DNA of 64,000 nt from Acidobacteria bacterium Ga0077551 (GTDB lineage: Bacteria > Pseudomonadota > Alphaproteobacteria > Caulobacterales > Hyphomonadaceae): positions 1-64,000 of the forward strand of contig LNFC01000018.1 of assembly GCA_001464545.1 (NCBI GenBank). The letters run 5' to 3'. A model generated the notes under the pieces. That model was given only the letters and a program-made list of their open reading frames with translations, was not told where the DNA came from and did no database searches. Below, piece after piece: positions 1 through 64,000 of this stretch (the stretch's first letter is position 1; each line of letters begins with the position of its first letter). The translations under genes and the position numbers were made by a program.

Positions 1-8
1 TTGGCCAT
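1..8 (-). CDS. rpmG: Probable first codons of 50S ribosomal protein L33 (truncated by the window edge)
   Basis: Reading leftward, ATG GCC AA starts at position 8, giving Met-Ala-Lys or Asn, and GAGAAGGG stands about 7 bases upstream as a ribosome binding site. L33 of alphaproteobacteria commonly begins Met-Ala-Lys, and rpmG is often found near the rnr/NUDIX genes in Caulobacterales (recalled synteny). Only eight bases are visible, so this rests on start context and neighbourhood. Confidence 0.3.
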
Positions 9-83
9 GGGGTGGCCCTTCTCGAATGGGGTTGAAACCGGAAACCGGGCTTATTGACGAGGTGGGGCCGCCAAGTCAAGCGG

Positions 84-809
84 TCAAAGCCGGTCTGTGG
101 CGTGGCCGCCGCGGCTCCAGCGCAGGAAGGGCGGTCCCTGAACCGTGCCGGGCTTGTCCAGCCGCTCGCCGATCTCGCCCAGCATGAACCGGGTGACCGA
201 GGGCAGGTCGAGCTTCATCGCATCTGCCAGCGTCACCCATTGCAGGTCCGACAGCTCTGCGCCGTCGACCGGGGGGCGCTCGTCGATCAGGGCGAGTTCG
301 GCTTCGGCCATGAAAAAGCGGGCATCGAAGCGTTTTGGCCGGTAGGGCGGCGTCACCGCGCGGCCGATGAAAACCAGCGGCGAGAGGACCGGAGCAATCT
401 GCATCCTGTGGAATTCTTCCCAGCCCGGCGGCGGCGCGCCAGGCATCTCGCCGGCCCGTCCGACGATTAGCCCGGTCTCCTCGAACGTCTCGCGTATGGC
501 TGTCAGCGCGAACGCGCGCGGGGCACGGCGCGACTGCAAGCGCAGCTTTGCCTCGACGTCCGGGTGCAGCTCCTCCGAGGCAGCGGCCTTGCCGTCCTTC
601 GGATCGACGCGCCCGCCGGGGAAGACGTACTTGTCCGGCATGAACGTGTTGGTGCCGGCGCGCTTGCCCATCAGCACGCGCGGCTGCGAGGCGTCGCGGC
701 GCACGAGAATCAGCGTCGCGGCGTCGCGCGGCCTCGGGCTCGGCACGCCTTTGATGACGACGTCGCCCTCTTCTTCCTTGTCATACGCACGCTTCAGCAT
801 GGATGACAT
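84..809 (-). CDS. NUDIX hydrolase, NUDT7/NUDT19-like
   Basis: A NUDIX-fold pyrophosphohydrolase that probably cleaves a nucleoside-diphosphate-linked substrate. Seen: a FPGG motif followed, after an insertion of about 35 residues, by REtfEEtG, the metal-binding half of the NUDIX box. Such an insertion inside the box is typical of the NUDT19/CoA-pyrophosphatase-like group, so a CoA derivative is a possible substrate (inference). The reading frame is open further upstream to 986 but that would run into rnr, and the extra residues are low-complexity. The Met codons at 809 or 800 give a normal family length of about 240 residues, and the 809 start leaves a 67-base gap after the rnr stop. It is the third gene of the leftward topA-M23-rnr-NUDIX series. 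The substrate cannot be settled from sequence alone. Confidence 0.85.
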   Translation of the reverse strand: MSSMLKRAYDKEEEGDVVIKGVPSPRPRDAATLILVRRDASQPRVLMGKRAGTNTFMPDKYVFPGGRVDPKDGKAAASEELHPDVEAKLRLQSRRAPRAFALTAIRETFEETGLIVGRAGEMPGAPPPGWEEFHRMQIAPVLSPLVFIGRAVTPPYRPKRFDARFFMAEAELALIDERPPVDGAELSDLQWVTLADAMKLDLPSVTRFMLGEIGERLDKPGTVQGPPFLRWSRGGHATDRL

Positions 810-876
810 CTTCGATGCCAATTCGGCGAAAGCAAGACCGACGGAGTGGTGACGTAGGGTCAGGGAATGGGGGGAT

Positions 877-3165
877 TTACCGGCGCTTCTTTTTCCCGGC
901 GCCCGGGGGCAAGGTGCGCTTGTTGAATTTCGGTTTCCCGCGCCGGGGCGGGCCGCCGCCGCCGCCACGGTTTCCGCGCGAGCCATCCGAATCGCGGCTG
1001 ATTGACTTGCGGGCGGCGTTGCGGCCGGCGGGCGCCGGCAGGGGATCGGAAATCATTTCCAGCAGCAGGCCGCCCTGCAGGGGCGTGACTTCCTTCAGCC
1101 GTACCCGGACGATCTGGCCGAGCGAGAAGGTCTTTCCGGAGCCGCGCGCATAGACGGCCATCGCGGCGGCGTCATGCACCCAGTATTCATCCGACAAGGA
1201 CGAGATGGGGATGAAGCCATCTGCGCCGGAGCCCGCGAGCGCCGCGAACAATCCGGCGGGCGTGACGCCCGTGATGCGCGCGTCGAATTCGGCGCCGACG
1301 CGGTCGGCCAGGAAGATCGCGAGGTAGCGGTCCGTCGCATCGCGCTCGGCGGTCATCGAGCGCCGTTCCGTCATCGAAATGTGGCTGGCGATGTCTTCCA
1401 GCCGCGCGGCTGAGCGTTCCGACAGGCCGTCCGGGCCAAAGTCATGCGCCGTGATCAGCGCGCGGTGGACGACAAGGTCCGCATACCGGCGGATGGGCGA
1501 CGTGAAGTGCGAATAGCGCGCGAGGTTCAGGCCGAAGTGGCCGAGGTTTTCTTCCGAATAGATCGCCTGCGCCTGCGAGCGCAACACCATTTGCTGGATC
1601 ATGCCTTCATAGTCGCCGCCGCGGATTTCTGCGAGCAGCTTGTTGAACTTGTGCGTTTGCGGACGTTCGCCGATGTTCCATTTCATGTCGAGCGTCTGTA
1701 GGAACTCGGCAAATGCGGCGATCTTCGCATCTGACGGCGTATCGTGCACGCGGTAGACGACCGGTGCCTGCTTCTGCTCGAGCGTCTCGGCGGCGGCGAC
1801 GTTCGCCTGGATCATGAACTCCTCGATCAGGCGGTGCGCCTCAAGGCGTTCCTTGGTCGTGATGCCGGTGATCTCGCCTTCCGGATTGAACATGATCCGG
1901 CGTTCCGGCATGTCGAGATCAAGCGGGCTGCGCGCATCGCGGGCCTTCGAGACAGCGGCATAGGCGCCCCAGAGGGGCTTGAGGACGGTGTCAAGGATCT
2001 CGCCCGCCTTGCCGCCCGGTTTGCCGTCGATGGCGGCCTGCGCCTCTTCGTAGGCAAGCTTTGCGGCCGAGCGCATGTTGGCGCGAAGGAAGCGGTGGGA
2101 TTTCTTGTTGCCATCCTTGGAGAAGATCATCTCCGCCACGAGGCAGGGGCGCAGTTCGCCTTCCTTCAGCGAACAGGCGTCGGCCGAGAGTTCGAACGGC
2201 AGCATCGGCACGACGCGGTCCGGGAAATAGGTCGAGTTGCCGCGCTTCTCTGCTTCCTTGTCGAGGGCGGAACCTTCGGTGACGTAGGCCGAGACATCGG
2301 CAATCGCGACGAGGACTTTCCAGCCATCGGAGAGTTCTTCGGCGTAGACGGCATCGTCATGGTCGCGCGCGTCGTGCGGGTCGATGGTGATGAGCGGGAT
2401 GCCTGTGAGATCCGTACGCGGAACTTTTGCCGGCTCCTTGGTTTTCGCTTCCGCGAGCACCTCTTCGGGAAAGTCGACCGGGATGTCGTTGGCATAGATC
2501 GCGATCAGGCTGGCCGAGCGCGCGTCCGTGATATGGCCGATCACTTCCTTGATGACGCCCAGCGGCGGGCCATACTGGCGGCGGCCTTCGGGCTTCGGTT
2601 CGGCGATCACGAGGTCGCCGTCGCCAGCGCCCTTGCGGTCGGCTTCCTGAATCAGCAGTTCGCGGCGTTCCTTGCGGCTCGCCGGGGTGACCCGCCCGCC
2701 ATGCGGGGTCTTGTTGTAGAGGCCGACGATCCGCTCGCTGACCCGTTTTTCCAGCAGCGTGACGACATAGGCGCGCCATGAGCCATCTTCGCGTCCGGAA
2801 ATCTTGCACACCGCCCGGTCGCCCTTGCCGGGCGCGCGGGAGCGGGATTTGCCGGAGGGGCCGCCATAGATCAGCTCCGGGCCGAACAGGCCGTTGTCGC
2901 CGACGCATTGGCCGACCAGGTCGCCCTCGCGGCTGAGGCGCGTGAACTCGACGAGACCGCTCGGCGGCGGGCGATCGGTCTGCGCGAAGCTGCGCTTGCC
3001 GGTGCGCTCCAGCTTGCCTTCGCGCTCCAGTTCCTCGAGCACCTCTCGCAGGATCGCGCGCTCCTTGCCCTTCACCTTGAGGCCCCGGGCGATATCGGCC
3101 TTGGACGTGGCGGCGGGGTTTTCCTTCAGGAAATCAAGGACAGTCTGGCGGTCTGGAAAGCTCAT
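877..3165 (-). CDS. rnr: Ribonuclease R
   Basis: Processive 3'-5' exoribonuclease of the RNB (RNase II/R) family that degrades structured RNA and takes part in RNA quality control. Seen in the 762 residues: an N-terminal winged-helix region (about 1-60), cold-shock-like domains, the RNB core with the metal-binding aspartates D262, D268, D270 and D271 in the motif IDPHDARDHDDAV, the GNSTYFPDRVVPMLP motif, and a C-terminal S1 domain (about 640-720, GAEFDARITGVTPAGLFA). A Lys/Arg/Gly-rich basic tail closes the protein, as is common in RNase R. The winged helix and basic tail favour RNase R over RNase II. It follows the M23 lipoprotein gene after 52 bases and precedes the NUDIX gene, probably in one transcript. 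No strong Shine-Dalgarno sequence is seen before the ATG at 3165. Confidence 0.95.
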   Translation of the reverse strand: MSFPDRQTVLDFLKENPAATSKADIARGLKVKGKERAILREVLEELEREGKLERTGKRSFAQTDRPPPSGLVEFTRLSREGDLVGQCVGDNGLFGPELIYGGPSGKSRSRAPGKGDRAVCKISGREDGSWRAYVVTLLEKRVSERIVGLYNKTPHGGRVTPASRKERRELLIQEADRKGAGDGDLVIAEPKPEGRRQYGPPLGVIKEVIGHITDARSASLIAIYANDIPVDFPEEVLAEAKTKEPAKVPRTDLTGIPLITIDPHDARDHDDAVYAEELSDGWKVLVAIADVSAYVTEGSALDKEAEKRGNSTYFPDRVVPMLPFELSADACSLKEGELRPCLVAEMIFSKDGNKKSHRFLRANMRSAAKLAYEEAQAAIDGKPGGKAGEILDTVLKPLWGAYAAVSKARDARSPLDLDMPERRIMFNPEGEITGITTKERLEAHRLIEEFMIQANVAAAETLEQKQAPVVYRVHDTPSDAKIAAFAEFLQTLDMKWNIGERPQTHKFNKLLAEIRGGDYEGMIQQMVLRSQAQAIYSEENLGHFGLNLARYSHFTSPIRRYADLVVHRALITAHDFGPDGLSERSAARLEDIASHISMTERRSMTAERDATDRYLAIFLADRVGAEFDARITGVTPAGLFAALAGSGADGFIPISSLSDEYWVHDAAAMAVYARGSGKTFSLGQIVRVRLKEVTPLQGGLLLEMISDPLPAPAGRNAARKSISRDSDGSRGNRGGGGGPPRRGKPKFNKRTLPPGAGKKKRR

Positions 3166-3217
3166 GAGGCCGCATATAGGGGAGTTTGCGGCGGAATGCG
3201 CGGGGAAATTGCGGGCG

Positions 3218-3907
3218 CTAGCTGCCCGCCCGCGCCGCCGGGAGGCTCAGCACGTCCACCGGCGTCAGCGCGAAGGAGCCGGCCTGGGCGCCCCAGTCGC
3301 CGAGGAGGACTTCGTAATGGAGGTGGCGCGCGACCTTGTAGGACGCGGTGTTGCCCATCAGGCCGATCACCTCGCCCGCCCGAACGTTCTGGCCGACTTC
3401 GATACCGGCGCCGAATTCCTGCAGGTGGGCGTAGCGCGTGAACACGCCGTTGCCGTGGTCGATGACGAGCTGGTTGCCGAAATCGTCGCGGTACGACTGT
3501 TCCTTCACGATCCCAGAGGCGGCGGCGTAGATGTCCACGGCGTCGCGGCTGTAATAGTCGACGCCCTTGTGGTTGCTGAAGCTGCGCGGACCAAAGCCGG
3601 AGGAGAAGCAGGCCGCTTCCACGGGCGCGGTGGCGAGCGTGACCTTGCCGGCCGCGACGACGAACGGGGTGTAGGCGGTCATCTGCAGGTTTGCGTCCGT
3701 GTCCGGACGGTTCGCGACTGTCATGCCGGGGCAGACCGACATGGCGGCGGGGAACACGTTCTTTGCAGGCTGCTGCGGTTTTGGCGGTGGCGGCTTCGTC
3801 GCCTCGGCTTCGGGCGATGGCGGACGAGCCACTTCGCTGGTCGCGCAGGCGGCCACGATCAACGCAAAACCCAGCGATACCGCGTGGAGTGGTTTCAGTT
3901 CCATCAT
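3218..3907 (-). CDS. M23 family (LytM-like) peptidase, lipoprotein
   Basis: Predicted periplasmic peptidoglycan-directed metallopeptidase anchored by lipid. Seen: a hydrophobic N-terminus with a lipobox ending at C21 (LIVAAC), a proline-rich linker (about 29-48), then an M23 domain with the zinc and catalytic signatures H113-x3-D117 (HKGVD), H161 in YAHLQ, and H195-L-H197 (HLHYEV). All key residues are present, so it should be an active endopeptidase rather than a degenerate activator. Start: two adjacent ATG codons (3907 and 3904), with AAGGGG about 7 bases upstream. It lies between topA and rnr in the same direction; its link to either is not obvious. Confidence 0.88.
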   Translation of the reverse strand: MMELKPLHAVSLGFALIVAACATSEVARPPSPEAEATKPPPPKPQQPAKNVFPAAMSVCPGMTVANRPDTDANLQMTAYTPFVVAAGKVTLATAPVEAACFSSGFGPRSFSNHKGVDYYSRDAVDIYAAASGIVKEQSYRDDFGNQLVIDHGNGVFTRYAHLQEFGAGIEVGQNVRAGEVIGLMGNTASYKVARHLHYEVLLGDWGAQAGSFALTPVDVLSLPAARAGS

Positions 3908-4012
3908 CGTACTGCCCCTTGAACCAAGGCCCTGACCCTACGCCGAAGCGAGAGGCGGGACAATTCTTCCGCGAGCTTACAAAAGTGTTACCGAAGTGGG
4001 GATGCCCCCGAT

Positions 4013-6613
4013 TCAGGCGTCGGCCTTCTTGGCCGCAGGCTTCTTTTTCGCAGGCGCTTTCTTGGCCGCAGCAGGCTTCTTGGCTGCAGCTTTCTTCGGC
4101 GCGGCTTTTTTCTTGCCGGTGCCGGAGCCTGCCTTGGCGTTGACGAGTTCGAGCGCGGCTTCGAGCGTCACCGTCTCCGGCGCCATCTCTTTCGGCAGCG
4201 TGGCGTTGACCTTGCCCCACTTCACGTAGGGGCCGTACTTGCCCGCGAACACTTCGACGGGGCCGCCATCGGGGTGGTCGCCCAGCGTCTTGAGCGCCGC
4301 GACACCGCCGCGTCCGCCGCCGCCGGCCGCCGCTTTCGCGCGCTTGTCGGCAATCAGGTCCACGGCGCGGTTGATGCCGATGGAGAACACCTCAGTGGGA
4401 TCCTTCAGGTTCGCATAAGTCTTGCCGTGCTGCACGTAGGGTCCGAAGCGGCCGAAATTGGCGAGGATCATCTCGCCATCCTCCGGGTGCGGACCAATCT
4501 CGCGGGGCAGGCTGAGCAGTTCCACAGCGCGCGACAGGGTCAGCGTGTCCGGGCTGTCGGCCTTGGCGAGGCTCGCGCGTTTCGGCTTCTCGCCGTTGGC
4601 CATCTCGACATAGGGGCCGAAGCGGCCGGATTTCAGCAGGATCATCTCGCCCTTCTCGGGGTGGATGCCGATCTCGTTGCCGTCGGGGTTGATCGCGCTC
4701 TCGCCGCCCTCGGCAGAGAACTGGCGCGTATACTTGCACTCGGGATGGCGCGAGCAGCCGACGAAGGCGCCGAACTTGCCAAGCTTCATCGACAGCTCGC
4801 CCTCCTTGCAGAGCGGGCATTGGCGCGGGTTCTCGATGGCATTGCCTTCGGCGTCCGTACGCGGGAACACATAGGCGCCGAGCGTCTCGTTCAGTGCGTC
4901 GAGCACGTGCGTGACGCGCAGATCCTTGGTGCCGTCGATGTCGATGGCGAACTGCTTCCAGAAGTCCCGCAGGAAGGCTTTCCAGTCGAGCTTTCCGTCC
5001 GAGATGACGTCGAGCTTTTCTTCCAGGCCGGCGGTGAAGTCATATTCCACGTAGCGCGCGAAGAAGTTCTCGAGGAAGGCGGTGACTAGGCGGCCCTTGT
5101 CCTCAGGCACCAGCGCCTTGCCTTCGACGCGAACATAGCCGCGGTCTTCCAGCGTCGACATGGTGGACGCGTAGGTGGACGGGCGGCCGATGCCGAGTTC
5201 CTCAAGGCGCTTGACTAGCGAAGCTTCGGTGTAGCGGGGCGGGGGCGTCGTGAAGGACTGGTTGGCGTCGGACTTCAGAAGGTCCGCATGCTGACCTTCC
5301 ATCATCTTGGGCAGGCGGCCTTCGGCGTCGTCGTCATCATCGCCGGCGTCATGGCCTTCGGTATAGAGCTTGATATAGCCATCGAACACGACGACCTGGC
5401 CAGTGGCGCGCAAGACGGCGCGCTTGTCCTTCGAGGCGAGGTCGATGGTCGTGCGTTCGAACAGCGCCGCTTCCATCTGGGAGGCGACCGCGCGGCGCCA
5501 GACGAGGGTGTAGAGTTTCTTAAGGTCGCCTTCGCCGTGATATTCTTCGGGGCGCAGGTTGAAGTCGGTCGGGCGCACGGCCTCGTGGGCCTCCTGGGCG
5601 TTTTTCGCCTTGGAGGAATAGCGCCGCGTGTTTTCCGGCAGGTAGCGCGCGCCATAGTTGGACTGGATCATGGCGCGGGCGGCGACATAGGCCTCCTCGG
5701 CCATGTTGACGCCGTCGGTCCGCATGTAGGTGATGCGGCCTTCTTCATACAGTTTCTGCGCGGCCTGCATCGTGCGCTTGGCATTGAAGCCGAGCTTGCG
5801 GCTCGCTTCCTGCTGCAGCGTAGAGGTGATGAATGGCGGCGGCGGGTTGCGCTTCACCGGCTTGGCCTCGACGCTGGCGACCGAATAGCCGCCCGTCTTG
5901 ACGATCTCCAGAGCGCGGTCGGCGTCGCCCTTGTTGCCGAGGGTGAACTTCTTCAGCGTGTCGCCATTCAGGCTATAAAGACGGGCGGTGAAGGCCGTGC
6001 CGTCCGGCGCGCGCAGTTCGCACTCGATGTTCCAGTACTCCTGCGGGCGGAACAGTTCGATCTCGTTCTCGCGGTCGCAGACGATGCGCAGCGCCACCGA
6101 TTGGACCCGTCCCGCCGAGCGCGAGCCCGGCAGCTTGCGCCAGAGGACCGGGGAGAGGTTGAAGCCGACGAGATAGTCCAGGGCGCGGCGGGCGAGGTAG
6201 GCGTCGACCAGTTCGGCATCGATCTGGCGCGGGTGTTCCATCGCGGTGGTGACGGCGTTCTTGGTGATCGCGTTGAACACCACCCGCTCGATCGCGATGT
6301 CCTTCTTCAGCGCCCGGCGCTTCTTCAGCGCCTCGACGATGTGCCAGGAAATCGCCTCGCCTTCGCGGTCGGGGTCAGTCGCGAGGATGAGGGTGTCGGC
6401 GTCTTTCAGGGCGTTTGCGATGTCGGAAATGCGCTTGGCGGATTTGGCATCCGCCTCCCACACCATCTCGAAATCATTGTCCGGATCGACCGAGCCATTC
6501 TTCGAGGGAAGGTCGCGGATATGCCCGTAGGAGGCCAGGACCTTATAGTCCTTCCCCAGGTACTTGTTGATCGTTTTGGCCTTGGCGGGCGACTCGACGA
6601 CGACAAGTTTCAT
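4013..6613 (-). CDS. topA: DNA topoisomerase I (type IA)
   Basis: Relaxes negatively supercoiled DNA by transient single-strand cleavage. Seen: an N-terminal Toprim domain with E7 (VVVESPAKAKT) and the D80-x-D82-x-E84 motif (DPDREGE), and the catalytic tyrosine Y296 in GRITYMRTD. After the core come one four-cysteine zinc finger (CPLC...CSRHPEC, about residue 610), several repeats of the GRFGPYV/GKYGPYVKWG type, and an Ala-Lys-Pro-rich tail of about 40 residues that probably binds DNA. At 866 residues it has the usual length for alphaproteobacteria, which keep one intact C4 finger instead of the three of E. coli. The 125-base gap before it contains a long stem-loop at 6641-6680. Confidence 0.96.
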   Translation of the reverse strand: MKLVVVESPAKAKTINKYLGKDYKVLASYGHIRDLPSKNGSVDPDNDFEMVWEADAKSAKRISDIANALKDADTLILATDPDREGEAISWHIVEALKKRRALKKDIAIERVVFNAITKNAVTTAMEHPRQIDAELVDAYLARRALDYLVGFNLSPVLWRKLPGSRSAGRVQSVALRIVCDRENEIELFRPQEYWNIECELRAPDGTAFTARLYSLNGDTLKKFTLGNKGDADRALEIVKTGGYSVASVEAKPVKRNPPPPFITSTLQQEASRKLGFNAKRTMQAAQKLYEEGRITYMRTDGVNMAEEAYVAARAMIQSNYGARYLPENTRRYSSKAKNAQEAHEAVRPTDFNLRPEEYHGEGDLKKLYTLVWRRAVASQMEAALFERTTIDLASKDKRAVLRATGQVVVFDGYIKLYTEGHDAGDDDDDAEGRLPKMMEGQHADLLKSDANQSFTTPPPRYTEASLVKRLEELGIGRPSTYASTMSTLEDRGYVRVEGKALVPEDKGRLVTAFLENFFARYVEYDFTAGLEEKLDVISDGKLDWKAFLRDFWKQFAIDIDGTKDLRVTHVLDALNETLGAYVFPRTDAEGNAIENPRQCPLCKEGELSMKLGKFGAFVGCSRHPECKYTRQFSAEGGESAINPDGNEIGIHPEKGEMILLKSGRFGPYVEMANGEKPKRASLAKADSPDTLTLSRAVELLSLPREIGPHPEDGEMILANFGRFGPYVQHGKTYANLKDPTEVFSIGINRAVDLIADKRAKAAAGGGGRGGVAALKTLGDHPDGGPVEVFAGKYGPYVKWGKVNATLPKEMAPETVTLEAALELVNAKAGSGTGKKKAAPKKAAAKKPAAAKKAPAKKKPAAKKADA

Positions 6614-6640
6614 ACGCTTTTCCAGTCAATATATGGTCGC

Positions 6641-6680
6641 GGCGTTTTGCCGAAAACCGGTTCCTACTTTTCGGAACGCC
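6641..6680. repeat. Nested inverted repeat in the topA leader
   Basis: Outer arms GGCGTT/AACGCC (6641-6646 and 6675-6680) enclose inner arms CCGAAAA/TTTTCGG (6650-6656 and 6668-6674), with a 3-base bulge and an 11-base loop. It lies between the lptG stop and the topA start, both transcribed leftward, and no T-run follows it. It could be a transcript-end or leader structure, or a copy of a dispersed palindromic element; CCGAAAACCGGTTCC-type elements are common between alphaproteobacterial genes (recalled). Confidence 0.55.
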
Positions 6681-6738
6681 GCTTTAAGGGCGGCAGAGAT
6701 GGTCCGGGGGGTAGGGCCGTGTCAAGGCTGCAGCCGTA

Positions 6739-7854
6739 TCAGCCGTCTTCGCGGTAAGCGATAAACGTAAGGCTAACGAACAGCACAAACAGGGGCGGTG
6801 ACCAGGCCGCAACGGGCGGCGGCGCCGCGCCTGTGGCCCCGAGGCTTGCGGAGAACTGGGTGAAGAAATAGAGGCCCACAGCCGCCAGGACACCGGTGGC
6901 CAGAAGCTGCGATGTGCCGCCCAGCCGCTGCAGGCGCAGGCAGGCGAGGGCCCCGATCAGGGCCATGGCGACGAACAGGACGGGGGTCGCCGTAAGGGTG
7001 TACCAGCGCATGGTGTAGCGCGAGGCATCGAGGCCTGCCGCGCGGGTTTCGTGGATGAAACCGGGCAGGTCCCAGAAGCCGATCGTGTTGGGCGAGGCGA
7101 ACTTGTCGAGCAAGGTCACCGCGTCCAGCGAAGTCGGGATGGCGAGGCTGTCCTTGCGTTCCGGCGGCAGGTTCGGGAGGTTTTCGACAAGGTTCTCGAG
7201 CTGCCAGAACCCGTCATTCAAGGTGGCGCTTTCCGCATCGATGCGGCGCACGAAGGCAAAATCGCTGGTCGGCCGGCGCCCGTCATACAGGCGCTGCTCC
7301 TCGATCAGCTTGACGTCGATCAGCTTGCGGCCGGAGTTTTCGACCCTGCGGGCGTGGATCACGAACTGGCTCGTATCATCGCCCTGGCGCAGCCAGATGC
7401 CGGTATCGGCGACCGCCAGCGTTTCCTGCCCGATCTGCAACAGCCGGGCCCGCTCAAACTCGAAGGACTGCGTGAGGCGCGCCGCAAAAGGGTTGAGCAC
7501 GAGGGACGAGAATATGCCGAGACCGGCTGCCAGCACGATAACCGGCGTCAGGAAGCGCCAGGCCGACAGGCCGCTCGCCCGGATGATCGAGAGTTCAGAG
7601 CGCCGGTTGAGGCGGGTGAAGGCCAGCATGCTCGCGGCCAGCAGCGCGAAAGGCAGCGTCTGCTCGATTAGCAGCGGCAGTTTCATCAATGACAGGCGCA
7701 GCGCGCTGAGCAGGCTGAGGCTGACATCCCCGCCGACCGTGCGAAGCTGCTCAACCACGTCGATCAGCAGGATCGCCAGCAGCAGCACGCCGAGCACCAA
7801 TACGAGGCCAGAGAGGCATTCTTTCAGGATGTAGCGCTGGATCCGCGACAGCAT
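6739..7854 (-). CDS. lptG: LPS export ABC transporter permease LptG
   Basis: Inner-membrane permease of the LptB2FG complex, which extracts lipopolysaccharide from the inner membrane and passes it to the LptC-A-D bridge. Seen: YjgP/YjgQ family architecture, with an N-terminal amphipathic start (MLSRIQRYILKE), three N-terminal membrane segments, a periplasmic beta-jellyroll of about 150 residues, and three C-terminal membrane segments. The start at 7854 overlaps the lptF stop by one base (TGATG), so translation is probably coupled. The frame stays open to 7980, but that extension overlaps lptF and is low-complexity. The length of 371 residues is normal. Confidence 0.93.
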   Translation of the reverse strand: MLSRIQRYILKECLSGLVLVLGVLLLAILLIDVVEQLRTVGGDVSLSLLSALRLSLMKLPLLIEQTLPFALLAASMLAFTRLNRRSELSIIRASGLSAWRFLTPVIVLAAGLGIFSSLVLNPFAARLTQSFEFERARLLQIGQETLAVADTGIWLRQGDDTSQFVIHARRVENSGRKLIDVKLIEEQRLYDGRRPTSDFAFVRRIDAESATLNDGFWQLENLVENLPNLPPERKDSLAIPTSLDAVTLLDKFASPNTIGFWDLPGFIHETRAAGLDASRYTMRWYTLTATPVLFVAMALIGALACLRLQRLGGTSQLLATGVLAAVGLYFFTQFSASLGATGAAPPPVAAWSPPLFVLFVSLTFIAYREDG

Positions 7855-8996
7855 CACGCTATCGCCTCCTGCCGGTCGGCGAGCAGGTCGCCTCGCGGCG
7901 GAGGGCGTTTGCCGATGTGGCGGCCGCGTCCGAAATAAACCCAGCAGAGCCCGGCGAGCACAACCAGTGGCACGGCCCATTGAGCGATGTTGAGGGCCGG
8001 ATCGCTCGCCGCGGCTGATTGAAGGGCGAGCTGAACCACGAGGATCACGGCTGCGGCCGCGGAGGCAATGCCGATCCGCCGGCTATAGCCCTGCCGGCTG
8101 AAGTCCCCGCCCAGCACGGCCAGGATCGCCAGCATCGCCATCACGATGTTCAGAAGGGGCGTCGTCAGGCGCGCATTGGCCTCGGCGAGGAAACCGTCGG
8201 CTTCCTTGTTCTGGAAAAAGTCCTTCCGGTCCACGAACACGAGTTCATGCAGGTATTTGTCCGACGCCTTGAGGATCAGTTCAGCGTCTTCCTTCATGAA
8301 GTCCGTCAGGTCGAACATGTACTGGTCGAATTCGAGGATCGACAGTTGCATGTTCTCGTCGAGCTGCTGGCTGAGCGCGTCGCGAAGCAGGAGGGTCGGC
8401 TTGCCATCGACGCTGACCAGCGCGGCGGTGCGCGCGAGGATGTCGGTCGGGAAGGCGGGGTCGGTCATGTCGGAGATCATGACCCCGCGCAGTTCGCCGC
8501 CCACCTGTTCGCGCGCGTAAAAGGTCAGCCGCTCGCCATTGGTGGTGAACTGGCCGGGCCGGATCAGTGCGGCGGCCAGGTCGGCGCGGGCCATCGCGAC
8601 AGCCTCGCGCATGGTACGCTGGGCGACGGGCTGGACCCAGAGGTTCACCGCGAGGTGCATTACCGCGCACATCAGCGCCAGCCGCAGGATCGGCGAGGCA
8701 ACCTGCCAGCGCGTCATGCCGGCGGCCTGGGCCACTACGATCTCGGAATCCTTGTGAATGCGGTTCAGCGACCAGACCGCGCCGACGAAGATCGCGAGCG
8801 GGGTCAAAAGCGCCACAACCTGCGGCGAGCCGAGCATCACGATATAGAAGTATGTCAGGGCTGATTGCCGGTTTTCGAGGATCAGGTCGGTCCGCGACAG
8901 GCCCTGCGCCAGCAGCGCCATCATCACGAGCCCGCCCACGATGATCACCACCGCCTGCAGAATCTGACGGAACAGATGAGCCTGGATTTTCGTCAT
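7854..8996 (-). CDS. lptF: LPS export ABC transporter permease LptF
   Basis: Second permease of the LptB2FG lipopolysaccharide exporter, first gene of the lptF-lptG pair. Seen: 380 residues of YjgP/YjgQ type with N-terminal membrane helices (about 10-125), a central periplasmic domain and three C-terminal helices, ending in a basic cytoplasmic tail. It is transcribed divergently from pepA across a 123-base gap that must hold both promoters, the same lptF/pepA divergence seen in E. coli. Confidence 0.93.
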   Translation of the reverse strand: MTKIQAHLFRQILQAVVIIVGGLVMMALLAQGLSRTDLILENRQSALTYFYIVMLGSPQVVALLTPLAIFVGAVWSLNRIHKDSEIVVAQAAGMTRWQVASPILRLALMCAVMHLAVNLWVQPVAQRTMREAVAMARADLAAALIRPGQFTTNGERLTFYAREQVGGELRGVMISDMTDPAFPTDILARTAALVSVDGKPTLLLRDALSQQLDENMQLSILEFDQYMFDLTDFMKEDAELILKASDKYLHELVFVDRKDFFQNKEADGFLAEANARLTTPLLNIVMAMLAILAVLGGDFSRQGYSRRIGIASAAAAVILVVQLALQSAAASDPALNIAQWAVPLVVLAGLCWVYFGRGRHIGKRPPPRGDLLADRQEAIA

Positions 8997-9119
8997 CTTT
9001 GGCGGGGTGCGACGCTCTATCTTGTTAAAACAGGCGGTTAAGGGCTGCTATTTCCCTTGCTAACGAGTTGCGCTTGGCGCGTCGATGCTTAGTTTCCGCT
9101 CACAACGGAGTTTCCACAC

Positions 9120-10583
9120 ATGAAGATTACTTTCGCTGAAAGCACCAAGGCCGACATTGCGGGCTTTATCATCGATGAGGGCGACAAGCTGCCCGCTGCT
9201 GCTGCGGCGCTGGACAAGGCCAGCGGGGGCCTGCTGTCCGAGGCGCTGGACGGCGGCCGGTTCGACGGCAAGCCCGGCCAGCAGGCGATTGTTGTGCTTC
9301 CCAAGGGCTCCGACGCCCGCCGGGTGGTCCTGATGGGTGGTGGCAAGGCCAAGAAACGCGATGCCCGCGCGCTCGAGAAGATTGGCGCCAACTTTTACAA
9401 GGCCATCGGCTCCAGCGGCTTCAAGACCGCCTCGATTACTGCAGGCGACGCCGAATCGGCCGCCCGGGTCGCCGCGGGCGCCAAGCTCGCTGCCTATCGT
9501 TTCGATACCTATTTCACCAAACTTAAGCCGGATCAGAAGCCGAGCCTTACGGGCCTGACCGTCATTTCGACCGACCCGAAAGCCGCCAAGGCCACCTTCG
9601 GCCCGATCGATGCGGCCACCGATGGCACCTATCTGGCGCGCGATCTCGTGAACCTGCCGCCGAACGACCTTTACCCCGAATCCTTCGCCGCGAAGGTCAA
9701 GGAACTCGCCCCGCTCGGCCTCGAAGTCGAAATCCTCGGCGAAAAGCAGATGGCGAAACTCGGCATGGGCGCGCTTCTGGGCGTTGGCCAGGGCTCGGTG
9801 AAGGAAAGCCAGCTCGGAATCATTCGCTGGAACGGCGGCAAGCCGGGCGACGATCCGGTCATCCTCGTCGGCAAGGGCGTCTGCTTCGACACCGGCGGCA
9901 TTTCGCTGAAGCCCGGCCCGAACATGGAGAACATGCGCGGCGACATGGGCGGCGCAGCGGCCGTCACCGGCACCATGCGCGCGCTGGCGCAGCGCAAGGC
10001 GAAGGTCAACGTGGTGGGCCTGATCGGCCTCGTCGAGAACATGCCGGACGGCAACGCCATCCGTCCGGGCGACATTCTCCACTCCGCCTCCGGCCAGACC
10101 ATCGAGGTGCAGAACACCGACGCCGAAGGCCGCCTCGTTTTGTGCGACGTGCTCTGGTACGCACAGGAACACTTCAAGCCGAAAGCCATCGTCGACCTGG
10201 CGACCCTAACCGGCGCCATCGTCGTCTCGCTCGGCCATCACCATGCCGGCATGTTCACCGACAGCGATGACCTCGCCGCCGAACTCACCGCCGCTGGTCT
10301 TGCAGAAGGCGAGCGTGTGTGGCGCATGCCGCTTGGCGCCGAGTATGATGTGCAGATCAAGTCGAAGTTCGCCGATATGCGCAACATCGGCGGCCCGGCT
10401 GCGGGCTCGATCACGGCCGCTCAGTTCCTCAAGCGCTTCGTCAAGGACGGCGTGAAATGGGCCCACCTTGATATCGCGGGCGTCGCCTGGGTCGAAGGCG
10501 AGAAGGCCCCGACCGATCCGAGCTGGGCGTCGGGTTACGGCCCCCGCCTGCTGAACAAGTGGATCATGGACAATTATGAATGA
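9120..10583 (+). CDS. pepA: Leucyl aminopeptidase (M17)
   Basis: Cytosolic two-metal aminopeptidase that removes N-terminal residues from peptides. Seen: 487 residues with an N-terminal macro-like domain and a C-terminal catalytic domain carrying the diagnostic NTDAEGRL motif. Further metal- and substrate-binding residues lie in VGKGVCFDTGGISLK and NMRGDMGG. A GGAG sequence precedes the ATG. PepA of enterobacteria also binds DNA, but nothing here shows that role. holC starts inside its last codons, the pepA-holC order also seen in gammaproteobacteria. Confidence 0.95.
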   Translation: MKITFAESTKADIAGFIIDEGDKLPAAAAALDKASGGLLSEALDGGRFDGKPGQQAIVVLPKGSDARRVVLMGGGKAKKRDARALEKIGANFYKAIGSSGFKTASITAGDAESAARVAAGAKLAAYRFDTYFTKLKPDQKPSLTGLTVISTDPKAAKATFGPIDAATDGTYLARDLVNLPPNDLYPESFAAKVKELAPLGLEVEILGEKQMAKLGMGALLGVGQGSVKESQLGIIRWNGGKPGDDPVILVGKGVCFDTGGISLKPGPNMENMRGDMGGAAAVTGTMRALAQRKAKVNVVGLIGLVENMPDGNAIRPGDILHSASGQTIEVQNTDAEGRLVLCDVLWYAQEHFKPKAIVDLATLTGAIVVSLGHHHAGMFTDSDDLAAELTAAGLAEGERVWRMPLGAEYDVQIKSKFADMRNIGGPAAGSITAAQFLKRFVKDGVKWAHLDIAGVAWVEGEKAPTDPSWASGYGPRLLNKWIMDNYE

Positions 10584-11049
10584 GGCCATCCGGCCTGAAT
10601 GGTGGTTCTACCATCTTTCGCGCACGGCGCTGGAGGTGGCAGCACCGCCGCTGATGCAGAAATGCCTGGAGGCGGGATGGCGCGTGCTCGCCGTCTCGCC
10701 GGACCTGGAGCGGCTCGCGAAACTGGATGCGGCGCTCTGGACCTTCGACGACGCCTCCTTCCTGCCGCACGGCCAGGCCGAAGCGCCGGGTCTGGACGCC
10801 GCGCGCCAGCCGGTGCTGCTCTCCGCCAAACTGAAGAACGCCAACAATGCCGACGCGCTGATGTTGATGGACGGCACCGACGCGCCGGTCGAGGCCCCGT
10901 TCAAACGCTGCATGGTGATCTTCGAAGACGGCGACAAGGACACCCGCGCCCGGGCGCGCGAGCAGTTCAAGGCGGCGAAGGAGTCGGGGCTGGTGACGCG
11001 CTATTTCCAGCAGACCTCCGCAGGCGGATGGAAAGAGGCAGGGGTTTAG
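10576..11049 (+). CDS. holC: DNA polymerase III chi subunit
   Basis: The chi subunit links the clamp loader to single-strand-binding protein during replication. Seen: 157 residues matching the HolC family pattern, with WWFYHLSRT near the start, the central motif LWTFDDASFLPHG, and a QPVLLS...NANNADALMLMDG segment. Its start overlaps the end of pepA by 8 bases, so translation is probably coupled. Confidence 0.9.
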   Translation: MNEAIRPEWWFYHLSRTALEVAAPPLMQKCLEAGWRVLAVSPDLERLAKLDAALWTFDDASFLPHGQAEAPGLDAARQPVLLSAKLKNANNADALMLMDGTDAPVEAPFKRCMVIFEDGDKDTRARAREQFKAAKESGLVTRYFQQTSAGGWKEAGV

Positions 11050-11068
11050 GGGGGGCGAGCGGGATATC

Positions 11069-11086
11069 TTTGAAGCAGGCTTCAAA
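11069..11086. terminator. Inverted repeat between convergent holC and yjdM genes
   Basis: TTTGAAGC-AG-GCTTCAAA is a perfect 8-base inverted repeat with a 2-base centre. It lies just after the holC stop and overlaps the last codons of the convergent YjdM gene. A bidirectional terminator is plausible, but there is no long T-run. Confidence 0.4.
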
Positions 11087-11411
11087 CCTTCTTCACGAAC
11101 TCAGACTTCAATCCCATCGCGCCGATGCCATCTATCTTGCAGTCGATGTCGTGGTCGCCGTCGACGAGCCGGATGTTCTTGACCTTGGTGCCGCGTTTCA
11201 CGACCAGCGATGAGCCTTTCACCTTCAGGTCCTTGATCACCGTTACCGTGTCACCGTCCGTGAGCGCTTTGCCGACTGAATCCTTGATGACCTTCGCGCC
11301 CGCCGGCGCCGCCACGGTCCATTCGTGCCCGCATTCTGGGCAGATCAGCATCGGGCCGTCCTGATAGGTCAGTACGGATTCGCATTCGGGGCAGGCGGGA
11401 AGATCTGGCAT
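11082..11411 (-). CDS. yjdM: YjdM/PhnA family zinc-ribbon protein
   Basis: Small cytosolic protein of the family formerly called PhnA (alkylphosphonate utilization operon protein). Seen: an N-terminal zinc ribbon with two Cys pairs (CPEC...CPEC, about 7-27), then the conserved C-terminal domain with [25 protein letters not shown] and a [21 protein letters not shown] ending. The length of 109 residues is standard. No phosphonate genes are nearby, so a phosphonate role is not supported; the biochemical function is unclear. Confidence 0.9.
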
Positions 11412-11458
11412 GGACCTGCCCTAAAACGCCCGGGCCCCGCGCGCAAGCCTCGGCCATC

Positions 11459-12745
11459 CTATCCCGCCGCGCGCGCGACATCCCGGCGGTAGTTGCGGGT
11501 CGCCATCAGTAGGCAGACGATGCTGGCGGCATTGAAGGCGAGGATCATTTCCAGCGACCGGGCGAGCGGCTGGGCGGCGCCCTGGGCGCTGAAATGGTCC
11601 GACAGCATGCCCGCGATCAGCGGGCCGCAGCCGATGCCGATCAGCGTCAGGCAGAACAGCATGAAAGCAGAGGCAAACGACCGCATACGGAGCTTCACGA
11701 GTTCCTGGGAGGCGGTGTAGGCGACGCTGGCATAGATCAACCCGATGAAGCTGGGCACGATGTTCCAGGCATAGGCTGTCTCGACCGTCGGCGCGCGCAG
11801 GAACATCCAGGCAAAGGGCAGGGCAATGCCCGCGCCAATGGCGATGATCAAAGGCCGCCAGCGCAGGTCGCGCTTGGAGAGCACGTCGCACACCCGACCG
11901 AGCACGACGGCGCCGAGGCTGCCGACGCCGCCGATCAGGATGCCGAGCGGCAGGGAGACTTCGCCCGGCGTCAGGCTATATGTGCGTTGCAGGTGGCTGG
12001 AGGTGAAGACGAGGAAGGCGTTGGCCGAGATGCAGATCAGCAGACATCCCGCGAGCAGCCAGAGGTAAGACGACTGGCTGAAGATGAATCGCAGCGTCTC
12101 GCCGAGCGACGGCGCCGGGCCGTCATCCCGGCGCTGGTCGGCGAGGCCGCGTACCGGCTCCTTGATCCCGAAGCGGACGATCAGGGCAAGGATCAGTCCC
12201 GGTATACCGGCCGCGAAGAAAGCGGCGCGCCAGCCATACAGCTCGTAAATGTACCCGCCGAGCGCAAAGCCCGCCATGATGCCGAGGCCGATGCCGCTGG
12301 TGTAGATGCCGAGCGCCATCGCGCGCTCCTGCGGCGGATACAGGTCCGCGATCATGGAGGTTGCGGGCGGTGTGCCGCCGGCTTCTCCAACGCCGACACC
12401 CATACGGGCGAGCAGCAAGTGCCAGAAATTTTGTGCGAGGCCAGACAGGGCCGTCATGGCCGACCAAAGGGCTAGCGCGAGCGAGATGATGTTACGCCGG
12501 TTGCCCCGATCCGCCCACATCGCCACCGGAATACCGAGCGTCGCATAGAAGGCGGCGAAGGACAGGCCCGTGAGCCAGCCGACCTGGCCATCCGAGAGGC
12601 CGAACTCGGCCTTGATCGGCTCCAGCAGGATAACAAGGATCTGCCGGTCCACGTGGTTGAACGTATACGTCAGTGTCAGGACGGCGAGCACCCAGGCGCG
12701 GCCGGAAATGTTCGGCGCAGAAGTGGGAAGGGTTGTCGATGTCAT
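11459..12745 (-). CDS. MFS transporter, spinster-like
   Basis: Twelve-helix major facilitator transporter in the inner membrane. Seen: 428 residues with the MFS signature after helix 2 (GIPVAMWADRGNRRNI), a charged helix-1 motif (NHVDRQILVIL) and GVGVGEAGGTPPA in helix 5, all typical of the spinster-like subgroup that often sits beside TonB receptors and hydrolases in alphaproteobacteria. Its start overlaps the stop of the upstream alpha/beta hydrolase by 4 bases (ATGA), so the two are probably co-translated. Together with the TetR and TonB-receptor genes it suggests import or export of a small, probably lipophilic or ester-containing molecule (inference). Confidence 0.88.
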   Translation of the reverse strand: MTSTTLPTSAPNISGRAWVLAVLTLTYTFNHVDRQILVILLEPIKAEFGLSDGQVGWLTGLSFAAFYATLGIPVAMWADRGNRRNIISLALALWSAMTALSGLAQNFWHLLLARMGVGVGEAGGTPPATSMIADLYPPQERAMALGIYTSGIGLGIMAGFALGGYIYELYGWRAAFFAAGIPGLILALIVRFGIKEPVRGLADQRRDDGPAPSLGETLRFIFSQSSYLWLLAGCLLICISANAFLVFTSSHLQRTYSLTPGEVSLPLGILIGGVGSLGAVVLGRVCDVLSKRDLRWRPLIIAIGAGIALPFAWMFLRAPTVETAYAWNIVPSFIGLIYASVAYTASQELVKLRMRSFASAFMLFCLTLIGIGCGPLIAGMLSDHFSAQGAAQPLARSLEMILAFNAASIVCLLMATRNYRRDVARAAG

Positions 12746-13617
12746 GCCTTGGCCTCTAGGCGCGCAAGAAAATCAGTGATGGCGGATACCGCCCCCGGTT
12801 CATCGAGGATCGGCGCATGGCCGACACGCGGCACCGTCGCGAGCTTTGCGTCCGGATGACGGCGCACCATTTCGAGAGCAGTCTTCTCGGAAAGGATGTC
12901 GGACGTCTCGCCGCGCACCACCAGCAGAGGCGTCTTCTTCAGGCCGCCAAACATCCGCCAGAGCGCAAAATTGGTCAGCGCGCCGGGCTTAACCTTGCCG
13001 AGCGAGCGGGCGATGTTGGGGTCATAGTCGAGCACGACCTCGCCCGTCGGCAGCTCGCGGTAGGTCCGCCGCGCAAAATCCATCCAGCGCTCCTCGGGCA
13101 GCTCCGGAAAGGCGGCGCCCTGGATCGTCTTGACCGCTTCCGCAGCGCTCGCCCAGCCGGTGACCGGCCGCACCTTCCCGGCATAGCCGGCGATGCGGGC
13201 GATCCCCGCTTTCTCCACCACCGGGCCGACATCGTTCAGCACCACGCCGGCAATGCGTTTCGGCATCCGGCGCGTCATCAGGAGCGAGATCAGGCCGCCC
13301 ATCGAGGTGCCGATCAGGGCGACGCGCGCAATGCCCAGCTTGTCGAGCAGCGCCTCCATGTCCCTTGCATAGATCGCGGGGTTGTAATTGTTCGGCTCCG
13401 GATCGAAGGCCGAGCGGCCGCGTCCCCGCACATCCACCGCGATGAAGCGGTAGCGGCCGGGCAAGGCGGCGATCATCGGTTCGAAGTCCTTGTGGTTGCG
13501 CGTCAGGCCGTGAAGGCAAAGCACCGTCAGCTTTGATGCGGCCGGCCCATAGGCCTTCGCGTAGAGCGACAGACCGTCCGCGGACGTCCACGTGATATCT
13601 TCCCCTGCCGGTGTCAT
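12742..13617 (-). CDS. Alpha/beta hydrolase
   Basis: Soluble alpha/beta-hydrolase-fold enzyme, probably an esterase or lactonase-like hydrolase. Seen: the oxyanion motif LHGLTRNH, the DVRGRGRS loop, the nucleophile elbow G-T-S105-M-G-G, D240 and H267 (PRVGHAPIL) as the likely rest of the triad, and no signal peptide. It is the first gene of a two-gene unit with the MFS transporter. The region upstream, shared with the divergent TetR gene, carries a perfect TTTCAACA-N2-TGTTGAAA palindrome 38-55 bases before its ATG. The substrate is unknown. Confidence 0.88.
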   Translation of the reverse strand: MTPAGEDITWTSADGLSLYAKAYGPAASKLTVLCLHGLTRNHKDFEPMIAALPGRYRFIAVDVRGRGRSAFDPEPNNYNPAIYARDMEALLDKLGIARVALIGTSMGGLISLLMTRRMPKRIAGVVLNDVGPVVEKAGIARIAGYAGKVRPVTGWASAAEAVKTIQGAAFPELPEERWMDFARRTYRELPTGEVVLDYDPNIARSLGKVKPGALTNFALWRMFGGLKKTPLLVVRGETSDILSEKTALEMVRRHPDAKLATVPRVGHAPILDEPGAVSAITDFLARLEAKA

Positions 13618-13654
13618 GGACTGCGCTTCCTCCAGCCCGGGAACTTGCGTCCCG

Positions 13655-13672
13655 TTTCAACAGATGTTGAAA
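13655..13672. promoter_or_regulatory. Palindromic operator, probably for the adjacent TetR regulator
   Basis: TTTCAACA-GA-TGTTGAAA, a perfect 8-base inverted repeat with a 2-base spacer, in the gap between the hydrolase and the divergent TetR gene. The same arms recur twice upstream of the nearby TonB-dependent receptor. Size, symmetry and position fit a TetR-family operator. Binding is inferred. Confidence 0.7.
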
Positions 13673-13731
13673 TCTATGCCGGAAAGTGCGGGTAGCGCAA
13701 GCGGCTGGACAGGATTCCCCAGAGGCCCACT

Positions 13732-14508
13732 TTGACTCGCAAGGGAAGACAGGTCCATAAAGGGTGTAAGAACAATGCTGAGGATACGCCGCTGAGCGCT
13801 CGCAAGAAATCCCCGCCGCCGAAAACCGACCGTCGCAGCGCGATTCTCGATGCCGCCGAAGCGGAATTCAGTGCGCATGGCTTTGACGGCGTGACGCTGC
13901 GGACCATCGCGAAGAATGCCGGCGTCGACCTCGCCCTGCCGCACTATTATTTCGGCTCCAAGGAACAGCTCTTCGTCGCGGTGTTCGACCGGCGCGCCAA
14001 GATGTTGAACGACTGGCGCGAGACGGCGCTGATCGATGCGATCGCCGAAGCCAGGCCTGCGGCGCCAACGGTCGAGGCAATCATCCGTGCCTATCTCGAG
14101 CCCCTGCTAAAGGGGCCGCACCTTTCGGAGCCGGGCTGGAAAAGCTACTACGCCCTCGTAGCTTACGTGAACAATACGCCCGGCTGGGGCGGCCGCTTGA
14201 TGGCGGAGCATTTCGACCCGCTGATCCGCAAGTTCCTCGATGCGCTGCGCCTCGCGATTCCCGGTATCGACGAGAAAGACCTCTACTGGGGCTACCATTG
14301 CTTCTCCGGCGCGCTGACGCTGGCGCTCGCGCAGACGGGCCGTATCGACAAGCTGTCCGGTGGGTTCGTTCGCTCGGATGATCTTGCCGAAGCGTGCGAG
14401 CGCATGGTGCCCTTCATCACCGCCGGCTTCGAGGCCGCTCAGCGCGCGGCGCCGGCGCCCCGCGCCAGGGCAGCAAAGCCCGCCCGCGTCAAAAGCTCCG
14501 CTCACTGA
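13732..14508 (+). CDS. TetR/AcrR family transcriptional regulator
   Basis: One-component repressor. Seen: a Lys/Arg-rich N-terminus, then the TetR helix-turn-helix at about residues 33-82 (ILDAAEAEFSAHGFDGVTLRTIAKNAG... ending LPHYYFGSKEQLF), a helical ligand domain, and an Ala/Pro/Arg-rich tail. No ATG lies in frame before the DNA-binding domain; a TTG at 13732 with AGAGG 6 bases upstream is the best start. It is divergent from the hydrolase/MFS pair and convergent with the TonB receptor. The shared palindromes at 13655, 17062 and 17080 make it the obvious regulator of all four genes, including itself (inference). Confidence 0.88.
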   Translation: MTRKGRQVHKGCKNNAEDTPLSARKKSPPPKTDRRSAILDAAEAEFSAHGFDGVTLRTIAKNAGVDLALPHYYFGSKEQLFVAVFDRRAKMLNDWRETALIDAIAEARPAAPTVEAIIRAYLEPLLKGPHLSEPGWKSYYALVAYVNNTPGWGGRLMAEHFDPLIRKFLDALRLAIPGIDEKDLYWGYHCFSGALTLALAQTGRIDKLSGGFVRSDDLAEACERMVPFITAGFEAAQRAAPAPRARAAKPARVKSSAH

Positions 14509-14531
14509 TCGCTCAGTGCTGCCCAAAGAAA

Positions 14532-14557
14532 GGGGCGGCGCCTTGCGACGCCGCCCC
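14532..14557. terminator. GC-rich hairpin between the convergent TetR and TonB-receptor genes
   Basis: Perfect arms GGGGCGGCG/CGCCGCCCC with an 8-base loop, just after the TetR stop. It can serve both directions. No T-run follows, so a hairpin or mRNA-end role is likely but not certain. Confidence 0.5.
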
Positions 14558-14624
14558 AGTCGAGGCTCCCGGTGGCCCCGCCGCCGCAGCGGCAGGGTCT
14601 GGGAGGAAACGCACCAGGCGCCTC

Positions 14625-17024
14625 TTAGAAGTTGTAGTCGATGCCTACGGTGACCGTGCGCGGGTCGCCGTAGAAGGCGGTCAGCACGCCTTCGAGGCCG
14701 AGTGTCGAGGCACCGGTTGTCGGGTTGATGAAGTTGTAGCCGGCAACCTTGTACTCTTCATTGGTCAGGTTCTTGCCGGACAGCGTGAAGCCCCAGGGGC
14801 TGTCGTTTTCCTGCCAGCGCAGGCCGAGGTCGATCAGCGTGTAGCCTTCCTGGTCGAGCGGGCTGCGCACTTCGAACTGGCTCGAGTCGCTGCGATAGGA
14901 GGCGAGCGAGTTGATTTTCAGGCGGCCTTCCTTGAGCAGGATGTTGAACGGCGTGTCGTAGCTGAGACGGAAGCTGCCGGTCCATTCCGGCGTGTTCTGG
15001 AACACGCGCTGGTCCGCCACATCGTTGCCGAACGCGTCGATGAAGACGTCATACTCGGCCTTGATGTAACCGACGGCAAAGCCGGAGGTGAGCAGGTCGG
15101 AGTCGTTGAAGATCTCTTCGCCGAGCACAGCCGTGCCTTCATACTCCACACCCCAGAGCGTTGCCGCACCGGCGTTGGTGGTGACGCCCGTGAAGGTGTC
15201 GTTGACGCCGTCACCATTGGTATCGATGCCGGCCGAGCCAGGCACCTGGACGTCCTTGTAGTCCATGAAGAAGCCGGCGAGGCTGGACTGGAGACGGCCG
15301 TCGAACAGCGCGGATTTCCAGCCGATCTCGTAGCTGTCGACTTCTTCCGGATCAAATTGCAGGAAGTTGAATTGGTCTTCCGGATCGCTGGCGCGGGTCG
15401 CGCCGGAGGTGCAGTATGCCGGCGGCGCAAGCGGGTTGAGCGTCGGGGCGATGCAGTTGCCGTTGAGGTCCGGAGCGGCCGAGGTCTGGCCGCGCGGGTC
15501 GAAGGAGCCGCCCTTGAAGCCCTGCGAATAGGTCGCGTACAGAGTATGATCCTCGACTGGCTTGTAGCTGAGCGACGCGCGCGGGCTGAAGTCGTCGAAC
15601 TTCACCGAGCCGTCGAAGTTCGATGTCGTGGCAATGGGAACACCGGTGCCGCCGAAGAAGGGCGAGAAGCCGCCCGCATAGGTGCGGCGAAGCACAATCG
15701 AGGAGCGCTCGTCTTCGGTATAGCGGCCGCCCAGCGAAACGGAGAGCTGGTCCGTCAGGTCATAGGTGAAGTCGCCGAACACCGACCAGGTTTCCGTGCC
15801 GACATCGCCGAAGGTCTGCGCGTTGAGGCCCGGAACGCTGATCAGGGCGCCGGTGGTACCGAGCAGCACATCGAACACCGTCGACGCATTGGCTTCCAGA
15901 TAGTAGGCGCCGAGGATACCGTTCAGGCGGTCGCCCGAATACAGAACCTGGAATTCGTTCGAGAGCTGATCGTTTTCGTAGATCGCCGGCACGTCCACGT
16001 CAGCCTCAGGCAGCGAGTCGAAGTCGATCGGCGTGGTGCTGGCATCTTCGCGGTAGGCCAGGATGTTCTTCAGGGTGATGGCGTCGTTGACGGTGTATTC
16101 GGCGATCAGCGACAGGCCTTTCGCTTCGGCGTCCTGTTCGACGACGTTCAGGCCAGCGCGTGTATCATATACGTCGTCCAGCACGGGGTAGGTGATCGGC
16201 GGGAACTTGTCGGCGATCAGGCGGTGGCCCTGGCGCGCATTCGATTCGTCGGACAGGTAGTCGCCAGCGAGGCGCAGCTGGAAGTCCGGCGTGACGTCCC
16301 ATTCGGCGGATACGCGGTAAGCGGCCACGTCCTTGTTGTAGTTTTCTTCGCCGGTGATGATGTTCTCGCCGAAGCCGTCGCGCGTGAAGAAGGCGAGGCC
16401 GCCGCCCACGCGAAGCGTGTCGCTGATCGGCAGCGAACCCGAGGCCACGATATCCTGCTGGTTGTAGGAACCATAGGCGCCGCGCGCCTTGAAGGTTGGC
16501 TCGTCGGACAGGCCTTTGGTGACATACTTAACGGCGCCGCCAATGGTGTTGCGGCCGTACAGCGTGCCTTGCGGTCCGCGCAGAACCTCGATGCGCTCGA
16601 CATCATAGACTTCAAGCACGGCGCCTTGCGGGCGGTTGAGGTAAACGTCGTCGACATAGACGCCGACGCCGGCTTCGAAACCGGCGACCGGGTCTTGCTG
16701 GCCGACGCCTCGGATGAAGGCGGACAGCGTGTTGTTGGTGCCGCGGGAGACTTCGAGCGTGACATTCGGCGAGATCTTGGCGACCTCGTCCATCGTCTGG
16801 ATGCCGAGGTCGGAAAGCAGGTCGCCGCTGAAGGCGGAGACCGAGAGCGGCACGTCAAGCAGGTTCTGCTCGCGGCGCTGGGCGGTGACAACCACAGGGC
16901 CGAAGCGGCGCTCTGCCGAGGCCTCCGGCGCGGCGGTGGTGTCTTCCTGCGCATAGGCCGCGAACGGCGTCAGCGCGGACGCTGCGAGCGCAGCAAACAT
17001 CAGTTTGTTCAGGTTAGAAGCCAT
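14625..17024 (-). CDS. TonB-dependent outer-membrane receptor
   Basis: Outer-membrane active transporter powered by TonB. Seen: a signal peptide (MASNLNKLMFAALAASALTPFAAYA, cut before QEDTT), a plug domain with VERIEVLRGPQGTLYGRNTIGGAV, and a 22-strand-type barrel ending in an aromatic residue (VGIDYNF). The length is 799 residues. The start at 17024 is fixed by GGGAGGAC three bases before the ATG; the upstream in-frame Met at 17123 has no such site. It belongs to the broad sphingomonad/hyphomonad receptor group whose ligands are rarely known. Two TCAAC-type palindromes 38-75 bases before the start place it under the neighbouring TetR regulator (inference). The hydrolase and MFS genes probably process the same ligand. 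Confidence 0.92.
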   Translation of the reverse strand: MASNLNKLMFAALAASALTPFAAYAQEDTTAAPEASAERRFGPVVVTAQRREQNLLDVPLSVSAFSGDLLSDLGIQTMDEVAKISPNVTLEVSRGTNNTLSAFIRGVGQQDPVAGFEAGVGVYVDDVYLNRPQGAVLEVYDVERIEVLRGPQGTLYGRNTIGGAVKYVTKGLSDEPTFKARGAYGSYNQQDIVASGSLPISDTLRVGGGLAFFTRDGFGENIITGEENYNKDVAAYRVSAEWDVTPDFQLRLAGDYLSDESNARQGHRLIADKFPPITYPVLDDVYDTRAGLNVVEQDAEAKGLSLIAEYTVNDAITLKNILAYREDASTTPIDFDSLPEADVDVPAIYENDQLSNEFQVLYSGDRLNGILGAYYLEANASTVFDVLLGTTGALISVPGLNAQTFGDVGTETWSVFGDFTYDLTDQLSVSLGGRYTEDERSSIVLRRTYAGGFSPFFGGTGVPIATTSNFDGSVKFDDFSPRASLSYKPVEDHTLYATYSQGFKGGSFDPRGQTSAAPDLNGNCIAPTLNPLAPPAYCTSGATRASDPEDQFNFLQFDPEEVDSYEIGWKSALFDGRLQSSLAGFFMDYKDVQVPGSAGIDTNGDGVNDTFTGVTTNAGAATLWGVEYEGTAVLGEEIFNDSDLLTSGFAVGYIKAEYDVFIDAFGNDVADQRVFQNTPEWTGSFRLSYDTPFNILLKEGRLKINSLASYRSDSSQFEVRSPLDQEGYTLIDLGLRWQENDSPWGFTLSGKNLTNEEYKVAGYNFINPTTGASTLGLEGVLTAFYGDPRTVTVGIDYNF

Positions 17025-17061
17025 TTTGTCCTCCCGGGACGATGCTGGTGAACTTTTTTGT

Positions 17062-17077
17062 CTCAACGTTTGTTGAG
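17062..17077. promoter_or_regulatory. Second (weaker) operator upstream of the TonB receptor
   Basis: CTCAAC-GTTT-GTTGAG, a 6-base inverted repeat whose core TCAAC(G)...(T)GTTGA matches the TTTCAACA palindrome family. It directly abuts the stronger copy at 17080, giving a tandem pair in the receptor promoter region. Confidence 0.55.
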
Positions 17078-17079
17078 TT

Positions 17080-17099
17080 TTTTCAACAGGTGTTGAAAA
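17080..17099. promoter_or_regulatory. Strong palindromic operator upstream of the TonB receptor
   Basis: TTTTCAACA-GG-TGTTGAAAA, a perfect 9-base inverted repeat with a 2-base centre. It is the same sequence as the site at 13655 except for the centre and one extra base per arm. It lies 56-75 bases before the receptor ATG, where a repressor would cover the promoter. Confidence 0.7.
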
Positions 17100-17274
17100 T
17101 GCATAGGTCTTTGAAGCTGTCAATCCGAACCCGCGCCGAACCCTTGATCGCCGTGATTAACGCCGCCCGGCGTGACTTTCGGGCGACAGGGGACCGTCTG
17201 TCGGCTGTTGCTCGAGCGCGGTCCTGCCGCTATAGGCCGCGCAAATCCACAAACCCCAGATTCAGGAAGCCCCC

Positions 17275-17697
17275 ATGGCCGTGCAGCGTACATTCTCGAT
17301 CATCAAGCCGGACGCCACCGAGCGTAACCTCACCGGCGCCATCAATGCCGTGATCGAAAAGGCCGGCCTGCGCATCATCGCCCAGCGCCGCATCCAGATG
17401 ACGCGCGCCCAGGCTGAGCGCTTCTACGGCGTGCACCGCGAGCGCCCGTTCTTCGGCGAACTAGTCGACTTCATGATCTCCGGCCCGGTGGTCGTGCAGG
17501 TTCTGGAAGGGGAAGACGCCGTCGCGAAACACCGCGACGTGATGGGCGCGACCAACCCGGCCCAGGCCGCTGACGGCACCATCCGGAAACTGTTCGCCAA
17601 GTCGATCGGCGAGAACTCCGTGCACGGTTCGGACTCGGCCGAGAACGCCGCCCTCGAGATCGTCCAGTTCTTCTCGGAAGCCGACATCGCAGGCTGA
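17275..17697 (+). CDS. ndk: Nucleoside diphosphate kinase
   Basis: Transfers the gamma phosphate of ATP to nucleoside diphosphates through a phosphohistidine. Seen: 140 residues, the start [11 protein letters not shown], the active-site H117 in NSVHGSDS, and [11 protein letters not shown]-like substrate residues. Full length and highly conserved. It stands alone between the TonB receptor promoter and a strong terminator at 17724. Confidence 0.97.
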
Positions 17698-17723
17698 GCA
17701 AAGCGGCTCACACCCCATCCCGA

Positions 17724-17759
17724 AAACCGGCAGGCCCGCCCTGCCGGTTTTTTCTTTTG
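17724..17759 (+). terminator. Rho-independent terminator of ndk
   Basis: Perfect 12-base stem AAAACCGGCAGG/CCTGCCGGTTTT with a 5-base loop, followed by a T-rich tract (TTCTTTT). Confidence 0.9.
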
Positions 17760-17769
17760 GGGTTACGCC

Positions 17770-17973
17770 TCAGTCCTCTTCCGGCGGCTGGTTCGCGTTC
17801 ATCCATTTGAGGAGAGGGCGGAGCGGCAGGATCCAGCCGAAGCCCGCGACCAGATAGAAGCCGAGTTGCAGCCAGCTGGGCGCCTCCGTCAGGCGCGAGC
17901 CGACGGTGCCTGCGCCCCAGATCCAGAGCGCCATGAAGGCGAGCATGACGAGGACGGCGATCGGTTTGCGCAT
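17770..17973 (-). CDS. DUF2842 family small membrane protein
   Basis: A 67-residue inner-membrane protein of the alphaproteobacterial DUF2842 family. Seen: MRKPIAVLVMLAFMALWIWG forms the first membrane helix, a second helix follows (LQLGFYLVAGFGWILPL), and the C-terminus is acidic (PPEED). The start at 17973 is preferred over the open frame to 18054 because it gives the family length and starts at the helix. It is divergent from the heme A synthase gene, a neighbourhood I recall for this family. Function unknown. Confidence 0.8.
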   Translation of the reverse strand: MRKPIAVLVMLAFMALWIWGAGTVGSRLTEAPSWLQLGFYLVAGFGWILPLRPLLKWMNANQPPEED

Positions 17974-18052
17974 GTTCGTTTCCGTCCGTTCGATTCCGGT
18001 GTGCGACGTTGGCGCCTCTTGATCGCGCCGTACGCCGAGTGATCTAGGCAGC

Positions 18053-19102
18053 ATGTCCGCAAACGCAATTTCGCCTCTTGCCGCACGCTGGATCCGGGCC
18101 TGGCTGATCCTGCTGGGCCTGCTCGTCTATGCGACCATCCTGGTCGGCGGCGCAACCCGGCTGACGGATTCCGGCCTCTCGATCACCGAATGGCAGCCCG
18201 TCAAGGGCGCCCTGCCGCCGATCGATACCTCGAGCTGGATGGCCGAGTTCGACAAGTACCGGGAGACGACCCAGTACAAGCTGCAGAACAAGGGCATGAG
18301 CCTCGCCGAGTTCCAGTTCATCTACTGGTGGGAGTGGGGCCATCGGCAACTGGGCCGGTTCATCGGCCTGGTCGCGGTTGTGGGCCTTGCCGTGTTCGCG
18401 GCGCGCCGCTGGCTCGTCGGAGGCCTGGGCTGGAAACTGCTCGGGCTCGTCGCGCTCGGCGGCCTGCAGGGCGCGATCGGCTGGTGGATGGTGGCGAGCG
18501 GGATCGGCGATACGGACCGGGTATCGGTTGCGCCCTATCGCTTGATGACGCATTTTTCGCTGGCGCTGCTGATCTTGTGCGTGATCACCTGGCTGTGGCT
18601 GTCCCTGCGAGCCGTGCCGCGTCCGGAAGGTCCGGCCCGGGGCAGGGGCGTTGCCATCGGCCTGCTGGCGCTTGTGTTCGTGCAGATGGCCACCGGCGCG
18701 CTGGTCGCGGGACTGGACGCCGGACGAAGCTATAATGACTGGCCGTTGATGGCGGGGGAGCTCATCCCCAGTCATTATATACAGGCCGATCTCGGCGTGC
18801 GCAGTTTCTTCGAAGGGCGCGCGGCGACGCAGTTTAATCACCGTTTCCTCGCCTACGTCCTTTGGGGCCTCAGCCTCTGGGCCGCGTGGCGCTACCGGGC
18901 GGGCGCACTGGCCCGGCCGTTTGCCGTGCTGGCGGCGCTGGTCAGCGCGCAGGCCGTGTGGGGCATCCTCACGCTGCTGAATGCCGCCCCCCTGACGCTC
19001 GCACTCGTGCATCAGGGGCTTGGCGTGATCGTGACCCTGTCGGCGGTCTACCTCGTCTGGCGGGCCGCCGGGCCGGTCACTCGGTTACCGGCTCCAGCGT
19101 AA
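18053..19102 (+). CDS. ctaA: Heme A synthase, COX15/CtaA family
   Basis: Inner-membrane enzyme that oxidises the C8 methyl of heme O to a formyl group, giving heme A for cytochrome c oxidase. Seen: 349 residues with eight membrane helices, the conserved RLTDSGLSITEW...PVKGALPP segment, the heme-ligand histidine in WWEWGHRQLGR, and later His residues in FNHRFLAY and LVHQGLGV. It is the long proteobacterial two-repeat type. Its last 26 bases overlap the convergent lipoprotein gene. Confidence 0.95.
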   Translation: MSANAISPLAARWIRAWLILLGLLVYATILVGGATRLTDSGLSITEWQPVKGALPPIDTSSWMAEFDKYRETTQYKLQNKGMSLAEFQFIYWWEWGHRQLGRFIGLVAVVGLAVFAARRWLVGGLGWKLLGLVALGGLQGAIGWWMVASGIGDTDRVSVAPYRLMTHFSLALLILCVITWLWLSLRAVPRPEGPARGRGVAIGLLALVFVQMATGALVAGLDAGRSYNDWPLMAGELIPSHYIQADLGVRSFFEGRAATQFNHRFLAYVLWGLSLWAAWRYRAGALARPFAVLAALVSAQAVWGILTLLNAAPLTLALVHQGLGVIVTLSAVYLVWRAAGPVTRLPAPA

Positions 19103-20051
19103 TCTCGCTCGGGTCGATGAACACGACCTGGTGCTCGCCCGCCGCATTCTCGCCTGCCACGACGACCACGCCGCCCGGAAAGCCGCCGGCCGGCAGGGTG
19201 CCCTGCGCGGTGATGGCCGTCGGGTTGCGGGGCGCCTGGATCGTGATGCCGTCACGCACGCCAACATCCATCGTGGTGAGGCCGTAGTCGGTCGAGATCT
19301 GGATCGGCTTGCCCTCTTCGAGCGAGAGCAACGCCGAATACTTGCCGCGCGTCAGCGAGGCCGAGTCGTCTGACCGCGGGGAGGCGACCAGGGTGTCGTA
19401 GGCGAACACGCAGGACGTGACCGGGAAGTCCGTCTGGGTCGAGGCTTCCGGCGTCCAGGTCAGGTCGCCGTTGACTTCCGACAGCACGCCGGTGGTCAGC
19501 GACATGGAGTTCGCCATCGTCCAGTAGGCTATCCGGATCAGCCCGCCTGCACTGGAGTCGCCCGTGCAGAGGCCCTGGATGTCGCGCTCTTCGGCAATCG
19601 GCAGGTCGATCTGGGTGGGGGCCATCAGGCCGGGGCTGAACACGTAGCCCTTGAGCTCGCCGGCCTCGGTGATCCCCGGGAACAGGGTAACGGCTGCGTC
19701 TCCGATACTGGTCGAGCGGCCGTCGGCAATCGCCTTCAGACGGAAGAGCGATGGCTCGCCGATCTGCTCGCCGTCCATGTTGAAGAAGTCGAGGCCGCCG
19801 CGTTCATACGCCACAGCAAGGATGGCGCCGCCGCCCGTCGACATCGCCACATCCCGGACGGGGCCGGAAAGCGGGCGGGTTGACCAGACGGCCGGAAGCT
19901 CCAATCCTGTAGTAATTGGGGCAGCTTGAGGGGGGGCTTCAGGGCCCTTTTCCTCGCGGGAACAAGCCACTGCGCCAAAAAGCACAATGGCCCCGGCAGC
20001 CGCGTTGACAAAGGGAGAAGCGGCGCTTAAACGCCAGCCCTTAATTTGCAT
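19077..20051 (-). CDS. Hypothetical lipoprotein
   Basis: Function not recognised. Seen: 324 residues starting MQIKGWRLS, a hydrophobic segment ending in a probable lipobox (FGAVAC), then a low-charge, beta-rich sequence with repeated glycine turns that could form a propeller-like fold (inference). GGAG stands 8 bases before the ATG at 20051; the open frame to 20126 would overlap rplM. It is divergent from rplM with only 38 bases between start codons, so the two promoters must interdigitate, and its 3' end overlaps ctaA antisense. Confidence 0.75.
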   Translation of the reverse strand: MQIKGWRLSAASPFVNAAAGAIVLFGAVACSREEKGPEAPPQAAPITTGLELPAVWSTRPLSGPVRDVAMSTGGGAILAVAYERGGLDFFNMDGEQIGEPSLFRLKAIADGRSTSIGDAAVTLFPGITEAGELKGYVFSPGLMAPTQIDLPIAEERDIQGLCTGDSSAGGLIRIAYWTMANSMSLTTGVLSEVNGDLTWTPEASTQTDFPVTSCVFAYDTLVASPRSDDSASLTRGKYSALLSLEEGKPIQISTDYGLTTMDVGVRDGITIQAPRNPTAITAQGTLPAGGFPGGVVVVAGENAAGEHQVVFIDPSEITLEPVTE

Positions 20052-20089
20052 TCCTGGAACTCCGAAATTGAGAGGCTCTGAGCAGAGCA

Positions 20090-20554
20090 ATGAAAACCTA
20101 TAACGCACCAGTAGGCGTAGAGACAAAGTGGGTCGTGATCGACGCGACGGGCGTCGTCGTCGGACGGCTTGCTTCTTACGTCGCCAAACGTCTCCGCGGC
20201 AAGCACCGCCCTGACTTTACCCCCCACGTCGACACCGGCGATCACGTCGTCGTGATCAACGCCGAGAAAGCTGTCTTCACGGGCAACAAGCTGACCGACA
20301 AGATCTACTACCGCCACACCGGCTACGCTGGCGGGATCAAGTCGACCACGGCAGGCAAGATCCTGTCCGGCCGCTTCCCGGAGCGCGCGCTTGAACTCGC
20401 TGTGAAGCGCATGATGCCGCGTGAAAGCGCGCTGTCGCGCCAGCAGTTCGGCAAGCTTCGCATCTATGCCGGCGGTGAGCATCCGCACGTCGCCCAACAA
20501 CCCGAGCTCGTCGACTTCAAATCGATGAACCGCAAGAACTCGAAAACGGCCTGA
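20090..20554 (+). CDS. rplM: 50S ribosomal protein L13
   Basis: Large-subunit ribosomal protein. Seen: [17 protein letters not shown] near the start, [12 protein letters not shown] in the middle, and the C-terminal [21 protein letters not shown]. The length of 154 residues is typical of alphaproteobacteria. rpsI follows after 5 bases, the universal rplM-rpsI pair. Confidence 0.98.
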
Positions 20555-20559
20555 TCCAC

Positions 20560-21042
20560 ATGACCGATACCTCCGCTTCCCTGAAAGACCTTGGCGCCAT
20601 GACCGGCGCACCGTCGGCACAGCCGGCCCTCAAGGTTGAACCGAAGATCGATGCCCAGGGCCGCGCCTATGGCACCGGCCGCCGCAAGGAAGCCACCGCC
20701 CGCGTCTGGATCAAGCGCGGCACCGGCAAGATCACCATCAACGGCCGGGATCAGGAAACCTACTTCGCACGTCCCGTTCTGCGCATGGTCATCGCCCAGC
20801 CGCTGATCGAAGCCGGCCGCGCGACCGAGTTTGACGTGATCTGCACCGTCAAGGGTTCGGGCCTCATGGGTCAGGCCGGCGCGGTTCGTCACGGCATTTC
20901 GCGCGCGCTCGTCGCGTTCGAGCCGGGCCTTCGCCCTGTGCTGAAACCCTTCGGCTTCATGACGCGCGATCCGCGCGTCGTCGAACGCAAGAAGTACGGC
21001 AAGGCGAAAGCGCGCCGCAGCTTCCAGTTCTCGAAGCGCTGA
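20560..21042 (+). CDS. rpsI: 30S ribosomal protein S9
   Basis: Small-subunit ribosomal protein whose basic C-terminal tail reaches the P-site tRNA. Seen: an alphaproteobacterial N-terminal extension of about 35 residues, then [16 protein letters not shown], the [14 protein letters not shown] segment, and the ending [17 protein letters not shown]. The second gene of the rplM operon, closed by a strong terminator. Confidence 0.98.
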
Positions 21043-21069
21043 TCCGTTTACGGATTTACCGTGTTCAAG

Positions 21070-21105
21070 CGGGCGCTTCGGAGACGAAGCGCCCGTTTTG
21101 TTTTT
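21070..21105 (+). terminator. Rho-independent terminator of rplM-rpsI
   Basis: Perfect 11-base stem CGGGCGCTTCG/CGAAGCGCCCG with loop GAGA, followed by TTTTGTTTTT. Confidence 0.92.
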
Positions 21106-21130
21106 GCCCTGATCCCGGAGGAGTGGGCGC

Positions 21131-22066
21131 ATGAAACCCAAAGTCTTCATCGATGGCGAAGCCGGAACCACCGGCCTGCAGATTGCGTCCCGCCTCAAGG
21201 CACGGGATGATCTCGAGGTCCTGTCGATCGACGAGGCCAAGCGCAAGGATGCGGATGCGCGCGCGGCGATCATGAAGAAGGCGGACGCGGTGATCCTCTG
21301 CCTGCCGGACGACGCGGCGCGGCTGGCCGTGAGTCTCGTCGAGAACCCCAACACCGTGATCATCGATGCCTCGACCGCGCACCGCACCTCGCCGGGCTGG
21401 GTCTACGGGTTTCCGGAAATGGACCGCGGCCAGCGCGCCGCGATTGCCGCTTCGGCGCGGATCTCAAATCCCGGGTGCTACCCCACCGGTTTCATAGCGC
21501 TGGTGCGCCCGCTGGTCGTCTCCGGTTTGCTGCCGCCGGACTGGCCGGTCACCGTGAACGCCGTATCCGGATATTCCGGCGGCGGAAAACCGATGATCGC
21601 GGAGTTCGAGACGCGCGAGACGGAGGACAATTTCCGCATCTACGCGCTGGGCCAGACGCACAAGCATCCGCCCGAGATGAAGAAGCACGCAGCGCTCGCG
21701 CATCTGCCGATGTTCCTTCCGTCCGTCGGCCGGTTCGCGCAGGGTATGATCATCGAGGTGCCGCTGCCGCTCTGGGCCTTGCCGAAGAAGCCGAAGCGGG
21801 CGGCGGTGCACGCGATGCTGAAGGCCGGCTATCAGGGCGAGACCTTCGTCAAGGTGATCGGGCTCGCGGAAGGTGACGCGCTCAAGACGCTGGGCGCCGA
21901 AGGCTGCAACGACACCAACCGGCTGGAGCTCTACGTGTTCGGCAATGACGAGCAGGCGCGCCTCGTCGCGCGGCTGGACAATCTCGGCAAGGGCGCTTCG
22001 GGCGCCGCCGTGCAGAACCTCAACATCGCGCTGGGGCTGGATGAAAGCGCGGGCTTGGCGGGATAG
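21131..22066 (+). CDS. argC: N-acetyl-gamma-glutamyl-phosphate reductase, short (type 2) form
   Basis: Reduces N-acetylglutamyl phosphate to the semialdehyde in arginine synthesis, using NADPH. Seen: the Rossmann start KVFIDGEAGTTGLQI, and the active-site C116 in SNPGCYPTG. At 311 residues it belongs to the short ArgC class common in alphaproteobacteria (about 310 residues versus about 345 for type 1). GGAGGAG precedes the ATG. It stands downstream of the rpsI terminator, as a single gene. Confidence 0.95.
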   Translation: MKPKVFIDGEAGTTGLQIASRLKARDDLEVLSIDEAKRKDADARAAIMKKADAVILCLPDDAARLAVSLVENPNTVIIDASTAHRTSPGWVYGFPEMDRGQRAAIAASARISNPGCYPTGFIALVRPLVVSGLLPPDWPVTVNAVSGYSGGGKPMIAEFETRETEDNFRIYALGQTHKHPPEMKKHAALAHLPMFLPSVGRFAQGMIIEVPLPLWALPKKPKRAAVHAMLKAGYQGETFVKVIGLAEGDALKTLGAEGCNDTNRLELYVFGNDEQARLVARLDNLGKGASGAAVQNLNIALGLDESAGLAG

Positions 22067-22099
22067 GGCTGCGTCCCTGCACAATCACCATCTGGCGCG

Positions 22100-22124
22100 G
22101 GAACATTTGCCGCTGGCATCCGTT
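22100..22124 (+). promoter_or_regulatory. EcfG-type general stress promoter
   Basis: GGAAC (22100-22104), a 16-base spacer, and CGTT (22121-22124) match exactly the GGAAC-N16/17-CGTT consensus of the alphaproteobacterial general stress sigma factor EcfG. It lies about 45 bases before the likely start codon of the PRC-barrel gene. Confidence 0.75.
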
Positions 22125-22168
22125 GTGTTCGCGGGGTTCGTGTTGACCCGCCCCACATGGAGCACACA

Positions 22169-22537
22169 ATGACCACCAGCGACATCGCCGCCAGCGGACT
22201 GATCAGTTCAAGGAAGGTTGAAGGCACGGCTGTCTTCAACGTCGAAGGCGAAAAGCTCGGCTCGGTCGATTGCCTGATGATCGACAAGCAGTCCGGCCAG
22301 GTGGCGTACGCGGTGATGTCGTTCAGCGGCTTCCTCGGCCTCGGCGAGAAACGCCATCCCGTGCCCTGGGGATCGATGAACTATGACAAGTCCAAGGATG
22401 GCTATGTCGTCAGTCTGTCCAAGGACGAACTGGAAGCCGCGCCGAACCTCAATCCCGGTGAGTACGGCCAGCTCGGCGACCGCGCCTACGAGGAAACGGT
22501 CTACACCCACTACAAGGCCGAGCCTTACTGGCTCTGA
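22169..22537 (+). CDS. PRC-barrel domain protein, likely general stress protein
   Basis: A 122-residue soluble protein with one PRC-barrel domain (about 10-85: LISSRKVEGTAVFNVEGEKLG...VPWGSMNYD), a beta-barrel fold found in stress and photosynthetic proteins. The start at 22169 (MTTSDIAASG) is preferred: it has GGAG six bases upstream, while the ATG at 22157 has none. The exact EcfG promoter upstream agrees with the frequent presence of PRC-barrel genes in EcfG regulons (recalled). It converges on phaC with 7 bases between the stops. The molecular role is not known. Confidence 0.9.
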   Translation: MTTSDIAASGLISSRKVEGTAVFNVEGEKLGSVDCLMIDKQSGQVAYAVMSFSGFLGLGEKRHPVPWGSMNYDKSKDGYVVSLSKDELEAAPNLNPGEYGQLGDRAYEETVYTHYKAEPYWL

Positions 22538-22544
22538 CCCGCCG

Positions 22545-24377
22545 TTATTTCTGCGGCAACGGGATGTCGGCGAGGCGCACCTTGGCATAAGTGCCCGGCG
22601 CCGCGCCGAGACCCATGTCTTTCGGCTGCACGGCGGTGACCTTGCGGCCCGATTTCGGACGCAGCCAGTCCCACCATGTCGGCCACCAGCTTCCGCCGAT
22701 TTCCGTAGATGTCTCCAGCCACTCGTTGGCCGAAGCGCCGAGTTTGCCGGGATTGACCCAGTGCTGATACTTCTTGGCGTCCGGATGGTTCACCACGCCG
22801 GCGATGTGGCCTGAGCCCGAGAGCACGAAGGTCGCGTCCCCGCCATACAGTTTCGCGGTGCGGAACACGCTCTCGTAAGGCACGATATGGTCGTCCTTCG
22901 AGGCCTGCAGCATGACCGGGATGGTGATCTTCTTCGGGTCGATGTTTAGTCCGAGTACGGTATATTCGCCTTGGGCAAGCCGGTTCTCGGAATAGCATTC
23001 CTTCAGATAGCGCCGGTGGACGGGGCCGGGAATGTTGGTCTGGTCGGCGTTCCAGTAGAGCAGGTCGAACGGGCGCGGCGGCTTGCCGAGCATGTACATG
23101 TCCACGACATAGCGCCAGACGAGATCGATCGGGCGCAGCCAGTTGAAGGTCTCGTACATGTCCTTGCCCGGCATGATGCCGCCATGCTCGTCAATCAGGC
23201 CGTAGACATAATCCCGGCCCGGACCATCGGTGAACACTTTCAGGTCGCCGGCGAGTTCGAAGTCTGACTGCGAGGCGAAGAAGGTAGCGGAAGAAATCTT
23301 GTCATACCCGGTGGCCGACATGTGGGCGAGGGCGGAGGTGAGCAGCGTGCCGCCGATGCAATAGCCGACTGCGTTCAGCGACTTCGCGCCGGAAGCCTGC
23401 AGCGCGCCTTCGACGGCGGCATAGATGCCTTTCTTGACGTAATCGTCCCAGTCATAATCCATCGTCACCTTGTCGGCCGAGCGCCAGGAGACGACGAACA
23501 CCGTAAGGCCCCGGTCCACGAGCCAGCGGATCATCGAATTCTCGGCGCGCAGGTCGAGGATGTAGAACTTGTTGATCCAGGGCGGGAAAATCAGCAGCGG
23601 TTTCGAATAGGCTTGCGGCTGCGACGGCGCATACTGGATCAATTCGAGCAGGTCGTTACGGAAGACGACTTCGCCAGGCGCCGTGGCGATGTTCACGCCG
23701 ACTTCGAACGGCGTCTCGTCCGTCTGCGAAATGTAGAGCTTGCCATTGCCCTTGCGGACATCCTCGCGCGCCATGCGCAGGCCGGCCAGCACGCTTTCGC
23801 CGCCGCTTTCCATGAAGGTGCGCAGGGCCTGCGGGTTGGTGCCGAGGAAGTTGGTGGGCGAGAGGCTCTCGGTCAGCAGCTGCATGAAGAAGCGCGCGCG
23901 CAGCTGCACGGCCGGATCCATGCCGGTCGCCCGGTCCGCGAGGCTGTTCATCCACTTCGAATTCACGTCATAGGCCTTGCGGATGAACTTGAAGGCGGGG
24001 TTTACCTGCCATTCCGGGTCTGAGAACCGCTTGTCCTTTTCCTTCGGGGATTCCTGTGAGATCGTCTCGGACACCATCTCCTGCCAGAGATTCATCCAGC
24101 CCTGCATCAGTTCAAGGTTCGCCTGCATCATCGCCATCGGGTTCATGGCGAGGCTCTGGCCGACTTCGCGGAACGCGTCGGTGGCGCCCATCGGGTCGCC
24201 CTTGGTGACGGTGGACAGGGGCCCGGAGCCGGTCATCACCTCGGCCATCAGGGCCTGGGACTCGGTATTGGCGAGCGCCAGCGTCGTCATCAGGATCTGC
24301 CAGCGCATCGGGTCCTGCGCCGCCATAAGCGCCGCAAGCGGTTCCTGACCCGAGGTCGGTGGGTTGGCGCTGCTCAT
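22545..24377 (-). CDS. phaC: Class I poly(3-hydroxyalkanoate) synthase
   Basis: Polymerises 3-hydroxyacyl-CoA into storage polyester on granules. Seen: an N-terminal PhaC domain, and an alpha/beta-hydrolase core with the lipase-like box G-Y-C-I-G-G. The nucleophile Cys is residue 340 with this start. The catalytic Asp lies in ASKDDHIVPYES and the His in SGSGHIAGVVNHP. A length of about 610 residues and no neighbouring phaE or phaR indicate the single-subunit class I enzyme. Two starts are possible: 24377 (MSSANPP, AGGA close upstream) or 24410. Neither phaA nor phaB is here. Confidence 0.94.
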   Translation of the reverse strand: MSSANPPTSGQEPLAALMAAQDPMRWQILMTTLALANTESQALMAEVMTGSGPLSTVTKGDPMGATDAFREVGQSLAMNPMAMMQANLELMQGWMNLWQEMVSETISQESPKEKDKRFSDPEWQVNPAFKFIRKAYDVNSKWMNSLADRATGMDPAVQLRARFFMQLLTESLSPTNFLGTNPQALRTFMESGGESVLAGLRMAREDVRKGNGKLYISQTDETPFEVGVNIATAPGEVVFRNDLLELIQYAPSQPQAYSKPLLIFPPWINKFYILDLRAENSMIRWLVDRGLTVFVVSWRSADKVTMDYDWDDYVKKGIYAAVEGALQASGAKSLNAVGYCIGGTLLTSALAHMSATGYDKISSATFFASQSDFELAGDLKVFTDGPGRDYVYGLIDEHGGIMPGKDMYETFNWLRPIDLVWRYVVDMYMLGKPPRPFDLLYWNADQTNIPGPVHRRYLKECYSENRLAQGEYTVLGLNIDPKKITIPVMLQASKDDHIVPYESVFRTAKLYGGDATFVLSGSGHIAGVVNHPDAKKYQHWVNPGKLGASANEWLETSTEIGGSWWPTWWDWLRPKSGRKVTAVQPKDMGLGAAPGTYAKVRLADIPLPQK

Positions 24378-24448
24378 AGGTCCTAGTTTTGCCCTGTTTC
24401 TTGCGCTCATCTATCCATCACAATGTTTGTGATTTAATGAGATTAACC

Positions 24449-24880
24449 ATGAAAAACACGGCGATTCTCCTGTGCGGCGTGCCGCTTTTGCTGGCATCTG
24501 CGTGTACCTCTTCGTTTTCGAAGGTGCGCGGTGCCCTTAACGATGCGCCGGAATGGTATGAAGCGCGCCGGACCGAGATCCGGGGTGAGGGGTATCCGGC
24601 GATCGCCGACATCCCCACCGTGGACGCAAATTGGAAGCCTGGCGAGAGGCTGGCGGCCTCGGGAGAAGAAATCGCGGTGATTCAGGCGGCCTTCGCGGCA
24701 GATGCGCGGGCGCAGGCCCCGGCGGCCGGCGCGGCGGAAATCGCGGCCGTGGTGGCGGAAATCCAGGGCGCATTCGAGCCCGGCTTGCCCCCCGGCGAGT
24801 TCTTCACAGAGACCGAGATTGCGGCGATCCGGGCGAGTTTCAACGTGCCGCGCGTGACCGAAGGCGTGATCTCCCAATGA
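24449..24880 (+). CDS. Hypothetical lipoprotein, translationally coupled to the aminotransferase
   Basis: Function not recognised. Seen: MKNTAILLCGVPLLLASAC, a signal sequence with a lipobox ending at the cysteine, then about 125 residues with an EWYEARRTEIRGEGYPAIADIP segment and an Ala/Glu-rich helical C-terminal half. The ATG at 24449 begins the signal peptide. The gene ends ATGA, sharing bases with the start of the aminotransferase gene, which suggests co-translation although the products act in different compartments. It is divergent from phaC. Confidence 0.75.
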   Translation: MKNTAILLCGVPLLLASACTSSFSKVRGALNDAPEWYEARRTEIRGEGYPAIADIPTVDANWKPGERLAASGEEIAVIQAAFAADARAQAPAAGAAEIAAVVAEIQGAFEPGLPPGEFFTETEIAAIRASFNVPRVTEGVISQ

Positions 24881-26088
24881 TCAATACAGATTTTCACAAG
24901 ATCCGGCGGCTGCCGCCCTACGTCTTCGAACAGGTTAACCGGACCAAGGCGGCCCTGCGCGCCAAGGGCGCCGACATCATTGACCTCGGCATGGGCAATC
25001 CGGACCTGCCGACGCCCAAGCATATCGTCGACAAACTGGTCGAGACCGCCCGCAAGCCGGACGTCAACGGCTATTCCGCCTCCCGTGGCATCCCCGGCCT
25101 GCGCCGCGCGTTGACCGACTATTACAAGCGCCGCTTCGACGTGAAGCTCGACAAGGACCGGGAAGTCATCGTCACGCTCGGGTCGAAGGAAGGCTTTGCC
25201 AACCTCGCCCAGGCGATCAGCGCGCCGGGCGACGTCATCCTCGCGCCGGATCCGTCCTATCCGCTCCACCATTTCGGCTTCATCATCGCCGGCGCCTCGA
25301 TCCGCGGCGTGCCCGCGCATACGCCAGAACAGTACCTGTCGAACCTCGGCCGCGCGGTGAAATACTCCGTGCCGCCGCCGACCGCGATGGTGCTCTGCTT
25401 CCCGTCGAACCCGACCGCCGCCGTCTGCGATCTCGACTTCTACAAGGAAGCCGTAAAGTTCGCGAAGAAGCACGATCTCTGGATCCTGTCGGACCTCGCC
25501 TATAACGAAATCTACTTCGACGAACCGACCCCCTCGATCCTGCAGGTCGACGGCGCGAAGGATATCGCGGTCGAGTTCACCACCATGTCGAAAACCTATT
25601 CGATGGCCGGCTGGCGCGTCGGCTTCGTGGCGGGCAATGACAAGCTGATCGCCGCGCTCGCCCGCGTGAAGTCGTATCTCGACTACGGCGCCTATACGCC
25701 GATCCAGGTCGCTGCCGTCGCCGCCCTCGATGGCCCGCAGGACTGCGTGGACGATATCCGCCGGATCTACCGTACACGGCGCGATGCGCTGGTGGAGAGC
25801 TTCACGCGCGCCGGCTGGCCGGTGCCGAGCCCCAAGGCCTCGATGTTCGCCTGGGCCCCGATCCCGGAGAAGCTCCGCCATCTCGGCAGCCTCGAATTCT
25901 CGATCCAGCTGATCAACGAAGCCCACGTTGCCGTCGCCCCCGGCGCAGGCTTCGGCGAGCACGGCGATGACTATGTCCGCATCGCCCTCGTCGAAAACGA
26001 GCAACGCATCCGCCAGGCCGGCCGCAACATCCGCAAATTCCTCGCCGCCCACGGCGTCAAGGAAATCAAGCCGGTGGCGGCGGAGTAA
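24877..26088 (+). CDS. Class I/II aminotransferase, probable AlaC-like alanine/glutamate transaminase
   Basis: PLP-dependent fold-type I aminotransferase in the cytosol. Seen: 403 residues, MGNPDLPTP near the N-terminus, GYSASRGIPGLRRAL, the FPSNPTA motif, and the PLP lysine K239 in SKTYSMAGWRVGF. The sequence style is that of the AlaC/YfdZ group, often annotated automatically as LL-diaminopimelate aminotransferase. The alternatives (aspartate or diaminopimelate as donor) cannot be excluded. Its start overlaps the lipoprotein stop (ATGA). Homoserine dehydrogenase follows after 157 bases, hinting at an aspartate-family or branched-chain link (inference). Confidence 0.87.
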   Translation: MINTDFHKIRRLPPYVFEQVNRTKAALRAKGADIIDLGMGNPDLPTPKHIVDKLVETARKPDVNGYSASRGIPGLRRALTDYYKRRFDVKLDKDREVIVTLGSKEGFANLAQAISAPGDVILAPDPSYPLHHFGFIIAGASIRGVPAHTPEQYLSNLGRAVKYSVPPPTAMVLCFPSNPTAAVCDLDFYKEAVKFAKKHDLWILSDLAYNEIYFDEPTPSILQVDGAKDIAVEFTTMSKTYSMAGWRVGFVAGNDKLIAALARVKSYLDYGAYTPIQVAAVAALDGPQDCVDDIRRIYRTRRDALVESFTRAGWPVPSPKASMFAWAPIPEKLRHLGSLEFSIQLINEAHVAVAPGAGFGEHGDDYVRIALVENEQRIRQAGRNIRKFLAAHGVKEIKPVAAE

Positions 26089-26102
26089 CCTTCCCTTGAA
26101 CT

Positions 26103-26124
26103 CCTCTCCCGCCTGCGGGAGGGG
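26103..26124. repeat. CCTCTCCCGC-type palindrome between the aminotransferase and hom genes
   Basis: CTCCCGC-CT-GCGGGAG is a perfect 7-base inverted repeat that can be extended by three weaker pairs, followed by GGGGGCAGGGGTG. It resembles the short CCCTCTCCC...GGGAGAGGG intergenic palindromes scattered in alphaproteobacterial genomes (recalled). The 157-base gap holds no gene. Confidence 0.5.
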
Positions 26125-26245
26125 GCAGGGGTGCGGCGCTTCTGCGGGCGCATGCACCCTTGCCGGGTAATCCCGCCCTCAGGGCTTCCGCCTGCCTCCC
26201 AAACCGGCTATTGCCCCCTCCAAACCGTAGCGTAAGGGGCGCCCG

Positions 26246-27529
26246 ATGGGGCCGTTGAGAATTGGGATTGCAGGGCTGGGCCATGTCGGCGCCGGGCTAA
26301 TCGAGCTGGTGCAGCGCCAGGACCGCCTGCGGCTGCCCGGCCGCGTCGAGATTGCTGGTGTGAGCGCCCGCTCGCAGAGCCGCAACCGCCCGGTCAATAC
26401 CGACAGCTACCCCTGGTTCGATGACGCCGCGACTCTCGCCGAAGACCCCAATGTGGACGTGTTCGTCGAACTCATCGGCGGCTCCGATGGCCCGGCAAAG
26501 TTCGCCGTGGAATCCGCCCTCAAGGCCGGCAAGCACGTCGTCACCGCCAACAAGGCGCTGATCGCCAAGCATGGCATCGCGCTCGCCGCCCTCGCCGCCG
26601 AGAAGCACGTGGACCTCCTGTTTGAAGCCGCCGTCGCGGGCGGCATCCCGGTCGTCCGTGTACTGCGTGACAGCCTCGTCGGCACTGAAGTCAAACGCGT
26701 CTCCGGCATCCTCAACGGCACCTGCAACTTCATCACGAGCACGATGCTCGAGACCGGCCGCGCTTACGAGGAAGTACTCGCCGAAGCGCAGAAGCGCGGC
26801 TATGCCGAGGCCGATCCGACGCTCGACGTCTCTGGCATGGACGCCGCCCACAAGGCCGCCATCCTCTCCGCCATCGCCTTCTCGGCAGACCTCGACTTCT
26901 CAAAGGTCGAAGTGCGCGGCATCGAGGAAATCGGCCTGCTCGACCTGCGCCTCGCAGACCGTCTCGGCTTCCGCATCAAGCTGATCGCCGAAGGCGTGCT
27001 CACCAAGGCCGGCGTCGTCTGCCGTGTCGAGCCGATGGCCCTGCCGCACGCCCACGCGCTGGCCCGCGTCGATGGCTCGCTGAACGCCGTGCGCATCGAA
27101 GGCGATCCACTGGGCGCCGTTGTGCTCACCGGCCCCGGCGCCGGCTCCGGCCCGACCGCCAGCGCCGTGATGGGCGACGTTGCGAAACTTTTCCGCCCCG
27201 CCATCCGCAACGCCTTCGGCCGCGCCGAGCACCATGTCGCGCAGCCCTTCGTCAGCGGTGATGCCTCCGAGATCGCGCCGTTCTTCCTCCGTGTACGTCT
27301 CGCCGACAAGCCGGGCACGCTCGCCGCGCTGACCGAAGCGCTGGCCGAGGAAGGCGTCTCGGTCGACAAGCTGCTGCAGGATTCCGCCGACGAGAGCGGC
27401 GCCAGCCCCGTCGCCGTCGTCACCCACCGCTGCCCCCGCGCGCAGATGCAGGCCGCTGTTAACCGGATTGCGAAACTGTCGGTCTCCGTCGAAGACCCGC
27501 GCCTCATCCGCATCGAAGCGGCAAGCTAA
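26246..27529 (+). CDS. hom: Homoserine dehydrogenase
   Basis: Reduces aspartate semialdehyde to homoserine for threonine, isoleucine and methionine synthesis. Seen: N-terminal nucleotide-binding motif GIAGLGHVGAGL, conserved TANKALIAKHG, the SGILNGTCNFI and EADPTLDVSGMDAAHK catalytic-domain motifs, and a C-terminal ACT domain (about 345-425, FFLRVRLADKPGTLAALTEALAEEGV) that probably gives feedback control by threonine. AGGGG precedes the ATG. glpX follows after 53 bases, the usual alphaproteobacterial hom-glpX order. Confidence 0.96.
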   Translation: MGPLRIGIAGLGHVGAGLIELVQRQDRLRLPGRVEIAGVSARSQSRNRPVNTDSYPWFDDAATLAEDPNVDVFVELIGGSDGPAKFAVESALKAGKHVVTANKALIAKHGIALAALAAEKHVDLLFEAAVAGGIPVVRVLRDSLVGTEVKRVSGILNGTCNFITSTMLETGRAYEEVLAEAQKRGYAEADPTLDVSGMDAAHKAAILSAIAFSADLDFSKVEVRGIEEIGLLDLRLADRLGFRIKLIAEGVLTKAGVVCRVEPMALPHAHALARVDGSLNAVRIEGDPLGAVVLTGPGAGSGPTASAVMGDVAKLFRPAIRNAFGRAEHHVAQPFVSGDASEIAPFFLRVRLADKPGTLAALTEALAEEGVSVDKLLQDSADESGASPVAVVTHRCPRAQMQAAVNRIAKLSVSVEDPRLIRIEAAS

Positions 27530-27582
27530 TTGCTTCGTCCAAGAGTTAACTGTCCCGAATTCCCGTCCGTGGAGAAAAACAT

Positions 27583-28536
27583 ATGAAAAACAACGTTCTG
27601 ACGCCGAGCCTCGCCGATGCGATGGTGCGGGTCACGGAACTCGCCGCGATCTCCGCTTCGAAGGAAGTGGGCCGGGGCGACGAGAAAAAGGCCGATGCCG
27701 CCGCCGTGGACGCGATGCGTTCGGCCTTCAACGAGGTCGAGTTCAGGGGCCGCGTCGTGATCGGCGAAGGCGAGCGGGACGAAGCCCCGATGCTCTATAT
27801 CGGCGAGGAAGTCGGTACCGGGAAGGGCCCCGAGATCGACATCGCGCTTGACCCGCTGGAAGGCACGACGCTGACCGCCAAGGCCATGGCCAACGCGCTC
27901 GCCGTGCTCGCCATCGCCCCGCGCGGCGGCCTGCTCTACGCGCCGGACACCTACATGGACAAGATCGCCATCGGCCCGGGCTTCCCCGAAGGCCTGATCA
28001 GCCTCGACGCCTCGCCCGCCGACAACATCAAGGCGCTCGCCAAGGCTGCCAAGCGCAAGGTCGAAGACATGACCGTCTGCGTGCTCGACCGTCCGCGCCA
28101 CCAGGACATCATCGACTCCCTGCGCTCCGCCGGCGCCCGCATCTCGCTGATCACCGATGGTGACGTCGCCGGCGTGATCGCAACAACCGACGCCGCCACC
28201 GGCATCGACATGTATGTCGGCCAGGGCGGCGCGCCGGAAGGTGTGCTCGCCGCCGCCGCGTTGAAGTGCGTAGGCGGACAGATGTTCGGCCGCCTCGTCT
28301 TCCGCAACGATGACGAGAAGAAGCGCGCCGCCCGCACCGGCATCACCGATTTCGGCAAGACCTATTCGCTGAACGAACTCGCCTCCGGCGACACCGTCTT
28401 CTGCGCCACCGGCGTCACCAACGGCACCATGCTGAACGGCGTCCACCACAAGGACGGCCGCGTGCACACGCACACGCTGGTAATGACGTCCACGGACGGA
28501 ATGGTCCGCTACGTGCGCAGCTCGCGGAAAGTCTGA
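27583..28536 (+). CDS. glpX: Fructose-1,6-bisphosphatase, class II
   Basis: Gluconeogenic phosphatase. Seen: 317 residues of the GlpX family, with the metal-binding ELAAISASKEVGRGDEKKAD region, GEGERDEAPMLYIGEEVG, and the DPLEGTTLTA motif of lithium-sensitive phosphatases. A GGAG site precedes the ATG. It follows hom and ends at a hairpin shared with the convergent GNAT gene. With KDPG aldolase at 41235, it shows that sugar-acid and gluconeogenic metabolism are present. Confidence 0.95.
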   Translation: MKNNVLTPSLADAMVRVTELAAISASKEVGRGDEKKADAAAVDAMRSAFNEVEFRGRVVIGEGERDEAPMLYIGEEVGTGKGPEIDIALDPLEGTTLTAKAMANALAVLAIAPRGGLLYAPDTYMDKIAIGPGFPEGLISLDASPADNIKALAKAAKRKVEDMTVCVLDRPRHQDIIDSLRSAGARISLITDGDVAGVIATTDAATGIDMYVGQGGAPEGVLAAAALKCVGGQMFGRLVFRNDDEKKRAARTGITDFGKTYSLNELASGDTVFCATGVTNGTMLNGVHHKDGRVHTHTLVMTSTDGMVRYVRSSRKV

Positions 28537-28543
28537 TCTGAAC

Positions 28544-28563
28544 CCCTCTCCCACAGGAGAGGG
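28544..28563. terminator. Hairpin between convergent glpX and GNAT genes
   Basis: CCCTCTCC-CACA-GGAGAGGG, a perfect 8-base stem with a 4-base loop, filling the 28-base gap between two convergent stop codons. It is a probable bidirectional terminator and belongs to the same CCTCTCC family as the palindrome at 26103. Confidence 0.65.
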
Positions 28564-28564
28564 C

Positions 28565-29086
28565 CTACAGCGCTTTCGCCATCACGATATCGTCGAACAG
28601 CTTGGTGCCGACCTGAAACTGGCGCGTCCCGGCAAGGGTAAAGCCGTGCCGCTTGTAGAAGGCGACGGCGCGGTGGTTGTCCTGGTAGGTGCCGAGCAGC
28701 AGGCGCGGGGCGCCGCGTGCACGAGCTTCGTCAATGGACGCCAGCATCAACGCCTGCCCAATCCCGGCGCCGTGAAACCGCGAGAAGGCGTAGATCCGCT
28801 TCAGTTCCACATCGCCATCCTGCAGCGTGATAGGCAGGTCCGGCGTGCAGTTCACGGCATAGCCGACCGGCGCGCCGGTCGCGGTGAATTCGGCGATCCA
28901 GACAGCGGCGGAAGTATCCGCCAGATAAGCGGCATACACCGCGCGCGAATGCTGGCGCGTGCAATGCGCGATTATGTCCGGGCCGTCGATGATCTCGGTA
29001 TAGGACTCAAGGAACGTGGCCGCGCCGATATGGCTGAGGGCTTCGGCGTCGCTGCCCCCGGCGCGGCGGATGCGGAACTCAGACAT
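28565..29086 (-). CDS. GNAT family N-acetyltransferase
   Basis: Acetyl-CoA-dependent acyltransferase of 173 residues. Seen: the start MSEFRIRRAGGSDAEALSHIGAATFLESY, the acetyl-CoA loop RFHGAGIGQALMLASIDEARARG (R/Q-x-x-G-x-G/A pattern), and the C-terminal NHRAVAFYKRHGFTLAGTRQF. It is of the general RimI/YhbS-like type with unknown acceptor. Its start at 29086 overlaps the end of the NadR-like kinase gene by 8 bases, so it is the third gene of the pnuC operon. Whether it acts in NAD metabolism is unknown. Confidence 0.9.
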   Translation of the reverse strand: MSEFRIRRAGGSDAEALSHIGAATFLESYTEIIDGPDIIAHCTRQHSRAVYAAYLADTSAAVWIAEFTATGAPVGYAVNCTPDLPITLQDGDVELKRIYAFSRFHGAGIGQALMLASIDEARARGAPRLLLGTYQDNHRAVAFYKRHGFTLAGTRQFQVGTKLFDDIVMAKAL

Positions 29087-29654
29087 GCGCAGCTGCGCGG
29101 CGCGCGAGCAGCGCGTCGATGGCCGCAATGGCCTGCGCGAGCCGCGAGTCATAGGCCCCGGTGATCATCACGTAGGGCGTGCCGTTCGCGCGGATCAGCT
29201 CGAGGAAACGGGCGTGCATCCACTCGCGGATCTTCTCGCCGTCGCGCACGCCGTCCTGAACGAAGGGAACGTCCGGCGACGGAATGAGGTAGAGGTCAAC
29301 GATATCCCGCGCGCCGATGGCATCCACCTCCGGGTGGCGTGTGCCGGCATAGCGCTCGAACCAGGTGGCGGTGGCAAACGCATTGGTGTCGCAGATCAGC
29401 ACGCGGTTCGCGCGGGTGGCCGCTTCGTTTTCCCGGCTTTGCTGCACTTCGGCGATGTGGACAAATTCATCATCCGTCCAGGCCGGAATTTCTCCGGGCA
29501 CGTCCTGTTCGGCAATCTTCCTTTCCCAATGCTCGCGGCCATACTCGGCCACCCAGACGGTGGCGTAATGCGCGGCGAGCTGCTCGCACAGCGTCGTCTT
29601 GCCCACGGACTCGGCGCCGATCAGGATTATTCGGAGGATTGTGCGATCGGCCAT
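29079..29654 (-). CDS. NadR-like nicotinamide riboside kinase (AAA_28 ATPase)
   Basis: Predicted cytosolic kinase that phosphorylates nicotinamide riboside to NMN. Seen: a P-loop GAESVGKTTL at the N-terminus, the conserved WVAEYGREHWE and ICDTNAFATATWFERY segments of the NadR C-terminal kinase domain, and no NMN-adenylyltransferase or HTH domain, so this is the kinase half alone. Candidate starts are 29654 (MADRTILR), 29675 and 29702. All overlap the 3' end of pnuC, so translation is coupled. The pairing with PnuC supports substrate trapping by phosphorylation after uptake. Confidence 0.88.
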   Translation of the reverse strand: MADRTILRIILIGAESVGKTTLCEQLAAHYATVWVAEYGREHWERKIAEQDVPGEIPAWTDDEFVHIAEVQQSRENEAATRANRVLICDTNAFATATWFERYAGTRHPEVDAIGARDIVDLYLIPSPDVPFVQDGVRDGEKIREWMHARFLELIRANGTPYVMITGAYDSRLAQAIAAIDALLARRAAAHV

Positions 29655-30322
29655 GTCTTCACTGATTTCCGCCATGCCAGCAGCCCCATCACCGCCATGC
29701 ACAGGAATACGCCATAAAGCAGTGCGGTAAGGTTAAGGCCGCGAGAAATATAGAGGGGAACATAGATCACGTCGGCGAGTATCCACAGGTGCCAGCATTC
29801 AAGCTTCTTGCGGCTCTGCAACCATTGCGCCGAAAGGCTGATGGACGTCGTCAGCGCGTCCCAGAATTTCGCCGCGCCACCGAGCTTGCCGAGCAGCCAC
29901 CAGAGGAAGGCGGTGGCGGCCGCGATGAACACCGCGATGAAGGCCAGCTCCCGCTTCGACGTGCGCCGCACCTGCAGCTCGGTGCGGTTCTCGCCGCCGA
30001 ACAGCCAGAGATACCAGCCGATCAGGTTGAGGGCGAAATACACGACCTGCAGGCCCGAGTCCGCATACAGACGGTATTCGTAGAAGATCCACGCATAGGC
30101 GGCCACGTTGAGCAGTCCGAGCGGGAAGTTCCAGATGCTCTGGCGCACGACCAGCCAGACGCAGATCACGCCGGTCACAAAGGCGCCCGCTTCCAGCGCT
30201 CCCGCGGCCCCAGTGGCCCAGGCGGCATACGCAATGCCGGTGGTGGCGAGCAGCAACAGGCCAGGCACGCCCAGTTCGGCGAAGCGGTTTCCGGATGTGC
30301 GGGAAGGTTCGGTCTGCGTCAT
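29627..30322 (-). CDS. pnuC: Nicotinamide riboside transporter PnuC
   Basis: Inner-membrane facilitator for nicotinamide riboside, with about seven to eight membrane helices over 231 residues. Seen: the family motifs WNFPLGLLNVAAY, IGWYLWLF, and AQWLQSRKKLECWHLWILADVIYVPLY. PnuC relatives can instead carry thiamine (PnuT); the overlapping NadR-type kinase gene argues for nicotinamide riboside. First gene of the leftward pnuC-kinase-GNAT unit. Confidence 0.9.
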   Translation of the reverse strand: MTQTEPSRTSGNRFAELGVPGLLLLATTGIAYAAWATGAAGALEAGAFVTGVICVWLVVRQSIWNFPLGLLNVAAYAWIFYEYRLYADSGLQVVYFALNLIGWYLWLFGGENRTELQVRRTSKRELAFIAVFIAAATAFLWWLLGKLGGAAKFWDALTTSISLSAQWLQSRKKLECWHLWILADVIYVPLYISRGLNLTALLYGVFLCMAVMGLLAWRKSVKTWPIAQSSE

Positions 30323-30383
30323 CCGGTTGTCAGTTTGAGGGGCGGAAGGGGCCGGCCGCTCCGGCCAGCCCCGTCCGTCCGCC

Positions 30384-31601
30384 TCAGGCCTTGCCCATCG
30401 CGTCTTCGAAGTTCTGCGCCACCTTCTCGATGAAGCCTTCCGTGGTCAGATAATTCTGCTCCGGGCCGACGAGGAGGGCGAGGTCCTTCGTCATGAAGCC
30501 GGCTTCCACCGTCTTGACGATGGTCTCTTCCAGTGTGCGCGCAAACTTGCGCACCTCGGGCGTGCCGTCCATCCGGCCGCGGTGGTCGAGACCCTGCGTC
30601 CAGGCATAAATCGAGGCGATGGAGTTGGTCGAGGTCGCCTCGCCCTTCTGCCAGTTGCGATAGTGGCGCGTCACGGTGCCGTGCGCGGCTTCGGCTTCCA
30701 CCGTGTTGCCATCCGGCGAGAGCAGCACGGAAGTCATCAGGCCGAGCGAGCCATAGCCCTGCGCCACGGTGTCGGATTGCACGTCGCCGTCATAGTTCTT
30801 GCACGCCCAGACATAGCCGCCGGACCATTTCATGCACGCCGCCACCATGTCGTCGATAAGGCGGTGCTCGTAGGTGCCCTTGAAGGCCGCGAACTTGTCC
30901 TTGAACTCGGTGTCGAACACTTCCTGGAAGATGTCCTTGAAGCGGCCGTCATAGGCTTTGAGGATCGTGTTCTTGGTGGAGAGGTAGACCGGCCACTGGC
31001 GCTGCACGCCGTAGGTGAATGTCGCGCGCGCAAAGTCGCGGATCGACTCGTCGAGGTTGTACATGCCCATCGCGATGCCGGCGGAGGGGAAGTCGAACAC
31101 TTCCTTCTCGATCACCTTGCCGTCCTTGCCTTCGAATTTCATCGTCAGCTTGCCGGCGCCGGGCACCACGAAATCGGTTGCCTTGTACTGGTCGCCGAAC
31201 GCATGGCGGCCGATCACGACCGGCTTGGTCCAGCCGGGCACGAGGCGCGGGATATTGGAAATCACGATCGGCTCGCGGAACACCACGCCGCCGAGGATGT
31301 TGCGGATCGTGCCGTTGGGGCTCTTCCACATCTTCTTGAGGCCGAATTCCTCGACCCGCTGCTCGTCCGGGGTGATCGTCGCGCACTTCACGGCGACGCC
31401 GTATTTCTTCGTCGCCTCGGCCGAATCGATGGTCACCTGGTCATCGGTGGCGTCGCGGTGCTGGATCGAAAGGTCGTAATATTTCAGGTCGATATCGAGA
31501 TAGGGGTGGATCAGCTTGTCCTTGATGACCTGCCAGATGATCCGGGTCATTTCGTCCCCGTCCATCTCCACAACCGGGTTTTTGACCTTGATCTTCGACA
31601 T
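30384..31601 (-). CDS. icd: Isocitrate dehydrogenase, NADP-dependent (dimeric eukaryote-like type)
   Basis: TCA-cycle oxidative decarboxylation of isocitrate to 2-oxoglutarate with NADP. Seen: 405 residues starting [18 protein letters not shown], substrate-binding [18 protein letters not shown], the metal-binding [28 protein letters not shown], and the coenzyme segment [12 protein letters not shown]. This is the class II form found in many alphaproteobacteria and in mitochondria, not the E. coli type. It is divergent from trmJ across 77 bases. Confidence 0.96.
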
Positions 31602-31678
31602 GTTTTCGAATCCTTGCGCTATAACGGTGTAGCGCGCGCTATAGCAGACGCAGGCCCCCCGTCAAAACCGGATAGAAC

Positions 31679-32431
31679 ATGGCAGACCTGCACTCGCCCG
31701 CCATCCTCCTGCACACGCCCCAGCTGGGTGAAAACATCGGCGCTGCCGCGCGCGTCATGCTGAACTTCGGCCTCACTGACCTGCGCCTGATCGCCCCGCG
31801 CGATGGCTGGCCGAACCCCGCCGCCGAAGCCATGTCCGCCGGCGCGCTGGAGCAGGGCGTCACCGCCCGAGTGTTCGATTCGCTGGAAGCCGCCATGGCG
31901 GGCCTCACCTTCGCCGTCGCCACCACCGCCCGCCCGCGCGGCATCGAAAAACCGGTGCTGGATACGCCCCAGGCCGTCTCTGTCCTCGCGGCCCATCCCG
32001 GCCAGGCCGGCGTCCTCTTCGGCGGCGAGAAGTCCGGCTTGCCGAACGAGGCCGTCGCCCTCTGCGACGTAATCCTCACCTATCCGGTCAATCCCGGCTT
32101 TGCCTCGCTGAACCTCGCCCAGGCGGTCGGCATCTTGTGCCACCAGTGGGGCGCCGGCGCCGGTCTCGGCGGCCGCTTCGAAGGCAAGAACGAAGGCGTC
32201 GGCGCCCCGGCCTCCCGCGAGGAGGTCATCGGCATGTTCGAACACTTCGAAGCCGAGCTCGACCGCGCCGGCTATTTCTACCCGCCCGAAAAAACTCCCG
32301 TGATCACCAATAATCTCCGCAATGCCTTGATCCGCGCTCAATGGACCGAGCAGGAAGTCCGCACCTTCCGCGGCGCCATCAAGGCTCTCACGCTTGGAAG
32401 AGGGAAGGCCCGCGTGAAGCGCGAGGATTGA
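31679..32431 (+). CDS. trmJ: tRNA (cytidine/uridine-2'-O-)-methyltransferase TrmJ
   Basis: SPOUT-family methyltransferase that 2'-O-methylates position 32 of tRNAs. Seen: ILLHTPQLGENIGAAARVMLNFGLTDLRLIAP at the N-terminus, the trefoil-knot SAM site with VLFGGEKSGLPNEAV and YPVNPGFASLNLAQAV, and the C-terminal helical tail with NNLRNALIRAQWTEQEVRTFRG that marks TrmJ rather than TrmL. The length of 250 residues fits. Divergent from icd. Confidence 0.92.
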   Translation: MADLHSPAILLHTPQLGENIGAAARVMLNFGLTDLRLIAPRDGWPNPAAEAMSAGALEQGVTARVFDSLEAAMAGLTFAVATTARPRGIEKPVLDTPQAVSVLAAHPGQAGVLFGGEKSGLPNEAVALCDVILTYPVNPGFASLNLAQAVGILCHQWGAGAGLGGRFEGKNEGVGAPASREEVIGMFEHFEAELDRAGYFYPPEKTPVITNNLRNALIRAQWTEQEVRTFRGAIKALTLGRGKARVKRED

Positions 32432-32569
32432 GGGGGGCAGGCGGTCTCTCCAGCCGTGACGCCGGACAGCGGCTGAAAAATCGTCGCGCGCCGGCCTGTA
32501 CTCCAAGGGCTTTCATTCGTCCGGGAAAGGCGCAGTGTGGCACCGCACGACCTGCGGAGCCGACCGGCC

Positions 32570-32950
32570 ATGTTGTTCAAGATGATCCTCGATAGTGCAA
32601 AGGATGAGGAACGCGCGATTGCCCGCGGGTTCCTGAAGCATATCGTGGCCGGGATAGCGGCCGGACTTGCATTCGGCGGCCTCGTTCTGGTTTGCCTATT
32701 CATTGTCTTCGCCAAACTCGAGTTGCAGGTGCCCCTGATCTTCCTCGTCGCGGCCCTGCTGCAATTCGGCCCGATTGGCGGATTGATAGGGGCAGCCATC
32801 CACCTGTCACGGATTTCGGAGCGCACTTCGCCCGCCAGCGATGATGAGGAAGACGACGGTCCCGGCGGCGGCACGAAGTCTCCCGTGGTGTTTGCGCCGG
32901 ACCCGTCGAAACGCGCGCCCCAGTTTTCCGCAGCGCCTTCACCCGGCTGA
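32570..32950 (+). CDS. Hypothetical two-helix membrane protein
   Basis: Not recognised. Seen: 126 residues with two adjacent hydrophobic helices (about 25-50 and 54-80, IVAGIAAGLAFGGLVLVCLFIVF and LIFLVAALLQFGPIGGLIGAAI), then an acidic run DDEEDDGPGGG and a proline-rich tail. The ATG at 32570 has GGAG 10 bases upstream; a GTG at 32537 is also possible. It lies between trmJ and the SLC13 permease in the same direction. Confidence 0.6.
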   Translation: MLFKMILDSAKDEERAIARGFLKHIVAGIAAGLAFGGLVLVCLFIVFAKLELQVPLIFLVAALLQFGPIGGLIGAAIHLSRISERTSPASDDEEDDGPGGGTKSPVVFAPDPSKRAPQFSAAPSPG

Positions 32951-33105
32951 TGCATCCAAGCCGCGCGGTCAGATAGGGGCCGCGGCCGGGGGTATGCACT
33001 CTTCCGCAGAAACCCACGGAACCAAGGCGCGCGCTCCGAATTGGTAATGACGGGGCCAAGCCACCAATCCTCCCAACCCTGCAGCGCCGCCGCTGAGCCG
33101 AAGGA

Positions 33106-34902
33106 ATGCAAGCCATGCTGGACGGTCTCGCAAACTGGATGGCCGCCAATGACGCGGTCATCGCGCTCGTCATCCTGTTCGCCATGGTCGTCTCCTTCGC
33201 GCTGGAACGCGTGCCCCCGGTCACAACGGCCGTCGTCGCCGCCGCCGCCTGCTTCGCCTTCGGCCTCATCCCCCAGGAAGAGGCACTACTGCCCTTTTCC
33301 AACTCCGCGCCGATCTCGATCGCCGCCCTGTTCATGCTCACCGCCGCCCTGCAGCGCACCGGTGTGCTCGACCGGATGGCGCAGATGGTGATCAGCGCGG
33401 CGGCCAGCGGCAGCTGGGTCTCGCTCGTCCTGATGACGCTCATGGTCCTCCTCGCCTCGGCCTTCATCAACAACACGGCGGTGGTCCTCGTGCTTATCCC
33501 GGTCGTCATCGCGCTCAGCGAAACGCTGAAGATCTCCAAGCGCCGGATGCTCATTCCGCTCTCCTACCTCTCGATCATGGGCGGCACGCTGACCCTGATC
33601 GGCACGTCGACCAACCTGATCGTCGCCGGCGTCGCGACGCGCGCAGGTCTTGAGCCGTTCACGATCTTCGAGATCTCCGGCGTCGGCCTCTCGGTCGTCA
33701 CCGCCGGGATCCCGATCCTGATGCTGCTCGGCTATTTCCTGCTGCCCAAGGGCGGCGATCCGGACCGCAAGGCGGACAAGCCGCTCCTCTTCCTCACAGA
33801 CCTGTCGCTCCCCGCCGCCGCAGAAGCCGGCGTCGCCCTCCCGCGCAGCGCTGCGGTGGTCCGCCACACGCGCACGGGCAAGCCCGAGACACCTGAAACC
33901 GCGCCGCCCGAAAGAAAGGACGCCGCCGAAGTCATCGGACCGGGCGAGCGCCTGTCCGTCCGCCTGACCCTGCCGGAACTGCTGACGATCATCGAGCAGG
34001 ACAAGTTCGCCTCCGGCATCGCCCGCCGCTCCCCGGGCGAGGGCGAAGAAACCATCCGTGTACAGGCCATCCTCTCCCCGAATGATCCCAACATCGGTCG
34101 CCGCGCCGACCAGCTCAGCTATCTCTCCGCCCGCCCGGTCCGGCTGCGCGGCGTCGCGCGCTACGGCAACCAGCCCGGCCCGGAACTCGCCTCCACCCGC
34201 CTGCGCACCGGCGACCACCTGCTACTCGAAGGCGCCGAGCGCGCCATCGATGCGCTCGCCGCCACCTCGCCGCTGATCATCACGCGCGACCTGCCCGAGA
34301 AGCCCTTCCGGCGCGAAAGTGCCGGCTTCGCCATCGCGATCATCGCCGCCGTCATCGCGGCCGCCGCCACAGGCCTCGTCTCACTCCCCGTCGCCGGCAT
34401 CATCGGCCTCGGCGCGATGCTCGTGCTCGGCTGCCTCACCATGGAAGACGCCTGGCGCGCGCTCGACCCCAGCGTGCTGGGGCTCATCGTCGCCATGCTG
34501 ATCGTCGGCTCGGCCCTGCAGACCACCGGCGCGGTGGACCTGATCGTCAATACAGCCGTGCCCTTCTTCATGCAGCTGTCACCCTTCTGGGCCCTCGTCG
34601 CGATCTACGCGCTGACCTCTCTGCTCACCGAGATCGTCACCAACGCCGCCGTCGCCGTCGTCGTCACGCCGATCGTCATCTCCCTCGCTGCCCTGATCGG
34701 CATCGACCCGCGTGCCCTCGTCGTCGCCGTCATGTTCGGCGCCAGCGCGAGCTTCGCTTCGCCCGTCGGCTACCAGACCAACACGCTGGTCTACGCCGCC
34801 GGCAACTACCGCTTCTCCGACTTCCTGAAGATCGGTGTACCGATGAACATCATCATCGGCCTGATCAGCTGCATGGCGATCTCGTACTTCTACGGCGTGT
34901 AG
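33106..34902 (+). CDS. SLC13/DASS family permease with central RCK_C domains
   Basis: Inner-membrane sodium-coupled anion transporter of the SLC13 (citrate/dicarboxylate/sulfate) family. Seen: 598 residues, with N-terminal membrane helices to about 215 and the conserved SAFINNTAVVLVLIPVV and GTSTNLIV motifs. A soluble middle region (about 220-400) carries a TrkA-C/RCK_C-like domain with RTGDHLLLEGAERAI. A second membrane half follows, with TEIVTNAAVAVVVTPIV and SFASPVGYQTNTLVY. Proteins with this central domain often transport sulfate or other small anions; the substrate here is not fixed. Met at 33115 is an alternative start. Confidence 0.9.
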   Translation: MQAMLDGLANWMAANDAVIALVILFAMVVSFALERVPPVTTAVVAAAACFAFGLIPQEEALLPFSNSAPISIAALFMLTAALQRTGVLDRMAQMVISAAASGSWVSLVLMTLMVLLASAFINNTAVVLVLIPVVIALSETLKISKRRMLIPLSYLSIMGGTLTLIGTSTNLIVAGVATRAGLEPFTIFEISGVGLSVVTAGIPILMLLGYFLLPKGGDPDRKADKPLLFLTDLSLPAAAEAGVALPRSAAVVRHTRTGKPETPETAPPERKDAAEVIGPGERLSVRLTLPELLTIIEQDKFASGIARRSPGEGEETIRVQAILSPNDPNIGRRADQLSYLSARPVRLRGVARYGNQPGPELASTRLRTGDHLLLEGAERAIDALAATSPLIITRDLPEKPFRRESAGFAIAIIAAVIAAAATGLVSLPVAGIIGLGAMLVLGCLTMEDAWRALDPSVLGLIVAMLIVGSALQTTGAVDLIVNTAVPFFMQLSPFWALVAIYALTSLLTEIVTNAAVAVVVTPIVISLAALIGIDPRALVVAVMFGASASFASPVGYQTNTLVYAAGNYRFSDFLKIGVPMNIIIGLISCMAISYFYGV

Positions 34903-34922
34903 CAGGTTGGCGCCCGGGGCCC

Positions 34923-36608
34923 TTAGGCCGTGCGGCTCTCGTTCCGGGATGGAGCCGCAGCCGCCAGCCGGCCAAGATGCCCGGCAAGGCGCACGGCGAG
35001 AACTGAAATCAGGTATGTGGGATTGGCGTAGCTTCCGGTCGGGAACAATCCGGCACCGGCCACATATAGGTTCTCTGTTCCGTGCACACGGCAATCGGCA
35101 TCGGTGACGCTGGTCTTCGGGTCGCGACCCATGCGCAAACCGCCGATATGGTGGTAGCTGCTGGAACTGATGACGCGCAGCGTGCCCTCAGGGCGCGCAT
35201 GGTCTATCCGGCCGATCCCTGAGGCGAGCACGGCGGCTTCGAATACTTCCTGGGCGGCGATGGTTTTCATCTGGTCGGCCTCATGCCAGCGCCAGTCGAG
35301 CGTCACCCTGTTCTGGCCGAGGGAGTCCTTCTCCGGGCTCGGGAGAATCCGGTTGCCGGCATGCGGCGCCTGCTCCGCCATCTGCACCACTTCGAAAACG
35401 GAGTATTGCCGCACCGCCCGTGCGTTCTGCGACCATCCGCCCTTGCGCATGCTGGACCAGGGCATGAGCGCGCGCTGGATGACATGATTGGCGAGCAGGT
35501 CCGTGCCGGCCAGCGCGTTGCGGATGTCGGTGAGGCGCGGCAGCTTCCCGTTTTCCATCCGGGTGCGGATGGCCATGGCGCCTTCCGACGCCGCATAGGC
35601 GCGCTCGTCCATCTCTCCGCCCCACTGGTAGGAGGGGTCGCGCGGAAAAAGCTGGCTTGAAAGGCCCAGAACGCCGCCCTTCCGGACACGCGCGTCCGAC
35701 ACGCAAAGATGCACCATGGCGGGCGCCGGATCCTCCGGGCGGATGTCATAGCGCCGGAGTTCGCCGATGAGCGACGCGCTGGAGGGGTAGAACACGCCGC
35801 CATGAACCGCGGGATGATCCATGAAGTAGCGGCCCAGCACATCCTGCGCATTGCCCGGGGCATGCCCGTTCGGCATGCGGGACGCGAACAGCAGCTTGCA
35901 GGCGTTGAACGCCCCGGCGGCGACCACGAACCGCCCCGCCTGGACCCTGAACCCGTGACCCGGACGGGTGACGATGCGCGCGCCAATCACACGTGCACCC
36001 TCGAACTGCAGGTCTGTCGCCACGGCGTTCAGCAGAACTGAGACGTTCGCAGAGGCGGCGAGTATGGCCCGCGCTTTGACCGTGAGCGTATCGGCGACAG
36101 GAAACTGGAAAGCCGCATTCGAGACATCGGCGCCGAGGTCCAGAAGCCGGTATTGAACGCCATGCTGCTCTGATGGCGTAAAGCCATCAGGCGCAATGTT
36201 CCAATGCTCGCTTGCGCGCCGGGCTGCGCTGTCGAGATCGCCTGCCTGAAGTGGCCAGGCTTCGCTCCCGGTCTCGGAGCGGCTCTCAAAATCGACATCG
36301 CGGAACCTGGCGAACCGGACGCGTATCGGAGACCGCGGCGTCCGAAGGTTCCAGGCACTTGCGTTGCCGCCAAAGCGCTGCGTGTTCGCCGTCTGGCGGA
36401 CGGTGCCATACTGGAAGCCGCTGGCGAGCTGCGAGAGATCGTTGCGCTCTGGCACCTCGTCAAAACGGCCAGCTTCCAGCAACAGCACCTTGAGACCCTT
36501 GCCGTTCAGCTCAAGCGCAAGCGTCAGCCCGGCGGGGCCCGCACCGATGATACAAATGTCGGCGTTAACGACAGATTCGTCGTCAACTTGAAGTGCATCC
36601 GCGAACAT
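34923..36608 (-). CDS. GMC family FAD-dependent oxidoreductase
   Basis: Flavoenzyme of the glucose-methanol-choline oxidoreductase family, which oxidises alcohol groups. Seen: 561 residues with an N-terminal FAD-binding motif DICIIGAGPAGLTLALEL followed by LLLEAGRFDE, RFGGNASAWN in the cofactor loop, and the C-terminal active-site region SSSYHHIGGLRMG...DCRVHGTENLYVAGAGLFPTGSYANPTYLISVLA. No signal peptide is evident. It resembles bacterial GMC enzymes found near polysaccharide genes (weak recollection). It stands alone, convergent with the SLC13 permease, and its substrate is unknown. Confidence 0.88.
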   Translation of the reverse strand: MFADALQVDDESVVNADICIIGAGPAGLTLALELNGKGLKVLLLEAGRFDEVPERNDLSQLASGFQYGTVRQTANTQRFGGNASAWNLRTPRSPIRVRFARFRDVDFESRSETGSEAWPLQAGDLDSAARRASEHWNIAPDGFTPSEQHGVQYRLLDLGADVSNAAFQFPVADTLTVKARAILAASANVSVLLNAVATDLQFEGARVIGARIVTRPGHGFRVQAGRFVVAAGAFNACKLLFASRMPNGHAPGNAQDVLGRYFMDHPAVHGGVFYPSSASLIGELRRYDIRPEDPAPAMVHLCVSDARVRKGGVLGLSSQLFPRDPSYQWGGEMDERAYAASEGAMAIRTRMENGKLPRLTDIRNALAGTDLLANHVIQRALMPWSSMRKGGWSQNARAVRQYSVFEVVQMAEQAPHAGNRILPSPEKDSLGQNRVTLDWRWHEADQMKTIAAQEVFEAAVLASGIGRIDHARPEGTLRVISSSSYHHIGGLRMGRDPKTSVTDADCRVHGTENLYVAGAGLFPTGSYANPTYLISVLAVRLAGHLGRLAAAAPSRNESRTA

Positions 36609-36684
36609 CAGCTCCCCACAGCCAGCAGGGATCGCAGGTTTGCAAATACCCTGCCATCGGGCCAGGCTGCCGAGATATGTCTGT

Positions 36685-36715
36685 CACACCGCATCAAGGG
36701 CCTTGATGCGGTGTG
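36685..36715. terminator. Perfect 15-base inverted repeat after the enoyl-CoA hydratase gene
   Basis: CACACCGCATCAAGG and its exact complement CCTTGATGCGGTGTG are separated by a single G. Read leftward, this follows the enoyl-CoA hydratase stop and precedes the GMC gene, so it can fold into a very stable hairpin ending the hydratase transcript. There is no T-run, so a protein-binding palindrome is an alternative. Confidence 0.6.
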
Positions 36716-36727
36716 TCGCCGTCCGGA

Positions 36728-37492
36728 TTACTTGCCTTTCCAGACCGGCGCGCGTTTCTCGATGAAGGCTTTTGGGCCTTCGCGGTAGTCTTCGGTGTTG
36801 ATGATGCTGGCAAACGCGGTGCCCGAGGCTTTCCAGAGCTCGTCATCGGTTTTCGAGGTCGCGTCGATGGCCACCGCGCGGCTCGCTGCCACTGCCAGCG
36901 GCGCGTTGGCCGTGATCCGTGCGGCGAGCTTCAGCGCCTCGTCCATCACCTGCGCTTCCGGCACAACCTTGTTGACCATGCCCAGCTCGTACGCGCGCTG
37001 CGAAGACAGCGGGTCACCCGTCAGGATTACTTCCAGCGCGACCGACTTGCCGATCACGCGGGGCAGGCGGAACAGGCCGCCGGCGCCTGCCACCAGCGAG
37101 CGCTTCACTTCCGGCAGGCCGAAATTCGTGTCGTCCGCTGCGATGATCATGTCGCAGGAGAGCGCCACTTCGGTACCGCCCGCCAGCGCCGAACCGGTGA
37201 TCGCCGCGATCAGCGGCTTGGTGCGCTCGCGCCGGGCAATACCGGCAAAGCCGCCCTTCTTGGTGGAGAGGGCGCCGCCATTGCCGGCGGAAATTTCTTT
37301 CAGGTCCGCGCCCGCGCAGAACGCCTTGCCGACGGCGGTCAGGATGCCGACCCAGACTTCCGGGTCCGATTCCATCTGGTCGAGCGCCGCTTCCATCGTC
37401 GCGGCCATCTCGCCATTGATGGCGTTGCGCGCTTCCGGACGGTTCATGGTGATGATCGCGACATTACCTTTTTTGACGTACTCGACGGGCAT
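36728..37492 (-). CDS. Enoyl-CoA hydratase/isomerase family protein (crotonase)
   Basis: Hydrates 2-enoyl-CoA in fatty-acid or related acyl-CoA breakdown. Seen: 254 residues, the oxyanion-hole segments AFCAGADLKEI and ALAGGTEVALSCDMIIAADDTNFGLPEVKRSLVAGAGGLFRLPR, the latter with the two usual acidic positions near the active site. It is divergent from two acyl-CoA dehydrogenase genes, so these three probably serve one acyl-CoA pathway. Confidence 0.92.
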   Translation of the reverse strand: MPVEYVKKGNVAIITMNRPEARNAINGEMAATMEAALDQMESDPEVWVGILTAVGKAFCAGADLKEISAGNGGALSTKKGGFAGIARRERTKPLIAAITGSALAGGTEVALSCDMIIAADDTNFGLPEVKRSLVAGAGGLFRLPRVIGKSVALEVILTGDPLSSQRAYELGMVNKVVPEAQVMDEALKLAARITANAPLAVAASRAVAIDATSKTDDELWKASGTAFASIINTEDYREGPKAFIEKRAPVWKGK

Positions 37493-37600
37493 GGGGCATT
37501 CCTCCTCAGGGGTTTCTTTGAACAGAGCTAAGAGCCCTTACGCAACGTCGCGCAAGCACCCCTCTTGCCGGACGCAGGGTCAGGGGTTTCAAATGCAGGC

Positions 37601-38794
37601 ATGAAACTCGACCTTGATCCCGAATACGAAGCCTTTCGCGCCGAAGTCTCCGACACGCTTGCGAAAAACCGCCACCTGGCCCCCACGTCCGAGGACAAGG
37701 GCTACAAGAACGCCCGGCGCATCGCCTGGCAGAAGCTGCTGATCGAGCACGGCCTCGCCGCGCGAACGATCCCTAAGGCCTATGGCGGCTATGGCGGCGA
37801 ACCGGACATCCTGAAGGCGCGCATCATTGCTGAGGAATTCGCCCGCACCCGCACGCCAGGGCCGATGGCGGGGCAGGGCATCTCGATGCTCGTGCCGACG
37901 CTGCTGGAGCTCGGCACCGAGGCGCAGAAACAGGCCTATATCCGTCCGACCATCGAAGGCGAGATGATCTGGTGCCAGGGCTATTCCGAACCCGGCGCAG
38001 GATCAGACCTCGCCGCGCTGCGCACCTCGGCGGTGGAAGACGGTGATCACTACGTGATCAATGGCTCCAAGATCTGGACCTCGACCGCCAAGCAGGCCGA
38101 CATGATCTTCTGCCTGGTCCGCACGGACCCTGCCGCGAAGAAGCACGAGGGCATCACCTACATCACCTTCCCGATGTCGACGCCCGGCATCGAGGTGCGC
38201 CCGCTGGTCGACATGACCGGCAGCGCGAACTTCAACGAAGTCTTCTTCACGAACGTCCGTGTACCGAAGAGCGGCGTGATCGCGAAGCCGAATGTCGGCT
38301 GGCAAGTCGCCAACGCCACGCTGACCCACGAGCGCGGCATGCTCGGCGATCCGAACGCCACCAAGGCGCGCTTCCTCGAACTCGTCACGCTGATGAAGGA
38401 CGAGAGCGTCAACGGCCAGCGCCTGATCGACAATCCGTTGTTGCGCGACCGGCTGATGAAACTGCAGTCGGAAGTCTATGCCATGCAGGCAAACGGCCTG
38501 CGCATCACCACCAGCCGCCTGAAGGGCGAGCCGGCGGGCCTCGCCGGCCTGATCGTCAAGCTGAACGGCTGCGATCTCAACCACGAGATCGCCCGCCTCG
38601 CCATCGACGCGCTCGGCGAACTCGGCATCCTCTATGAGGACGGCGAACACCTGCGCGCCGACGGCAGCTGGCAGTGGCGCTACATGTACGACCTCGGCCT
38701 GATCATCGGCGGCGGCACCGCCCAGATCCAGAAGAACATCATCGCGGAACGCGGCCTCGACATGCCGCGCGAACCCAAGCTGGCGAAGGCGTAA
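37601..38794 (+). CDS. Acyl-CoA dehydrogenase family protein, first of a pair
   Basis: FAD-dependent acyl-CoA dehydrogenase, 397 residues from ATG 37601 (MKLDLDPEYEAF). Seen: WCQGYSEPGAGSDLAALRT (the FAD and substrate loop), YVINGSKIWTSTAKQADMIFCLVRTD, and a C-terminal GGGTAQIQKNIIAERGLDMPRE ending typical of the family. It is followed after only 5 bases by a second, shorter acyl-CoA dehydrogenase gene. This paired layout is known for heterotetrameric dehydrogenases of steroid side-chain and related bulky acyl-CoAs (ChsE-type), so the two may form one enzyme (inference). Confidence 0.9.
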   Translation: MKLDLDPEYEAFRAEVSDTLAKNRHLAPTSEDKGYKNARRIAWQKLLIEHGLAARTIPKAYGGYGGEPDILKARIIAEEFARTRTPGPMAGQGISMLVPTLLELGTEAQKQAYIRPTIEGEMIWCQGYSEPGAGSDLAALRTSAVEDGDHYVINGSKIWTSTAKQADMIFCLVRTDPAAKKHEGITYITFPMSTPGIEVRPLVDMTGSANFNEVFFTNVRVPKSGVIAKPNVGWQVANATLTHERGMLGDPNATKARFLELVTLMKDESVNGQRLIDNPLLRDRLMKLQSEVYAMQANGLRITTSRLKGEPAGLAGLIVKLNGCDLNHEIARLAIDALGELGILYEDGEHLRADGSWQWRYMYDLGLIIGGGTAQIQKNIIAERGLDMPREPKLAKA

Positions 38795-38799
38795 GGCAC

Positions 38800-39843
38800 A
38801 TGGAATTTGCACTCTCCGAAGACCAGCGCCTCCTTCAGGACAGCCTCAAGGGCGTCCTCGCCGGCGCCGCCTCACTCGACCAGATCCGCAAGATTGCCGT
38901 GGGCGATGCCGAAGCTTCCAGCGCACTGGAAACCGCACTTGCCGATTTCGGCCTCGCCTCCCTGCTCGTGCCGGAAGACGCCGGCGGGCTCGGTCTCGGC
39001 CTGCTCGACGCCTGCCTCGTGCAGGAAGCCCTCGGCTACCACATCGCCCCCTCAGGCTTCCTCGTGGGCGCCCTCGCGGCAACCGCCTTGGGATCGTACC
39101 CTGACCTGCTGAATCTGATCGCGGCCGGCGAGGCAAGGTTCGGGCTGGCGGCGACGGAGATGACCTCCCGGCGGGATGGGGCAGGGGTGTCCCTCGCGAA
39201 GGGAAAGCTCTCGGGCAAGTCGCTGCTGGCGATGAATGTCGAAGGCGCCACGCACCTGCTCGTAGCCGATAATGACGCGCACCTGCATGTCGTCGAAGCG
39301 ATAAAAGATGTCGTCCAGATGAGAACGATTGATAAAACGCGTGCATTCCATGAGGTGAAATTTGCGGGTTCGAAGCCCGTTGCGTCGCCGGAAACCGGTG
39401 ACCGCTTCCTCGCTGTCGCCCGCCTCCTGATCGCCGCAGACACCCTCGGCGCCGCGCAGGCGATGATCGACAGGGCGGTCGCCTACGCCGCCGAACGCCA
39501 ACAATTCGGCCGCGTCATCGGCTCGTTCCAGGCGGTCAAACACATGTGCGCCGAAATGGCCGCCAAGCTCGAACCCGGCCGCGCATTGATCTGGCACGCC
39601 GCCCACGCGCTCGACATCGGCGACCCCGAAGGCCCCGTCATGGCGAACCTTGCGAAGTCCTACGTGGCGGAGGCCGGAACCTTCATCGCCCGCACCTCGA
39701 CCGAAGTGCACGGCGGCATGGGTTTCACCGATCTCGTCGGCCTGCACTACTGGTACAAGCGCATCGGCGTGAACCGCCAACTCTTCGGATCGCCCGAACA
39801 GGCACGCGAGACAGCCGCCGAATTGCAGGGTTTGCTGGCGTAA
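38800..39843 (+). CDS. Acyl-CoA dehydrogenase family protein, second of a pair
   Basis: 347 residues from ATG 38800 (MEFALSEDQRLLQDSLKGVL). Seen: acyl-CoA dehydrogenase N-terminal and C-terminal domains, AYAAERQQFGRVIGSFQAVKHMCAEMAAKLE, and VHGGMGFTDLVGLHYWYKRIGVNRQLFG near the end. The middle domain is degenerate, lacking the clear WxT/S FAD motif seen in its partner. That shortening is typical of one subunit in alpha2beta2 acyl-CoA dehydrogenases. It follows its partner after 5 bases. Confidence 0.88.
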   Translation: MEFALSEDQRLLQDSLKGVLAGAASLDQIRKIAVGDAEASSALETALADFGLASLLVPEDAGGLGLGLLDACLVQEALGYHIAPSGFLVGALAATALGSYPDLLNLIAAGEARFGLAATEMTSRRDGAGVSLAKGKLSGKSLLAMNVEGATHLLVADNDAHLHVVEAIKDVVQMRTIDKTRAFHEVKFAGSKPVASPETGDRFLAVARLLIAADTLGAAQAMIDRAVAYAAERQQFGRVIGSFQAVKHMCAEMAAKLEPGRALIWHAAHALDIGDPEGPVMANLAKSYVAEAGTFIARTSTEVHGGMGFTDLVGLHYWYKRIGVNRQLFGSPEQARETAAELQGLLA

Positions 39844-39946
39844 AAGCCCACACAACTTGTCCGCGAGTTTAGTATTGATGAGTATCTGAACGTGTGAGAT
39901 TGTTTCCGCGATATGCACACCTTGGTCGTGCTCGCGGAGACCTTTG

Positions 39947-40501
39947 ATGACTGAAGTCCGGATCGATTATGTAGGCCTTGCCCGGCGCGCGGCGGAGTTT
40001 GAATTCCGGCGCGCAAGCTACGCCGAACTCCATGCTGGACTTGCACTCGCCGAGAAGTTGACCGGGCAAGCGATGGCCACCCCCGCCTCTATCCACTGGA
40101 TCGACGGCCTCACCGGCATGGCCGGCTGGGTCACCGGCGATCCCGTCGACGGCGTCTTCATCACCGTACCCCTGAGCACCGAAGGCGTCGCAGCCGTGCG
40201 CGATGGCAGCTTCGTCCCCGCCTGGCCCTCGCTCGCCCATATCTGCTGCAAGGACGAGGCCTGCGGCGGCGTCTATATCGGCGTCTATGCAGGCGCGACG
40301 AAGGAATCCCGGCGGCGCGTGATGATGGCGGCGGGGATCACGCGGATGGAGTTCTTCGCGCTGGTGCCGTGCTTTGCGCGCGGGGCAACGGAAGACGGCA
40401 AGCGCTCGATGGCTTCGCTCGGATTCCACGCCCTCGAAGGCGGATTGCCGGACCTCTGGGGCCAGGACCCGCTGCCGGTCTCGCAGGAGCAGGCCGCATG
40501 A
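39947..40501 (+). CDS. Hypothetical protein with a possible GNAT-like fold, coupled to the next gene
   Basis: Not firmly recognised. Seen: 184 residues, a central cysteine-rich segment SLAHICCKDEACGGVYIGVYAG, and a C-terminal part reading TRMEFFALVPCFARGATEDGKRSMASLGFHALEGG, which resembles the last strands of an acetyltransferase (a LGF near the end). No signal peptide or membrane helix. The gene ends ATGA, overlapping the start of a FeeM/AHL-synthase-like acyltransferase gene, so both products are probably made in fixed ratio and may work together. Confidence 0.75.
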   Translation: MTEVRIDYVGLARRAAEFEFRRASYAELHAGLALAEKLTGQAMATPASIHWIDGLTGMAGWVTGDPVDGVFITVPLSTEGVAAVRDGSFVPAWPSLAHICCKDEACGGVYIGVYAGATKESRRRVMMAAGITRMEFFALVPCFARGATEDGKRSMASLGFHALEGGLPDLWGQDPLPVSQEQAA

Positions 40502-41118
40502 GACCGCGCCCGGACTTTGGCGAGCTGTCGCTGACACGGCCGCTGGAGCCTTCGATGCTCGCGCGGTTTTCGGCCGGGCCTGTGCGCACGTTGGAGGAAT
40601 ACCAGCAGGCGATGACCCTGCGCGCCGCGGTCTACATGGCCGAGCAGGACTGTCCGTATGAGGAAGAGTATGACGGGAACGACTTTTCCGGCACCCACAT
40701 CCTCGTGCGCGAGGGGACGCGCCCCGCAGGCACCTGCCGGGTGCGCTGGTTCGCCGATTTCGCCAAGATAGAGCGCTCGACCATCATCCCTGCCTACCGC
40801 GGCACCCCGGCGCTGCGCGTACTTATGGCGGAGACCTGCGAGGTGATCTCGCGCAAGGGCTACCGGGTCGCACTGGCGCAGATCCAGTCCCGGCTATGGC
40901 CGGTCTGGAGCCGCGTGTTCCGCTGCCAGGTGGTGACCGGCCGGCCGCATTTCGCGTTCTCGGATTTTGACTATTGCGAGATGGAAATCCCGATCGCCCC
41001 GCACCCGCAGGCGCTGACCATCCGGGCGGACCCCTTGCAGATCATCCGGCCGGAAGGGGACTGGGACCAGCCGGGCGTGCTGGACCGGTCGGCCAGCCGG
41101 CCTGCCGAGGCGGCCTGA
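40498..41118 (+). CDS. GNAT-superfamily acyltransferase, FeeM/AHL-synthase-like
   Basis: 206 residues from the ATG at 40498 that overlaps the upstream stop codon. Seen: the pattern LRAAVYMAEQDCPYEEEYDGNDFSGTHILV, then AGTCRVRWFADFAKIERS and RGTPALRVLMAETCEVISRKGYR, and FSDFDYCEMEIPI. The R..VY..E..(D/E)EYD..D..THIL frame is that of N-acyl amino acid and acyl-homoserine-lactone synthases, which use acyl donors, so the product may be an acylated small molecule (inference). No luxR-type gene is in this window. The disordered C-terminal tail ends in PAEAA. Confidence 0.8.
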   Translation: MRPRPDFGELSLTRPLEPSMLARFSAGPVRTLEEYQQAMTLRAAVYMAEQDCPYEEEYDGNDFSGTHILVREGTRPAGTCRVRWFADFAKIERSTIIPAYRGTPALRVLMAETCEVISRKGYRVALAQIQSRLWPVWSRVFRCQVVTGRPHFAFSDFDYCEMEIPIAPHPQALTIRADPLQIIRPEGDWDQPGVLDRSASRPAEAA

Positions 41119-41234
41119 CACCGGGAACAATGAACCCGGCTGACCGCTTGTTTTTCGCCGCGAGCCGCGCCACTAACAACGTTGTCGCCCGGTCTTGGTG
41201 CGGCCTAGCGTTCCCCGGCTTTCAGGACCCGCCC

Positions 41235-41870
41235 ATGTCCGTCAACCTGCTGAAACTCGATACCGCCGCGCGCAAGGCGCCAGTCGTGCCCGTAATCGTT
41301 GTGGACTCCGCGCGCCAGGCCGCGCCGCTGGCCCGCACGCTGGTGAAGGCGGGGATAACCATCGCGGAAGTTACGCTGCGCACGCCCGCAGGCCTTGAGG
41401 CGATTGCCGCGATGCGGGCCGAAGCGCCGGAATTGCTGGTTGGCGCGGGCACCGTGTTGACCGGGCAGGACGCCGACGCGGCGTTGAAAGCCGGAGCGGA
41501 ATTCCTGGTCTCGCCGGGCATGTCGCCCGGCCTGCGCGATGCGCTGCGCGGGCGGGAACACGTGATGATTCCGGGCATTGCGACCGCCAGCGAGGGGATG
41601 GCGCGGCACGAAGAGGGCTTTGCCCGGTTGAAGCTGTTTCCGGCGGCTATCGCGGGCGGGGCGCCGGCGCTGAAGGCGCTGGCTGGACCTTTGCCGCACC
41701 TGCGGTTCATGCCGACCGGCGGCATCGGCGAGGGCGAGGTGAAGACCTATCTGAGCCTGCCCAACGTGTTCGCCATCGGCGGATCCTGGATCGCCAGCCA
41801 GTCCGACATTGCGGCCGGAAACTGGGGCCGGATCGACGAAATCGCGCGCCGATTGCTGGCGCTGGCATAG
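41235..41870 (+). CDS. eda: 2-keto-3-deoxy-6-phosphogluconate (KDPG) aldolase
   Basis: Splits KDPG into pyruvate and glyceraldehyde-3-phosphate in the Entner-Doudoroff pathway. Seen: 211 residues from ATG 41235, the general acid/base E45 in AEVTLRT, GAGTVLT, the Schiff-base lysine K133 in LKLFPA, and the phosphate-binding MPTGGI. No edd or zwf lies beside it. It sits just before the polysaccharide genes but need not be part of that transcript. Confidence 0.93.
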   Translation: MSVNLLKLDTAARKAPVVPVIVVDSARQAAPLARTLVKAGITIAEVTLRTPAGLEAIAAMRAEAPELLVGAGTVLTGQDADAALKAGAEFLVSPGMSPGLRDALRGREHVMIPGIATASEGMARHEEGFARLKLFPAAIAGGAPALKALAGPLPHLRFMPTGGIGEGEVKTYLSLPNVFAIGGSWIASQSDIAAGNWGRIDEIARRLLALA

Positions 41871-41896
41871 CCAATGCACCAATCCTTAAGGGCGGC

Positions 41897-41916
41897 GCCG
41901 GATATCCCGATCCGGC
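41897..41916. terminator. Inverted repeat between eda and rfbF
   Basis: GCCGGAT-ATCCCG-ATCCGGC, a perfect 7-base stem within a wider GC-rich dyad. It follows the eda stop by 26 bases. No T-run; it may still mark the eda transcript end. Confidence 0.4.
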
Positions 41917-41946
41917 ACGCGCCGCAGCCATGGGGATGGACAAAGC

Positions 41947-42723
41947 ATGAAGGCAGTCATTTTTGCAGGCGGTTTCGGTACGCGCCTGAGCGAGGAAACG
42001 GCCCTGCGGCCGAAGCCGATGGTCGAAATCGCCGACCGTCCGATCCTGCACCACATCATGGAAATGTATGCCGCGCACGGGATCAACGAATTCGTCGTGC
42101 TGGGCGGCTACAAGGTCGGTTTTATCAAGGATTATTTCCTTAACTATCACTGGCGCAAAAGCGACTTCACCATCGATCTGTCGAACGGCGAGATCCTCTG
42201 GTCCGACAAGCAGGCGCTGCCCTGGAAAGTCACCGTGCTGGACACCGGCGTCGACACGATGACCGGCGGCCGCCTGAAGCGGGCCCGCAAGGTGATCGGC
42301 AACGAGACCTTCTGCCTGACCTATGGCGACGGCGTGTCGGATGTCGACATCACAGCGCTGATCGAATTCCACAAGGCTTCCGGCGCCCGCGCAACCGTGA
42401 CCGCCGTCTCGCCGCCCGGCCGTTTCGGCGTCATGGGCCTTTCGAATGATACGCCCATCGTGCAGTCCTTCCGCGAGAAGGACTCCGCAGACGTTGGCCT
42501 GATCAATGGCGGCTTCTTCGTCTGCGAACCCGACGTGATCGACCTCGTGGACGGCGACGCAACCGTCTGGGAGCAGGAACCGATGAACCGGCTCGTCGAG
42601 GCAGGCCAGCTGGCCGCCTATCGCCATGCCGGCTTCTGGCAGGCCATGGATACCGTCCGTGACCGTCAGGTTCTGGAAGCGGCCTATGCCAAGGGCGCGC
42701 CCTGGCTCAAGCACGTAAAGTGA
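41947..42723 (+). CDS. rfbF: Glucose-1-phosphate cytidylyltransferase
   Basis: Makes CDP-glucose from CTP and glucose-1-phosphate, the entry to CDP-linked deoxy and branched sugars. Seen: 258 residues, the nucleotidyltransferase start VIFAGGFGTRLSEETALRPKPMVEI, EFVVLGGYKVGFIKDYFLNYHWRKSDFTIDL and TYGDGVSDVD, all characteristic of RfbF/DdhA rather than the dTTP- or UTP-using relatives. rfbC follows 4 bases later. No CDP-glucose 4,6-dehydratase gene is recognised in the window. Confidence 0.93.
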   Translation: MKAVIFAGGFGTRLSEETALRPKPMVEIADRPILHHIMEMYAAHGINEFVVLGGYKVGFIKDYFLNYHWRKSDFTIDLSNGEILWSDKQALPWKVTVLDTGVDTMTGGRLKRARKVIGNETFCLTYGDGVSDVDITALIEFHKASGARATVTAVSPPGRFGVMGLSNDTPIVQSFREKDSADVGLINGGFFVCEPDVIDLVDGDATVWEQEPMNRLVEAGQLAAYRHAGFWQAMDTVRDRQVLEAAYAKGAPWLKHVK

Positions 42724-42727
42724 TCGC

Positions 42728-43258
42728 ATGAAATTCCATCCCACCACGCTCAAGGATGCCGTGCTGATCGAACTGGAACGGCGGGGGGATGATCGCGGAT
42801 TCTTCGCGCGCACCTTCTGCGCCGACGAGTTCGCCGCGAACGGCCTGCCCACCGAATTCGTCCAGCAGAACATGTCCTACTCGGCAACCAAGGGCACGAT
42901 CCGCGGGATGCATTTCCAGCGCGCCCCGCACGCCGAGGACAAGCTGATCCGCTGCCTGCGCGGTGCGATTGTCGACATCATTCTCGACCTGCGCCCGGAC
43001 TCGCCGACCTACAAGCGGTGGGAAGCGTTCGAACTGAACGAGGAAAACAAGCGCCAGCTGCTGGTGCCCAAGGGCTTTGCCCATGGTTTCCAGACGGTCA
43101 GCGATCATGTCGAAGTCACTTACCTCGTTTCTTCGCGCTATAACGGCGCGGCGGAAGGCGGCGTTCGCTGGAACGATCCGGCCTTCGGTATTACCTGGCC
43201 ACTGGCGCCGACCGAAATGTCGGACAAGGACAAGAAGTGGGCGGATTTCGCGGACTGA
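42728..43258 (+). CDS. rfbC: dTDP-4-dehydrorhamnose 3,5-epimerase family protein
   Basis: Cupin-fold sugar-nucleotide epimerase of the RmlC family, 176 residues. Seen: DDRGFFARTFCADEF, QQNMSYSATKGTIRGMHFQ with the catalytic histidine, and QLLVPKGFAHGFQTVSD, with a tyrosine near the end of the fold. There is no rmlA, rmlB or rmlD here. Since it is coupled to rfbF (4-base gap), the likely substrate is a CDP-4-keto-6-deoxyhexose rather than the dTDP form (inference). Confidence 0.9.
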   Translation: MKFHPTTLKDAVLIELERRGDDRGFFARTFCADEFAANGLPTEFVQQNMSYSATKGTIRGMHFQRAPHAEDKLIRCLRGAIVDIILDLRPDSPTYKRWEAFELNEENKRQLLVPKGFAHGFQTVSDHVEVTYLVSSRYNGAAEGGVRWNDPAFGITWPLAPTEMSDKDKKWADFAD

Positions 43259-43290
43259 AGCGGCCTCGGATTTTGTTCAGGTTAAAAATG

Positions 43291-43325
43291 AAAAGCGCCG
43301 CTCGATTGAGCGGCGCTTTTGTTTT
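43291..43325. terminator. Bidirectional terminator between rfbC and ugd
   Basis: AAAAGCGCCGCTC/GAGCGGCGCTTTT, a perfect 13-base stem with loop GATT. A's on the left arm and T's on the right give a T-run in both directions, between two convergent genes. Confidence 0.92.
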
Positions 43326-43339
43326 GGAGTTGTTGGATA

Positions 43340-44689
43340 TCAGGCGACCGGTTCGGCTTTCAGGCCGATGCCGGCATAGGCGCGGACACTGTCTTTCGCG
43401 AGCAGGCGGCGGCCATCGACCAAATAGGGGTTGGCGCCGGTCGTCTCGAGCAGGGCCGGGAGGGCGCGGAATTCGGGCCAGCCGGTCATGATCAGGATGG
43501 CGTCCACGCCGGCCACGGTGCCGTCGAGGTTGTCCACGAAGGTGACGCCTGACGGGAAGACCTTCTCGGCTTCATGGCGGGCGATGGGATCGAACGCCGT
43601 GATCACTGCGCCGGCTTCCAGCAGTGCCTGCGTGACGGGGAGCGACGGGCTTTCGCGGATATCATCCGTACCCGGCTTGAACGCCATGCCGAGGACCGCA
43701 ACTTTCACCCCAGCGAGATCCGGGAAGCGCAGCTTCAGCATCTCGATCATGCGGGCCGGCTGGTCCGCGTTGACGGAGATGACCGACTTCAGAAGGTCCA
43801 TCCGGGCACCCTTGCCGGCGCCGTGCGCGATCAGGGCTTTCACGTCTTTCGGGAAGCAGCTGCCGCCGAAGCCGCAACCGGCGGCGAGGTAGGAGATGAA
43901 GCCCGGAATGACGCGCTCGCCATCCTTGCGGATCGGGGTGAAGCGCTTGTCGAGGTGCACACCGCGCATGACCTCGACAACGTCCACGCCGACCGTGGCC
44001 GACAGGTTGCCGATCTCGTTCGAGAAGGAGATCAGCGTCGCGAGCAGGGAGTTGGCGGTGTACTTGATCATCTCGGCCGTGCGCGGCTTCGTCTGGATCA
44101 CGTCGACATCCGGGAACACGTCATAGATTTTCGCCATGACGCCGATCGTGCGCGCGTCGATGCCGCCCAGTACGATACGGTCCGGGTACATGAAGTCGTC
44201 GATGGCCTCGCCTTCCTTGAGGAATTCGGGGTTCATGCCGACGCCGAAATCGCGGCCGGCTTTCTTGCCCGAAGCTTCTTCGAGGATCGGCAGGACAACG
44301 TCTTCCGTGGTGCCCGGGACGACCGTGCTTTTCACGATGACGACATGGTAGGCTTCATGGTCTTTGAGCGCTTCACCGATCTGGCGGGCCGCGGCGCGGA
44401 TGTATTTGAGGTCGATCAGGTCGCCGTCAAAGGGCGTGCCGACCGCGATCAGGGAAATGTCCGCACCCTGAACAGCCTTCTTCAGGTCCGTCGTGGCGGT
44501 GAGGTGCGAGGGCACGACCTGGTCGAGCAGTTCCTGCAGGCCGGCTTCGTAGATGGGCGGCTTGCGGTCGTTGATATGGGCGACCTTGGCGGGATCAACG
44601 TCCACGCAGACAACCTCATGCCCCTTTGAGGCAAGGCAGGCGCCGGAGACGAGGCCGACATATCCTGTGCCGATGATGGCGATTTTCAT
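43340..44689 (-). CDS. ugd: UDP-glucose 6-dehydrogenase
   Basis: Oxidises UDP-glucose to UDP-glucuronate for acidic polysaccharides. Seen: 449 residues, NAD-binding KIAIIGTGYVGLVSG, the KSTVVPGTTE and NPEFLKEGEAIDDF motifs, and the catalytic C278 in GFGGSCFPKD. Its ATG overlaps the stop of the upstream SDR gene by one base (TAATG), so it is the last gene of a COG4091-SDR-ugd transcript. Bacterial UGDs are often activated by BY-kinases, and one is encoded at 51269 (inference of regulation). Confidence 0.96.
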   Translation of the reverse strand: MKIAIIGTGYVGLVSGACLASKGHEVVCVDVDPAKVAHINDRKPPIYEAGLQELLDQVVPSHLTATTDLKKAVQGADISLIAVGTPFDGDLIDLKYIRAAARQIGEALKDHEAYHVVIVKSTVVPGTTEDVVLPILEEASGKKAGRDFGVGMNPEFLKEGEAIDDFMYPDRIVLGGIDARTIGVMAKIYDVFPDVDVIQTKPRTAEMIKYTANSLLATLISFSNEIGNLSATVGVDVVEVMRGVHLDKRFTPIRKDGERVIPGFISYLAAGCGFGGSCFPKDVKALIAHGAGKGARMDLLKSVISVNADQPARMIEMLKLRFPDLAGVKVAVLGMAFKPGTDDIRESPSLPVTQALLEAGAVITAFDPIARHEAEKVFPSGVTFVDNLDGTVAGVDAILIMTGWPEFRALPALLETTGANPYLVDGRRLLAKDSVRAYAGIGLKAEPVA

Positions 44690-45798
44690 TAGGCGAGCTC
44701 CGCGACCTGGTTGCCGGCATACCAGAAAAGGGACCGCTTGAGGCCTTCGTCCGGACCGATTGTGGGTTCATATCCGAGTTCCGTACGTGCCTTGGTGATG
44801 ATGGGGCATCGGCGGTTCGGGTTATCTGTGAGGTATTCGGCGTCGTCCGATTTGCCGAGCACAACTTTGCCCTTGTAGCCGAATTCTTCGGCGGCAATGG
44901 CCGTGACGCGGCGGGCGAGTTCGGCCATGCTGATCTCTGGCGTCTCGGTACCGATGTTATAGGCTTCGCCCGGGCGGCCGCGGACCAGGATCTTGTAATA
45001 GCCGACGATGGCATCCGCGATGTAGCAGAAGGTGCGCGTCGGAGCGCCGTCGGACAGCATGACAATGTCGCGGCCGGCGAAGATGTCCCGAGCGAAGTCC
45101 GGCAGGACGCGGCCATCGGTGATCTTCAGGCCGGGCCCGTAATTGTTGAAGGGGCGCGCCATCTTGACGGGCACCTTGTGGACCTGGGCGAAGGCGACGC
45201 AAAGGGTTTCGCCATAGCGCTTGGACTCGTCGTAGCAGGCCCGCGGGCCGGTGCAGGAGACGTTGCCGCGATAGGTTTCCGGGGTCGGGATATTGTCCGG
45301 GGTCGGATCACCGTAAATTTCGCTCGTCGAGTAGAAGAGGAAGCCCGACATGGGTTTGCCTTGGGTTGCGAGGTCGCGGGCATACTCAAGAAGCAGGCGC
45401 AGGCCGTTGACGTTCGCATCCATCGTCTCCAGCGGGAACTGGCGATAGAAGATTGGCGAGGCGATAGAGGCTGCGTGGATCAGGTAATCCTGGGGCGGAA
45501 GGTCTGCGGGGAGGGCGTCTAGCACGTCATGCTTGCGAAGCGTCAGGTCCTTGCGACCTTCCAGCGCTTTCAGCCAGTCCGGCATGCCGCGCATGTAGTT
45601 GTCAAACACGGTCAGCTGGATCGGCGCCTTGCCTGAAACGTCGTTGTAGTACAACGCCGCCTGTACAAGGTAATAGCCAAGAAAACCTGCTCCGCCGATG
45701 ATCAGCAGGCGCTTTCCGGCCATTTCGCCGAACTCGGAGGAGAGACGTTCCGCCATGTAGGCGAGGTCGGTCTGGACGATGTCTTGGGCAGTTTTCAT
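44689..45798 (-). CDS. NAD-dependent epimerase/dehydratase (extended SDR), sugar-nucleotide enzyme
   Basis: 369 residues from ATG 45798 (MKTAQDIVQTDLAY). Seen: an unusual N-terminal extension of about 34 residues before the Rossmann motif IIGGAGFLGYYLV, then FYSTSEIYGDP and the catalytic YDESK, PFNNYGPG, and DGAPTRTFCYIADAIVGYYK. The fold is that of UDP-glucuronate decarboxylase and dTDP/CDP-hexose 4,6-dehydratase relatives. With ugd directly coupled, UDP-xylose synthesis is one option; with rfbF nearby, action on a CDP-sugar is another. The open frame upstream to 45972 overlaps the preceding gene and is not used. Confidence 0.88.
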   Translation of the reverse strand: MKTAQDIVQTDLAYMAERLSSEFGEMAGKRLLIIGGAGFLGYYLVQAALYYNDVSGKAPIQLTVFDNYMRGMPDWLKALEGRKDLTLRKHDVLDALPADLPPQDYLIHAASIASPIFYRQFPLETMDANVNGLRLLLEYARDLATQGKPMSGFLFYSTSEIYGDPTPDNIPTPETYRGNVSCTGPRACYDESKRYGETLCVAFAQVHKVPVKMARPFNNYGPGLKITDGRVLPDFARDIFAGRDIVMLSDGAPTRTFCYIADAIVGYYKILVRGRPGEAYNIGTETPEISMAELARRVTAIAAEEFGYKGKVVLGKSDDAEYLTDNPNRRCPIITKARTELGYEPTIGPDEGLKRSLFWYAGNQVAELA

Positions 45799-45827
45799 GA
45801 ACGCAACTCTGGCTTTGGGAAGGAGGG

Positions 45828-47147
45828 TCAGTGAGAGGTCGCCGGCATGCGAGCCGGTGCGAACTTGGCGTCTTGCTTGGCACGCAGCTGGTGCGGCAGG
45901 TCGTTCGTGGGCGGAACAACATCGTCCCAGCTGATGGCTTCGTCCTTGTTGATGTTGCGCTTCAGGCGGCAACCCTCGGCGAGGCCCATCGGCAGGAGGC
46001 GGTCCTTCTGCTGGATGGCGGCCGTTTCGCAGACGCCGTAAGTCATGAAACCGCCGATGCCGTCGATGGTCTCACCAGCCTTGAGCGGGCGTTTAGCTAG
46101 GGTGATCACTTCAACCACCGGCGGGCCGAGCGGCTCGATGGGCACGTCCTTGAGGAGCGCGACGCGGGCAATCGAATTGTGCACTTCCAGCGAGGTGAGG
46201 TGCCAGCCGGTATGGAAGCTATAGAGCGGGCCCTGGCCGAGCTTGCCATAGTTCAGGTAGACCTTCTGGATCTCGTCCCTGGCTTCAGCGAACACGTAGA
46301 CGCCGGGGCTCGGCGCGGCGCCGACGACATAGTCCACGATGCCGCCGAGGGCGCGAAGCTGGTCGATGTCGTACATGTCCACCATCTGGTCGACATGGCC
46401 CTTGAACTCATGGCCGATCATGCCGCGCTGGGCGATGGTCATGCCGGTTGCGTTGGCAGTGATCGCCTGTTCGAAGGAAATCTTGGTGCCGTCGGCAAAG
46501 CTGGTCACCATCTCCGGGGTCTGGCCCCATTGCTTGGCGAAGGCGGCCTGTGTTTCCGGCGTGCGGTAGCGGTCCTGCAGGCCCTTGATGTTGCCGCAGA
46601 GCAGCGGCGTCATGCCGAGCTGTTTGACATAGCGCCAGAGGTTGATCTGCACGACCGGCTGGTCGCCGTCGGCGCCGGAAAGGATGACGCCCGCTTCGTC
46701 GGCCATGGCCTTGAGGATCGGGCCGCAGGTCGCGTCGAGCTCGGCGTTCATCGAGACCATCGGCTTGCGATGCTGGATCGAGAGCGTGGTGGCGAGCGCG
46801 CCGTAGCCAACATGGCCGGTCGCTTCGAGGGTAATGTCGATGAGGCCGGCGCTGGCTGCGACGGCAGGATCGTTGGTGACAGCATACTTGCCATCGCGGA
46901 TCGCCTGGTCGAGGGCGGCGGCGCTACTCACTTCGCGGATGTCGGCCGGGTCAACACCGACCGCGGTGTAGCAGCCGATGGCCTTCTCGACCGTGCGATT
47001 GCAGATGACCGCGAGCCGGAGGCCGGGCGTGTAGCGGACGATCTGGGTGGTGATGCCGCGCGCCATGTAGCCGGCGCCGAACATGGCCACCTGGGCCGGC
47101 CGCCCGGACGCTGCACGCGCCTTCAGGGCTGTATCGACGATCAGCAT
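45828..47147 (-). CDS. COG4091-type NAD(P)-dependent oxidoreductase with C-terminal SAF domain
   Basis: 439 residues related to the N-terminal domain of homoserine dehydrogenase but not itself a homoserine enzyme. Seen: nucleotide-binding VAMFGAGYMARGI, ITLEATGHVGYGAL, and KPMVSMNAELDATCGPIL. The middle part has GNIKGLQDRYRTPETQ and YSFHTGWHLTSLEV. The end is SAF-like (LAKRPLKAGETIDGIGG...MGLAEGCRLKRNI), the fold that in other proteins binds carbohydrate or ice. Members of this group recur beside glucose-1-phosphate cytidylyltransferase in surface-sugar loci (recalled). It heads the leftward transcript with the SDR and ugd. The exact reaction is unknown. Confidence 0.85.
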   Translation of the reverse strand: MLIVDTALKARAASGRPAQVAMFGAGYMARGITTQIVRYTPGLRLAVICNRTVEKAIGCYTAVGVDPADIREVSSAAALDQAIRDGKYAVTNDPAVAASAGLIDITLEATGHVGYGALATTLSIQHRKPMVSMNAELDATCGPILKAMADEAGVILSGADGDQPVVQINLWRYVKQLGMTPLLCGNIKGLQDRYRTPETQAAFAKQWGQTPEMVTSFADGTKISFEQAITANATGMTIAQRGMIGHEFKGHVDQMVDMYDIDQLRALGGIVDYVVGAAPSPGVYVFAEARDEIQKVYLNYGKLGQGPLYSFHTGWHLTSLEVHNSIARVALLKDVPIEPLGPPVVEVITLAKRPLKAGETIDGIGGFMTYGVCETAAIQQKDRLLPMGLAEGCRLKRNINKDEAISWDDVVPPTNDLPHQLRAKQDAKFAPARMPATSH

Positions 47148-47489
47148 GTCTCAATCCTTGTTGGAAGGCAGGGGTTCGCAGGTCGAGCTTGCAACTCGTA
47201 TACCACTGTTCGGAAGACGGTGCGCCGTTCTGGTGCGGTGCACACTGATACCAAAGAGCCGATGCAGGGTTCAAGTTACAAGGCAGGTCTTTTCGACAAC
47301 ACCCGTCATATACTCCGGAACCGGAGTATTGCACGCAGGAGGAAGGGGGTGCACTGCGTGGTGGCCGGGTAGATTACTTGGGGCCCGCGCGCAGTTTACC
47401 TTCGCCATCTTGAGTTTCGCGGCAGTTGTGGCCAGTATATTGCAAGTGACGGGCACAACTGTGTGTGTGCCGGTTTTCAGGGGATTACT
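47148..47489. other. Divergent intergenic region of the polysaccharide cluster
   Basis: These 342 bases separate the leftward COG4091-SDR-ugd transcript from the rightward glycosyltransferase. I see no gene in them. They are visibly less GC-rich than the flanks and contain one perfect 20-base palindrome at 47310-47329, so they probably hold both promoters and their control sites. Confidence 0.7.
47310..47329. promoter_or_regulatory. Palindrome in the divergent polysaccharide promoter region
   Basis: ATACTCCGG-AA-CCGGAGTAT, perfect 9-base arms with a 2-base centre. It lies about 160 bases from either start codon. Shape and place suggest a dimeric regulator's site; the regulator is not in this window as far as I can tell. 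Confidence 0.6.
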
Positions 47490-48455
47490 ATGCTCGTCAG
47501 TGTTGTGCTGCCTTGTTACAATGGCGCCGCCACCCTCGCCGTGATGCTGGACTCACTTGTCCGCCAAACCTACGAAGGCGAATGGGAGCTGGTGTTCGTC
47601 AACAATGGCTCGACGGATAACTCGGTCGAAATGGCGATGTCCTACGCAGACCGGCTGCCGGTGCGGGTGGTGCAGGCCTATATCGGCCATGGTCCCCAAG
47701 GCACGGTCGGGCATTCCTACACGGTGGGTTTCCGGGCCGCCAAGGGCGACGTGATACTCGTCTGCGAGTCCGATGACGAGTGCGATCCTGACTGGATGCG
47801 CCACATGGTGAAGGCGCTGGAAACCTGCGATTTCGCCGTCCCGGCGCTCGACTATGAAAGACTCAATCCGCCTAGCATGACCTGGGGCAAGGACCGCGGC
47901 CTGCAGGGCCGGGCCGAAGGCCTGCCGACGGTTGTCGGCCCGCTCCACCTTCCGTTCGCCGCCTGCAACGCCATCGGCATGACCCGCAACTGCTACAAGC
48001 GCGTGGGTGATCCGACCGACTGGATCGGCACGGCCTGGGACGTTGACTATTGCTGGCGTGTGCAGCTGGCCGGCATGAAGCTGACTTATGTGCCGGAAGC
48101 GCTGGTGCACTACCGGCTGCGCGACACGGCGGACGGCCGTTTCAAACAGGCCCGCACCTGGGGCCGGGGACATGTCAAGCTACACATCCGGTACGGCATG
48201 AAGCCCTGGTGGCGTTACCTGGCGTTCAGCCTGTACCGCCTTGCCCGCGCAGGTTTCTTGCTTGTATTCGGTACGCTGGCTGGCAAACGCCCATACGCTT
48301 ATTGGGTGTTCGATTGGGGCTTCGCGCGCGGCCAGCTGGAGGCTTTCCCGACACTCCTGAAGGCGCAGCTCAAGCGGGTGCCGCCGGAGAAGAACATCCT
48401 GGCCGGTCAGCAGCCGGAAGGTCCGCAAACCTATATCGCCATTCCGGACGCCTGA
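47490..48455 (+). CDS. Glycosyltransferase family 2
   Basis: Inverting glycosyltransferase, 321 residues from ATG 47490 (AGGGG 7 bases upstream). Seen: GT-A start VSVVLPCYNGAATLAVMLDSLVRQTYEGEWELVFVNNGSTDNS, the metal-binding acidic motif ESDDECD, and a WDVDYCWRVQLAGMK segment near the acceptor site. A hydrophobic amphipathic stretch follows (about 245-275), suggesting membrane association. It converges on the FMN oxidase gene with 3 bases between stop codons. Sugar and acceptor unknown. Confidence 0.9.
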   Translation: MLVSVVLPCYNGAATLAVMLDSLVRQTYEGEWELVFVNNGSTDNSVEMAMSYADRLPVRVVQAYIGHGPQGTVGHSYTVGFRAAKGDVILVCESDDECDPDWMRHMVKALETCDFAVPALDYERLNPPSMTWGKDRGLQGRAEGLPTVVGPLHLPFAACNAIGMTRNCYKRVGDPTDWIGTAWDVDYCWRVQLAGMKLTYVPEALVHYRLRDTADGRFKQARTWGRGHVKLHIRYGMKPWWRYLAFSLYRLARAGFLLVFGTLAGKRPYAYWVFDWGFARGQLEAFPTLLKAQLKRVPPEKNILAGQQPEGPQTYIAIPDA

Positions 48456-48458
48456 TCT

Positions 48459-49637
48459 TCAGGCGTCTCCGCCGGAACGCAGATCGAGAACGGATCGCCC
48501 GATCTGGCGTGTGTCCGTGACGCCGGTGAGCGCCATCGATACCGAAAATTCACCGTGAAACGCCTTGAGCTGGTTGAGCAATCCCGCCTCACCGGCGCCC
48601 GCAAGCGCGTACACCCAGGGCCGTCCCACCATCGCCGCATCGGCGCCCATCGCCATGGCTTTCAGGATATCCTGGCCGGATCGCACCCCGCCATCGACCA
48701 GCAACTTCGTCTGACCGGACACCTTGTCCGCGATGCGCGGCAGCATCGAGATCGAGGAGGCAACGCCGTCCAGCTGCCGGCCACCATGGTTGGAGACGAT
48801 GATTCCGTCGACCCCGCTTTTCACGGCTTCCACCGCATCTTCGGGGCTCAGGATGCCCTTGATCACCAGCGGCCCGTCCCATTGCGAGCGGATCCAGGCG
48901 AGGTCCGCCCAGCTGATCGACGGGTCAATCGAGGCGTTCGCCCAGGCTGAAAAGTCGGCCGGGGTGGAGGCGTTCTTCACATAAGGGGCAATGTTTCCAA
49001 GGATGTGGGGCCTGCCGCCGAGGCCCACCTCAAGCGCCCAGCCGGGGTGAAGGGCATAGGAGATCAGCCCGCGCCGCAGGCGGGCCCAGCTTCCGCCGCC
49101 GCCGCTCATCGTGTTGCGGACATCCCGATAGCGCGTGCCGACGACCGGTAGGTCAACCGTCAGGGCAAGGACGGTTACGCCGGACGCCTTGGCCCGCGCG
49201 ATGAGATCGGCGCAGGCGCCCCGGTCGCGGATCATGTAAAGCTGGAACCAGAGCGGGCCTGAGCCTGCGGCTGCAGTCTCCTCTACAGAACACACCGAAA
49301 GCGTTGAGAGGCAGTACGGTATGCCGAAGAATCCCGCGACGCGCCGCGCGGCCGCTTCCCCCCGGCGCGCCATCATCCCGGACAGTCCGACCGGCGAAAG
49401 CGCCAGCGGCAGCGTTAACTCTGCCCCAAAAAGGGTCGTTGCGGTGGACCGCGCCGACACATCGCGAAGTATCCGCTGGTGCAGCTCGAGCCGCTCGAAA
49501 TCACGAACGTTCCGGGCGAGCGTGACCTCTGCATACGCGCCGCCATCGAGGTAATCGAACAGGAAGCGGGGCAGGCGGCGCTCGGCCAACCGGCGGTAGT
49601 CAGCAACAGAGGCAGGGGCCAGGGTCAATGTTGGCAT
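48459..49637 (-). CDS. FMN-dependent alpha-hydroxy-acid oxidase/dehydrogenase (LldD-like)
   Basis: TIM-barrel flavoenzyme of the L-lactate dehydrogenase/glycolate oxidase/mandelate dehydrogenase family, 392 residues. Seen: PRFLFDYLDGGAYAEVTLARN, LALSPVGLSGMM, FQLYMIRDR, TVDLPVVGTRYRDVRN, K260 in VIKGI, and the catalytic H284 in SNHGGRQLDG followed by LVDGGVRSGQDILKAMAMGADAAMVGRPW. Which hydroxy acid it uses is not determinable. It lies inside the polysaccharide region but points the other way and may be unrelated to it. Confidence 0.92.
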   Translation of the reverse strand: MPTLTLAPASVADYRRLAERRLPRFLFDYLDGGAYAEVTLARNVRDFERLELHQRILRDVSARSTATTLFGAELTLPLALSPVGLSGMMARRGEAAARRVAGFFGIPYCLSTLSVCSVEETAAAGSGPLWFQLYMIRDRGACADLIARAKASGVTVLALTVDLPVVGTRYRDVRNTMSGGGGSWARLRRGLISYALHPGWALEVGLGGRPHILGNIAPYVKNASTPADFSAWANASIDPSISWADLAWIRSQWDGPLVIKGILSPEDAVEAVKSGVDGIIVSNHGGRQLDGVASSISMLPRIADKVSGQTKLLVDGGVRSGQDILKAMAMGADAAMVGRPWVYALAGAGEAGLLNQLKAFHGEFSVSMALTGVTDTRQIGRSVLDLRSGGDA

Positions 49638-49914
49638 GGTAAAAACTCAGCTGGTAGCCTGTTCGTCTGGAACCAATAGCGCGCTCAGTCCTTTCTTTTC
49701 GTTAGCAACTTCAATCCGCAAAGTAACGGATGTGGTGTTTTGTTAACGAATATTCCGGGGACCGATATTCAATTCCGAACCATTTGCAGGTATTGGGGGA
49801 TATGCACCCGAATTCACCGCAAATGCGGGCAATCCGGGATGGTATTGAACTTGCACGGGTTGAGAAGACAACCCAGGCCATGTCGGCCTCGCAGAGAAAC
49901 TGGGGAATGGTGAA
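49638..49914. other. Promoter and leader region before the outer-membrane polysaccharide gene
   Basis: These 277 bases lie between the leftward oxidase and the rightward beta-barrel gene. They are locally AT-rich (49735-49790) and probably carry both promoters. A hairpin GGGTTG-AGAAGA-CAACCC at 49857-49874 sits about 40 bases before the downstream ATG and could shape the leader RNA. I see no convincing gene. Confidence 0.55.
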
Positions 49915-51201
49915 ATGTCCAAACTGAAACGCGTTAGCCTGATGAGTGTTGCCGCCTGCGCCCTGATTGCGCCGGTTGCCTTGGGTCAGGGCAGTGACTT
50001 CTTTAGCCGCGACAAGTACGAGTCCGTGCGTGAGCGCGCACAGCCGGAATTTGATCCGGAACCGATCCGCCTTGGCACATTCGTCGTCCGGTCGATGGGC
50101 GAAGCTGGCCTCGTCTCGAACGACAACGTGTTCGCGACGTCCGGCAACGAACAGTCCGATATCGTTGCGCGCGTCGGCGCCGATGTTTCGGGCACGACCG
50201 ACTGGAGCGTCCATGCCCTCGGCTTCGACGCTTCGGCCTACCGCAACCAGTATCTCGACCTCAGTGATGAATCGACCACCGACCTGACCGCCCGCCTTCG
50301 CGGCCGCGTCGATGTCACCCGCGCTTTCTCGGTCGGCGGCGCCGTGTTCGCCGAAGACCGCGCTGAACCGCGCACCGATTTCGTCAACGCATTCAGCGCC
50401 GAACGTCCGATCCAGTACACCCGTACGGGCGTGCAGGTTGATGCCGACTACCAAAGCGACCGCGTCCGCTGGAACAACAGCCTGTCGACGAGCGAAGAAA
50501 ACTACGAAGACAGCGAAGCGCTCGGCACCGGTCTGAACATTGACCAGGACTACCGCGACCGCACTGTCCTGCAGGGCCGCTCGCGCCTGTCCTACGCCGT
50601 CTCGCCGAACCTGGCCGTCTTCGGGCAGGGCACCTTCGGTCAGAGCGAATTTGACACGACCCAGATCTTCGGCGGCCTGCCGCGCTCGCGCGACTCCAGC
50701 GGCTATACGATCTCCGGCGGTGTCGACTTCGAACTCACGGCGCTGGTGCGCGGTGACATCGCCGTCGGCTACCTGAACGAAGACAAGGACGACGACTTCT
50801 TCGCCGACGTCAGCGGCCTTTCGGTTGATGCGCAGATGGAATGGTTCCCGACGCGTCTGACCACAGTCAACTTCAATGCCGGCCGCCGCGTGGTGGATAT
50901 CGGTGCTTTCGACTCGCCGAGCGCCGTTGAAACACGCTTCGGAGCCGGTGTTGACCACGAACTGCGCCGCAACATTATCCTTTCGGGTTATGCCGGTATA
51001 TCCAACTACGAGTACGAGGAAATCGACCGCAAGGACGAAAATCTGGAATTCGGTGCTGTGGCGACCTATAAGATGAACATGCGCCTGCATTGGGAAGTCT
51101 TCGCGCGCAACCGCGACCGTGACGTCTCGGGTACTGCCATCTTCGGCGATCCGTCCTTTGGGCAGACGCAGTTCGGCATTGGCCTGAAACTCTTCCCGTA
51201 A
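49915..51201 (+). CDS. Outer-membrane beta-barrel protein of polysaccharide loci (BBP2-type)
   Basis: 428 residues with a signal peptide (MSKLKRVSLMSVAACALIAPVALG, cut before QGSDFF). The rest alternates short beta strands rich in aromatic and charged residues (VSGTTDWSVHALGFDASAYRNQYLD and later repeats) and ends FGIGLKLFP. This is the pattern of the putative beta-barrel porin 2 family, often found beside Wzz/BY-kinase genes. It probably serves export or anchoring of the polysaccharide at the outer membrane (inference). It is the first gene of the unit with the BY-kinase, separated from it by a strong hairpin. Confidence 0.85.
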   Translation: MSKLKRVSLMSVAACALIAPVALGQGSDFFSRDKYESVRERAQPEFDPEPIRLGTFVVRSMGEAGLVSNDNVFATSGNEQSDIVARVGADVSGTTDWSVHALGFDASAYRNQYLDLSDESTTDLTARLRGRVDVTRAFSVGGAVFAEDRAEPRTDFVNAFSAERPIQYTRTGVQVDADYQSDRVRWNNSLSTSEENYEDSEALGTGLNIDQDYRDRTVLQGRSRLSYAVSPNLAVFGQGTFGQSEFDTTQIFGGLPRSRDSSGYTISGGVDFELTALVRGDIAVGYLNEDKDDDFFADVSGLSVDAQMEWFPTRLTTVNFNAGRRVVDIGAFDSPSAVETRFGAGVDHELRRNIILSGYAGISNYEYEEIDRKDENLEFGAVATYKMNMRLHWEVFARNRDRDVSGTAIFGDPSFGQTQFGIGLKLFP

Positions 51202-51214
51202 CTTTTCCTGCTTT

Positions 51215-51244
51215 CCGGGAGCCGGCAATAGCGCCGGCTCCCGG
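51215..51244. terminator. Perfect 12-base hairpin between the beta-barrel and BY-kinase genes
   Basis: CCGGGAGCCGGC-AATAGC-GCCGGCTCCCGG, a 12-base stem with a 6-base loop, 13 bases after the beta-barrel stop and 24 before the BY-kinase start. No T-run follows. In a presumed operon it could be a partial terminator, an mRNA processing site or a 3'-end stabiliser. Confidence 0.6.
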
Positions 51245-51268
51245 CCCTAAAATTTCAGAGGCCGTGCC

Positions 51269-53668
51269 TTGTCCAAAACTTTCTCGTTCGAACTTCCGAC
51301 CAACATGGCCTCCTCCGGCGGCGATCACACGCCTGCGCCTCCGCTCGATCTGAAGGCGCTGATCGGCGTTGTGTATCGCCGCTTCTGGATGATCCTGGCC
51401 GGATTCCTGACGACGTTTGGCATCATAACCTTCGTGACCTTCAATCAGACGCCGATCTATCAGGCCGAAACCGTGGTTCAGCTCGATACCGAGCAGAAGA
51501 ACGTAATCGACCTTGGCGCGATCTTCTCCGGGCTTGGCGGAAACACCGCCGTCGTTGACACCGAAGTGCTCGTGCTGGGCTCGAAGTCTCTGCTCACACG
51601 CGTCGCGGTCCAACAGGGACTCGTCGAAGACCCCGAATTCAATCCATCACTTCTGCCACCCAAGAAGGGGCTGCTTTCGCCGGTCCAGGGCGTTGTGCGG
51701 GCCGTTACCGGCGCCAAACCGCCTGCGGATCCGTTTGAAGGGATGACGCCTGAGCAGAAGGATGCCGCGCTCCTGGAATCTGCCGTCGGCATCCTCAGCG
51801 ACAAGGTTTCCGTCAGCCGCGTCGGCACGACTTACCTGATCACCGTGACCGTCTCGAGCGTCTCGCCGGAAACGGCTGCACGCCTGGCGGACGAGATTGC
51901 CGAACAGTACCGCGTCCAGCAGCTCGAAGAAAAGTTCGAAGCAACCCGCAAGGCCACCGAATGGCTGTCCGAGCGCGTGTCGGGCCTGCGCGAGGAAGTC
52001 GAAGAAAAAGAACGCCGCGTCGAGAGCTACCGCGCCGAGTCCGGCTTGCTCGCTGCCCAGGGCGCGACGCTGACCGAACAGCAGATCGCCTACCTGACGA
52101 CCCAGAAAGCCACCCTGCAGCTTGACCTCGACCGCGCCCGTGCCCGCGCCGAAAGCGTGCGCCGCCAGATGGCGAGCGGCGCCGGAGCTGATGGCGTGAC
52201 GGAAGTTCTCCAGTCCCAGGTCATCTCCGACCTCAAGACCCAGCGCGCGATCATCAATCGCCGGGTGTCCGAACTCGAAACGAAGCTTGGCCCTCAGCAC
52301 CCCGAACTCATCAGTGCCCGGAACGAAGCCGCTGACATTGATCGCCAGATCAATGCGGAAGTCTCCCGCATCGCCGGCAACATCGAGAACGAGCTGAAGG
52401 TCGCCCAGGCCCAGATCAGCTCGATCCAGGGCGAAATCGGCCGCTCCACCTATGAGCTGCGCGGCAACAACCAGGCGCTCGTGCGTCTGCGTGAACTTGA
52501 GCGCGATGCCGACACCAGCCGCATCCTGCTCGAGGAATTCCTGACCCGCTCCAAGCAGACCGGCGAACAGGACGCACTGATCACCGCTGACGCCAACATC
52601 CTGTCGCGCGCCTCGGTCCCGGATTCGCCGAGCTCGCCCAAGAAGCTGCTCAACCTGATCATCGGCTGCCTGCTCGGCGCCATCATCGGCGGCGGCCTCG
52701 CACTGCTGGCCGAAATGTTCGACATGAAGATCAGCTCAACCGAAGACGTTGAGCGCAAGCTCGGCGCCAATCCGATCGGTTCCGTGCCGCTGATCCGCAC
52801 CGCCAGCTTCCTCGGCCTGTCGCAGACCAACCCGGCCGATTATCTGGTCGAGAATCCGCTCTCCGCCTACGCCGAAAGCATACGCTATCTGCGCGCCGCC
52901 ATCGCCTTCTCGGATCTCGACAGCGAGACCAAGACCGTTGCCATCTGCTCGTCGCTTCCCGACGAAGGCAAGACCAGCCTGACGCTCTCGCTGGGCCGCA
53001 TGTCAGCGATGTCGGGCTCGCGCACGCTCGTCATCGACGGCGACTTCCGCCGCCGCCAGCTGACCGAAACCGCCGGCCTAAAACCGGACATCGGTTTCGT
53101 CGAGCACCTCTTCGGCGCCGGCCAGCTCTCGGATGCAATCGTCAAGGATCGCAAGACGATGCTCGACATCCTGCCGCTCTCGCAGAACGGACACACCCCG
53201 CACGACGTGTTCGGCACGCGCGCGTTCGACGACCTGCTGCAGCGCCTGCGCTCGATGTATGACCTGATCCTGATCGACACCGGCCCGCTGCTGCTGATGG
53301 CCGAAGCCCGTGTGGTGGCCGGCAAGGCCGACAAGACGATCCTGGTTGTCCGCTGGCGCCACTCGGCCCGCTCGGCCGCCCGCCAGTCGCTGACGCTGCT
53401 GCGCAACTTCAAGGCCGATGTGCTGGGCGTGACCCTGAACATGGTCGACCTCAACCGCCGCCGTCACCACCGCGACCCCGGCGCGACCTACAAGGCCTAC
53501 CGCAAGTATTACCAGATGGACGAGAAGCCCTCGCTCTTCAATTGGGGCGGCGACAAGGCCAAGTCGAAGACGAACGCGAAAGGCCTCAAGGGCACGGTTG
53601 CCGTCCAGGTTCCGCCGACCAAGGCTACGGGCCGGAGCGAGCCGGTCGACCGGATCTCCGCAGAGTAA
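51269..53668 (+). CDS. Polysaccharide co-polymerase with BY-kinase domain (Wzc-like)
   Basis: Inner-membrane protein controlling chain length and export of the polysaccharide, 799 residues. Seen: a Wzz domain with membrane helix one at about 35-54 (FWMILAGFLTTFGIITFVTF), a long coiled coil (about 208-420), helix two at about 458-480, then a tyrosine autokinase domain. The kinase has Walker A SSLPDEGKTS (about 561), Walker A' LVIDGDFRR (about 588) and Walker B LILIDTGPLL (about 666). A short tyrosine cluster (YKAYRKYY, about 742-749) is followed by a basic tail without tyrosines. The start is TTG at 51269 with AGAGG upstream; ATG 51305 is the next choice. Likely phosphorylation targets include itself and UGD (inference). 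Confidence 0.93.
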   Translation: MSKTFSFELPTNMASSGGDHTPAPPLDLKALIGVVYRRFWMILAGFLTTFGIITFVTFNQTPIYQAETVVQLDTEQKNVIDLGAIFSGLGGNTAVVDTEVLVLGSKSLLTRVAVQQGLVEDPEFNPSLLPPKKGLLSPVQGVVRAVTGAKPPADPFEGMTPEQKDAALLESAVGILSDKVSVSRVGTTYLITVTVSSVSPETAARLADEIAEQYRVQQLEEKFEATRKATEWLSERVSGLREEVEEKERRVESYRAESGLLAAQGATLTEQQIAYLTTQKATLQLDLDRARARAESVRRQMASGAGADGVTEVLQSQVISDLKTQRAIINRRVSELETKLGPQHPELISARNEAADIDRQINAEVSRIAGNIENELKVAQAQISSIQGEIGRSTYELRGNNQALVRLRELERDADTSRILLEEFLTRSKQTGEQDALITADANILSRASVPDSPSSPKKLLNLIIGCLLGAIIGGGLALLAEMFDMKISSTEDVERKLGANPIGSVPLIRTASFLGLSQTNPADYLVENPLSAYAESIRYLRAAIAFSDLDSETKTVAICSSLPDEGKTSLTLSLGRMSAMSGSRTLVIDGDFRRRQLTETAGLKPDIGFVEHLFGAGQLSDAIVKDRKTMLDILPLSQNGHTPHDVFGTRAFDDLLQRLRSMYDLILIDTGPLLLMAEARVVAGKADKTILVVRWRHSARSAARQSLTLLRNFKADVLGVTLNMVDLNRRRHHRDPGATYKAYRKYYQMDEKPSLFNWGGDKAKSKTNAKGLKGTVAVQVPPTKATGRSEPVDRISAE

Positions 53669-53748
53669 GCGGGGCCAGCGTGGATTTCGGCATTGCTTCG
53701 TAGACGGAGCAATACCCTTTTCATGACAGGGCAGACAGGACGCGCAGG

Positions 53749-54888
53749 ATGACCCGGATCGCATTTTTCGGTCATGACGCCGCCGACGCTGCCGTGCGCC
53801 GCCGCGTTCGCGGTTTCCTGGATGATGGCCTGCATGTTACCGGGTTCATGATGCGCCGCCGCGATCCGGGCAGGCTCGACTGGGACAATGTGGACCTCGG
53901 CGAGACGCGGGACGGCGCCTTCGTGCAACGTATCCGGCAAGTCTTCGCCGGCGCGCGCCTCGCCGCCGCGAACCGCGGAAAACTGGCCGGCGCGGATGTG
54001 ATCTACGCCCGAAATCTCGACATGCTGGCCTGCGCATTCCTCGCGAAGCGCCATGCCGGACTGGATACGCCGGTCATCTATGAAAGCCTCGATGTTCACC
54101 GCCTGCTGACGCGGCCGGACGTCATCGGCAAAGCGATGCGCTGGCTGGAACACAGCCTGCTGAAGCGCACGGTGGGCCTTGTCGTGTCGTCGCCCGGCTT
54201 CATCCGCAACCACTTCGAAAAGCACTACGCGGGCGACTACCGCGCCTTCCTCGTCGAGAACCGCCTGGCCCCGGGCGCCGCGTACGGCGCGCGGCCAGGG
54301 GTTCCGGTTCCCGACGCCGCCCAACCGCTGCGCCTCGGCTGGGTAGGTAACCTTCGCTGCAAGCGGTCCTTCGAACTCCTTTGTCAGTTGGCGGATCAAT
54401 TTTCGGATCAGCTTGAAGTGCGCCTTCACGGCGTGCCGTCACGGACTGAGATTCCGGTCTTCGAACCTCTGATCGACGCGCGGCCCAACATGACCTTTTT
54501 CGGCCGCTATCGCTCGCCGGAAGATCTGGCGGGCATCTACGACAAACTGGATGTTGTCTGGGCCGGCGACTTCATGGAAGCCGGTTACAATTCCGTCTGG
54601 CTGTTGCCTAACCGCATATATGAAGGCGGATACTACTGCACGCCTTCCATCGCGCCCTCAGGCACCGAAACGGCGGCTTGGATCGCCCGTCACGACTGCG
54701 GCTTCCTCATCGACGAGCCGCTGGATCGTTCGCTCCCGGATCTTCTCCGCCAACTGATGGCGGACCGGCACCCGATCGCCGCGCGGGCCGGCGCGCTCGC
54801 GCGCTTGCCGGATGACACGTTCATCCAGCCGCGGGGATTTCTCGCCGAAATAGTGGCGCGAAGCCTTGCGGAAAATACCGCAGCCTGA
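53749..54888 (+). CDS. Glycosyltransferase, GT4-like (GT-B fold)
   Basis: 379 residues. Seen: RIAFFGHDAADAAVRRRVRGFLDDG at the N-terminus, ADVIYARNLDMLACAFLAKR, PVIYESLDVHRLL, then a second half starting LRLGWVGNLRCKRSFELL with FFGRYRSPEDLAGIYDKLDVVWAGDF and an E-x7-E-like NRIYEGGYYCTPSIAPSGTETAAW segment. That is a GT-B retaining transferase layout, but the family match is weaker than for the two GT2 genes. It follows the BY-kinase after 80 bases in the same direction. Confidence 0.82.
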   Translation: MTRIAFFGHDAADAAVRRRVRGFLDDGLHVTGFMMRRRDPGRLDWDNVDLGETRDGAFVQRIRQVFAGARLAAANRGKLAGADVIYARNLDMLACAFLAKRHAGLDTPVIYESLDVHRLLTRPDVIGKAMRWLEHSLLKRTVGLVVSSPGFIRNHFEKHYAGDYRAFLVENRLAPGAAYGARPGVPVPDAAQPLRLGWVGNLRCKRSFELLCQLADQFSDQLEVRLHGVPSRTEIPVFEPLIDARPNMTFFGRYRSPEDLAGIYDKLDVVWAGDFMEAGYNSVWLLPNRIYEGGYYCTPSIAPSGTETAAWIARHDCGFLIDEPLDRSLPDLLRQLMADRHPIAARAGALARLPDDTFIQPRGFLAEIVARSLAENTAA

Positions 54889-55275
54889 CGATCATGGAGC
54901 CGTTGCACCGCGGTCGCACGCCAAAAAAACTTCGAACTGCGGCACCCTGAAGGTGCACGAAATTTGGGCAGCTCCCACGCGGTTAAGTGAAAACTCCAAA
55001 TCTCACAAAGGCAAAACATGCCCCGGTACATCCGCGGGCACACGGCTCCGCGCAGCGAAAAATCATCAATGGTCCAAAGCTCGCCGGATTTGTGCCTGAT
55101 TCCACCGATAATCTTCATATCGCGTTCAGTACCATGCCGCGTTCCGCTTAAACGCCACGTTAAGTCTTGCACGCTTTAGTGGCCCGAGATGCCGAGTACC
55201 GATCCCATGATTCCAGTAGATAGCCGCGTTTTCAGTTCGCAAGTCAGGATGCCCGCACGGGCAGACCATGTCGTC
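54889..55275. other. 387-base non-coding stretch in the polysaccharide cluster
   Basis: No credible gene on either strand; open frames here are short, unlike any family I know and antisense to neighbours. Composition is clearly less GC-rich than the cluster. A short palindrome TGCCCG-CA-CGGGCA lies at 55250-55263, just before the possible small gene at 55276. It may hold a promoter for galE and that small gene. Confidence 0.6.
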
Positions 55276-55392
55276 ATGAACGATTACAGCGAAGGCAAAT
55301 GGCCTGTCTGGCTGAGGCTCGTGACCATTATCGGGCTCAGCGCAGGTCTCTGGGCAGCGATCATCTGGGGCGCCGTTTCCGTTTTCGGCTGA
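55276..55392 (+). CDS. Possible 38-residue single-helix membrane protein
   Basis: ATG 55276 opens MNDYSEGKWPVWLRL, then a hydrophobic helix of about 20 residues (VTIIGLSAGLWAAIIWGAVSVF) and a final Gly. The polar-aromatic N-terminus followed by one clean membrane helix looks like a real small protein of polysaccharide loci, but there is no good ribosome binding site and I cannot name a family. Longer in-frame starts at 55249 or 55189 exist. Codon use in the helix is protein-like. Confidence 0.45.
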   Translation: MNDYSEGKWPVWLRLVTIIGLSAGLWAAIIWGAVSVFG

Positions 55393-55516
55393 CGGGCCGT
55401 CCGAAAGCCAGCACGCATGGCTGGCGATGCGGACCGAACTTTGCATATAGACAATCATAAGTGTGGGCGTGCCGGTTTGGGCGCGCCATTTCGATTTCTG
55501 CTCAGGAGGCCTCGTC

Positions 55517-56524
55517 ATGCCAGGAAAATTGTTGGTCACGGGCGGGGCGGGCTATGTCGGCAGTCATTGCTGCCGTGCCTTTGCGGAAGCAGGCTGGCAG
55601 GTCACCGTGTTCGACAACCTGTCCACCGGCTGGCGCGACCTGGTAAGGTGGGGTCCCTTGTTCGAAGGCGATCTTCAGAACCCGGCTGATCTTGAGGCCG
55701 CATTCGCGCAGGTGAAACCGGACGCCGTGGCGCACTTTGCCGGCTCCGCGCTCGTCGCCGAATCCGTCCGTGAACCGTCGATCTACTACCGCAACAACAC
55801 GCTCGCGACGCTCAACCTCCTCGAAGCAATGCGTAAGCACGCCACCGGCTATCTCATCTTCTCCTCGACTTGTGCCACTTTTGGAAATGCGACCAGAGAG
55901 ACGATCGATGAACTGCATCCGCAGAATCCGATCAATCCCTATGGCATGTCGAAACTGATGGTGGAGCGTATCCTCAGCGATTTCGACAAGGCCCACGGCA
56001 TCCGCTCGATCCCCTTGCGCTACTTCAACGCTGCCGGCGCGGACCGCGACGGCAAGACCGGCGAGCGTCATGCCTGCGAAACGCACGTGATCCCGCTCGC
56101 GCTGAAAGGTGCCTATGACGAAGGCTATGAGTTCACGATCCTCGGTAGCGATTTCGACACGCCGGACGGCACCGCGATCCGCGATTACATCCACGTCGAA
56201 GATCTCGCCGAAGCGCACCTGCGCGCGCTGAACGCGCTGGAGCACGGCGCCGCTTCGGCCGCCTACAACCTCGGCACCGGGCGCGGCACCAGCGTGGCCG
56301 AAGTCGTCGCCGCCGTGGAGCGCGCGACGAACCGCAAGATCCCGCGCCGTTACGGTCCGCGCCGTCCCGGCGATCCGGGCCGCCTGATCGCGCTGCCCGA
56401 CAAGGCAAAACGCGAACTCGGCTGGGTCGCCAGCCGCTCCGGCATCGACAACATCATCCGCACAGCGCTCGCCTGGCATGAGGCCGACTGGGCCCATGAG
56501 CACCCTGCGTTGACGGATAGCTAG
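55517..56524 (+). CDS. galE: UDP-glucose 4-epimerase
   Basis: Interconverts UDP-glucose and UDP-galactose, supplying galactose units for the polysaccharide. Seen: 335 residues from ATG 55517 with AGGAGG 8 bases upstream, LLVTGGAGYVGSHCCRAF, VAHFAGSALVAESVREP, SSTCATFG with the catalytic Ser/Thr pair, YGMSK, the GalE-specific RYFNAAGAD, and GTAIRDYIHVEDLAEAH. The open frame extends to 55463 but lacks a start signal. Confidence 0.94.
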   Translation: MPGKLLVTGGAGYVGSHCCRAFAEAGWQVTVFDNLSTGWRDLVRWGPLFEGDLQNPADLEAAFAQVKPDAVAHFAGSALVAESVREPSIYYRNNTLATLNLLEAMRKHATGYLIFSSTCATFGNATRETIDELHPQNPINPYGMSKLMVERILSDFDKAHGIRSIPLRYFNAAGADRDGKTGERHACETHVIPLALKGAYDEGYEFTILGSDFDTPDGTAIRDYIHVEDLAEAHLRALNALEHGAASAAYNLGTGRGTSVAEVVAAVERATNRKIPRRYGPRRPGDPGRLIALPDKAKRELGWVASRSGIDNIIRTALAWHEADWAHEHPALTDS

Positions 56525-56551
56525 GCGGACGCTGCCGCCGCGCGATGTAAG

Positions 56552-57667
56552 ATGATGGACACCCCGCTCCCTTCAGACGCACAAAGACCAACGGGCGCCG
56601 GGGCAAGCCCCGCAGCGCCAAAGCTCACCGTCATCATCGGTTGCTACAATTATGGCCGTTACCTGCCGGCGGCGATCGACAGCGTGATTGCTGAAAACGT
56701 CGGTGCACAGATCATCGTTGTGGATGATTGTTCGACCGACAATTCCCGCGATGTGATGCGCGCCTATGGCAGCCAGATCACCCCGATCTTTCAGCCGGTA
56801 AACCAGGGTGTCGCCGCCAGCTTCAATGCCGCCTTCGCGCAGGCGACCGGCGATCTCATCTACTTCCTCGACGCCGATGACTTCGTGCTGCCGGGCGCCT
56901 TGAAACAGGCGCTGTCGCGCTACGAGCCCGGCGTGCTGATCTATCACTACCGGATGCGCTATTCCGACGAGACGGGCGCGCTCGCCGGCATTCACCCGGC
57001 GCCGCAAATTCCGCTCGCGGCAGGCGACATTTCACGCCAGCTCCGCGAGCAGGGGCGCTACGCGACCAACGTGACGTCCGGCCTGATCTTCGCCCGTGAG
57101 GGCCTTGAGAAGGTCATGCCGATCAGCACGGAACAATACCGCATCAGCGCCGAAGGCTATCTCGTGTCGGTGATCCCGCTGTACGGCCCAACCCGCGCCC
57201 ATGAAGATACGCTCTCGGCTTACCGCCTTCACGCCGCGCAGAACTGGAAATCACAGGCGGATTTCGGGGCCCGCGCGCGCAAGGGCCTGCAGCATGATTT
57301 CAATCGCTATGAGGCTATCCGGGACCACGCAGGCCGGCTGGGTCTCCCGGTGGTCCCAACGCTCGGCGATGCAGACCTCCTGCATCTCAACGACCGGCTC
57401 ATCTCCCTGTCATTTGCGCCGGAACATCACCCGGTCGCCGGCGATTCCATCGGCCAGGTCGTGAAGCTCGCCAAGTCCGTGGTCCTGGAAGGCGAGGGCG
57501 CGCGCGCCAGAACGGCGCGTCAGGCCTGGTGGATGATCATGGGTCTCGCCCCTGCTGGACTCCGCCGCCAGCTCCTGCGCTGGAAGATGGACCCGCAATC
57601 GCGCCCGGCCTGGCTGGCCTCTTCCGGCCGTTTCCTTCGCAAGCGGCTGGGAGTCGTCCTGCGCTGA
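56552..57667 (+). CDS. Glycosyltransferase family 2
   Basis: 371 residues. Seen: the GT-A core LTVIIGCYNYGRYLPAAIDSVIAENVGAQIIVVDDCSTDNSRDVM and the metal-binding DADD motif in LIYFLDADDFVLPGAL. The acceptor half reads TNVTSGLIFAREGLEKVMPI, and the C-terminal part is basic. Adjacent ATG codons at 56552 and 56555 are equally possible. It follows galE after 27 bases and ends 4 bases before the convergent RDD gene stop. It closes the polysaccharide region on this side. Confidence 0.9.
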   Translation: MMDTPLPSDAQRPTGAGASPAAPKLTVIIGCYNYGRYLPAAIDSVIAENVGAQIIVVDDCSTDNSRDVMRAYGSQITPIFQPVNQGVAASFNAAFAQATGDLIYFLDADDFVLPGALKQALSRYEPGVLIYHYRMRYSDETGALAGIHPAPQIPLAAGDISRQLREQGRYATNVTSGLIFAREGLEKVMPISTEQYRISAEGYLVSVIPLYGPTRAHEDTLSAYRLHAAQNWKSQADFGARARKGLQHDFNRYEAIRDHAGRLGLPVVPTLGDADLLHLNDRLISLSFAPEHHPVAGDSIGQVVKLAKSVVLEGEGARARTARQAWWMIMGLAPAGLRRQLLRWKMDPQSRPAWLASSGRFLRKRLGVVLR

Positions 57668-57671
57668 CGCG

Positions 57672-58628
57672 TCAGCGCACGTCGAACTTGTCGGTCTTGC
57701 GTTCACCCAGCAGCATGCGCTGCTCAAGACGCCGCCGCAGCGCGGCGTAATACGCCTCCAGAAACACCAGGTCCGTCTCGCCTTCCGTCCGTACCCAGCT
57801 GATCTTGGCGCGGATGCGGGTCGCCACCTGCGCCTTGATTTCGGGTGTGGACTGGCGAAGCACGTCTTCCAGCACATGCAGTTCGTGGATGCCATAGGCC
57901 TCCGTCTGCGCCGTCGTGAAAGCGAAGCGGGACGAGACATCCGGCCGCGCCGCGCTCGAGGTGATGTCGTCCATCAGTTTCGCCTTGGGCGCCTTGATCA
58001 CCCAGGTGCCGGCAATCAGGTCTCCGACGCGCATCTTGTCCTTGTTGAAGATCGGGAACAGCAGGAACACGCCAGACCAGAGCAGGCCGAACAGCGCCAT
58101 CCAGGCACCGAACTGGTCGCCCCCCATCAGCGCGAACTGGAAGGGCAGGCCGATCTCGATTTCGCGAATGAAGTTGCGCGCCAACACGGAGTTGGCGGTC
58201 AGCCGCCCGCCATCGCGCGAGGCAACGCGCAGCCCCAGTATGCGCTTGCCGGGCGTTGCTGCGCGCTGCCCGATCTCGAAGAAGATGTAATAGAAGTTCC
58301 GCACAAAGAAGAAAAACACCAGCCAGAAGGCAAAGGCGATATTGGCGCTGCCGGGGTTGAGCGCCCCGGCCACGAAGGTGAGACCGAGCAGCGTGGCAAT
58401 CACGATGGCCCACTGGATCGCGATGTCGATCATGAACGCGCCCGCCCGCTCGGACGCGCTGCCAAGCTTCAGCTGGATCGCCGCGCCCTCAGGCGTCACG
58501 AGGCGCCGCACCATCTTGGCAACGCGCATTTCCTCCGCAAGCCGGGCCCGGCGCTGCACGGCGGCTTCCATGCTGATGCCGGGGCGGCGGCCGGTGTTCA
58601 CCGGCTTGAGGGGCGGCGTGGCGGTCAT
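57672..58628 (-). CDS. RDD family membrane protein
   Basis: 318 residues from ATG 58628. Seen: a basic N-terminus, then an RDD domain (about 65-240) with GSASERAGAFMIDIAIQWAIVIATLL, further helices, ATPGKRILGLRVASRDGGRLTANSVLARNFIREIE, and MRVGDLIAGTWVI, followed by a soluble C-terminal segment of about 85 residues. The start overlaps the SpoIIM-like stop (ATGA). The domain's function is unclear; some RDD proteins act in ion or stress transport. Here it is the last gene of a MoxR-type operon. Confidence 0.88.
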   Translation of the reverse strand: MTATPPLKPVNTGRRPGISMEAAVQRRARLAEEMRVAKMVRRLVTPEGAAIQLKLGSASERAGAFMIDIAIQWAIVIATLLGLTFVAGALNPGSANIAFAFWLVFFFFVRNFYYIFFEIGQRAATPGKRILGLRVASRDGGRLTANSVLARNFIREIEIGLPFQFALMGGDQFGAWMALFGLLWSGVFLLFPIFNKDKMRVGDLIAGTWVIKAPKAKLMDDITSSAARPDVSSRFAFTTAQTEAYGIHELHVLEDVLRQSTPEIKAQVATRIRAKISWVRTEGETDLVFLEAYYAALRRRLEQRMLLGERKTDKFDVR

Positions 58629-59626
58629 GCGTCCGGCGCCTTCCGCGGCGCATAGAAATACACCAGCCACAGCGCCAGCGTACTGCCGGCGACGGCGTAG
58701 CGCACAGTGTCTGAATTGATCAGCTGACGGCCGAATCCTTCCAGCAGCGCCGCGATGATCAACATGATGACGCAGCCCATCGCCATCGTCGCCGCCTTCT
58801 GGCCCGCCGCCCGCGCCGAGGCGAGGCGGGTTCGCCCACCGGGGAAGGCCACCGCGCCGCCGATCACAAAGCCCGCCGCGCCCGCCAGCACGATGGCGAA
58901 TAGCTCGGTCACCCCATGGATCATCAGCCACCCGGTGAATTCGTAGCCGAGCCCCTTTTCCCAGAACACGGCATAGAGGGAGCCGATCATCACGCCGTTG
59001 TAAACAAGCAGCCAGGCGGTCGGGATACCGAACGCAAACCCCAGCGCAAAGGCGAACAAAGCGATCTGCGCATTGTTGTTGAACAGGAAGCTCGAGAACG
59101 CCGTAAGCTCGCCGTCTCCGGTCGTGCCTTCATCCGTATAGATCGTACTTCGCAGATACTCGACCGTGGCATCCGGGTTGCGCCCATCGAAGAAATTCTG
59201 GCCATGGAAGGTCCAGAACCATTCCATGTCCTGCAGGCAGAGGAAGAAGGCGAGCGCCCAGCCGCCGAAGAAGAAGAAGGCCGCGAGCAGTGTCGTCCAT
59301 ACCGACTGGCTCACAGCCGCCGGCCAGTCGCGCCGCAGGAACTGCATCATCCGCTCGCCCAGCGTCGTGCGCGCGCCATAGACGAAGAAGTAGGCCCGCG
59401 TACACAGGCTCTCGAGATAATTGATGACGTTCTGGTCCAGCGAGATGGAGCGCGCGACCGACAGCGACGAGACCGCCTGCCGGTAGAGACGCGGCAGCGC
59501 GAGCATCTGCTCGTCGGTGAGGTTCTTCACCCCGCCATTCTCGGCCTTGGTCAGGATCAGGTCGAGCCGTTTCCAGTCGCCCTGGCGTTCTTCGCGGAAG
59601 CGGTAGGATTTCAGAAGGTCCGTCAC
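58625..59626 (-). CDS. Stage II sporulation protein M-like (DUF95) membrane protein
   Basis: 333 residues. Seen: a soluble N-terminal helical part (YRFREERQGDWKRLDLILTKAENGG...LPRLYRQAVSSLSVARS), then about six membrane helices with FALGFAFGIPTAWLLVYNG and GLGYEFTGWLMIHGVTELFAIVLAGAAGFVIG. The SpoIIM fold in non-sporulating bacteria occurs within MoxR operons, so no sporulation is implied. The start codon is GTG at 59626 and overlaps the DUF58 stop by four bases. Confidence 0.88.
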   Translation of the reverse strand: MTDLLKSYRFREERQGDWKRLDLILTKAENGGVKNLTDEQMLALPRLYRQAVSSLSVARSISLDQNVINYLESLCTRAYFFVYGARTTLGERMMQFLRRDWPAAVSQSVWTTLLAAFFFFGGWALAFFLCLQDMEWFWTFHGQNFFDGRNPDATVEYLRSTIYTDEGTTGDGELTAFSSFLFNNNAQIALFAFALGFAFGIPTAWLLVYNGVMIGSLYAVFWEKGLGYEFTGWLMIHGVTELFAIVLAGAAGFVIGGAVAFPGGRTRLASARAAGQKAATMAMGCVIMLIIAALLEGFGRQLINSDTVRYAVAGSTLALWLVYFYAPRKAPDA

Positions 59627-60932
59627 AGCATGTCCCTCTGCTTGATCTGGAGATAGCGCGAGACAAGCTCGGCGCTGAACGCCTCAGGTGTTGTCTCGAT
59701 GATCTGCACGCCGAGGCGCTGCAGGCGCCGGAACACGACATCGCGCTCTGCCAGCAGCGTATCGGCAATCACCGCGCGCGCCACATCCTGCGCAGTGTCG
59801 GGCGGCGCATCCGCCATCTGCGACAGCGCCGCATCCTCGAAGGTCGCAAACAGGACGAGATGGCGGTCGGTCAGGCGCTTGACGTTCTCCAGCATCAGCT
59901 CGGCGGAAATTGTGTCCACGAAGTCGGAGAAGATGATGATCAGGCTGCGCCGCTGCAACTGCGCTCCGAGGTTCGAGAGGGCGAGCGTGAAATTTGCTTC
60001 GTCCTCGGAGTATTCGAGCTCCGCGACCATTGCCTGCGCCTTGGGAAAGCTGCTCGTGCCGGTCAGGAAGCCGCTGTTGAGGCCGGGACGTTCGGAGAAG
60101 CCATACAGCATCGTCCGGTCGCCGTTGCGCAGCGAGACATAGGCGAGCAGCAGGCCCGCCGTCACCGCCCGGTCGATCTTCGGCACCCCGCCCAGCGGCT
60201 CGCTCATCAGCCGCCCGGTGTCGAAGGCGAACACGATATTGTGGTTGCGCTCGGTCTTGAATTCCTTGGCCAGCAGGTGGCGGTGCCGCGCCGAGTGTTT
60301 CCAGTCGATCGCCCGCCGGTCCATTCCCGAGGAAAATTCGCGCAGCGCATCGAACTCGCTGCCATCGCCGCGCTCGATCTGTGTCTTGATGCCGAACTCG
60401 GCGTCGCGCGAGAACAGCCGGATCGCCTCGTCGCGCACCCAGCGCACATTCGGCGTCACCGGCACGTCGAGATCGAACGGCTGGATATGCCGCTTCTGGA
60501 TCAGCCCGAGCGGCCCCTGCCAGCGGCTCCACAGCCGCACCACCTTCGCCACCCCGCGCCGCGACGGTGTGACACTGATCGTATGCGGACGGTTCCGCCC
60601 ATCCCAGCCGCGCAGCCCCTGCGGCGCCTGCGTGCCGAGCAGGGCATTGGTCTCCAATTGAATCTCTATCCTCGCTGGCAACGGCCCTTCCGCAAATTCG
60701 AGATCAAGCTGCATATCATCTGCGCTGCCAACATACAGTAGCGGCGGCAGGCTGACCTTCGCCGAATAGTGGCGCACCGAAGCGCCCAGCAGCGTATCAA
60801 CCGCAATCAGCGCGCTGACGCCCGCGATCCATCCCGCCGACACGATCCACAGCTCCGGCGCCAGCAGCGCGATGGCCACCAGGATGGGCAGCCCGAGCAG
60901 CATCAGGAAGATCGCGCGGAGGGTGGGGGAGA

Positions 60933-60936
<4 letters not shown>
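59623..60936 (-). CDS. DUF58 domain protein, vWA-like, of the MoxR operon
   Basis: 437 residues with two N-terminal membrane helices and a C-terminal vWA-like domain. Seen: the DUF58 signature [38 protein letters not shown], where the usual vWA metal site DxSxS is replaced by D-T-G-R-L, and later [19 protein letters not shown] and [24 protein letters not shown]. The start overlaps the moxR stop by four bases. DUF58 proteins are thought to be partners of MoxR ATPases in assembling or activating other complexes; the client here is not known. Confidence 0.9.
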
Positions 60937-61875
<939 letters not shown>

Positions 61876-61889
<14 letters not shown>

Positions 61890-63099
61890 GAAGTGTTCTC
61901 CTGATGATTTCCTTGCGCCAGCGATACAGCGCCCTTGTCTTGGTAAGCAGGTCGTCGCGGCTTGTGGCGGGCTCTTTCAGATCCGCTTCCATCTGCGAAA
62001 AGACGCGGCCCGTTTCCGCGTCCGGCCCCAGCCGGTCGAACATGTCGGACACCTGCGCCTCGGTCAGCGTGCGCGGCGCGCCGATCTCCCGGGCCAGACG
62101 GCGTCGCACCAGCGCCAGGAAGCCCGGCGCCATCCGCGCCTCGCGCCGCGCCATCGCCACCAGCCCCGCCGAATTGTCCGCCAGCGCCTGCTTGCCGAGC
62201 GCAATGGCGCGTGCCTCCACCAGCGGCGGCCCGAACCTTATCGTCGCCGCCCAGCCCAGAAGCAACGCCGCCGCCAGCGCTACCAGCGTCACGCCGACAT
62301 AGGGTACACTGAACATCATCTTCAGCAGGTTCTCGGAGCGCTCGAACCCGTGCAGCGTCGCGTCCAGAAGGATCGGCTCGGTGGTATCGTAGCGCAGGAA
62401 ATCCACCAGCTGCACGGCAAAGCGCGCGTTTTCGCGCTGCGCCAGCCCGAAGGTGTGGAACACGTCCGGGTCACTCAGAATGTACAGGCTGCGCGCCGGA
62501 TCATACGCGAGCAGCGCGCCATCCTCGACCGCGATGATGGTTTCGAGTGACGCCGCCTTGATCAGCTGCAGGCGCACATCCGGCTTGATCGGCGCCGCGC
62601 CGAACGGCGTCTCGATACTGTCCGGAACGCGCACCCGCAGGATCTCCGCATCCGGATAAGGCACGCTCAGCTGGTCGTTCAGGTCCCGCGCTTCGATGAA
62701 GCGCGTGTCGGCCTGGCGCGCCGCATTCAGCGGATCGGTGCGCCCCGTCCATTTCGGCAACACCACCAGCGTCGCGGGCTGGAACACCCGGTCATCCAGT
62801 ACCGAAAAATTGCCATAGGCCGGCAGCGTCACGATCATCAGCCCCCAGCCGCGCGACTCCAGATCGCTCTCCAGCCGCGAAACCTTCACCGGATGGCCGG
62901 CATCCTCCAGCAGCCGCACGAAGCCATTATAGCCCAGCGCCGATGTCGAGTACGGATGATCGCCCGCGCGGTTGCGGTCGCGCAGCTCCGGCGCCCAGCC
63001 CGCCATCACCAGCACGGCGCCAAACGAGATCGCCGCCACCGCGATCAGGATCGCCACCACGCGGGTCGAGAAGGGGGAAGAGGAAGGCGCGCCGCTCAT
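61876..63099 (-). CDS. DUF4350 domain membrane protein of the MoxR operon
   Basis: 407 residues. Seen: an N-terminal membrane helix ([22 protein letters not shown]), a DUF4350 domain (about 35-240, with [19 protein letters not shown] and the [22 protein letters not shown] segment, a glutamine-amidotransferase-like fold), a second helix ([20 protein letters not shown], about 280-300) and a helical cytoplasmic end. The start at 63099 overlaps the DUF4129 stop by four bases, and its end overlaps moxR by 14 bases. Confidence 0.85.
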
Positions 63100-63884
63100 G
63101 CCCAGGCCTCGCCAAACGCAAAGTCTTCATAGCTGCGCCGCGCTTCCTGCCAGCCGCCTTCGTCCACCGCGCGTCCGCCGAAAAAGCTGCGCTCGACCAC
63201 CTGGATGATCGGCTTCAGCCCGCGCTTGGCGCGCTCCGGCAGCTTGCCGAGCCCGGCGATCTCGCGCGCCGTCAGCGAGGTCGGCACGCCGCCCTCGATA
63301 CGCACCTGCAGGTCTTCGATGGAACGGAAGAGGAGCAGGTGCACCGCCTCGGCAAACCGACCCTGCCGCGCCAACTCATCGGCCTCCTCGAGCAGGGACC
63401 GCGCCGCGGCGGCGTCCGGCCTCAAATCCTGCAGCACATCGTCCTCGCGCTTGTCCTTCGGCGGCTTCTTTCCGCCAAACCGCATACGGATGGCCTCGCC
63501 GAACAGGAAATAGAGCAGCCCGGCCACAATCAGACCCACAGCGATCCAGAACACGACCTGGAAGAGGGGCCCCAGCGCTTGCAGGAACTCCGCGAACGCC
63601 CGCAGCCATCCAGGCGGCGGGGACGGCTCCGGAATGTCTAGATCCTCTTCCGGCCGCTCCAGCTGCAGTTCGCCGTCCGCCAGGTAGACCGCATGCGCCC
63701 GGTCAACGGCGGCCAGGTCCGTCTCGACCGCGGGCGCGTCCTCGCCGGCATCTGCCGTCGGTCCAAAGTCTTCGAAGGGCGGCTCTTCAATGAAAGAGGC
63801 GTCGGGCTCGAGCTGCGCGTGCGCCGGCACCGTCAGCAACAGGCAGAGGGCCAGCGCACCCAGAGGCGTCCTCAACCTGCTCAT
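63096..63884 (-). CDS. DUF4129 domain protein, first gene of the MoxR operon
   Basis: 262 residues from ATG 63884. Seen: a signal peptide (MSRLRTPLGALALCLLLTVPAHA, cut before QLEP), an acidic periplasmic segment (about 24-95), a membrane helix (PLFQVVFWIAVGLIVAGLLYFLFG), and a cytoplasmic DUF4129 domain with DELARQGRFAEAVHLLLFRSIEDLQ and LTAREIAGLGKLPE. GGAGGA lies 10 bases upstream of the ATG; the frame stays open to 63959 without signal-peptide features. The DUF4129 arrangement resembles transglutaminase-associated proteins of MoxR loci. Confidence 0.87.
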   Translation of the reverse strand: MSRLRTPLGALALCLLLTVPAHAQLEPDASFIEEPPFEDFGPTADAGEDAPAVETDLAAVDRAHAVYLADGELQLERPEEDLDIPEPSPPPGWLRAFAEFLQALGPLFQVVFWIAVGLIVAGLLYFLFGEAIRMRFGGKKPPKDKREDDVLQDLRPDAAAARSLLEEADELARQGRFAEAVHLLLFRSIEDLQVRIEGGVPTSLTAREIAGLGKLPERAKRGLKPIIQVVERSFFGGRAVDEGGWQEARRSYEDFAFGEAWA

Positions 63885-64000
63885 CAAGGACCGGTCCTCC
63901 TCGCGATTCCACTGCACGTCCCGCTGGTAGACTATTTCAGAGGTCGCCGCGCCCTTCAACGGGCACTTGCGGTAGGGTGCAATCCGGCGTTACAGGCCGC
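63885..64000. other. Upstream region of the MoxR operon
   Basis: 116 bases to the window end, presumably holding the operon promoter. I see no gene and no clear motif in it. Confidence 0.4.

Follow-up and report, generated by a model that had tools for sequence, protein, structure and literature searches.

A predicted pair of GNAT-fold proteins encoded by overlapping genes in Hyphomonadaceae, candidate subunits of one acyltransferase

Introduction

Two overlapping genes, here called A and B, in a 64,000-nt window (the whole stretch of DNA that was analyzed) from a Hyphomonadaceae genome raise the question of whether their products work as one enzyme and, if so, of what kind. The initial annotation had described A as a cysteine-containing protein with a possible GNAT end and B as a FeeM- or acyl-homoserine-lactone (AHL)-synthase-like acyltransferase, and had proposed that the two form a two-subunit enzyme making an acylated signal or lipid. 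We recognized no publication on the A-B pair or on such GNAT-LuxR pairs in the open-access literature as far as it was available to us, from which absence from print does not follow.

Results

Layout of the locus

The features of the locus are collected in Table 1. A and B overlap as ATGA, and the coordinates, the strand and the shared nucleotides of the initial annotation are all correct. The AGGAG sequence lies 8 nt upstream of the start of B. Two acyl-CoA dehydrogenase-like genes on the + strand precede A, the second ending at 39843, and a KDPG-aldolase-like gene followed by sugar-nucleotide genes lies downstream of B; these names come from reading the translations. A search of 38600-41400 gave no sigma70-like promoter and 2 terminator-like sites against 1.8 expected. 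The named close relatives of the pair are mostly Hyphomonas or Hyphomonadaceae records. On the minus strand further downstream, ARAGORN called a tRNA-Arg (tct) at 52059-52145 of the window; this possibly false call falls within a large ORF (51269-53668) that reads as polysaccharide-export-kinase-like.

Table 1. Positions of the A-B gene pair and its sequence features in the window.
Feature	Position	Strand	Remarks
Gene A	39947..40501	+	184 aa, predicted cryptic GNAT fold without CoA P-loop
Gene B	40498..41118	+	206-aa GNAT, ElaA/YjcF/SACOL1063 type nearest, degenerate P-loop
ATGA stop/start overlap of A and B	40498..40501	+	putative translational coupling
AGGAG, ribosome-binding-like site of B, inside A	40485..40489	+	from sequence
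GCGGAG, ribosome-binding-like site of A	39934..39939	+	from sequence
A residues 109-124, strand beta4 to helix alpha3	40271..40318	+	predicted secondary structure and sequence; few residues at the P-loop place
A residues 143-160, FARGATEDGKRSMASLGF, beta5-alpha4, strongly conserved	40373..40426	+	alignments and model
B residues 45-70, VYMAEQDCPYEEEYDGNDFSGTHILV, acid-rich signature	40630..40707	+	sequence and alignments
B residues 101-110, RGTPALRVLM, degenerate P-loop (motif A)	40798..40827	+	
B Trp137; Tyr at that column in YjcF and SACOL1063	40906..40908	+	alignment
B residues 184-201, conserved C-terminal tail RPEGxWDxPGVLDxSxxR	41047..41100	+	low confidence in the monomer model

Gene A is predicted to encode a cryptic GNAT fold

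Gene A has no Pfam match. As a single query it returned no GNAT match by sequence in Pfam, NCBIfam or PDB, and a set of 40 A sequences gave no GNAT match either, the few weak rows all belonging to unrelated families. The AlphaFold model of A, built from 18 sequences (pLDDT 86.9, pTM 0.83), was compared with known structures. By title, the best 50 of 500 Foldseek rows against the PDB are acetyltransferases or complexes holding one (best E 3.5e-4, two at E ≤ 0.001), and VIA-align placed serotonin N-acetyltransferase first at Z 12.6, with many rows within 1 Z. The GNAT-like decarboxylase domains of CurA and GphF are among the structures nearest to A (Z 11.4-11.6, 9% identity). Many other GNATs score within 1 Z of these domains, and we therefore claim no membership in that group. 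Where a GNAT end had been suspected, the predicted model gives the whole A protein the fold of the GNAT superfamily, and A is thereby predicted to be kin to GNATs. The profiles of A and B do not match (hhalign probability 0.2%), which leaves common ancestry of the two unsupported by profile.

In the available part of PMC4964394, the GNAT P-loop consensus is given as Gln/Arg-x-x-Gly-x-Gly/Ala. A lacks this motif; in model and sequence, its strand 108-116 and helix 119-136 nearly abut and leave no room for a P-loop. Among the residues conserved in at least 90% of 40 diverse A sequences are Y110, A115, R145, G151, and G159. In the model, the conserved residues appear to lie on or beside the strands and the helix lining the GNAT cleft, so the cleft of A may still bind something. 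The cysteines that had been pointed out in A are present, but in an alignment of 16 Hyphomonas orthologues, several have other residues in place of C142 and of the cysteines in HICCKDEAC. A metal-binding or redox role was rejected on account of this lack of conservation.

Gene B is a GNAT closest to SACOL1063, YjcF, and ElaA by profile and model

In Pfam, the B protein (P0002) has only a weak match to Acetyltransf_1 (E 0.012, below cut-off), and the nearest NCBIfam model, a plain GNAT, remained far below its own cut-off. A phmmer search of the PDB returned YjcF (5.9e-8), SACOL1063, and ElaA, and a profile of 41 B relatives raised YjcF to 1.9e-19; 39 of these relatives match Acetyltransf_1 at E ≤ 1 (best 5.4e-13). 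The best sequence matches of B are YjcF, SACOL1063, PA0115, and ElaA. The AlphaFold model of B (pLDDT 79.1, pTM 0.78) is closest to SACOL1063 (Z 19.8, rmsd 1.8 over 141), followed by YjcF (Z 18.3), 3efa (17.9), PA0115 (16.8), and ElaA (16.4). The tandem GNAT 2wpx (15.2), FeeM (2g0b; 14.7, rmsd 2.8 over 144, 10% identity) and the LuxI protein TofI (3p2h; 14.0) rank lower. FeeM and TofI therefore stand among generic GNATs for this model, and the ElaA/YjcF group is best by sequence and structure combined. Predicted model and sequence profile both give B the fold of the GNAT superfamily, as the annotation of B as an acyltransferase had implied.

The frame VY..E..EYD...THIL, on which the AHL-synthase-like reading had been built, is present in B as VYMAEQDCPYEEEYDGNDFSGTHILV. 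Its acid-rich part is also visible in the alignments to YjcF, SACOL1063, and PA0115. B has an E-x-D-x-x-D spacing that it may share with LuxI-type AHL synthases. For P0002 itself, no match to PF21926 (FeeM) or PF00765 (autoinducer synthase) is listed up to E = 10. The profile of 41 relatives retrieved no FeeM or LuxI chain from the PDB at E ≤ 10, a result that is uninformative by itself. On the Pfam results and the structure ranking, we rejected FeeM/LuxI membership for the B of the window: by profile and model, it is a GNAT whose nearest solved relatives are SACOL1063, YjcF, and ElaA, not FeeM or LuxI. Of the earlier designation, the acyltransferase fold stands (YjcF at 1.9e-19, SACOL1063 at Z 19.8), and the specific FeeM/AHL-synthase identity is not supported.

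Among the relatives of B, PF21926 matches 14 of 41 at E ≤ 1 (best 1.1e-8) and PF00765 two of 41 (best 0.044). When 20 relatives were scanned singly, all 20 passed the Acetyltransf_1 cut-off and one passed the curated FeeM cut-off of 27 bits. The B protein of one paired locus (L135) reaches 35.4 bits with FeeM, at positions 80-143 of 158 and so in the second half of the profile, and this score lies above its Acetyltransf_1 score; five further proteins scanned fall short of the FeeM cut-off.

B has lost the usual donor-site motifs and kept an acid-rich signature

The available part of PMC4964394 names the helix-4 Tyr as the proposed general acid in several, not all, GNATs. At the P-loop place, P0002 reads RGTPAL and departs from the canonical Q/R-x-x-G-x-G/A. 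We compared 109 unique B-family sequences, which are not independent since many come from Hyphomonas, and 26-27 of which have no B tail. A canonical [RQ]xxGx[GA] occurs in 7 and is missing from 102 of these; among the tail-bearing sequences it occurs in 5 of 83. The helix-4 Tyr column holds Trp in 97 of the 109 (Trp137 in the B of the window), and the Tyr that is commonly, if not universally, found near the thioester sulphur on helix 4 is accordingly missing from B. Conservation of the acid signature is almost complete, with E56, E57, D59, N61, and D62 each present in 81-82 of the 83 tail-bearing sequences; the motif-A Arg occurs in 81 of them.

These motifs set B apart from the standard acetyl-CoA GNATs. 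With its changed pyrophosphate loop and Trp in place of Tyr, B probably uses a donor other than plain acetyl-CoA or a chemistry different from theirs. Carrier-protein acyl donors are known for FeeM, SbzC, and SbzI from the available part of PMC6331615.

The C-terminal tail, R-x-E-G-x-W, is conserved in 82 of 109 B-family sequences and has low confidence in the monomer model. It is found also where an A-type gene is absent and is thus not A-specific, and a role as an A-specific clamp was rejected for this reason.

A and B are inherited together and occasionally fused

Co-occurrence of the pair was surveyed across genomes, many of which are MAGs. Among 249 genomes of the order, 75 carry A (80 matches) and 80 carry B (84 matches), and A stands directly before B on the same strand for 78 of the 80 A matches. 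The exceptions are G113, with A and B at contig ends, and G261:C24 (L209), where a LysR gene, A and a hydrolase-like gene are found without a B match on a contig that runs on; this is the sole such locus seen in the order. Six B matches have no scored A. A diverged A adjoins four of them (G116, G235, G248, and G113), the neighboring A is weak in G056, and in G094 it is recognizable by position only. Within the genus (37 genomes), A occurs in 33 and B in 34 genomes, and 36 of 37 have both or neither. Those without both are G006, G011 (85% complete), and G020; in G030, the contig begins inside B. In the class sample of 385 genomes, A was found in four, each time with B adjacent or fused. A is thus not separated from B in most genomes searched, in line with the pairing that had been proposed.

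Three natural fusions in the order A-then-B were found, L176 (408 aa), L196, and L238; L196 lies on a contig of a viral collection with a LysR gene upstream and is perhaps host DNA. Between the window and L061, dN/dS is 0.074 for A and 0.047 for B, and it reaches up to 0.179 in other computed pairs. Both A and B evolve under purifying selection. Together with the recurrence of the pair in 78 of 80 A matches, this makes the pair more than chance.

Some records show irregularities. B is cut short in G022, and A is split into two frames with a stop in G009, possibly through assembly errors. Hyphomonas-like loci 95% (L061) and 81% (L065) identical to A occur in two MAG records under the title 'Candidatus Sulfopaludibacter', a name that looks wrong for them.

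A LysR gene adjoins the pair in most sampled relatives

A divergent LysR gene precedes the pair in at least 17 of 20 loci from other genera of the order, and in at least 11 of them B is followed by an isochorismatase-like gene (L141 and L143 are listed off-centre, and L136 has no LysR gene). PF00857 matches both hydrolase-like proteins tested (L130 and L179). Of 16 isochorismatase-like sequences, only 5 have a Cys aligned with the catalytic position. Its absence from the remaining 11 (L130, L131, L134, L135, L137, L140, L142, L143, L144, L145, and L177) suggests that these neighbors are non-catalytic members. A role as signal hydrolase was rejected, since 11 of 16 lack the expected Cys and the gene does not adjoin the pair of the window.

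In Hyphomonas, 30 of 33 A loci were checked. A LysR gene lies beside the pair in 17 of the 30 (L014-L030) and is absent within about 1.5 kb in 13 (L001-L013), one of which (L003) ends early at a contig end. These 13 loci constitute the clade of the window (A identity 71% or more), in which an acyl-CoA dehydrogenase gene precedes the pair at a distance of about 100 nt. The best of the LysR genes elsewhere in the genome of the window is 32% identical to the LysR of H. oceanitis, so the adjacent LysR gene was probably lost in this clade.

Relatives of B outside the order have other partners

The B profile matches 42 of 385 class genomes at E ≤ 1e-10. Of 30 matching class genomes from outside the order, two have an A match. 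Outside the order, B is accompanied by a membrane nucleotidyltransferase-type protein, a second copy, another neighbor, or none, and since it mostly occurs there without recognizable A, B does not need A everywhere. At six loci (L178, L179, L180, L181, L186, and L187), the membrane protein replaces A between LysR and B; the one tested has a C-terminal cytidylyltransferase-like domain (PF01467, E 2.1e-5). B is duplicated at L186 and L187. Of 398 genomes sampled across the phylum, 15 match B at E ≤ 1e-25, all from the same class.

At 14 distant B-related loci (L191-L194, L211-L220), a LuxR-like gene adjoins the GNAT gene in six (L193, L194, L211, L212, L214, and L216); the two genes lie at L193:6341-7608 and L194:6150-7636 in the first two of these. 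A profile of the six LuxR-like regulators aligns with TraR over positions 25-232 of 237 (E 1.8e-7), and four of the six match Autoind_bind and GerE at E ≤ 0.1; the member tabled singly is below the Pfam cut-offs. Four of the six LuxR-coupled GNATs match PF21926 at E ≤ 0.1 (best 3.9e-5). These proteins are distant relatives only and have no B tail. Such a GNAT and its TraR-like regulator possibly form a non-LuxI signal synthase/receptor pair. Beside the A-B loci, we saw no gene of the LuxR-like cluster; the neighbors are LysR genes.

The pair of the window has no adjacent cognate LuxR gene of the kind that marks LuxI. The remark that no luxR gene is near holds: the sole PF03472 match of the genome, a LuxR-type gene with an autoinducer-binding domain (L247:1375-2121, G000:C25), lies on another contig than the pair. 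PF00765 has no match in the whole genome, and the same search was empty in control genomes, so that this does not establish absence.

Discussion

The GNAT fold predicted for each protein, their joint inheritance and their occasional fusion indicate that A and B are probably one two-part enzyme. The A-before-B fusions, the close linkage and the two GNAT folds are best read as a split tandem-GNAT plan. On balance, and with modest confidence, we favor a single acyltransferase with A and B as its subunits, a tandem GNAT divided over overlapping genes. The two-subunit enzyme of the initial annotation is plausible from the three fusions; the physical complex, the catalysis and the division of labor are inferred. 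B would hold the working site, made up of the acid-rich acceptor loop (EEYDGND) and the altered donor cleft. A would be a GNAT-fold partner that has no P-loop, associates with B and gives the substrate pocket its shape, a part played in Eis or MshD by the second GNAT domain. In its usual setting in relatives, a divergent LysR regulator would control this enzyme and an isochorismatase-like gene often follows; the adjacent LysR gene is missing in the clade of the window.

Eis and MshD are tandem GNATs with one catalytic and one non-catalytic domain and the acceptor between them, as described in the accessible part of PMC4964394. The A-B fusions resemble MshD, Eis, and the clavulanate-pathway protein 2wpx in their two-domain layout, and 2wpx matches B at Z 15.2. 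In contrast to these tandem GNATs, A and B are normally two genes, A is without any P-loop segment, and no sequence similarity is recognized. SACOL1063, YjcF, ElaA, and PA0115 are like B in profile and structure and share with it the signature R..v[fy]..eQ..p..E.D. B differs from them by its degenerate P-loop, the Trp in place of Tyr, the conserved C-terminal tail and, in the order, the partner A alongside.

The motif losses could also mean that B is no enzyme. Both proteins might then be GNAT-derived ligand-binding proteins serving the LysR circuit, a reading consistent with an A without P-loop segment, a B without the P-loop glycines and the usual Tyr, and a hydrolase-like neighbor with the aligned Cys in just 5 of 16 sequences. 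We consider it unlikely, given that the acid signature (81-82 of 83) and the motif-A Arg (81 of 83) of B are almost invariant and that in the clade of the window, where no LysR gene adjoins the pair, purifying selection maintains both genes. Active GNATs with atypical P-loops also exist, according to the available part of PMC4964394.

It is also rather unlikely that an N-acylated signal or lipid is the product of the pair, with B drawing the acyl group from an acyl carrier protein and A helping to bind the carrier or the amine. In its favor are the degenerate P-loop of B, the FeeM matches in 14 of 41 relatives and in four of the six LuxR-coupled ones, the paired B protein of L135 above the FeeM cut-off, the TraR-related neighbors in 6 of 14 distant loci, and a genome in which PF03472 matches one LuxR-type gene and PF00765 matches none, although the PF00765 search, being empty in control genomes as well, does not show that LuxI is absent. 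FeeM and TofI share the GNAT fold with B, but P0002 has neither a FeeM nor an autoinducer-synthase match at E ≤ 10, and other GNAT groups are closer (ElaA/YjcF-type structures at Z 16.4-19.8 versus 14.7 for FeeM and 14.0 for TofI). Only 1 of 20 relatives passes the FeeM cut-off whereas all 20 pass that of Acetyltransf_1; the A-B loci adjoin LysR rather than LuxR-like genes, and the LuxR-coupled GNATs are distant and tailless. With one relative above the FeeM cut-off and a LuxR-type neighbor at 6 of 14 distant loci, signaling stays a minority reading.

That B is an ordinary ElaA-like acetyltransferase and A an unrelated regulatory neighbor held by operon structure would agree with the best sequence matches of B (YjcF, SACOL1063, PA0115, and ElaA), with a plain GNAT as its nearest NCBIfam model, far below cut-off, and with its occurrence outside the order without recognizable A, but is quite improbable in view of the three fusions, the joint presence or absence in the genus, the predicted GNAT fold of A itself and the loss of standard acetyl-CoA features in B.

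The split tandem acyltransferase thus remains our preferred reading for the pair. For the B family as a whole, we give little credence to a broader proposal, namely that its members are undescribed alphaproteobacterial synthases of small molecules, possibly signals, with a non-CoA acyl donor, interchangeable partners (the cryptic GNAT A, the membrane nucleotidyltransferase-type protein, or none) and receptors of LysR or LuxR type. Such synthases could feed an orphan LuxR in hosts without recognized LuxI, for example that of the window.

If the preferred reading is right, the GNAT superfamily would gain a protein family without Pfam match (A), and a conserved two-gene enzyme, LysR-linked in most relatives, would become a target in the search for a new acylated metabolite of Alphaproteobacteria. 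Related GNATs with LuxR-type regulators beside them would offer a testable route to non-LuxI signal synthases.
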